A stretch of DNA of 32,173 nucleotides from an uncultured Verrucomicrobia subdivision 3 bacterium (GCA_903913865.1 CAIWMU010000180.1:1-32173), one strand, 5' to 3'; numbered from the stretch's first letter, positions 1 to 32,173 are shown. Notes: generated from the letters alone by a model not told the origin. Translations and numbers: made by a program.

Positions 1-109
1 GTTCGCCCAACGTCCAACCCATCAGCCACGCTTTGCAACGTCATCATTCCCCGGCCCCCATTCCTTAAAGGCTCTTCTCCATTTTTCACACATCAACCAC
101 ACCAGCCAA

Positions 110-2470
110 TTGAAAATCACCAGAAGATTCCGGAAGAACCTTTTTTACGTGCCCGGTCAGTCGAACCTCACGGTTCAGCGAATCATCACAAGCGGTAAGG
201 ACTATCTGCTCAGCACGCCAATCACAACCTCCTTCTCCTCCGCCATTCAGCGTGTCTATTTCGTGGACGAGGGGACCAATGGTTTTGCCGTGATCCAGTT
301 TGGGGATGGTGTCGTGGGCGTGCGACCGGCGGGCACAAATGACGAACTGCAGGTGGGGTTTTCCATCGGCGGAGGGGCGTCCGGCGATGTGGTGGATGGG
401 GTGGTCCCCTTGGGATTTGGCAGGTTCGCCCTGCTTTCGGGGTCTTCGAGTTCACACCCTTCCAGCCAGGCCAGGATTTTCACCCAGTCCGGCAACGATT
501 ATATCCTGACCAGCAGCAGTGCCCTCCCTGCTGTCACGTCCGTCGCCACGCGCGGAAATGTCTGGCTGTTCCAGATCGAGCCCTTCCTCAGCACCGCCTC
601 CAGCCTCGTCGCCACATTGAGTGCGCCGGCGTGGAGCAGCGCGATCAGCGGTTTCCCTGGAACGATGGCCGTGCGGGTTGAGGCCGACGGTGGCAGCACC
701 ATCGGTTTGGGCAATCCGGGCACAAACAACTTCGGCCCTCCGCCAGCTGGGACGGTTTACGTCTTGGCCAACCAATATCGCGAAGACGTTTCATTTTTCA
801 GCTACAGCCCGGCCCGGGCGCCCGAATCGAGCGTCGTGACGATTTCCCCGCCGTCAGGTTCCTATGCGGGTCCCATCCAGATTTCCTTCTCCCGCCTGAA
901 CGCGGCGGATGTCGTGCATTACCGGGCGACCCCTACCGGTGCCTGGCAGCTCTACGCTGCGCCATTCCCCCTGACCAACGACGCGACGATTCAATTTTAC
1001 GGCCAGACTGCCGGCGGAGTGCCCGGGCGCACTCAGGGTGCCACATACGCATTGGGCAACATCACCGTCCCGGCTGAGCCGATCGTAACGGTGCCGGGCA
1101 GCCCCACGAATCCGCCCGCCGTGGATCCGACCATTCCACATATTTCCACCGGTGGCACGGTGTTTTATGGCCGCCGTGGCAACAACACCGCCCCGTCGAT
1201 CTGGGCGATCGATCTGGATGGCACTCGGGAAACCTTCATCACAAGCGGCCGCGAGCCGAGAGTGTCACCTGATGGACGATGGCTTGCGTTTTGGCGGGAG
1301 AATGATCCGCTCACCAACCAATTTAGCCTTTGGCTTCGCGATCTTCCAGCCGGTCAGGAGAGACGCTGGACCACTCGCAACAATCGTTTTGTTGGTTACG
1401 ACTGGCAGCCCGATGGCACAAATCTGATATTTGCCGTGGACGGTTTGTTCTGGGAGATTGGTTTGTCCACACCGCCAGTGGTGTTTCCGTTGGGCCTCGA
1501 CGCCCGGCAGGGCGCGCCCGCTGTCAATTCAGTCGATGGTAGCGTGGCCCTGCAAGTCATCTATCCCGGGAGCACCGGCCTCTACCTCGCAACATCCGAT
1601 CTGGCCACGCGCCAGAATCTCCACCTCAATATTCCGAGTCCCCGCTGGCCCGCCTGGTCGCCGGATGGCACACGCCTCGTCGTCGCCGACGATCCGAATA
1701 TCAGCCCATTGCTGGATGCCGGCCGGAATTTGTGGGTGGTCTCACTTGTCGGACAAACCAACATTTATCAAATCACCGCACTGTCCGGCAGCACTAACGG
1801 TTTTCCCAACGGAGCGGTTTGGACGCCGGGTGGCGACAAACTGGTGACGGCGGGCCGCATAGGTGGCGTGAACGGGCTCTGGGTCATTCCCGTTTCGAGC
1901 GATGGTTCGGCCTGTCATTGTCAACCCAGGTTGCTGCCAACTTCGCCCGGTGCTCCGATTGATTTTGCCGGTTCCGTGCGGGTTGCCCCCAATCCGCCGA
2001 GCGTCAACTACGCCAATCTGGGTCTGTTCATCCGACTCGATCCGGCCTTGCTCGTCGTTTATTGGAGCACTAATTATGACAGATTTTCGTTGGAAGCGGC
2101 CACCGAACTGCCTACGGGGCTCGCGTGGTCCCCTGTGGCTGGGCCTTATTTCCGCGTCGGCCCCAATTTCGAATACAGGGAGTCGCGCACAGATCTGGCA
2201 GCGCGGAAATTTTTCAGGCTGCACTATCCCGGCATAATCGTGCTCACCCCGCCGGGACCGGCGATGGGTTTGCATCTTGAGGGGAATGCCGCTGTCCTGA
2301 CCTGGCCGCTTAATTACGTCGGTTACTCTGTCGAGGCCACCACGAATCGTTCCCCACCCGTCTTGTGGATACCGCTCAAGGGCGGTGTTGTAAGCACGAA
2401 CGGGATGTTTGAGTATCGCCGCGCACTCCCGGGACCCGCTCAGGAATTCTACCGCCTGCGTGCACCATAG
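110..2470 (+). CDS. beta-propeller (PD40-like) surface protein, 5' end uncertain
   Basis: Large beta-rich protein of unknown specific function, probably exported. Residues about 240-310 resemble a chitobiase C-terminal-like beta-sandwich (ISPPSGSYAGPIQIS...). Residues about 350-600 carry TolB/PD40-type propeller repeats (REPRVSPDGRWLAFW, PRWPAWSPDGTRLVV, PNGAVWTPGGDKLV). The last 150 residues hold two tandem copies of the tail module found on other exported proteins here, ending KFFRL and EFYRLRAP. The start is a problem. The listed TTG has no Shine-Dalgarno and no signal peptide follows it, yet the frame stays open to the left edge, and the upstream residues look non-coding. The gene may be 5'-truncated, frameshifted near its start, or begin outside the window. 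Its stop lies 34 bp from the stop of the converging sensor gene. Real coding from about residue 12 onward is likely; function is inferred from repeats only. Confidence 0.72.
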   Translation: MKITRRFRKNLFYVPGQSNLTVQRIITSGKDYLLSTPITTSFSSAIQRVYFVDEGTNGFAVIQFGDGVVGVRPAGTNDELQVGFSIGGGASGDVVDGVVPLGFGRFALLSGSSSSHPSSQARIFTQSGNDYILTSSSALPAVTSVATRGNVWLFQIEPFLSTASSLVATLSAPAWSSAISGFPGTMAVRVEADGGSTIGLGNPGTNNFGPPPAGTVYVLANQYREDVSFFSYSPARAPESSVVTISPPSGSYAGPIQISFSRLNAADVVHYRATPTGAWQLYAAPFPLTNDATIQFYGQTAGGVPGRTQGATYALGNITVPAEPIVTVPGSPTNPPAVDPTIPHISTGGTVFYGRRGNNTAPSIWAIDLDGTRETFITSGREPRVSPDGRWLAFWRENDPLTNQFSLWLRDLPAGQERRWTTRNNRFVGYDWQPDGTNLIFAVDGLFWEIGLSTPPVVFPLGLDARQGAPAVNSVDGSVALQVIYPGSTGLYLATSDLATRQNLHLNIPSPRWPAWSPDGTRLVVADDPNISPLLDAGRNLWVVSLVGQTNIYQITALSGSTNGFPNGAVWTPGGDKLVTAGRIGGVNGLWVIPVSSDGSACHCQPRLLPTSPGAPIDFAGSVRVAPNPPSVNYANLGLFIRLDPALLVVYWSTNYDRFSLEAATELPTGLAWSPVAGPYFRVGPNFEYRESRTDLAARKFFRLHYPGIIVLTPPGPAMGLHLEGNAAVLTWPLNYVGYSVEATTNRSPPVLWIPLKGGVVSTNGMFEYRRALPGPAQEFYRLRAP

Positions 2471-2504
2471 TTGGTTCCAGTCAGTATCCTCTTCCTTGCA
2501 GATC

Positions 2505-4616
2505 TCAGTCCGGCATGGTTTGCCCGATTTCTGTCTCCACGATCAGGAATGCCTGGGGCAGGCCGCCCTGACTCTTCAGCAGGCGCCAACTGCTCTGGAC
2601 CTCCACCTTTACACCCGCCCGGGTCAATTTTTCAAGGCGCCTGTTGCAAAGTCCCGTGCGCAGTGTCTGCTCAAGGCAGGCCCGCATCTGCCCGGTTTCC
2701 TTCTCCGAGAGCAACCGGATGAACTCCTGACCGATCGTCTCTTCCGGGCTCCGCCCGAACAGCCGGTGGGCGCCCCCGTTCCATGAGAGAATTCGCCCCG
2801 ACAAATCAAGCACGACAATCGCATCGTGAGCCAGGTCCAGAGACTCCGCCTGCATCCGGATCCGATCCTCCGCCTGCTTGTGCTCAGTGATGTCTCGCAG
2901 GTAGGTCAAAAAGCGCTCCGGTTGATTCCGGTCATCCGTGACCAGCGAAACGCTGGCATCCAGCCAGAGCTGCCTGCCATTGCGCGCCACAAACCGCTTC
3001 TCGGTGCTGAAGGATTTGATGTCGCTTACCAGGATCCGCTGGTATTGCCACCAGTCGCACTCTGCATCATCCGGATGAAGCACATCCTGGATCCTGAGTG
3101 CCAGCAGTTCAGCCTCCTCATAGCCCAGCAGCCTGCACAGCAGCGGGGGGACCTTGAGCCATCGCCCGTCCAAACCAATCTGCGTCACCATCATGTGGGA
3201 GAACAATTCCGCCCGGGCCAGGTTGGCCCGACTCTCGCGAAGGGCCGATTCAACGAGTTTTCGGGTTGTGATGTCCTCCACCACCCCCGCAACACGCGAC
3301 GGGCGTCCATCCTGGTCCCTCACGACGATCCGACCCCGGTCACGAACCCACTTCCACGCTCCCGACTTCGCACGCAACCGGTGCTCCGACTCATAGATCA
3401 ACGTGCGCCCCTCGACATGGGCCATCAACCGCTCAAGGGTTGAGGGAAGATCGTCCGGATGAAGGTGCTGCTTGAAAAAGTCCACCGAGGGTTGCACCTC
3501 CTCGGGTGAGTAATCGAGCATGGCGGCCCACAACTCGCTGTAGGCGACATCCCCCGTCTGCGGATACCAGTCCCAACTCCCCAACCCTCCCCCCTGCAGC
3601 ACGAATTCAAGCCTCTGCTGGCTATCGCGCAGCATTCCCTCGGCCTTTTTGTGCTGGAGTGCAATCCCAACGCTGGCACCCAATCCCTCAAAAAACTGGA
3701 TCATTCCCGGGGTGAACCGGTTGGTGCGCTGGTCGTTGAGCTGCAGCAACCCAATTATTTCCGTGGCGTTCCGCAAAGGGATCAGCGCCACGGACTCATA
3801 GCCCTCCCTATGGCACCGATTCCGGGTGCGACCGTTGCGGTCCTTCTCTGTTGTGCCTGCCAGAAGTTTCGTGGTGCTGTTGGTCCAAAAACTGCCTCCA
3901 TCAGTGAAGAACGGCAAAACAGTGTTCGTCCGTCCGCGAAGAATGTTGCCGCACATGCATTCGAGAACCGGATCCCCAACGTCATCCCGCAAAACCTCTC
4001 CCGTCCTGTCCTTGGCACACAAAAAACGCTCTGCGCAGATAAAGGCCTCGGAAAAGCCAATGGTCTGGTAATAGGGGAAGTCATCTCCGTCCCGCAGGCG
4101 GATGCCGACAGCATCAAAGTCGATGGCCCGTTTGACTAAGCGTAGAAACTCTAGAATGGTTTCCTCCAGATTCTGCTGCCTGTTGAGCATCTCGAGAGTC
4201 TGCCGCGCAAGACGCTCTCTAATCTCGGTCCGGTGGCATTCAAAGGCATACAACAGCACCCTCATGAGGACACTCCCGGTGATTTCCCCCTTGAGCAGCC
4301 ATTGGTGCGCCCCCTCGCGCATCGCGACAACCGCCTGCTCGTCCTGACCGGGGCCGATCAGAATGATGAGCGCCACCCCCGGGGCAGCTTTCCGCAACTC
4401 ACGAAAGGTTGTCAAACTTTCCCCGCCCCCCAACCCCATGTCCAGCACCACAACATCGATCCTCTTGTCCTTCAACCGCTCGAGGGCATCCTCCAGATGT
4501 GTTGCCGTTTGGACCGAAAACTTCACCAACCCGACTTTGGAAAGCACATCCTGAATGATGCCAGACTCAACGACATCACACTCCACCACCAGAATCGAAA
4601 GTTGCTCCGGGATCAT
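2505..4616 (-). CDS. REC-GAF-PAS-PAS-PAS sensor protein lacking a kinase domain
   Basis: Cytoplasmic signalling protein of 703 residues. Order: receiver (1-125), GAF (about 150-330), then three PAS domains (about 330-455, 475-580, 590-700), the first two ending in EDITTRK/RDITEHK signatures. The receiver keeps phospho-acceptor Asp59 (VVVLDM) and Lys109 (LLKGE), but the switch Thr/Ser is Ile87 and the acidic pocket reads VECD. The GAF has conserved-looking cysteines (LECMCGN and, later, NRCHREGYES) and a PFFTDGGSFWTNST stretch. No H-box, HATPase or output domain follows: the protein stops 11 residues after the last PAS strand, 34 bp from the converging neighbour. ATG 4616 is chosen because the receiver begins at once; a GTG at 4700 would add 28 residues with no Shine-Dalgarno. 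It may be a truncated hybrid kinase or a genuine sensor subunit. Confidence 0.85.
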   Translation of the reverse strand: MIPEQLSILVVECDVVESGIIQDVLSKVGLVKFSVQTATHLEDALERLKDKRIDVVVLDMGLGGGESLTTFRELRKAAPGVALIILIGPGQDEQAVVAMREGAHQWLLKGEITGSVLMRVLLYAFECHRTEIRERLARQTLEMLNRQQNLEETILEFLRLVKRAIDFDAVGIRLRDGDDFPYYQTIGFSEAFICAERFLCAKDRTGEVLRDDVGDPVLECMCGNILRGRTNTVLPFFTDGGSFWTNSTTKLLAGTTEKDRNGRTRNRCHREGYESVALIPLRNATEIIGLLQLNDQRTNRFTPGMIQFFEGLGASVGIALQHKKAEGMLRDSQQRLEFVLQGGGLGSWDWYPQTGDVAYSELWAAMLDYSPEEVQPSVDFFKQHLHPDDLPSTLERLMAHVEGRTLIYESEHRLRAKSGAWKWVRDRGRIVVRDQDGRPSRVAGVVEDITTRKLVESALRESRANLARAELFSHMMVTQIGLDGRWLKVPPLLCRLLGYEEAELLALRIQDVLHPDDAECDWWQYQRILVSDIKSFSTEKRFVARNGRQLWLDASVSLVTDDRNQPERFLTYLRDITEHKQAEDRIRMQAESLDLAHDAIVVLDLSGRILSWNGGAHRLFGRSPEETIGQEFIRLLSEKETGQMRACLEQTLRTGLCNRRLEKLTRAGVKVEVQSSWRLLKSQGGLPQAFLIVETEIGQTMPD

Positions 4617-5531
4617 AAAGATGGCGCAATCTGTGTTGAGCAACAGGCTCCCCCCATACGCTCGAATTGAAACAAAACCATTTGGGAAAGACGCTGGCAC
4701 CTGCGTGAAGTCGAGTAAAACGATGGACTTTCCATCATAGCTTGCTGTGACGGATTACTGACCCCATCCCCTCGATTACCTCCAACTGAAGGCTCCATAT
4801 TTGACATAACTAGACTTCTCTTCACAACGCTGCAAGACTTTTTTTACCCCCCCAGCAGCCCCCTGCCAACTTTCAAAAACCTGCTGTCGGCCACCATCCT
4901 GATCTGTGGTCGGTCTTCCAAAACTCCGGAGAGCTTTCACGTTTCGACCATTAATGCCCACTTCCCAACATACCACACAGGGCCCGGGTTTGAAGCCCCC
5001 ACGTATGCAAATCGCTGCTGAGCGACGAGGCCAATTCCCCCAACCGGTATGTGGGGGATGGGCATCCGCCGGTCACACGTGAAAATCTTCGTAAAAAAAT
5101 TTCCGCTAAAGTAATCCGAAAACCGGCCGATAACTCACCGTTAGGCCGGAAAGGCCGAACGTTCGGAGCAAGCACCACGCAGGTGCGCTGGGTGTGTGTC
5201 GAATCCACCCCACCGCCAGCACGGTGTGATGTGCTGCAAAAGGCGCAACTTGCTTCGGATACGGGGGCAGCCCCGCCAACGGGCTTCCGCATGATGCGAA
5301 ACCGCCCCCGGATGAAACCGTGCGCATGGATGCGATGATCTCCGCCCTTCAACAAATCGGCGTGCCACAGTCTGTCCCCACATCACAATGGGGCGAGGAC
5401 CGGCATTGCCCGGGTCTGTATCACCCCCTTGCCGGGCGGCCAACCCCGATGCTACGAATCCCGATTTCCCGCCAGGGTCGTCACCTCCCCGGTCCCCCCC
5501 CTCGCCCCACCACCCTGTTTGATCTCCACTT
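4617..5531. other. long intergenic region, no convincing gene
   Basis: About 900 bp between divergent genes (sensor on minus, giant protease on plus), so it should hold both promoters. Small open frames here have no recognisable domain and no good ribosome site. Visible structure: a perfect 12-bp palindrome CCGAACGTTCGG at 5155-5166; CCCCCAC at 4996-5002 facing GTGGGGG at 5051-5057, enclosing a small TCGCT/AGCGA hairpin; and an A/T-rich stretch near 5085-5115 that is the best place for a promoter. No known riboswitch core was recognised. Confidence 0.5.
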
Positions 5532-8500
5532 ATGAACCACTGGATCAGAACCATCGTGCTTCTCTGCCTCCACGTTGCCATTTGCAACGGGCAGCTGCTT
5601 CAACCGGCCAGCGTTGAGATATCGAACAAGACGTACCAGGTCGTTTACCTCACCAGGGGCGGCTTTGGCAAACCGGCCACCGCCCTCCTCCAGACAGCCG
5701 AGGGGAGTCAGGGAACCGCCCTGTTCCTTTTCCGCACAAACGCCACATCGGCAACACTTTCAATGAAAACAGGCGAGGGCTATCTGCTGACCCTCACCCC
5801 CACCAGCACAAACCTCTCAAGAATCCCCAAACTACCCGCGGGCGGGATTGATGCCATCACCAATGCCCCGCCCAGAATTGGAAAGCTGGATCTTGGCGCG
5901 GGCAGTCTGGTGGTGGCCGATGCCGCGAACCCCATCTCCATCGACGTGCTGGTCCTCTACACCGCCAGTGCGGCAGCCAGGGTCGGGGGGGATGCCGCCA
6001 TCATCACCCTCGCCAATCAGGCGGCGGCGGAGGCCAATCAGGCGTTTCTGGACAGCCAGGTCTATGTCACAGTCAACCTCGTGGGAATCGTCCCGGTCAA
6101 TCCCGCCTACACGGAATCCGGCTCCCTCGCCACCGAGCTGGGGCGTGTCGCCTTTTCCGGGGATGGTTACATGGAGGAGGCCCAGACATTGCGCAACCAA
6201 TACGGGGCCGACATGGTATCCCTTTTTTGCAACGCCCGCGACCCCTACTATGCAGGCATCGGCTACCTGCTCCCTGCCGGAAGCGACCTCGCCTACACGG
6301 CCATCGAGGTGGCCTACATCGTCGGCCACTACGTCTTCGCCCACGAACTGGGACACAACCTCGGATGCCACCATGACCGCGCCAATGCCACCAGCCCCGG
6401 TTTCTACCCCTACTCCTACGGCTACAACTTCCTCGCCAACAACGTCCGCTGGGGCACGGTGATGTCCTATCCGGGTGTCCGGCTCGGCTATTTCTCCAAC
6501 CCGAACGTCAGCTTCCTGGGTGTCCCGGTGGGCACGGCCAACGAAAACAACGCCCTGGGCATCAACCAGCGGGCGGCCGCCATCGCCGCGTTGCGCTCGC
6601 CACCCACCGCCACCCTCACGCTCACCAAAAACGGAACCGGCTCGATTTTGCTGGGCGGGACAAATGTCTCCGGCTCCGTCACGGTTCCCCGGGGATCCGT
6701 CCTCAACCTGAGTGCCCAGGGCAATTTCCTCGCCTGGTCCGGAACTCAAACGAGCCTCTCCACCAGCATCCAGGTGGTCATGACCAACAACACCGCCCTG
6801 ATGGCAAATTTCCAGGATGGAACCACCCCTCTGGCCCCGTTCATCGCAAAACAGCCTCTCTCACAAAACCTCCTCCTGGGAACAACTCTGACCCTCTCGG
6901 TCACCGGTTATGGAATTCCAGCACCCAAATTCTCCTGGTATAAGGATGAGCTTCCGCTGGGTGTCAGCACCTCCACCCTGACGATCCCCGAGGCCGATTT
7001 CGACACCGAGGGACTCTATTACTGCATCGTGAGCAACTCCGCCGGGGTGGTTCAATCCTCGACCGCCCTCGTCAATGTCGGCAATGCCCCGTCCTTTGTG
7101 CAACAGCCGGTCTCGCAGATCGGCGAGGTTGGGGGCAATGCCCTGTTTTCAGTGGTTGTGGATACCCTGTGGGTGACCTACCAGTGGCATGCGAACGGGG
7201 TGCCGATCCCGGGGGCCACCAACCGGGAACTCCTTTTGACCGGCATCAAGTCGTCGGACATGACCTCCTACTTTGTGGATGTGACCATCGCAACCTGCAC
7301 ATCCCGCAGCGCCGAGGCCAGCCTCCTGCTCGCCACCCCACCGAACATCACTCAGCAGCCCCAGCGCTTCGGGCTTCCCAGGGGCCAGTCGGCAAACCTC
7401 ACAGTCGATGCCTCCGGCTTCATGCCCCTGCTCTATCAATGGCTGCAAAACGGGATCATCCTTCCCGGCGCGACGAATTCATTTCTCACCCTCGATAACA
7501 TCCAATCCGCAGAAGCGGGCTCCTACCAGGTCCAGATCTCGAACCCGCAGGGAATCACCACCAGCACGAATGCCTCTGTGAGCGTGTATGACGCCCTGGC
7601 CATCACCCTCCAGCCCACCAACACCACGGCAGCCAAAGGCTCCACACCCATCTTCTATGTCGCTGCAACCGGAACCGCCCCCGTGACATACCAGTGGTTC
7701 AGGAACGGTGTTTCCCTCACTAACCAGGTTTACAGCTCCTGCCGCCTGCAAAATGTCCAACTCACAAATGCAGGAACCTATCATGTGGTCATCAACAACC
7801 CGGCCGGAACCCTGAACAGCACCCCCGCAACCTTGACGGTGCTCGATCCGCCGGTCATCCCCCAGCAACCCCAGAATCTGGCGGCAGATCTCGGAGCCGC
7901 CGCGACCTTCACGGTCTCTGCCACAGGCCGGACCCCCATGTCGTATCAATGGTCCCATAACTCAGCATTGATTCCAGGAGCCACAGGCAGCAGTCTCTCA
8001 ATCCCTGCGACAGCCCCCGACGATGCCGGACGCTATCAGGTGGTGGTCGAAAATCCCGATGGCAGTGTCACATCCTCTGCCGCAACCCTTTCGGTGAACA
8101 TGCCCCCTGCCATCAGTTCCCAACCCCGGAACAACACCGGCACAGCAGGGGGCAACGCATCCTTTTACGTCACAGCCACCGGTGTGGCGCCGCTCTCCTA
8201 TTACTGGACCTTCAACGGTTCCCGGGTGGGCGGGAATGCCGCTGACCTGACGCTGGGCAACCTCCAGACCAATCAGGCCGGATCCTACTCCGTCACGGTC
8301 AGCAACCGGCTGGGCACTTGCTCCAGCACCGTCGCCTCACTGATCGTCAAGGATCCCCCGCGCATCACCGCCCCCGCCACAATGTCGGTGGACGAGGGGA
8401 AGGTCCTCACCCTGGCCCCCGGATTCCAGGGAAGGGCGCCCATGACGTATGTCTGGTCAAAGAACGGGACGACCCTCGCAGGCCAGACATCCGCGATTCT

Positions 8501-11500
8501 CGTGATCAGCAATTTTCAATCCTCCCTGGATGGAGACTATGCCGTCACCGCCTCGAATCCGGACGGAAGCGCCACATCGGACGGGACCGCCATTACGACC
8601 TATCTGCTCCCCAGGCTTGTGTCCGCCCCGACGGACAGAAGCATCCCCTTTGGAACCACCGCTGCTTTCACGGCATCCACCCTTGGCGGCGCACCCCTCT
8701 CCCACCAGTGGAGGTTCGAGGGTGTCACGCTCCCGGGAGCCACCAACGCTTCCCTCTCCATACCGCTTGCGACCCTCACCAACGAGGGGACCTACGTGCT
8801 CACGGTGACAAACCGGATCGGATCCACCTCCTCCGTGCCGGTCCGCCTCTCGATTTCATTTCCGCCGCTCATCATCGTGCAGCCTGTGGCGTTGACCGTC
8901 ACACAGGGATTCTCCACAAACCTTTCCGTCACCGTCCAGGGGCGGGCCCCCATGACATACAGTTGGTCGCTGAACAACGCGCCCATCCCCGGCGCCACCA
9001 ATTCCACCCTCTCTCTCCCGGCGATTCAGACCTCCCATGCCGGTGATTACCGTGTGGTCGTGTCCAATGCGGACGGGACGGATGCAAGCCTGGCAGCCCG
9101 TCTGACCGTCATCATCCCGCCATCCATCACCACCCAGCCATCCGACAGCGTCGTGACCAAGGGCAACTCCGCCGTTCTCTCTGCGCTGGTCTCCAGCCTG
9201 ATCCCCTGCACTTACCAGTGGACCTTCAACGGGGCCCCACTCCCGGGGGCGACAAGCCAGAGCCTGACCCTGGCCGGCATCCAGCTCAACCAGGCGGGCC
9301 TCTACCAGTTGACGGCCATCAGCACCGCTGGAAGTGTGGCATCCCGGGCCGCGCGGATCACCGTGAAGGATCCGCCCTCCTTCATCCTCCAACCCGTCAA
9401 CACCACCGTCCGCCTCGGTGAGACATTGACTCTCTCCTCCAGCGCAACCAGCGAAGTGATACCCATCACCTACCAGTGGTACAAAGGCGGCAGCGCCATC
9501 CTGGGACAGACAGGCTCCAGCCTGGTCATCCCCGGCGTGGAGCCCACCATCGCGGGCACCTACACAGTCAAGGCCTCCAACTCCGATGGGACGGCGAGCA
9601 GCGGGGCGGTTTCCGTCTCTTTCCAAACCCAGCCACCCACCATCACCACGGACCTGCCTGCCACTCTCGCCATCGACCCGGATGCCGATCTCCAACTGAC
9701 CGTGGGGGTGACCGGCAGGGCACCGCTGACCTACAGTTGGACGTTCAAGGGGGCAGCACTGCCGGGCCAGACCGGCAGCACACTTTTGGTGCCGAATGTT
9801 CAGACCAATCACGCCGGGGCCTACCAGGTGACCGTTACAAACCCCGACGGCTCGGCAAGGAGCACAGCAACGGTGGTGACGGTTCTGGCCCTGCCCCCGA
9901 CCCTCACCCGGCAGCCGGCCAGTGCAACCGTTGTGCGGGGGGCCAGCGCCACCTACTCGGTGGGATGCCTCAACCCGATCGGAGTCTCATTCCAGTGGTA
10001 CAAGAATCATTCCCCCATCGCAGGTGCCACGAATAGCAGCCTCATTCTTCAGAACGTGGCGGACGCCGATGTCGCGAGTTACAATGTGGAGGTCGTCAAC
10101 GCCTATGGTTTGACGGCCAGTGCGGTTGCAGGTCTGACCCTCATCAACCCGCCAGTGATCACAACGGATGTGCAGGATGCCCTCGTGCTGCGGGGTGTTT
10201 CGACCGTGCTCTCCGTCGGTGTCCAAACCGGTGGCACCACCACCTGGCAGTGGATGTTGAACGGGGCCAACCTCAGCGGGGCAACCGTTGCAAACCTGAC
10301 CATCGTCGGTTCCACCAATGCGGAGGGTTCCTACCGGGTGCGCGTGGCCAACGAGGCCGGGTCTGTCACCTCAAGAACCGCCACGGTGACCCTGAAAATT
10401 CCCACAACCATCCTCACGCAGCCAGCCAGCCTGTCCATCAAGCCCGGTGAACAGGCCTCATTCAGTGTCGTCGCCACGGGACGGGGGACCCTCAGTTATC
10501 AATGGTCCTGGAATGGGACGCCTCTGCCGGGGGCAACCGGCGCTATGCTCTCCCTGGGTGCCGTCGAAACCTCCTCGGCGGGATCCTATGCGGTCTCCGT
10601 GACAGGCATGGATGGCTCGGCCGGCAGTCAGGCGGCCATCCTCACCATCGACAACCCTCCCGCCATCAGCGTGCAGCCCCAGGATGTGATGCTATTCCCC
10701 ACCAACCGCTCCGCGACCCTGACCGTCTCGGCCACGAGCAGCACGCCGTTGACATACCAGTGGCAGTTCGGAGGAACGAACCTCGCGGGTGCCACATCCA
10801 GCAAGCTTGCCATCCTGAACGCCACCGCACAACAGGAAGGCATGTATCAGGTGTCTGTTGAAAACGCCGTGGCCAAAGCGGTCAGCCGCCAGGCCTGGGT
10901 TCGTGTGTCCCAACCCCCGGTCATCTCCCTCCAGCCTGTGGGTGGAGTTGTCGCCATCGGAAGCTCATTCCTGCTCGCAACCGAGGTGACGGGCCGTCTT
11001 CCGCTCACCCTCCAATGGCAAAAACAGGGAGTCCCCATTCCGGGTGCGACAGGTTCAACCCTTGCAATCTCCAGCATCAAGTCCACCGACTTCGGAAGTT
11101 ACCAGCTTCTCGCCACCAACGTGGATGGCACAGCCACGAGCCTCACGGCCTCCCTTTCCCACGATCCCGCCGACCAGATCCCCCCGGCCATCCTCAGCCA
11201 GCCTGCAAATGTCACAGCCATTGCCGGATCGGGAGTGACCCTTTCCGTTGTCGCAGCAGGAACTGCCCCCCTCACCTGCCAGTGGAAGCGCAACGGCGTG
11301 AATCTTGCAGGTGCCACCGGGGCCAGCCTCAGCCTGGGCAGCCTCACATCCAGCCATCAGGGGGCCTACAGCGTCGGCATCACGAATGCCTATGGCGGAG
11401 TGCTCAGCGCCAGTGCCCAGCTTTCCATTCTCTACCCGCCCGGCATCACCTCCCAGCCGGTATCAATGACATCCACCCAGGGATGCACTCTGACACTCCG

Positions 11501-13724
11501 ATTCTCGGCAACCAACGCAACCTCCTGCCTGTGGATGCGGGATGGGATTGCTGTGGCCACAACTGCAGCAACCAGCCTCACCCTCTCCAACATCCAGGCA
11601 TGGTCTGCCGGCACCTACTCGGTGCTCTGTTCAAACGGGGCGGGCAGCGTCTCAACCCAGCCATTCACCGTCACCGTCTGTGTGCCACCCTCGATCATCA
11701 CCCAACCCTCCGGCACTTCCGCCTCTGTGGGGGGCACCGCCACCTTCACCGTGGTCGCGGGAGGAACCCCGCCGCTTTCCTATGCATGGTATTCCGGTGA
11801 GTGCGCCATCTCCGGCAAGACATCCAGCACTCTGGTTCTAACCAACATCAAAACCTCGAACGAAGGTTACTATTCCGTGCGGATCACGAATCCCTACGGC
11901 AAAGTCACAAGCGTTTCCGTTCCTCTCGCCGTCAAGGATCCCCCGGTCATCACCACCCAGCCGGCAGCCTCCAAAACATTGAATCCGGGTGCCACGCTTT
12001 CCCTCTCAATCAGTGCCACCGGCAGATCCCCGCTTTCCTACCAGTGGTTCAAGGATGGTGCGCCGCTGCAGGCCGGCGGAAACAGCTCATGCCTCTCCAT
12101 CGCAAACGTCCAGCCCGCCAACGCAGGGACCTATTTTGCGACGGTGGCCAATTCCGACGGCAGCGCCACAAGCCAGTCCAGTGCGGTGGCCGTGAACACG
12201 GCCCCCTATTTTCCCGGTGGCATCGGAAATCAGAATCCTGCAAAGGGGACAACCCTGATCCTGCAGCCGGCAATCAACGGAACAACCCCGATGTCATACC
12301 AGTGGAAGCGCAACGGCAGCAGCATCGCCGGGGCTACCGCCGCAACCCTCACAATCACCAACATCCAGTTTGCCAGCGAGGGCACCTACTCCATCTTCGC
12401 CTCGAATGTCGCCGGGAGCGCCAGCTTCAACATCAGTCTGGTGAACGTCTTCGCGCCTCCATCGGTCATTCAAGCCCCGGTGACGGCCAGCGTCTTTCCC
12501 GGATCGAACCACACCTTCACCGCCACCCTCGATGGCCGCACCCCTCTAACCTATCAATGGTACAAGGATGGATCACCCGTCGCCGGAGCCAATTCGAGCA
12601 ACCACGTCATCCTCGCCGCGCAGACTGCACACGCCGGGAACTACTACGTGAACGTCGTCAATTCGGATGGCGCGGTGAACACCTCCCCGGTGGCACTGAC
12701 GGTCCTCCAACGGCCTTCCTTCACCACGCATCCCAGGGGGGGCTCGATTCCGTTCGGAAAATCGACCAACCTGTATGTCGCCGCCACAAGCACCCTTCCG
12801 GTCCGCTATCAGTGGCACAGAAATGGCAACCCGCTCTCCGGCGCAACCAGTGCGGGCCTCGCCATCACAAACGCACAGGTCATCTCCGAGGGAGGATACT
12901 TCTGCACGGCCAGCAACGCCGTGGGCGTCTCAACCTCCACCGTCGCAACGATCACGATCATCTATCCACCTGCGGTCGTTTCCAACCCCGCAGGCAGAAC
13001 CGTGAATCAGGGCGGTTCGGTTGATCTTGAAGTCACCGTCAGCGGCAGGGAGCCGATGACCTACTCGTGGACACTCAACAGCCAGCCGATCGGCGGCGTC
13101 TCCAGCCGCATCCTTTCCATCCAGAACATCCAGCCCTCCCAGGCGGGAACATACGCCTGCATCGTCAGAAATGCGGATGGGACCGCCACCAGCGCAGGCG
13201 CCCTGATCACAGTCAGACAACTGCCGGTGATCACACAGAGTCCGGAAACCACCATCGTCACCGTCACCAACGCCTTCACACTGCAGGTCATCGCAATCGG
13301 CACCGGCACACTCACCTACCAGTGGAACAGGGATGGGACCAACATCTCCGGTGCCACACGGAGTTCCTATTCCGTGTCGTCGGCAACCTATGCGGATGCC
13401 GGCACCTACTTCGCCCAGGTGGCCAATGCCAACGGAACTGTCGCGAGCGATCCCGCCGTTGTCCTGGTGCTGCCGCCTCAACCCATCCTGATCCCCACAA
13501 ATTCCCTGCAGCCCGGCATCGCCCGGCTGATCCCCATCGCCGATGGCAGCAAGGGTGTGGTCTTCTACGGATGCGTCGGTCAGACCCTGATCATTCAAGC
13601 CTCAACCGATCTGAAGGTGTGGACCCCGCTGCAAGCCCTCACGGTGACAAGGAACCCGGTCCAGTTCGTTGACCGTGATGCCATGCGCCATCCAAAACGC
13701 TACTACCGGCTGCAGGTTCAATGA
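5532..13724 (+). CDS. giant secreted M12B-like zinc metalloprotease with 26 Ig-like domains
   Basis: Exported multidomain protein of 2730 residues. A signal peptide (residues 1-20, MNHWIRTIVLLCLHVAICNG) is followed by a prodomain-like region. A metzincin catalytic domain follows, with zinc motif HELGHNLGCHHD (His271, Glu272, His275, His281) and Met-turn VMSYPG (Met311), as in reprolysin-like M12B enzymes. Residues about 365-430 resemble an InlB-type bacterial repeat (GTGSILLGG...). Residues about 436-2645 are 26 Ig-like domains of about 85 residues, each with a core W (usually YQW), a PGAT turn, an AG(S/T)Y strand and an N..G turn; most lack paired cysteines. The last 75 residues are the shared tail module ending RYYRLQVQ. 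The catalytic set looks intact, so an active protease on a very long stalk is likely. ATG 5532 starts the signal peptide; no strong Shine-Dalgarno precedes it. The substrate is unknown. Confidence 0.93.
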   Translation: MNHWIRTIVLLCLHVAICNGQLLQPASVEISNKTYQVVYLTRGGFGKPATALLQTAEGSQGTALFLFRTNATSATLSMKTGEGYLLTLTPTSTNLSRIPKLPAGGIDAITNAPPRIGKLDLGAGSLVVADAANPISIDVLVLYTASAAARVGGDAAIITLANQAAAEANQAFLDSQVYVTVNLVGIVPVNPAYTESGSLATELGRVAFSGDGYMEEAQTLRNQYGADMVSLFCNARDPYYAGIGYLLPAGSDLAYTAIEVAYIVGHYVFAHELGHNLGCHHDRANATSPGFYPYSYGYNFLANNVRWGTVMSYPGVRLGYFSNPNVSFLGVPVGTANENNALGINQRAAAIAALRSPPTATLTLTKNGTGSILLGGTNVSGSVTVPRGSVLNLSAQGNFLAWSGTQTSLSTSIQVVMTNNTALMANFQDGTTPLAPFIAKQPLSQNLLLGTTLTLSVTGYGIPAPKFSWYKDELPLGVSTSTLTIPEADFDTEGLYYCIVSNSAGVVQSSTALVNVGNAPSFVQQPVSQIGEVGGNALFSVVVDTLWVTYQWHANGVPIPGATNRELLLTGIKSSDMTSYFVDVTIATCTSRSAEASLLLATPPNITQQPQRFGLPRGQSANLTVDASGFMPLLYQWLQNGIILPGATNSFLTLDNIQSAEAGSYQVQISNPQGITTSTNASVSVYDALAITLQPTNTTAAKGSTPIFYVAATGTAPVTYQWFRNGVSLTNQVYSSCRLQNVQLTNAGTYHVVINNPAGTLNSTPATLTVLDPPVIPQQPQNLAADLGAAATFTVSATGRTPMSYQWSHNSALIPGATGSSLSIPATAPDDAGRYQVVVENPDGSVTSSAATLSVNMPPAISSQPRNNTGTAGGNASFYVTATGVAPLSYYWTFNGSRVGGNAADLTLGNLQTNQAGSYSVTVSNRLGTCSSTVASLIVKDPPRITAPATMSVDEGKVLTLAPGFQGRAPMTYVWSKNGTTLAGQTSAILVISNFQSSLDGDYAVTASNPDGSATSDGTAITTYLLPRLVSAPTDRSIPFGTTAAFTASTLGGAPLSHQWRFEGVTLPGATNASLSIPLATLTNEGTYVLTVTNRIGSTSSVPVRLSISFPPLIIVQPVALTVTQGFSTNLSVTVQGRAPMTYSWSLNNAPIPGATNSTLSLPAIQTSHAGDYRVVVSNADGTDASLAARLTVIIPPSITTQPSDSVVTKGNSAVLSALVSSLIPCTYQWTFNGAPLPGATSQSLTLAGIQLNQAGLYQLTAISTAGSVASRAARITVKDPPSFILQPVNTTVRLGETLTLSSSATSEVIPITYQWYKGGSAILGQTGSSLVIPGVEPTIAGTYTVKASNSDGTASSGAVSVSFQTQPPTITTDLPATLAIDPDADLQLTVGVTGRAPLTYSWTFKGAALPGQTGSTLLVPNVQTNHAGAYQVTVTNPDGSARSTATVVTVLALPPTLTRQPASATVVRGASATYSVGCLNPIGVSFQWYKNHSPIAGATNSSLILQNVADADVASYNVEVVNAYGLTASAVAGLTLINPPVITTDVQDALVLRGVSTVLSVGVQTGGTTTWQWMLNGANLSGATVANLTIVGSTNAEGSYRVRVANEAGSVTSRTATVTLKIPTTILTQPASLSIKPGEQASFSVVATGRGTLSYQWSWNGTPLPGATGAMLSLGAVETSSAGSYAVSVTGMDGSAGSQAAILTIDNPPAISVQPQDVMLFPTNRSATLTVSATSSTPLTYQWQFGGTNLAGATSSKLAILNATAQQEGMYQVSVENAVAKAVSRQAWVRVSQPPVISLQPVGGVVAIGSSFLLATEVTGRLPLTLQWQKQGVPIPGATGSTLAISSIKSTDFGSYQLLATNVDGTATSLTASLSHDPADQIPPAILSQPANVTAIAGSGVTLSVVAAGTAPLTCQWKRNGVNLAGATGASLSLGSLTSSHQGAYSVGITNAYGGVLSASAQLSILYPPGITSQPVSMTSTQGCTLTLRFSATNATSCLWMRDGIAVATTAATSLTLSNIQAWSAGTYSVLCSNGAGSVSTQPFTVTVCVPPSIITQPSGTSASVGGTATFTVVAGGTPPLSYAWYSGECAISGKTSSTLVLTNIKTSNEGYYSVRITNPYGKVTSVSVPLAVKDPPVITTQPAASKTLNPGATLSLSISATGRSPLSYQWFKDGAPLQAGGNSSCLSIANVQPANAGTYFATVANSDGSATSQSSAVAVNTAPYFPGGIGNQNPAKGTTLILQPAINGTTPMSYQWKRNGSSIAGATAATLTITNIQFASEGTYSIFASNVAGSASFNISLVNVFAPPSVIQAPVTASVFPGSNHTFTATLDGRTPLTYQWYKDGSPVAGANSSNHVILAAQTAHAGNYYVNVVNSDGAVNTSPVALTVLQRPSFTTHPRGGSIPFGKSTNLYVAATSTLPVRYQWHRNGNPLSGATSAGLAITNAQVISEGGYFCTASNAVGVSTSTVATITIIYPPAVVSNPAGRTVNQGGSVDLEVTVSGREPMTYSWTLNSQPIGGVSSRILSIQNIQPSQAGTYACIVRNADGTATSAGALITVRQLPVITQSPETTIVTVTNAFTLQVIAIGTGTLTYQWNRDGTNISGATRSSYSVSSATYADAGTYFAQVANANGTVASDPAVVLVLPPQPILIPTNSLQPGIARLIPIADGSKGVVFYGCVGQTLIIQASTDLKVWTPLQALTVTRNPVQFVDRDAMRHPKRYYRLQVQ
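6836..13470 (+). repeat. 26 tandem Ig-like domain repeats, about 255 bp each
   Basis: Coding tandem array inside the giant protease. I counted 26 Trp cores in order, from FSWYKD to YQWNRD. Nine domains have GR before the core strand, and all nine also carry DG in the later turn; of the other 17, only domain 11 has DG. The GR/DG type falls on domains 5, 7, 9, 12, 15, 17, 21, 23 and 25, so the two types mostly alternate. This suggests growth by duplication of two-domain units. Confidence 0.9.
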
Positions 13725-13781
13725 ATGCCACGGAGATTGGCTCAGCCATGCCTGCCACAATCCCATCCCGGGAACCGATCC

Positions 13782-13931
13782 CCGGGGATTCCCCGGGTCC
13801 AATTTCAGGGATTCCCCGGATGTTTTCGACACCTCGATTCTGAGATAGTGTGTTCAGGTTTAAGCGGGCTGAAGAAAGTAACCGCCAAGGAGAATAAAAG
13901 CCGCACCCCTTCGGGTGCGGCTTTTATCGTT
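13782..13931 (+). repeat. 150-bp dispersed element, copy A
   Basis: Aligns without gaps to 17016-17165 in the same orientation, with about 121 of 150 identical by my count. Parts in order: GGGGATTCCCC at 13784-13794 and AGGGATTCCCC at 13807-13817 (23 bp apart), a diverged middle, CTGAAGAAA, AAGGAG at 13887-13892, then a 15-bp hairpin. It lies between the convergent ends of the giant protease and the M6 protease. No start codon is shared by both copies, which argues against a conserved peptide. I do not recognise it as a named family. Confidence 0.85.
13894..13927. terminator. 15-bp hairpin, probable bidirectional terminator
   Basis: Perfect stem ATAAAAGCCGCACCC / GGGTGCGGCTTTTAT with loop CTTC. 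The A/T-rich base gives a U-rich 3' arm on either strand. It stands 170 bp after the giant protease stop and 60 bp after the M6 stop on the other strand, a good place to end both transcripts. It is also the 3' part of repeat copy A. Confidence 0.7.
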
Positions 13932-13987
13932 TATAGAAGCACATTCTGAAACCTTCCATCTCACCAAGGCCGCTCCCGGATTTGCCC

Positions 13988-16915
13988 CTATTCAAGCTCA
14001 AGCCGGTAATAACGCTCGGAAACGGCCGGTACCGCGTCATCCCAGGAATTGAGCGGGGGAGTTCCCGGCATGCCTGCGGAAACGGGGGCGAAGGGGCCAC
14101 CCGGGGAATTGCCGCACAAGACCCGGTAGGTGCGGTTCGTCGCACCGGGCCATTCCAGCCGGAGATGGTTGTCCGCCCCGGCACAGGCAGCCCGGGAGAT
14201 GCGCAGGAGGGAGGCTGGATCATTCGGGTCCGTGCCGGCCAGGGCTTCCTTCCAATTCGGGACCCCGTCCCCATCATCATCCAGTGATTCAGAGTGTTTG
14301 TTCCAGATGACCACCTCGGCCCAACTGTCGGTCTGGTGCACCACACGGACATTCCAGCCGTATGCACCGCCCACGCTGCCGGGATTGCCATCGCCACCGG
14401 ACAAAGCCGTTCCTGTTGCGATCAGGTTGGTGCGGTAGAGCATCACTTCGTTGGTGCCGATAAATCCCCGCGTCGCAATGACGTTCTGAACCGGCCTGCC
14501 CGCCACATAACCCTGGCCCCGCGGCCCGTACAACCGCGTGGATGGCAGGACCGTGCTGGCATCCCATTGCGCCGTCCACCAGCTGTTGCTCCCCATTTCG
14601 AGAAGCCCCGGGTAGTATCCGGTGGCATCCGAAAACTGTGGCACAGCAGGCCTCCCCGCAAAGCCGGCACCCTCGAAGACATACGGCGGATCGAGGTGAA
14701 AATCAAATGTCGCCCATTGGCTGAACGGGGCATCCCGCATCGAACCGCGGGAGAAGGCTACCCCCCGGTCCCCCAGAAAACCAAGATTTTCCCAGTATGG
14801 ATCGACAAAGGGCTCCGGATGGGCATCCACCACCAGCAGGTGGCCCTTGGGCCCGAAGGACGGGCCGTCGTTCATGTAATTCGCGATGCTGTTGTCGCCA
14901 TACCGGTCGTTTTGATACCAGACCACCATGCCTGAATTGACGGGGCCAAAGCGGTAGCGTGGATCCCCAAGCGCCTGGTCGTAGCCTCCGGAGCTGCTGG
15001 TGTTGCGCCACTGGAGGTGATAGCACTGGGTGCTGCCGTTGGTGGACATGCCACCGTTTATCTCCCATCCACCCGTGTAAGCCCACAGGCCGCTCTCCGT
15101 GTTTGCATTATCCGCCAGCAGCACCTGCCCGCCGGACTTCACAACGATTTCATCCAGGAATGGCCCATCCCCCAGCACATATCCGTCCGTCGCATACCGG
15201 AACCGCAGGAGGACATCCTTGCCGGAAAATCCCGCCAGCGAAAGGCTCACGGGAAGGTAGGCGGGATAACTGCCACTGGTATCCGTGTAGCTCGCCACGG
15301 TTTGCCACGAGGCACCGGCGTCCGGGGAGACTTCAACATACAAAAAGTCGTAACCCGCCTCCACGTCGTAGGCGGCCTTGAATTGCAGCGTCGCGTCGCC
15401 CGAAGGAATGTGGATCGGCTGGCGGAGGGTCATGCGGCTGTCACCAGAGTTCACCGCACCCCCCCACCACTGGCCATTGCCAATGGGCTGGACCGCCAGC
15501 GGCACGCTGGTTTTTGGAAGCTGGATTTTCACGCCACGCACCAGATTGGGAGATTTCGGAAAGCGGCTCGCCTGCCCCAGCTGCACCCTGTAAACCTTCG
15601 AAGGGTCAGAGACCAGCAGCGGACTGAGCCAGCCCCATTGGTCGAGGTGCATCGGATCCATCGCTTCGGGCAGGAATCCCAGCGGGAAACCGACCCAGCT
15701 GTCCGACATCAATGTCCAGAGTCCGGACGAGGCCTGGCCATCCCCATAGGTGTACAAATCAATCGCCCCAAGATTATGGGCAAACTCATGGGCGAGCACC
15801 GCTATCCCGGCGTTCTCCGGCATCATGATGTAACTGTAGGCCGAAACTCCGGGGGCCATCTCCAGGGGTGCAGGAAGGCTCCAGGAGTGTGACCATATCC
15901 CCCCTTCACCGTATGGGGTGCGATTCAGCACGGCGGGCGAATCCTCCTCCCCGAGCCCCGAATGTATGATCCACAGCCGGTCGATGTAGCCATCCCCGTT
16001 CTGGTCGTATTCAGCCCAGTTGAAATTCGGGTATGCGGCCTTCGCGCTCCTGAGGGCGTCGGCCACCAGCGAACGGGCATTGCCCTTCCCCGGAATCGCG
16101 CCATTGTCCGCAGGCCGCTGGGAGCATGAACGGGCCCCGGGCAGGCCATCCGCCCCATACCACCAGACCGAATTCGTCACCTGAACCCAGCCCAGCACTG
16201 TGCCGTCGATTGTGTAGGCACCGCCGGACAGATCTTCATAATAATCCCGCACCGATCTCCCGGTGTAATCCTCGTGGACCACCGAACCATCCTCGCGGCT
16301 GAAATCGAAGGTCAACCCGTTGCCAAAGATGATGTTCCTATAATAGTCGGCCGTGAAGTCCGGCATCCAGATCATCTTCGCGGAGGCATCGTTGGAACCT
16401 GTCGGTCTCGGGATCTCGTTGTGCAGAGGGCCACGGTAGGTGATGTTCGTCGCGCCGGTGATGCCATACTTCTGCGCAAAATAGCGCGACGCTGAACTAT
16501 TCCCCAGGTTGGTCCCGTCAAACTCCGTGCTCTCACAACGCCCGAATGGGTCCCATGTGGAGACCCCGGGTGTCCATGTGAATGTGTCCGTTCCGGCGAA
16601 CTCCACCAGGATCACCAGCACACGGTCGCTCCCGCTCAGGCCGTGGAGTTCAGGGCCATCCCCGTATCGCGGCCCCGTGCTGCGTCTGGCACCCGCCTCA
16701 AGCCGCGCCTGCTGCACCTCAAGTCGTTTCAGGATGCGCGCACGATCAATCGGATTCGGTTCACCGTTCTCTTTCAGCAGCCGCCTTATCGTCTGACGCG
16801 TGCAGGAACTGGTCCCGTCCGCCTGCGGCATTCCCATCACCGGCACACCCGCCAGCAGGAACCCGGCGATCAGTAGTGGCAGTGTCCCCCATTGAAGATT
16901 AACCTTGGTTTTCAT
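13988..16915 (-). CDS. secreted M6 (immune inhibitor A-like) metalloprotease
   Basis: Exported zinc protease of 975 residues. A signal peptide (MKTKVNLQWGTLPLLIAGFL...) is followed by a propeptide-like stretch. The M6 catalytic region has SVRDYYEDLSGGAY, YDQNGDGYIDRLWIIHSG and zinc motif HEFAHNLGAIDLY (His376, Glu377, His380, Asp386). A jelly-roll, MAM-like region follows (YDFLYVEVSPDAGASWQTV ... LLRFRYATDG). Near the end is a calcium-type DDDGDGVPNWKEALAGTDPND stretch like thrombospondin type 3 repeats, then the shared tail module ending RYYRLELE. ATG 16915 is preferred over an upstream TTG (16960) because the signal peptide begins there. The gene is bracketed by direct copies of the 150-bp element. 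The family is known for secreted proteases that cleave extracellular proteins; the target here is unknown. Confidence 0.93.
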   Translation of the reverse strand: MKTKVNLQWGTLPLLIAGFLLAGVPVMGMPQADGTSSCTRQTIRRLLKENGEPNPIDRARILKRLEVQQARLEAGARRSTGPRYGDGPELHGLSGSDRVLVILVEFAGTDTFTWTPGVSTWDPFGRCESTEFDGTNLGNSSASRYFAQKYGITGATNITYRGPLHNEIPRPTGSNDASAKMIWMPDFTADYYRNIIFGNGLTFDFSREDGSVVHEDYTGRSVRDYYEDLSGGAYTIDGTVLGWVQVTNSVWWYGADGLPGARSCSQRPADNGAIPGKGNARSLVADALRSAKAAYPNFNWAEYDQNGDGYIDRLWIIHSGLGEEDSPAVLNRTPYGEGGIWSHSWSLPAPLEMAPGVSAYSYIMMPENAGIAVLAHEFAHNLGAIDLYTYGDGQASSGLWTLMSDSWVGFPLGFLPEAMDPMHLDQWGWLSPLLVSDPSKVYRVQLGQASRFPKSPNLVRGVKIQLPKTSVPLAVQPIGNGQWWGGAVNSGDSRMTLRQPIHIPSGDATLQFKAAYDVEAGYDFLYVEVSPDAGASWQTVASYTDTSGSYPAYLPVSLSLAGFSGKDVLLRFRYATDGYVLGDGPFLDEIVVKSGGQVLLADNANTESGLWAYTGGWEINGGMSTNGSTQCYHLQWRNTSSSGGYDQALGDPRYRFGPVNSGMVVWYQNDRYGDNSIANYMNDGPSFGPKGHLLVVDAHPEPFVDPYWENLGFLGDRGVAFSRGSMRDAPFSQWATFDFHLDPPYVFEGAGFAGRPAVPQFSDATGYYPGLLEMGSNSWWTAQWDASTVLPSTRLYGPRGQGYVAGRPVQNVIATRGFIGTNEVMLYRTNLIATGTALSGGDGNPGSVGGAYGWNVRVVHQTDSWAEVVIWNKHSESLDDDGDGVPNWKEALAGTDPNDPASLLRISRAACAGADNHLRLEWPGATNRTYRVLCGNSPGGPFAPVSAGMPGTPPLNSWDDAVPAVSERYYRLELE

Positions 16916-16924
16916 GGCTGTTAT

Positions 16925-16957
16925 CACAGTTAGACTGTGTAAGCATTTCAAAGTCAA
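16925..16957 (-). promoter_or_regulatory. candidate promoter and operator of the M6 protease gene
   Basis: On the minus strand, TTGACT (16957-16952) is separated by 17 bp from TCTAAC (16934-16929), a 4/6 match to a -10 box. A perfect inverted repeat CACAGT-TAG-ACTGTG (16925-16939) covers the -10, as a repressor site would. Transcription would begin near 16922, only about 7 nt before ATG 16915, and no Shine-Dalgarno is visible, so the message would be nearly leaderless. Inferred from sequence only. Confidence 0.45.
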
Positions 16958-17015
16958 CAAGAAAATTAAACCACGTTCAATGGTGCCGGTGACGGGATTG
17001 AAGGGATCCGGTCAC

Positions 17016-17165
17016 CCAGGGATTCCCCGGGTCAACGTTCAGGGATTCCCCGGATGTTTTCCGCACTTCGACTCTGGCATGCTATTTTCACAGTTCGGTG
17101 ATCTGAAGAAACAAATCGCCAAGGAGAGTAAGAGCCGCACCCCTTCGGGTGCGGCTCTTACCGTT
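17016..17165 (+). repeat. 150-bp dispersed element, copy B
   Basis: Second copy of the element at 13782-13931, same orientation, no gaps. AGGGATTCCCC occurs at 17018-17028 and 17041-17051, again 23 bp apart; AAGGAG is at 17121-17126; the hairpin follows. This copy lies upstream of both divergent genes (M6 on minus, hybrid kinase on plus), so it cannot be explained simply as a convergent-gene terminator. Confidence 0.85.
17128..17161. other. 15-bp hairpin with compensated changes relative to copy A
   Basis: Stem GTAAGAGCCGCACCC / GGGTGCGGCTCTTAC, loop CTTC. Against copy A it differs at four bases, which form exactly two pairs, both A-T in A and G-C in B. The stem is thus fully preserved despite change. 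It could act as a terminator, an RNA stability element or a structured RNA domain. Confidence 0.75.
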
Positions 17166-17346
17166 TTACGAACTACCCGCCCGGCCGCAGCTTTTCCCGA
17201 ATGAACCTCCGGGGGCTCGGGATCACCGCTCGCCAATATAATTCTTTCTGCCGCGACAAATTCCATCAAACAGAGGCTTGCGTAAACATCATCACTAGGC
17301 AAAGTTGGTGTTGTAAGGATCATTTTCCATAATACGAGGAGTTGCC

Positions 17347-17550
17347 GTGATATTTCCCTGCCCAGCACGACGGATGCCATCAAGCCGTCCTAGTTTCTCC
17401 CCGGTCTATTTGAATAGGCCAGGTTGGATGGCCACATCTGGAGCGGCGTTCTCCACGGTCAGTCATTCAGCCGGAATGCCCTTCGCCCAGCGCAAACCTT
17501 CCCCGCAGTTCTGCCGCCACCAAAGAGCGATGAGGGCATCCACAACATGA
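17347..17550 (+). CDS. possible small upstream ORF, 67 aa, unknown
   Basis: GTG start with GAGGAG (17336-17341) five bases upstream, the clearest ribosome site in this gap. It ends 7 nt before the GTG of the hybrid kinase, which itself lacks a good Shine-Dalgarno, so translational coupling is conceivable. The product is rich in Ser, Pro, Ala and Arg, with no recognisable domain, signal peptide or membrane segment. It may be chance. The rest of the gap (17171-17335) shows nothing else. Confidence 0.25.
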   Translation: MIFPCPARRMPSSRPSFSPVYLNRPGWMATSGAAFSTVSHSAGMPFAQRKPSPQFCRHQRAMRASTT

Positions 17551-17557
17551 GAAAATC

Positions 17558-20500
17558 GTGAAGTTATCCCATGTGTTGATTGTTGGCCCCGAAAATGAAC
17601 TTTCTGGCAAGTTTCAGAAGTGGCTGACCGATCTGGGATATTCAATCACAGGTCTGGCCAGTGATGCGAAATCCGCTCTGGTCTCGATCGAATCCAATCG
17701 TCCCGACCTGATTCTCATGGTGCTTCATACTTCCAGAAAGTCAGATGGGATCCTGGCAGCCCAGGAAATCCGAAGGATCCACGACCTTCCAGTGGTCTTC
17801 CTGAGCCGGTCCGGGGATGAATCCTACCTGCAAGCGGTAACCCCGTTGGAATGGCCTGACAGCCTCCCACACCCGGGTGATGGCTGGGATCTGTGCATGG
17901 CGATTGAGTCCACCCGTATCCGGCACCAGACCGAGCGGCGGATTCGGGAGTCCGAATCCCGCATGGGACGTTCCATCAAGGCAGGTAAGGTCGGGCTATG
18001 GGAATGGGACCTGAAGACGAACCGGATGTATTTCTCCGCCGAATGGAAGCGCCAGATCGGCTACGAGAAAAATCAACTGAGAGACACGCTGGAGGAATGG
18101 AGGGATCATGTTCATCCGGATGAATCCGCGCATGTTTTTCAGATGCTGGAAGACTTCATCCGGCAGCCAACCCGGAATTTCCAAATCTCCTACCGACTGA
18201 GACACAAGGATGGATCCTATCGATGGATCCTGGCCCAGGCATCCCTCGAACACGACAGGACGGGCCGCCCCTCGAAGTTGCTTGGTTCGCATGTCGATAT
18301 CACCGATCAGAAGGAGCATGAGGACGAGATTGAACGCCTGAACCGCCTCTACCGGGCGCTCAGCCTCGTGAACGGGCTGTCCCTGCATGTCACATCCCGC
18401 GAGGAGCTGCTCTCAGGAGTCTGCCAGATTCTGGTGGACTGCGGTCAACTGCGTTTGGCATGGATTGGCTGGCGGGATCCGGTGACCCAGGAGGTTCGCC
18501 CTGTGGCGCACTCCGGTGATGCGGGATCCTATTTGAAGGAGATCAAGGTCTATGCCGACCATTCCCTCCTCGGCCAGGGCCCCACGGGTGCGGCAATCCG
18601 TGAGGACCACCCGGTCATTTGCAACAATTTTCTCAACAACTCCACCACGCTGCCCTGGCGCGAGGCTGCCACCCGGCTGGGACTCGAATCCTCCGGAAGC
18701 TTTCCCATCCACCAGAACAATCAGGTCTGCGGCGCCCTCATGGCATATGCCTCGGAGCCGTCCTTTTTCAGGGACAAGGAGATCGTCCTGTTCGAGGAGG
18801 CGGCTGCCGATATTTCCTTCGCCTTGGATCATCTGGAGCATGAGCGGCAGAAGAGGCAGGCGGAGGAGGCCCTCCGGGAGAGGGAGTCGGAATTGCGTGC
18901 CATGTTCGATGTGGCTTCCATCGGAATAGCCCAGTCTGACCCGCAAACCGGCCGCTGGCTGAGGGTGAACCAGAAGATGTGCGACATTTGCGGGTATTCA
19001 GCCGTTGAACTGCTGGAGATGAGTGTTCCCGGGCTGACTCATCCTGACGACCGCCAGAAGGAACAGGATCTCTTTCAACAGGTCGTCCGGGGGGAGATGT
19101 CTGATTACCGCTTGGAAAAGCGCTACATCCGCAAGGATGGGGCGATTGTCTGGGTGAGTATCAACATGACCCTCATCCGGGATGCCACAGGGAAACCGCA
19201 CCGCACGATGGCCATCATAGAGGAGATCACTGAACGCAAGCAGGCTGAGGAGCAAATCCGCAAGCTGATGAGGGCGGTGGAGCAAAGTCCCGCGATTATC
19301 ATGATCACCGATCTCACCGGTGCCATTGAGTATGTGAACCCGAAGTTCACGGAGTTGACCGGCTACACCCTTGCCGAAGTCCTCGGGATGAATCCTCGCA
19401 TCCTCAAAGGTGACAAGACCTCCGCTGAAGAATACCGGCACCTCTGGGAGATGATCACCCGGGAGGGCCAGTGGAGCGGGGAGTTCCGGAACCGCAAGAA
19501 GAACGGCGAGCTGTATTGGGAATTCGCCACCATATCCCCCATTATCGGCGCCAACGGCCGCCCCACCCACTTTCTTGCCGTCAAGGAGGACATCACACAA
19601 CGCAAGACGCTCGAGGCGCAGCTGCGCCAGGCCCAAAAACTGGATTCCATCGGCCAACTGGCCGGCGGGGTTGCCCACGACTTCAACAACATCCTCGCCC
19701 TGATGATGATGCACCTCGGTTCCCTGCAGGACAATCCGACCATTGGGGGCAATGTCCGGCAATCACTGACCGAACTGATGGATGGAGCCAAGCGCGCCGC
19801 GAGCCTGACAAGGCAACTTCTGATCTTCAGCCGCCGCTCCATCATGGAGATCAAGCCCCTGGATCTGAACGAACTGACCACCAACCTCCTGAAAATGCTC
19901 GGCCGCCTGCTTGGGGAGCACATCAAGGTGCAACTCGACCTGCGCAGGGATTTGCCGGCAATCGAGGCTGACTCCGGGATGATCGAGCAGGTGATCATGA
20001 ACCTCACGGTGAATGCCCGGGATGCCCTCTCCAATGGTGGACAAATGACCATCAGGACCGAACTGATCCATCTCGATCCAACCCAAACCAGAGGGGGGAT
20101 CGATTTGAAACACGGCCTCTTCGTCTGTCTCTCTGTCGCCGACAATGGGTGCGGCATGGATGATGCCACCCTTAAACGCATCTTCGAACCCTTCTTCACA
20201 ACAAAGGAACCCGGCAAGGGAACAGGGCTCGGGCTGGCCACCGTTTACGGAATTGTATCGCAGCACAGCGGTTGGGTGGATGTCGAAAGCACCCCCGGAC
20301 TGGGAACCACCTTCAAAGTTTATCTCCCGGCCGCGCCTGAGACACGAGTCCCCCTTCCTGCAGCAGACAAATCAGCCACCGTTCGGGGTGATGAAACCAT
20401 CCTGCTCGTGGAGGATGATGCGAGCCTCCGACGGGTCACGGCTCAAAGCCTGCGCCTGCTCGGTTACCGTTTGCTGGAGGCTGCCAACGGTCATCAGGCC

Positions 20501-20761
20501 TTGACCCTGTGGCAGCAGCATTCCGGGATAATTGACCTTCTTTTCACCGACATGGTCATGCCGGAAGGGATGTCGGGAGCCGATCTGGCGGAAAGACTGA
20601 GGGAGAAACGCAGCACCCTCAAGGTGATCATCGCCAGCGGCTACAGTGCCGAAATCTTTTGTGACAACAAGGCAAGAATTGAAGGGGCGACTTACGTTCA
20701 AAAACCCTACCAGCTCAGGAGCCTCTCCAAGACGATTCGTGATTGTCTGGACGGCAAATAA
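17558..20761 (+). CDS. hybrid histidine kinase: pseudo-REC, PAS, GAF, PAS, PAS, HisKA, HATPase, REC
   Basis: Soluble hybrid sensor kinase of 1067 residues with no membrane segment. The N-terminal receiver fold (1-125) resembles the LMDIH type but reads LMVLH, so Val55 replaces the phospho-acceptor Asp; the acidic pair is VGPE and the conserved Lys position is SLPHP, so it should not be phosphorylated. Then PAS (134-255), GAF (265-430), PAS (444-560), PAS (568-685), HisKA with H-box [11 protein letters not shown] (His707), HATPase with N-box [22 protein letters not shown] and GTGLGLA, and a C-terminal receiver (945-1067) with VEDD, Asp998 in TDMVMP, the ASG switch and QKPY. GTG 17558 is chosen because the in-frame stop at 17531-17533 leaves no better start. 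No DNA-binding regulator lies beside it, so phosphate probably leaves through the C-terminal receiver to an unlinked partner. Confidence 0.95.
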
Positions 20762-20822
20762 CCAAGCCCCCTGGTTCGACCGCAAATGGACGGTTTGAAT
20801 GAGTGCAGACGAACGGTTTGAC

Positions 20823-20840
20823 CCACGCTGAAGTGTGGGC
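20823..20840. terminator. weak hairpin after the hybrid kinase gene
   Basis: Stem CCCACGC / GTGTGGG (one G-U pair), loop TGAA, about 60 bp after the kinase stop. No T-run follows, so termination is doubtful. Just upstream, ACGGTTTGA occurs twice (20790-20798, 20813-20821), meaning unknown. Confidence 0.25.
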
Positions 20841-20953
20841 ATGAAACGGAGATGCATTACTTCCACCCTGACCTACCCGACCCCAATCCCTGCCCGAATC
20901 CTTTTCTTGCGGCACCCGGCTCAGGTTCGCATCCTGAGCCCGGACACCAAATC

Positions 20954-22642
20954 ATGATCAAGCGCCTCCTGTCATTTCTGAGTTTCGTTGCTCTGGGAGT
21001 TTGCCCCTGCCCCGGAGCTGGACCGGTGGATTCCATCCGCATCCTCCTCCCTCCAAACCCGGGTCCAATCACGCTCAGGGCGTCGGCAATTCTCCACAGG
21101 CAGATCACAGGACGTTGCGAGGCCCGGGTTTCCACAAACGGCCTGGCCGGTTGCTCCGTGGAACTGGCCCTGCGACCGGGCATCGGAACCGAGGGCTACC
21201 GCATCAGCGACGGCCCGAACGGACTCATCCAGATTACAGGCAGCGACGAGAGGGGGTTGCTCTACGGTGCAGGCCGCTTTCTGCGCGACTCCCGGTATGA
21301 TGATGGCGGCCGGTTCACTCCCGGCTCATGGCGCGGCACATCCACCCCCAAATCCCCCATGCGCGGAATCTACCTCGCCACCCATTTCAATAATTTCTAC
21401 GAAGCCGCCCCGCCGGAGGAACTCGACCACTATGTCGAGGACCTCTCACTCTGGGGGTTCAACCTCCTCGCCCTCGCCTACCCCCATTGGCAATATTCCG
21501 GTCCCGATGATCCGGCAGCCCGCAAAATGTCGGATCACCTGAAGAGGATCATCCGCGTCGCCAAACAGGTGGGAATGCGGGTCACCCTGGGGGACGCCCT
21601 CAACGGCGGGTTCACTTCCACACCAAAGGAATTCAGATCGACTCCCGTTGCGGACCCTCTCGGCAGGCACGGCAACTTCGGCGTAAACCTCTGCCCATCC
21701 AAACCGGCGGCCCGGGAACTCCTCCTGAAAAACTGGGCGTTGATGATGGATGAATTCGCCGATCCCGGCCTGGATTGCGTCACCTACTGGCCCTACGACG
21801 AGGGGGGGTGCGGCTGTCAGGATTGCCAGCCATGGGGCGCAAAGGGATACATCCGCCTCGCCCGCGACGTGTCGGCACTGGTCCACAGGAAGAGCCCTGG
21901 CACCAGGATACTCCTCTCGACCTGGACCTTTGACACCCCACCCTGCGGGGAATGGGCTGCACTGGAAAGTGCCCTTGCCAAAGACCGCTCCTGGGCGGAC
22001 TACATCCAGGCCGATGCGCATGAAAACTTTCCCACTTTCCCCCTGGAGCAGGGTGTGCCCGGAGGCCTGCCCCTGCTGAACTTCCCCGAGATCAGCATGT
22101 GGGGCCAGAACCCGTGGGGAGGCTACGGCGCAAACCCGCTCCCGGCACGCCTGCAACGGCTCTGGAACCAAACCCGGGGCAAGCTCTCCGGCGGCACCCC
22201 CTACTCTGAGGGCATTTACGAGGACCTCAACAAGGCCATCTGCAGCCAGCTCTACTGGAACCCGGAGCGACCGACCATCGAAACCGTCCGCGAATACGCC
22301 TCCTTCGAATTCTCGCCCGCCGTCGCCAGCGATGTCGTCAAAGTGGTGGAGATCTTTGAGACAAATCATGTCCGTCAGGAAATCGGCCCCGGTTCAGAGG
22401 AGGCCTTCAACACGGCCAAAGCCATTGATGCCAGACTCTCCCCGCAGGCCCGCAACGCCTGGAGATGGCGCATCATCTTCCTCCGCGCCCTGATCGATCA
22501 TGAACTGTTCAAGACCCACGGGAAGCTCGAGGGAAAACCCCTGCAGGAGGCCTTTCAGGAACTCACCTCCATCTACCACGCCGGGAACGCCCACTCCATG
22601 CCCATACGCCCACCCCAGGTCAAGGATCCCGGCCCGAAGTAA
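20954..22642 (+). CDS. secreted glycoside hydrolase-like protein (GH20/GH67-type fold)
   Basis: Exported protein of 562 residues. Signal peptide MIKRLLSFLSFVALGVCPCPGAG; a Cys at the end of the hydrophobic stretch could mark a lipoprotein, but the lipobox (ALGVC) is poor. Next is a small domain with the ITGSDERGLLYGAGRFLRD pattern seen before the barrel in hexosaminidase and alpha-glucuronidase families. A barrel follows, with MRGIYLATHFNNF, LSLWGFNLLALAYPHW, a WPYDEGGCGCQDC segment that may carry an acidic catalytic residue and a Cys cluster, and the motif LNFPEISMWG. ATG 20954 is preferred over ATG 20852 because the latter would put a 34-residue Pro-rich extension before the signal peptide. 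The sugar substrate cannot be read from the sequence. Confidence 0.8.
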   Translation: MIKRLLSFLSFVALGVCPCPGAGPVDSIRILLPPNPGPITLRASAILHRQITGRCEARVSTNGLAGCSVELALRPGIGTEGYRISDGPNGLIQITGSDERGLLYGAGRFLRDSRYDDGGRFTPGSWRGTSTPKSPMRGIYLATHFNNFYEAAPPEELDHYVEDLSLWGFNLLALAYPHWQYSGPDDPAARKMSDHLKRIIRVAKQVGMRVTLGDALNGGFTSTPKEFRSTPVADPLGRHGNFGVNLCPSKPAARELLLKNWALMMDEFADPGLDCVTYWPYDEGGCGCQDCQPWGAKGYIRLARDVSALVHRKSPGTRILLSTWTFDTPPCGEWAALESALAKDRSWADYIQADAHENFPTFPLEQGVPGGLPLLNFPEISMWGQNPWGGYGANPLPARLQRLWNQTRGKLSGGTPYSEGIYEDLNKAICSQLYWNPERPTIETVREYASFEFSPAVASDVVKVVEIFETNHVRQEIGPGSEEAFNTAKAIDARLSPQARNAWRWRIIFLRALIDHELFKTHGKLEGKPLQEAFQELTSIYHAGNAHSMPIRPPQVKDPGPK

Positions 22643-22730
22643 CACCCCTGCACACGCCCGGAACCCGGGGAAATGCTCCCCTGCCGAGCAGCACCGGAAA
22701 CGACGCCTCCCAAATTCATTCCATTTAACA

Positions 22731-22785
22731 TGCCATTTATGACGCTTTAATTGACTTTAAAGTCTTTAAGTGCCATATTTGGCGC
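22731..22785 (+). promoter_or_regulatory. hipBA promoter with symmetric three-site operator
   Basis: TTGACT (22751-22756), 17-bp spacer, CATATT (22774-22779): transcription would start near 22786, three bases before ATG 22789, giving a near-leaderless message; no Shine-Dalgarno is visible. The perfect palindrome GACTTTAAAGTC (22753-22764) covers the -35. Two related 15-mers, TGCCATTTATGACGC (22731-22745) and TGCCATATTTGGCGC (22771-22785, 12/15 identical), flank it at about 20 bp each side. These are likely autoregulatory sites for the antitoxin. Confidence 0.6.
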
Positions 22786-22788
22786 GTT

Positions 22789-23142
22789 ATGAAAATAACC
22801 AGACAGGCCACCGATGCCACTGTGCTCGCCGAACTGGGCAGGCGACTGACCCGATCCCGGCTGGATTTGAACCTGACCCAGGCCCAGTTGGCCGGGGAGG
22901 CCGGGGTTTCGAAGCGCACAGTTCAGCGGCTGGAATCGGGCGGGGTATCCCCGCAATTGTCCGGCTTCATACGCGTCTGCCGGGTGTTGAACCTGATTGA
23001 GCGCTTTGACCTCCTGGTCCCGGAACCACTCCCGAGTCCAATCGAACAATTGAAGCTGCAGGGCAGACAGAGGAGGCGTGCGTCATCCGCCAGGGTGCAG
23101 GATCCCACGCCCCAAAAATGGCAATGGGGGGATGATCAATGA
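22789..23142 (+). CDS. hipB: HipB-like antitoxin, XRE-family DNA-binding protein
   Basis: Antitoxin and autorepressor of a type II toxin-antitoxin pair, 117 residues, cytoplasmic. Residues about 13-70 form an XRE/Cro helix-turn-helix (LGRRLTRSRLDLNLTQAQLA, then GVSKRTVQRLESG). A basic linker (RQRRRASS) leads to a short C-terminal tail KWQWGDDQ; HipB proteins often use a flexible tail with Trp to contact HipA or mark turnover. The stop overlaps the toxin start by four bases (ATGA, 23139-23142), a sign of coupled translation. It is the expected binder of the palindromic sites just upstream. Confidence 0.88.
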   Translation: MKITRQATDATVLAELGRRLTRSRLDLNLTQAQLAGEAGVSKRTVQRLESGGVSPQLSGFIRVCRVLNLIERFDLLVPEPLPSPIEQLKLQGRQRRRASSARVQDPTPQKWQWGDDQ

Positions 23143-24446
23143 GCCTGGCCGAAGTGAGGCTTTGGGGGAGGACAATCGGCGCGGTCTCATGGGAGGATGG
23201 CGGGAGGGCTGCAGCCTTCCAATACGATCCAGCCTTTGCACGGAGCGGAATTCAAATCTCACCCATCACCATGCCGCTGGGTTCGCAGGTTTATTCCTTT
23301 CCCGATCTTCCGGCCGCCACTTTTCACGGTCTGCCCGGCCTGCTTGCTGATTCACTGCCGGACAAGTTCGGCAATGCGCTGATCGATGCCTGGCTGTCCA
23401 TTCAGGGCCGCTCGCCCCGGAGCTTCAGTGCCGTGGAGCGGCTCTGCTACACCGGCCAGCGCGGCATGGGAGCTTTGGAATTTGTCCCGGCCACCGGGCC
23501 GAAGCCCCAGCCTGCAAAGCGGATCGAGATTGACTCACTGGTCCGCCTGGCCTCGGATGTTCTGAGCCAGCGCCGGAGTCTCAAGGCCACCTTCGCAGGC
23601 GGGCGCAGAAAAAATGCACTGAATGACATTTTGCGGGTGGGAACATCGGCGGGTGGAGCCCGCGCCAAGGCGGTCATTGCCTGGAATCGTGAGACCAACG
23701 AGGTTCGCTCAGGCCAGATTGAGGCCGGCGCAGGATTTGACTATTGGTTGCTGAAATTCGACGGCGTAACCTCGAACATGGACAGGGAGCTTGATGATCC
23801 CAAGGGCTACGGCGCGATCGAATATGCCTACCACTTGATGGCGAAGGCGGCGGGAGTGGCGATGAGCGAATGCCGGTTGCTTGAGGAGAACGGCCGGCGG
23901 CACTTCATGACCCGACGGTTTGACCGGTTGGAGGGTGGCGCGAAGCAGCACATGCAATCGCTCTGTGCCCTCGCCCATTTCGACTTCAACCAGCCGGGAG
24001 CCCATTCCTATGAACAGGCGATGCTGGTCATGCGCCAACTGCTCCTGCCGATGGTCGCCATCGAGGAGCAGTTCCGCCGCATGGTGTTCAACATCATCGC
24101 CCGCAACCAGGATGACCATGTCAAGAACATCGCCTTCCTGATGGACCGGAATGGGACCTGGTCACTCGCACCCGCGTTTGACGTCACCTACAGCTACAAT
24201 CCGGCAGGCAGCTGGACCAGCCAGCACCAGATGTCCATGAACGGCAAGCGTGACGGTTTCTCCCTGGCCGATTTCCGCACCTTTGCCAAAAACGCCCACA
24301 TGACCCGGGGTCGCGCCGAAACCATTGTGATGGAGGTCATCGACGCTGTGAAAAACTGGCGGGACTTTGCCGGTCAGGCGGATGTCATGCCGGACTGGCG
24401 GAAACAGATCCACCAGAACCTGCGCCTGAACATCCCCGACAAATGA
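23139..24446 (+). CDS. hipA: HipA-like serine/threonine kinase toxin
   Basis: Kinase toxin of 435 residues, full length for the family, with N-subdomain and kinase core. HipA proteins phosphorylate a translation-linked target, in E. coli glutamyl-tRNA synthetase, to cause dormancy. Visible motifs: Gly-rich loop GTSAGGARAK (Ser170 a candidate autophosphorylation site), ATP Lys206 in WLLKFDG, catalytic RNQDDHVKN (Asp325, Asn330) and metal-binding Asp348 in PAFDVTYS. The start overlaps the hipB stop, with a GGGGGG ribosome site seven bases upstream. All catalytic parts appear intact, so the toxin is probably active and held by HipB. It ends 25 bp from the converging propeller gene. The cellular target here is unknown. 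Confidence 0.93.
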   Translation: MSLAEVRLWGRTIGAVSWEDGGRAAAFQYDPAFARSGIQISPITMPLGSQVYSFPDLPAATFHGLPGLLADSLPDKFGNALIDAWLSIQGRSPRSFSAVERLCYTGQRGMGALEFVPATGPKPQPAKRIEIDSLVRLASDVLSQRRSLKATFAGGRRKNALNDILRVGTSAGGARAKAVIAWNRETNEVRSGQIEAGAGFDYWLLKFDGVTSNMDRELDDPKGYGAIEYAYHLMAKAAGVAMSECRLLEENGRRHFMTRRFDRLEGGAKQHMQSLCALAHFDFNQPGAHSYEQAMLVMRQLLLPMVAIEEQFRRMVFNIIARNQDDHVKNIAFLMDRNGTWSLAPAFDVTYSYNPAGSWTSQHQMSMNGKRDGFSLADFRTFAKNAHMTRGRAETIVMEVIDAVKNWRDFAGQADVMPDWRKQIHQNLRLNIPDK

Positions 24447-24471
24447 TGCTGATTCCCAAACCGGCCCCGGA

Positions 24472-27400
24472 TCACTCCGTGGCAGCCCGGTAAAACCGGC
24501 GCGCAAGACTCCCCGATTGGGCATCCCGCACCTCAAACACTCCATTCGTCCCGGCCACCCCGCGACCAATCACATCCCAGCCAACCAGATTCCCGGATGC
24601 CTCAATCCTGTAGGCCTGGTTTGCGGTTCCTTGCAACCGGATCAATACCCCGCCATTGGGGGCTGGAAGATGAATGTTACTGGCATCAACCACAAGCACC
24701 CCACCTGTTGCGGGTGCCTTCACCGTCAGCACCCCGGCGTTTGTCGTCACGATGTAATTGCCAAGTTTCCCATCCGGATCGCCGAGGACCGGCACGATCG
24801 GATATGTCCCTGGAGGACTTGGCCGGACAGCAGTTGTCGTGTATCCCGCCGTGATGGCATCGCCGGCAACCACACCCGCCAGGCTTCCGGTCAAGACAGG
24901 ATTCTCCTGCCCCTCAAGCCGGGTGAAGTTGTCGCACGAAACGGTCAACGGTGCCTTTGTGATCGTCAGCACACCCGGAACCAGCACCACCTCATAATTG
25001 GCCGCCGCCCCGCCTGTAACCGATATCTGGTAATCGCCCACGGGGCTGGAACGGGTCGCGGCGGTCTGCGCCACCGGCAGACTTGTCAGGATGGCAGCCG
25101 TCTCCCCGTTCATGAAGCCGGTGTAGCGAACGAGCATGTGCGGGTTGAGCGATCCGTAAGTGCGCGACCGGCTCTCCCCCTCTGCCAGCAGCAGGGCCCG
25201 CCCCACTGTCAGCACCCCTGTGTTGGTCCGGATGTCGTAATTCCCGGCACGACCGGAGGGGTCGCTCAGTCCGGGAATGATCCCATACGTGCCAACCCCG
25301 CTAAGAGGGGTGGCTTGAGTCGAAAACACCAGCGAGATCGAATCGGCGTTCAAAACACCTGCCATATTCCCCGTAAACACCGGGTTTGTGGCCCCATATG
25401 AACGACTCTTGCTGTCTGCCGAGAGGGTCAGAACGGCCCGGTTCACCGTCAATATTCCCGGAACAAGGTTGATCTCGTAGTTGCCGGACGTCAGGCCCGA
25501 AAGGTTGATGGGGTAGGTGCCGGCAGGGCTCTGCAGAACGGCCGGGGTGGAGATCAGCAGAGAGCCACCAAGCACCGCAACGGAATCCCCCGGAACAAAT
25601 CCTGAATAGCTGGCCACCAGATGCGGGTTCATCGAACCATAAATCCGGCTGCGATTCAAGGCGCTGACCGTCAAAACCGCCTTGCTGACGGTGATCAAAA
25701 ACGTCGTGTTCGCGGTGAGCTCCGGACTCCGGCCATCCCCGGCCGCAACGAAAACATTGTAAACCCCCGCCCCTAGCGCCACTCCGGAGAAGGTGCGGGT
25801 GGCCGGGTCAAAGGTGATGCCCGGCGGCAGGTTGGTGGCGGCAAGGGTGATCGTGTCCCCGTCCGGATCCGTGAACACTCCCGGATCCAACGCGAAATGG
25901 AAATCAGATCCATACCGGGTGGTTTGATCCGGCACCGTCAGGACCACGACCGGCGCCCGGTTTCTCGACGGGGTGGTAAAACTCAGGGTCTGCCCCACCG
26001 CCCTGCCATTCACATTGGTGGCACAGGCACGGAACCAGTAGGTGGTCGCGGGTTGCAACCCGCCCAATGTCCTGCCCAATGTCAGGCTCGCCACACCCGC
26101 GAGACCATCCTGACAGAGAATCCAGTGGGGCGGCACCACTTTGCGAATCTGGTGGGATTCAACGATGTGAAGGTCCCCAGCCCCATCGACGGCAATACCA
26201 GTCGGCGTTGAAAAGCTGGCCAAAGGCCCCGCCCCATCCACCGCTCCGCGAAACCCGGAGCCTGCCACCGTGCGAACATCACCATCCGGAGAAACCCGGC
26301 GGATGCGGTTGTTGCGGGAGTCACACACATACACTGTGCCATCGCCATCCACCGCCACACCGGACGGACCCGAGAACATGGCTAGCCCGGCCACCCCTTC
26401 AGCATAGCCATTAGTCCCGGACCCGGCCACCGTCCCTACCATCCCTTCTGCGGTAATCTTCCGGATCCGGTTGTTCTCATAATCCGCCACATACACCGTC
26501 CCCGCCCCGTCCACCGCAACGCCCGATGGGCCGGAAAACTGGGCCACACCCGCCAACCCGTCCGCAAACCCATTCGTCCCCGATCCCGCCACCGTGCTCA
26601 CCACGCCGTGCAGTGCAATCTTCCGGATGCGCTGGTTCCCGGAATCCCCCACATAGATGTTTCCGGCCCGATCCACCGCCACACCCGTCGGGTTGGCAAA
26701 GCGGGCCGAAGCGGCACTTCCATCGGCAAAGCCCAGGGTGCCGGATCCGGCCAGGGTCACCACCGCACCATCGGGTGCAATTTTCCGGATGCGCTGATTG
26801 CCGGAATCGGCCACATACACATTCCCTGAGGCATCCACGGCCACGCCTGAAGGGAAATTGAACCTCGCACCAACACCCGTCCCATCCAGAAACCCGGCCA
26901 CACCGGACCCCGCCAGCGTGGTCACCAGTCCATCCACCCCGATCTTGCGAATCCGGTGGTTGGCATAATCGGCCACATAGACACAGCCTGCATTGTCAAC
27001 AGCCACCGCATACGGATAGTAAAACCGCGCGGTCGCCGCATCCCCATTGACAAAGCCGAAACTCGTTGAGCCGCATTCACGGCTCACCATCGCATCATCC
27101 AGATTCGTCCCGCTCAGGCACTGGAAAAACAGCGCGGCACCGGTTCCATTTGGATTGATGGATCCCGTCAATACCGCTGTTCCGGCGGTGATGACCGTTG
27201 CCGGAAGTGTGACCACTGTCGGTGTGTTGGTGGGGGTAAACATCATGACACTCGCCCGGCCCGCATTGCCCAGATCCTGGCAGGCCACATAGGCGATGCC
27301 GCCCGGGGCGAACGCCAGCGCCGGACCCACAGCCTGCCCCGCAGAAAACCCGGTCTGCCCCGCCATCCCCCAGGCACCCCCCTCAAACGTCATCACGCTT

Positions 27401-28401
27401 GCCCTGCCTCCCGCATTGCCATCCTCAAAAGCAACCCACGGCACGCCGGAGGCTGGAATGGCCAGCGACGTGTGAGCCGCCTGCCCCGGGGAGAAACCGA
27501 CGGAGCCGACCGCGACCCACTTTGCGCCATCAAACCGCATCACCGTTGCCTTTCCAGAGCTGCCCTGGTCGGCATAGGCCACATGCGCACTCCCATCCAT
27601 GCCAAATGCGAGCGAAAGTCCCGCTGCCCCACCCGCCGAAAATCCTGCCGCCCCAACCCCGACCCAGGTTGTCCCGTCAAACCGCATCACCGAGACCTTG
27701 TTGCCATTGCCCGCGTCCTGAAAGGCAACCCACGGCCGCCCATCCGGACCGGCGACCAGCTTTGGATGGTCCACGGCATTTGTCGGAAGTCCCGCAGCTC
27801 CAGGCGGCAGCCAGCTTTGACCATCAAACAGCAGCACACCCAACCTTCCACCGTTGCCCCCATCCCGATAGGCCACACAGGGAAATCCCCCGGGCAGGAT
27901 TGCAATCGATGGCACTCCCGCTGGCCCTGATGTAAACCCAGATGCCCCCACCGTGATCCAGTTCGTCCCATCAAACCTCCGCACGGTCGCCCTCCCGCCA
28001 TTTTCCCCCGCGTCACTGGAAGCAACGTAAGGAGTGCCATCGGCTGAGAGTGCCAATGAGGCCTCCGCATTGTTTCCACCAAGCCCGCCGCCCCCCGCCA
28101 CGGACCACCTGATCCCATCGTGCTTCATGACAGCGACACCGGAATTCCCCGCTACATCCCTCAGGCACACATAGGGAGTGCCGTTTGAGGCCACCGCAAA
28201 TGAATCCACGATCGCCGCTCCTGCTGTGACTCCGGGCTCACCCATGGACCGCCAGACTCCCCCTGCAGCGTGCACTGGTGCCGGGAAAAACCCAAACAGG
28301 CCGGTGAGGATGATGCACACGATGGCAGGGTGGTATTGGCCAAAGGACCAGTTTGAAGTCTGTGAACGTGCCAGCGATTTGGTCTTAAAGGGATTTTCCA
28401 T
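24472..28401 (-). CDS. secreted double-propeller protein with NHL, FN3-like and four MBG domains
   Basis: Exported protein of 1309 residues, probably a surface adhesin or binding scaffold; no catalytic motif is seen. Signal peptide with a long basic start, ending FFPAPVHA. Residues about 46-394 are seven 49-residue repeats (GFSAG..., PYVAFxDxGNxGRxSVMRFDGxxW), consistent with a seven-bladed propeller. A fibronectin-like half domain (TAVLTGSINPNGTGAALFF) follows, then six 54-residue NHL repeats (450-758, GVAVDxxGNVYVADSxNxRIRKI), then the other fibronectin half (LQPATTYWFRACATNVNG). Next are a cadherin-like putative-Ig domain (812-907), four MBG domains (907-1228) and the shared tail module ending RRFYRAATE. 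ATG 28401 is chosen over ATG 28512 because AGGGGA lies 4-9 bases upstream and the signal peptide fits. Confidence 0.92.
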   Translation of the reverse strand: MENPFKTKSLARSQTSNWSFGQYHPAIVCIILTGLFGFFPAPVHAAGGVWRSMGEPGVTAGAAIVDSFAVASNGTPYVCLRDVAGNSGVAVMKHDGIRWSVAGGGGLGGNNAEASLALSADGTPYVASSDAGENGGRATVRRFDGTNWITVGASGFTSGPAGVPSIAILPGGFPCVAYRDGGNGGRLGVLLFDGQSWLPPGAAGLPTNAVDHPKLVAGPDGRPWVAFQDAGNGNKVSVMRFDGTTWVGVGAAGFSAGGAAGLSLAFGMDGSAHVAYADQGSSGKATVMRFDGAKWVAVGSVGFSPGQAAHTSLAIPASGVPWVAFEDGNAGGRASVMTFEGGAWGMAGQTGFSAGQAVGPALAFAPGGIAYVACQDLGNAGRASVMMFTPTNTPTVVTLPATVITAGTAVLTGSINPNGTGAALFFQCLSGTNLDDAMVSRECGSTSFGFVNGDAATARFYYPYAVAVDNAGCVYVADYANHRIRKIGVDGLVTTLAGSGVAGFLDGTGVGARFNFPSGVAVDASGNVYVADSGNQRIRKIAPDGAVVTLAGSGTLGFADGSAASARFANPTGVAVDRAGNIYVGDSGNQRIRKIALHGVVSTVAGSGTNGFADGLAGVAQFSGPSGVAVDGAGTVYVADYENNRIRKITAEGMVGTVAGSGTNGYAEGVAGLAMFSGPSGVAVDGDGTVYVCDSRNNRIRRVSPDGDVRTVAGSGFRGAVDGAGPLASFSTPTGIAVDGAGDLHIVESHQIRKVVPPHWILCQDGLAGVASLTLGRTLGGLQPATTYWFRACATNVNGRAVGQTLSFTTPSRNRAPVVVLTVPDQTTRYGSDFHFALDPGVFTDPDGDTITLAATNLPPGITFDPATRTFSGVALGAGVYNVFVAAGDGRSPELTANTTFLITVSKAVLTVSALNRSRIYGSMNPHLVASYSGFVPGDSVAVLGGSLLISTPAVLQSPAGTYPINLSGLTSGNYEINLVPGILTVNRAVLTLSADSKSRSYGATNPVFTGNMAGVLNADSISLVFSTQATPLSGVGTYGIIPGLSDPSGRAGNYDIRTNTGVLTVGRALLLAEGESRSRTYGSLNPHMLVRYTGFMNGETAAILTSLPVAQTAATRSSPVGDYQISVTGGAAANYEVVLVPGVLTITKAPLTVSCDNFTRLEGQENPVLTGSLAGVVAGDAITAGYTTTAVRPSPPGTYPIVPVLGDPDGKLGNYIVTTNAGVLTVKAPATGGVLVVDASNIHLPAPNGGVLIRLQGTANQAYRIEASGNLVGWDVIGRGVAGTNGVFEVRDAQSGSLARRFYRAATE
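24717..25683 (-). repeat. four MBG domains in an A-B-A-B order
   Basis: About 80-residue MBG-type repeats (SRxYGxxNP near the start, GNY then GxLTV at the end). Domains 1 and 3 share NPH...YSGF/YTGF...YEINLVPG/YEVVLVPG. Domains 2 and 4 share NPVFTGNMAGV/NPVLTGSLAGV...GNY..TNxGVLTV. A two-domain unit was apparently duplicated. Confidence 0.85.
26127..27054 (-). repeat. six NHL repeats, 54 residues each
   Basis: Coding repeats with the pattern FADGxAxxARFxxPxGVAVDxxGxVYVADSxNxRIRKI, then TVAGSG. Six copies match the six-bladed NHL propeller. The last is degenerate (VESHQIRKVV). Copies 4 and 5 are the most alike (shared MFSGPSGVAVDG-type core). Confidence 0.9.
27219..28266 (-). repeat. seven 49-residue propeller repeats
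   Basis: Coding repeats of the first propeller. Each has a hydrophobic SLAxxxxGxPYVA strand, a DxGNxG turn and a closing VMRFDGxxW. Seven copies fit one closed seven-bladed ring; the seventh lacks the final W. Confidence 0.8.
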
Positions 28402-28512
28402 TCCATCCCCTATACCAAAGCAACCACCACATCGTCGAGAACTACATTCCTCCCGGACCAGCATCCGAAAAATCCACTGGCCTTTTTGGCTGGATGCTAT
28501 TTGATCCCCCAC
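28402..28512. promoter_or_regulatory. divergent intergenic region
   Basis: 111 bp between the starts of the double-propeller gene (minus) and the glycosidase (plus), so both promoters must lie here or within the coding starts. An inverted repeat AGCATCC (28460-28466) / GGATGCT (28492-28498) is visible and could be a shared operator. The minus-strand ribosome site AGGGGA (28411-28406) serves the propeller gene. No clear -35/-10 pair was found. Confidence 0.4.
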
Positions 28513-31500
28513 ATGCAGCCCAAACTCCTATTCACCACGTTCCTGCTCCTCGCATGGAATCTCCCCCTGCCAGGTGCGCCCTTCGATGCCGCGCCCTCGG
28601 CGCTGCCCCTGCCCGATGGTGCCGGTCTCCTCTGGGAAGATCCCCGCGAAATCCACAGCGTGAGCGTCCTGTTTTCCAACGCCGCCCCGGACCCCTCCAG
28701 CATCCACCTCGAATATTGGGGCAGCCGGTGGCCCGAACAACGCCTCCCCAAGGATCGTGAGCCGGGCGGCGGCGATGTGGGCTGGATGGAACTGGGCAAT
28801 TGGCATCAGGGGGGATGGCGGGCCGCTGATACCTCCGTTCAATCCAATGGAAACCGCCTCACGTTCACCTTCAACCCGGTGAATCTGAAGGAGTTCAAGG
28901 AGATCAAGGACTACCCCGCACCGTTTCGTTACACGCTCAAAATCCGGCTCGCATCCCCCCAACCCAGCCCGGGCGTGGAACGGTTCGAGGCGTTTACAGA
29001 CTCCACCATGTCTGAAGCCACTGTTGTGCTGGCCTGGAAGCGTCCGCAAAGCCCGCCACCTGCAGCCACCTCCTTCAATGGCAGCGTCATCTTAATGGAA
29101 TCGATCGGCCGGGACCGATCCCGACTCCGCCTGGCAACCACTGCGAACAGTGATCCAAACACCTTCGACAAAACCCTCGTCTCCATCGGGACCGGCACAA
29201 ACCAGTTCACCTTCGCCCCGGATGATCTTGCAAAGGGACCCCTCTTCATCCCCGCCTTCGGGGTAGCTGTCCTGCCCGCTGGTGATACCCGCGACTATGC
29301 CACCCTTGAGCGGGAACAGAAGCAGGCCAACGCCCGCACCCTCCACGACCGGGTCGCCGATCTGCCGGAGCAGACCTGGAAATCCGCCTGGGCCGGGCTG
29401 CCCCGCAAGAAGTCCCGGATCTACTTTCCCCTCGGTCTGGACGGCGGACGGCAGCGGTTCCAATTGCACGAGGATGGCAGCATCTGGTTCCGTTCGAACG
29501 ATGGCTACCTCCGCGCACGCCCAGGCAGGGACACCCCGCGTCTGGATCTGGAACCGTCCTCGGTTGGATTCAAATTCGGCCCCATCCCCCCCGCCGCAGA
29601 CCGCCATCTTGAGGAGGAAAGCCTCCCCATCTGCGAAACCGCATGGAATGCAGGCGGTGTGCGGACCATCGAGACCGCGCTCCTGACCGAACTCGGTGGA
29701 ACATCCCCCAAAGGGAACCGCCCCGAGCCGGATGCCTTCGCTGTGTTCATGGCTCGCTTCACCTTCACAAACACCACCGACACAACAAAAACAGCCACCC
29801 TGCCGCTGACCTATTCCGCCGGTGACAGGAAACAGCAACTCCGCTGCGATACCAACGGCTGCCTCTGGCTCGGGGACAACCCCCGGGCGCAGGTCATCGC
29901 CCCGGCCGATGCCACCCTCGCCCCCGGCAGCACCACCTGGTCGCTGGACCTCCAACCCGGGCAGACAAAATCCATTCTCGTCAAAATTCCCTACCTCGTT
30001 CTGAACGGCCAGACGGAACTGGACCAGCTCCGCAATCTGGATTTCGAGGTGGAACGTAAAACCACCTCCGCCTACTGGCGTCAAAAAATGGATGAAAGCA
30101 GCCGCCTCATCACACCCGAACCGGTGCTCGACCAGTTTTACCGCTCCCACGCCCGGCATCTGTTGGTCAATTGCGAGAAGGAGCCGGGCAGTGACCGCCG
30201 CTTCGCACGGGTTGGCTCCTTCTCCTACGGCGCCTATGGGAACGAGTCCTGCATGATGGTCGTGGATCTTGACCGCAGGGGCCTGCATCTGGAGGCCCGG
30301 GAATGCCTGGATGCCTGGATTCATTATCAGGGTACCGTGTCCCTCCCGGGCGATTTCTCAAGCCGCAAGGGGGTCCTCTACGGTGCTGGAGGCTATGAGG
30401 CTGGGGGCTACAACCAGCACCACGGATGGATCCTCTGGGCAATGGCCGAGCACTATCGATTCACCCGTGACCGCAAGTGGCTGGAACGGTCCTCCCGGAG
30501 CATGCTTGAGGCCGCAGATTGGATCATTCGCGAAACATCCCGCACATCGGACAGGCACCCCCTCGAACGCGGGTTGCTGCCCGCCGGAAGTCTGGAGGAC
30601 ATCGGCGACTGGTGGACCTGGCTTTCCACAAGCTGCTACACCTGGCGGGGGCTCGATTCCGCCGCGTGGGCCCTTGAGCAATTGAAGCACCCCGAAGCCC
30701 CCCGCATCCGCGCAGCCGCCCGGGAATACCATTCAAAGCTCATCTCCAATTTCACCGCAGCCGCCAGCCGTTCCCCGGTCGTCCGCCTGCGGGATGGCAC
30801 GGCCGTGCCGCATGTCCCCTCCTCGGCCCACAAGCGGGGCCGGAGCTTCGGCTGGATTTGCGAAACGCTCGAGGGCGCCCTGCACCTGCTCATCACCGGC
30901 GCCATAGACCCCCGTTCCCGGTTGGCAGACTGGATCGTCAACGATTATGAGGACAACCTCTACCTCTCCAACCAGTTTGGCTACACTCTCGACAACTTTG
31001 ATGCCGACTGGTTCTCCCGTGGCGGCATGTCCATGCAGGCCTGCCTCCTGCTGGATGTGGAACCCTACCTCTACCGCGATGAAGTGAAGCATGCCCTGCG
31101 CGCCCTCTTCAACGGCCTTGCCGTCAGCCACTTTCCCGATGTCCACATGAACACCGAACACGCACTGCCGGACATGGCCGACTGGCGCGGCGACCACTTC
31201 AAGAGTTCCGATGAAGCCAATGCCTGCGGATGGCTTCGCCACCTCTTTGTCCGTGAGAACGGGGAACAACTGCTCCTGGGCCAGGCCGTCCCCCGCCAGT
31301 GGCTCGCACCAGGCCAGCGCTGCGGCATTGAACGGGCCGCCACCTACTTTGGGCCAATATCCATCGTTTACACAGGCACTCAAGGGGGGATCACCGCAAC
31401 CATCAACGGCCCCACGCGAAATCCCCCGGCCACGCTGCGGGTCCGTTTCCGGCAACCGGATGGCAAATCCCCCTCCACCGTGACGGTCAACGGCAAGCCC

Positions 31501-31578
31501 TGGCGCAACTTCACAGCCGACTGGGTTGAGCTGCCCGGCAACATCGGGACCGCCAAAGTCGTCGCCATCTACCCATAG
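28513..31578 (+). CDS. secreted six-hairpin-like glycosidase
   Basis: Exported protein of 1021 residues. Signal peptide MQPKLLFTTFLLLAWNLPLPGA. The first half is beta-sandwich-like (IHLEYWGSRWPEQRLPKD; IYFPLGLDGGRQRFQLHEDG; FMARFTFTNTTDTTKTATLPL). From about residue 540 it becomes helical, with spaced helices typical of an (alpha/alpha)6 barrel: FYRSHARHLLVNCE, ESCMMVVDLDRRGLHLEARECLDAW, YNQHHGWILWAMAEHYRFTRDRKWLE, GDWWTWLSTSCYTWRGLDSAA. A small beta domain closes it (VTVNGKPWRNFTADWVELP). ATG 28513 is preferred over TTG 28486 because the signal peptide starts there. It does not carry the FYR tail of the other exported proteins. I cannot name a GH family or substrate with certainty. Confidence 0.75.
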   Translation: MQPKLLFTTFLLLAWNLPLPGAPFDAAPSALPLPDGAGLLWEDPREIHSVSVLFSNAAPDPSSIHLEYWGSRWPEQRLPKDREPGGGDVGWMELGNWHQGGWRAADTSVQSNGNRLTFTFNPVNLKEFKEIKDYPAPFRYTLKIRLASPQPSPGVERFEAFTDSTMSEATVVLAWKRPQSPPPAATSFNGSVILMESIGRDRSRLRLATTANSDPNTFDKTLVSIGTGTNQFTFAPDDLAKGPLFIPAFGVAVLPAGDTRDYATLEREQKQANARTLHDRVADLPEQTWKSAWAGLPRKKSRIYFPLGLDGGRQRFQLHEDGSIWFRSNDGYLRARPGRDTPRLDLEPSSVGFKFGPIPPAADRHLEEESLPICETAWNAGGVRTIETALLTELGGTSPKGNRPEPDAFAVFMARFTFTNTTDTTKTATLPLTYSAGDRKQQLRCDTNGCLWLGDNPRAQVIAPADATLAPGSTTWSLDLQPGQTKSILVKIPYLVLNGQTELDQLRNLDFEVERKTTSAYWRQKMDESSRLITPEPVLDQFYRSHARHLLVNCEKEPGSDRRFARVGSFSYGAYGNESCMMVVDLDRRGLHLEARECLDAWIHYQGTVSLPGDFSSRKGVLYGAGGYEAGGYNQHHGWILWAMAEHYRFTRDRKWLERSSRSMLEAADWIIRETSRTSDRHPLERGLLPAGSLEDIGDWWTWLSTSCYTWRGLDSAAWALEQLKHPEAPRIRAAAREYHSKLISNFTAAASRSPVVRLRDGTAVPHVPSSAHKRGRSFGWICETLEGALHLLITGAIDPRSRLADWIVNDYEDNLYLSNQFGYTLDNFDADWFSRGGMSMQACLLLDVEPYLYRDEVKHALRALFNGLAVSHFPDVHMNTEHALPDMADWRGDHFKSSDEANACGWLRHLFVRENGEQLLLGQAVPRQWLAPGQRCGIERAATYFGPISIVYTGTQGGITATINGPTRNPPATLRVRFRQPDGKSPSTVTVNGKPWRNFTADWVELPGNIGTAKVVAIYP

Positions 31579-31607
31579 CCAAATCAACTCCCCAATACAC
31601 CCACCAC

Positions 31608-32072
31608 TCAATTGATTTCGTAATAGTGCCGGGCTGTTGCCTTGTCCATCCCCTCCCGTACCAGAAGTTCAATCTGATTGCTGGAAAACGCCACCCATCC
31701 CTGTTCCGAAATGACCTTCATGGAACCGTCCACGAGGCAGACCTCGCGCAGTCGCTCCCCCCACGGCCTGCGGAAGTGGTCACCTCCCGGGGTGGATCGT
31801 TTATCCCAAAGGATGGCAATCTGCGGATTGCTGTTTTCTGAAAGGCCCTGCACGTAAATGCGGCTGCATCTTTGCTCAGGAATGGGCTTCCCCCTGCTCA
31901 GAGCCTCCTTGAAGGCACTCCCGTCGTCCCCCGGCCCGGTAACCTCACCGATGTTGCAGTAGTCCCCTTTGACCAGCTGGAGCAGGGCGTTTGGAAACCC
32001 GTTGGTGTCGGAGGGGAAGTTCCCGTAATGTTCGCTATACATGTGCGCATAAATAACGGGACATATAGGCAT
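31608..32072 (-). CDS. pseudopilin-like C-terminal domain protein, N-terminus missing
   Basis: A 154-residue protein resembling the C-terminal half of the DUF1559/type II pseudopilin-like proteins common in Verrucomicrobia and Planctomycetes: a C..IYAHMYSEHYGNFPSD segment, an AILWDKRSTPGGDH segment and a final VCLVDGSMKVIS (the LADGHVEF position). The usual N-terminal GFTLIE hydrophobic helix is absent, so it would not be assembled as a pilin; it may be a decayed or divergent copy. ATG 32072 is chosen because it overlaps the TGA of an upstream frame (TGATG); a GTG at 32153 is the alternative. It ends 29 bp from the converging glycosidase gene. Confidence 0.55.
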   Translation of the reverse strand: MPICPVIYAHMYSEHYGNFPSDTNGFPNALLQLVKGDYCNIGEVTGPGDDGSAFKEALSRGKPIPEQRCSRIYVQGLSENSNPQIAILWDKRSTPGGDHFRRPWGERLREVCLVDGSMKVISEQGWVAFSSNQIELLVREGMDKATARHYYEIN

Positions 32073-32173
32073 CAAGAGAACGGACGAAGGATGCCCAGGA
32101 GTTTTTCCGGATGGCGCTGCATGTCTGCGAAGGTATGAAACAGGCTGGAGCACAAGTCAGCGGGTGTTTCAAA
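32072..32173 (-). CDS. partial gene, C-terminal 33 residues
   Basis: The minus-strand frame is open from the right edge to TGA 32074-32072, encoding FETPADLCSSLFHTF..., ending KLLGILRPFS. It looks like the end of a real gene because its stop overlaps the next ATG as TGATG. Too short to name. It could also be a frame-shifted front part of the pseudopilin-like gene. Confidence 0.35.
   Translation of the reverse strand, partial: FETPADLCSSLFHTFADMQRHPEKLLGILRPFS

Follow-up and report, generated by a model that had tools for sequence, protein, structure and literature searches.

Two copies of a 150-bp element bracket an M6 protease gene

The question raised by this locus is what kind of element a 150-bp sequence is that stands in two copies, one on either side of an M6 protease gene. 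An earlier note on the window (the whole 32,173-nt stretch of DNA analysed here) had left three options, a dispersed repeat family, a structured RNA or a footprint of cassette movement of the M6 gene. The gapless alignment at about 81% on which it relied was confirmed, as copies A (13782-13931) and B (17016-17165) lie in direct orientation and are identical at 121/150 positions (80.7%). The second-best ungapped match of copy A within the window reached 66/150, and identity drops to background just beyond both ends of the copies, giving sharp borders. The two GGGATTCCCC boxes of each copy do start 23 bp apart (13785 and 13808 in A, 17019 and 17042 in B), and the AAGGAG and the 15-bp hairpin were found again in both copies (hairpin at 13894-13927 in A and 17128-17161 in B). 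The four differences between the copies in the stem of this 3' hairpin form two compensated pairs, A-T to G-C, as had been claimed. When four random stem substitutions were simulated, two doubly compensated Watson-Crick pairs arose in 81 of 200,000 simulations and all 15 stem pairs were retained in 779 of 200,000. A second hairpin, the palindromic nature of the boxes (CCCGGGGATTCCCCGGG-type) and a promoter adjoining the boxes had been overlooked.

We put at about three in four the probability that A and B are paralogous, complete small-RNA genes controlled by a regulator (Table 1), and the deciding evidence is that from relatives. The two copies differ in a mosaic fashion. Boxes and -35 are identical at 42/47 positions (3/6 between the boxes), the linker at 8/8 and the terminator hairpin at 30/34, with every change in the terminator hairpin compensated. 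The boxes, -35, hairpin-1 loop, linker and stem pairing were kept while the promoter spacer, the -10 and the 5' end of the RNA diverged; such kept parts next to a drifting spacer and RNA 5' end are what would be expected of a regulated RNA gene under selection.

Table 1. Features of the two copies, in window coordinates; promoters, regulator sites and RNAs are predictions.
Feature	Position	Strand	Details and evidence
Copy A box 1, palindrome CCCCGGGGATTCCCCGGG, putative regulator site	13780..13797	+	box promoter in 10/13 family genomes, E<=1e-4
Copy A box 2, TTCAGGGATTCCCCGGA, 23 bp past box 1, abuts -35	13804..13820	+	alignment with copy B, site comparison
Copy A promoter	13821..13849	+	-35 TGTTTT 13821-13826; 17-nt spacer ending TGA; -10 GATAGT 13844-13849; xAxxxT position in 29/29 sites
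Copy A predicted small RNA	13856..13932	+	start ~7 nt past -10, end at terminator tail; fold z -3.8
Copy A hairpin 1, GCGG..CCGC, loop with CUGAAGAAA	13864..13885	+	one doubly compensated pair relative to B
Copy A linker CAAGGAGA	13886..13893	+	identical in copy B
Copy A terminator hairpin and tail	13894..13932	+	15-bp stem, CGTTT
Copy B box 1	17014..17031	+	comparison with A, R2 sites
Copy B box 2	17038..17054	+	identical to copy A box 2
Copy B promoter	17055..17083	+	-35 TGTTTT; 17-nt spacer ending TGG; -10 CATGCT 17078-17083
Copy B predicted small RNA	17090..17166	+	hairpin 1 17098-17119; linker CAAGGAGA 17120-17127; terminator hairpin 17128-17161; fold z -6.8

The neighbours of copy A are convergent (5532-13724(+) and the M6 gene (-)) and those of copy B divergent (the M6 gene (-) and 17558-20761(+)), so that simple termination does not account for both, as the earlier note had already argued. 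A reading that makes the hairpins nothing more than (bidirectional) terminators of their neighbours, and the boxes unrelated sites duplicated along with them, would suit copy A, and GCCGCACCC-type stems end other genes too, for example the FKBP genes in contig C104 of the source genome (G000) and in G001:C108. However, the divergent setting of copy B does not fit, conservation extends to the linker and hairpin 1, and boxes, promoter, RNA and hairpin keep a fixed spacing in both copies, a distance at which other genomes have unrelated stems. We consider this reading very unlikely.

Movement of a cassette or mobile element that brought the M6 gene between direct repeats is highly improbable. The M6 gene is missing from 11/12 family relatives, including the same-genus G001, and is thus present in 2/13 genomes, as such movement might leave it. 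However, the repeats have their own promoter and terminator, an architecture they share with single-copy loci elsewhere, their 81% identity indicates that the copies are old, and the sole other M6 homologue in the family, in G009, has no such repeats, box pair or RNA in the sequence examined around it.

Two other loci in the window were noted. The gene at 5532-13724, which adjoins the M6 gene, encodes a 2730-aa secreted-looking protein in which many Ig-like repeats come after a metzincin-type protease domain (weak Mep72 match). At 22789-24446 an HTH-like protein and, behind it, a HipA-like one (weak YjjJ-type match) make up a HipBA-like toxin-antitoxin pair.

Structure of the predicted RNAs

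Each predicted RNA folded better than 200/200 of its shuffles. Folding of A and B revealed in hairpin 1 a compensated pair, G-C to A-U, together with a C-G/U-G change, and the doubly compensated pairs over both hairpins number three. This paired structure with compensated changes supports the structured-RNA option. ANGGA (as AAGGAG) occurs once per RNA, exposed in the linker between the two stems. Both copies passed the terminator script, copy B with a poor U-tract (CTCTTACCGTTTTA) that counts against the small-RNA-gene reading. A generic sigma-70 plus terminator scan missed both elements owing to a non-consensus -35 and a weak U-tract. Pairing of the A/B RNA with the RNA predicted at G000:C105 was not better than with shuffles.

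Peptide coding was considered and rejected. An open frame spans both copies, but differences between A and B fall 6/4/7 by codon position with no third-position bias, and the frame in copy B would begin within the -10.

Promoter and hairpin could instead form a 5' leader with a regulated terminator for the downstream gene, which would be the hybrid kinase at 17558 for copy B and a response regulator in G005. The start of the kinase is about 390 bp downstream of copy B, and in G005 a box promoter with a terminated RNA stands directly upstream of the response-regulator gene. Against this, copy A has no same-strand gene downstream (the M6 gene being convergent), the G000:C105 RNA reads toward a convergent small ORF, and no alternative antiterminator fold was present among the low-energy structures of A and B, making a leader or attenuator quite unlikely.

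The promoter with boxes recurs, not the whole element

The source genome (G000; 6.27 Mb in 267 contigs, 95% complete) and 12 relatives made up the family set of 13 genomes. Of the things that the earlier note had proposed to look for, an extra compensated pair was found, in hairpin 1, and further full copies were not. BLAST and covariance searches of G000 yielded no full copies beyond the two, and none was found in the 12 family relatives, where the covariance model matched the hairpin type alone or the boxes alone. With two full copies in 6.27 Mb and none in 12 relatives, a dispersed repeat family does not describe the element; what recurs is the promoter with its boxes only.

The RNA part of A/B was not found by the covariance model in the 12 family relatives beyond its hairpin, so the evidence that the RNA itself is conserved comes from two copies plus one weak relative, G000:C104. 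There the RNA part scored 36.8 bits, as compared to about 28 from the hairpin alone, and a box pair 130 nt upstream gave a weak match (E 0.009); a third paralogue of A/B is possible. This locus, G000:C104:42697-42947 (-), has its weak box pair followed about 130 nt on by RNA-like sequence with two GGA motifs that ends in the terminator of the FKBP gene, and is a possible fourth member. In G001:C108 a better box promoter is directed at the same FKBP gene, with an RCC1-like gene lying in between.

Neither the window nor 7 related loci matched Rfam at the gathering threshold, and sub-threshold matches look like chance. The exact box-pair pattern occurred in 35 stretches among 84,980 species genomes, many in Actinomadura and 0 with a Verrucomicrobiota title. 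The GGGAWTCCCC pair in many Actinomadura genomes is a two-strand palindrome and probably unrelated.

A model (R2) was built from the box pairs of G000 (window, C105 and C107), G004, G005 and G007, ending at the -35, and it picked up further box pairs in the family. By eye, the consensus of the sites is CCCCGGRGAATCCCCGG, 4-6 nt and ATTTCCAGNNTTNCCCCGGATTG, the final TTG being the -35. An xAxxxT hexamer, which was not built into R2, stood 17-18 nt past the -35 in 10/10 non-seed sites examined, as compared to 0-4/10 at other offsets, except for a neighbouring offset that overlaps via one-base tolerance. Overall xAxxxT was at the -10 position in 29/29 sites examined. Judged by sequence, a promoter of their own is thus present at these loci. 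With TGTTTT, A and B have a poorer -35 than most other sites (TTGNNN), which counts against their being small-RNA genes.

The box pair with -35 and -10 at fixed spacing was detected in 10/13 family genomes (E<=1e-4). A refined model (R3), applied to 320 genomes of the order, found strong non-seed sites in other families, in G054 (2.6e-11), G185 (1.6e-10) and G102 (5.2e-10), and also in G021. The survey of downstream sequence took in part of the R3 sites, and some box loci end at contig edges (e.g. G002:C331).

Box promoters lead into predicted terminated RNAs and response-regulator genes

Short non-coding stretches closed by an intrinsic terminator followed 9/29 sites. The script detected eight of them (window A and B, G000:C105, G005:C160, G009:C219, G004:C113, G185:C249 and G008:C161), as compared to 2/580 for shuffles; the ninth, G054:C87, was identified by eye because its terminator has a longer loop than the script allowed. 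Measured from the predicted start, the end of the terminator stem falls at 66-72 nt in five family sites (A, B, G000:C105, G005 and G009). The predicted RNAs of G000:C105, G185:C249, G004:C113, G009:C219, G054:C87 and G005:C160 resemble A and B in box pair, promoter spacing, short length and terminator, but differ in the body of the RNA. A CUUUCUGUUUAGG-like pyrimidine segment is common to several of them and absent from A and B, and pyrimidine-rich segments are found in the RNAs of G004, G005, G009 and G185.

The G000:C105 locus (29448-29490 (-)) is a third box-driven predicted small-RNA gene in the source genome; its terminator is strong and its RNA body a different one. A REC+GerE response regulator, which itself follows a sensor-kinase end, lies about 0.6 kb upstream of it.

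Mutually orthologous REC+GerE (NarL/FixJ) response-regulator genes stand behind the box promoter in G005, G007, G009 and G012, and the sites in G009 and G012 were outside the R2 seed set. Boxes before four orthologous genes suggest that a regulator of this type probably binds them, and the apparent autoregulation makes it the leading candidate for the protein that binds the boxes. Such linkage is not proof of binding. The nearest orthologue in G000 is C234 (47% identity), and the absence of a box upstream of it counts against the assignment; a paralogue of the regulator adjoins the G000:C105 RNA gene.

Other genes behind the box promoter encode receiver-domain proteins, a sugar transferase in G001 and exported proteins, the last two named by eye. 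A short protein family, 'MKM(L/V)F(F/Y)SSD' (MKMLFFSSD), stands directly behind the box promoter in three genera (G004:C142, G008:C486 and G010). A conserved 38-39-aa ORF (M..AQ.NPVKTM..LI.DR...R..IL.....) in the same position in two genera (G007:C75 and G002:C68) may encode a small membrane protein belonging to the same regulon.

Comparison with known small-RNA systems

Sets of near-identical small RNAs under one regulator, intrinsically terminated, are known in PrrF1/PrrF2, RyhB1/RyhB2 and Qrr1-5, and these RNAs use Hfq. A and B resemble them in being several alike genes with an intrinsic hairpin end and one presumed regulator, but regulators and RNA sequences differ and Hfq was not found here: PF17209 had no match in 14 related genomes including G000, while control genomes were positive. 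Multiple copies of such duplicated trans-acting small RNAs are mentioned in PMC7911923.

The Gac-controlled Rsm/Csr RNAs (rsmX, rsmY and rsmZ; csrB and csrC) are likewise alike in their palindromic upstream activating sequence, intrinsic terminator and paralogous copies, and the regulator here would also be of NarL/FixJ type. They differ in several respects. The CCCCGGRGAATCCCCGG pair is unrelated to the GacA upstream activating sequence TATAGCGAAACGCTTACA (PMC7911923), A and B have two boxes 23 bp apart that touch the -35, and each RNA has one ANGGA instead of many GGA motifs.

The source genome has a CsrA gene (G000:C214, E 8.8e-23), and together with the AAGGAG linker this makes a Gac/Rsm-like role possible. 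In this narrower form of the small-RNA-gene reading, the RNA would sequester CsrA via AAGGAG, and the regulator would be the functional counterpart of GacA. The NarL/FixJ-type regulator linked to the boxes, the palindromic upstream sites, the ANGGA exposed between two stems and a duplication like the documented one of rsmX-1/rsmX-2 (PMC7911923) are all consistent with this. However, a single ANGGA per RNA contrasts with 6-10 GGA motifs in Rsm RNAs (PMC7911923), CsrA had no detectable gene in G004, G005, G007 and G008, of which G004, G005 and G008 have box-driven RNAs, and the RNAs of G004, G005, G009 and G185 bear the pyrimidine-rich segments instead. We therefore regard a CsrA sponge as unlikely.

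A candidate two-component small-RNA circuit

If each copy is a small-RNA gene, the regulator, probably a phosphorylated NarL/FixJ-family (REC + GerE) response regulator, would bind both palindromic boxes, which at 23 bp apart are on the same helix face. Box 2 touches the -35 and box 1 lies two helical turns upstream, which, given the weak -35 and -10 elements, matches the geometry of class II activation from a tandem site. We infer activation rather than repression, the bound regulator switching on a weak sigma-70-type promoter. Transcription would yield a non-coding RNA of about 75 nt, consisting of hairpin 1, the CAAGGAGA linker and the terminator hairpin. The RNA probably acts in trans, by base pairing with mRNAs via the exposed purine CUGAAGAAA loop and the AAGGAG linker, or by binding CsrA.

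A wider proposal is tentative, and we hold it at somewhat less than even odds: an undescribed two-component-controlled small-RNA regulon, conserved in several families of one order, in which a NarL/FixJ-type regulator, autoregulated via the double palindrome, drives one or more Hfq-independent RNAs of about 70 nt (three or four in G000). The A/B pair would then form a branch specific to its lineage, with a seed that is purine-rich and resembles a CsrA site or a ribosome-binding site, as compared to the pyrimidine-rich seed of the others.

Activator-controlled duplicated small-RNA genes are a kind already known, while the promoter signature and the RNAs appear to be undescribed; our literature search found no study of regulatory small RNAs in Verrucomicrobiota. 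Recurrence of the boxes before predicted small-RNA genes and response-regulator genes in relatives points to an undescribed regulatory circuit. This matters also because these genomes are without detectable Hfq, and a defined promoter signature allows a regulator, its targets and a number of small RNAs to be predicted together across many uncultured genomes.
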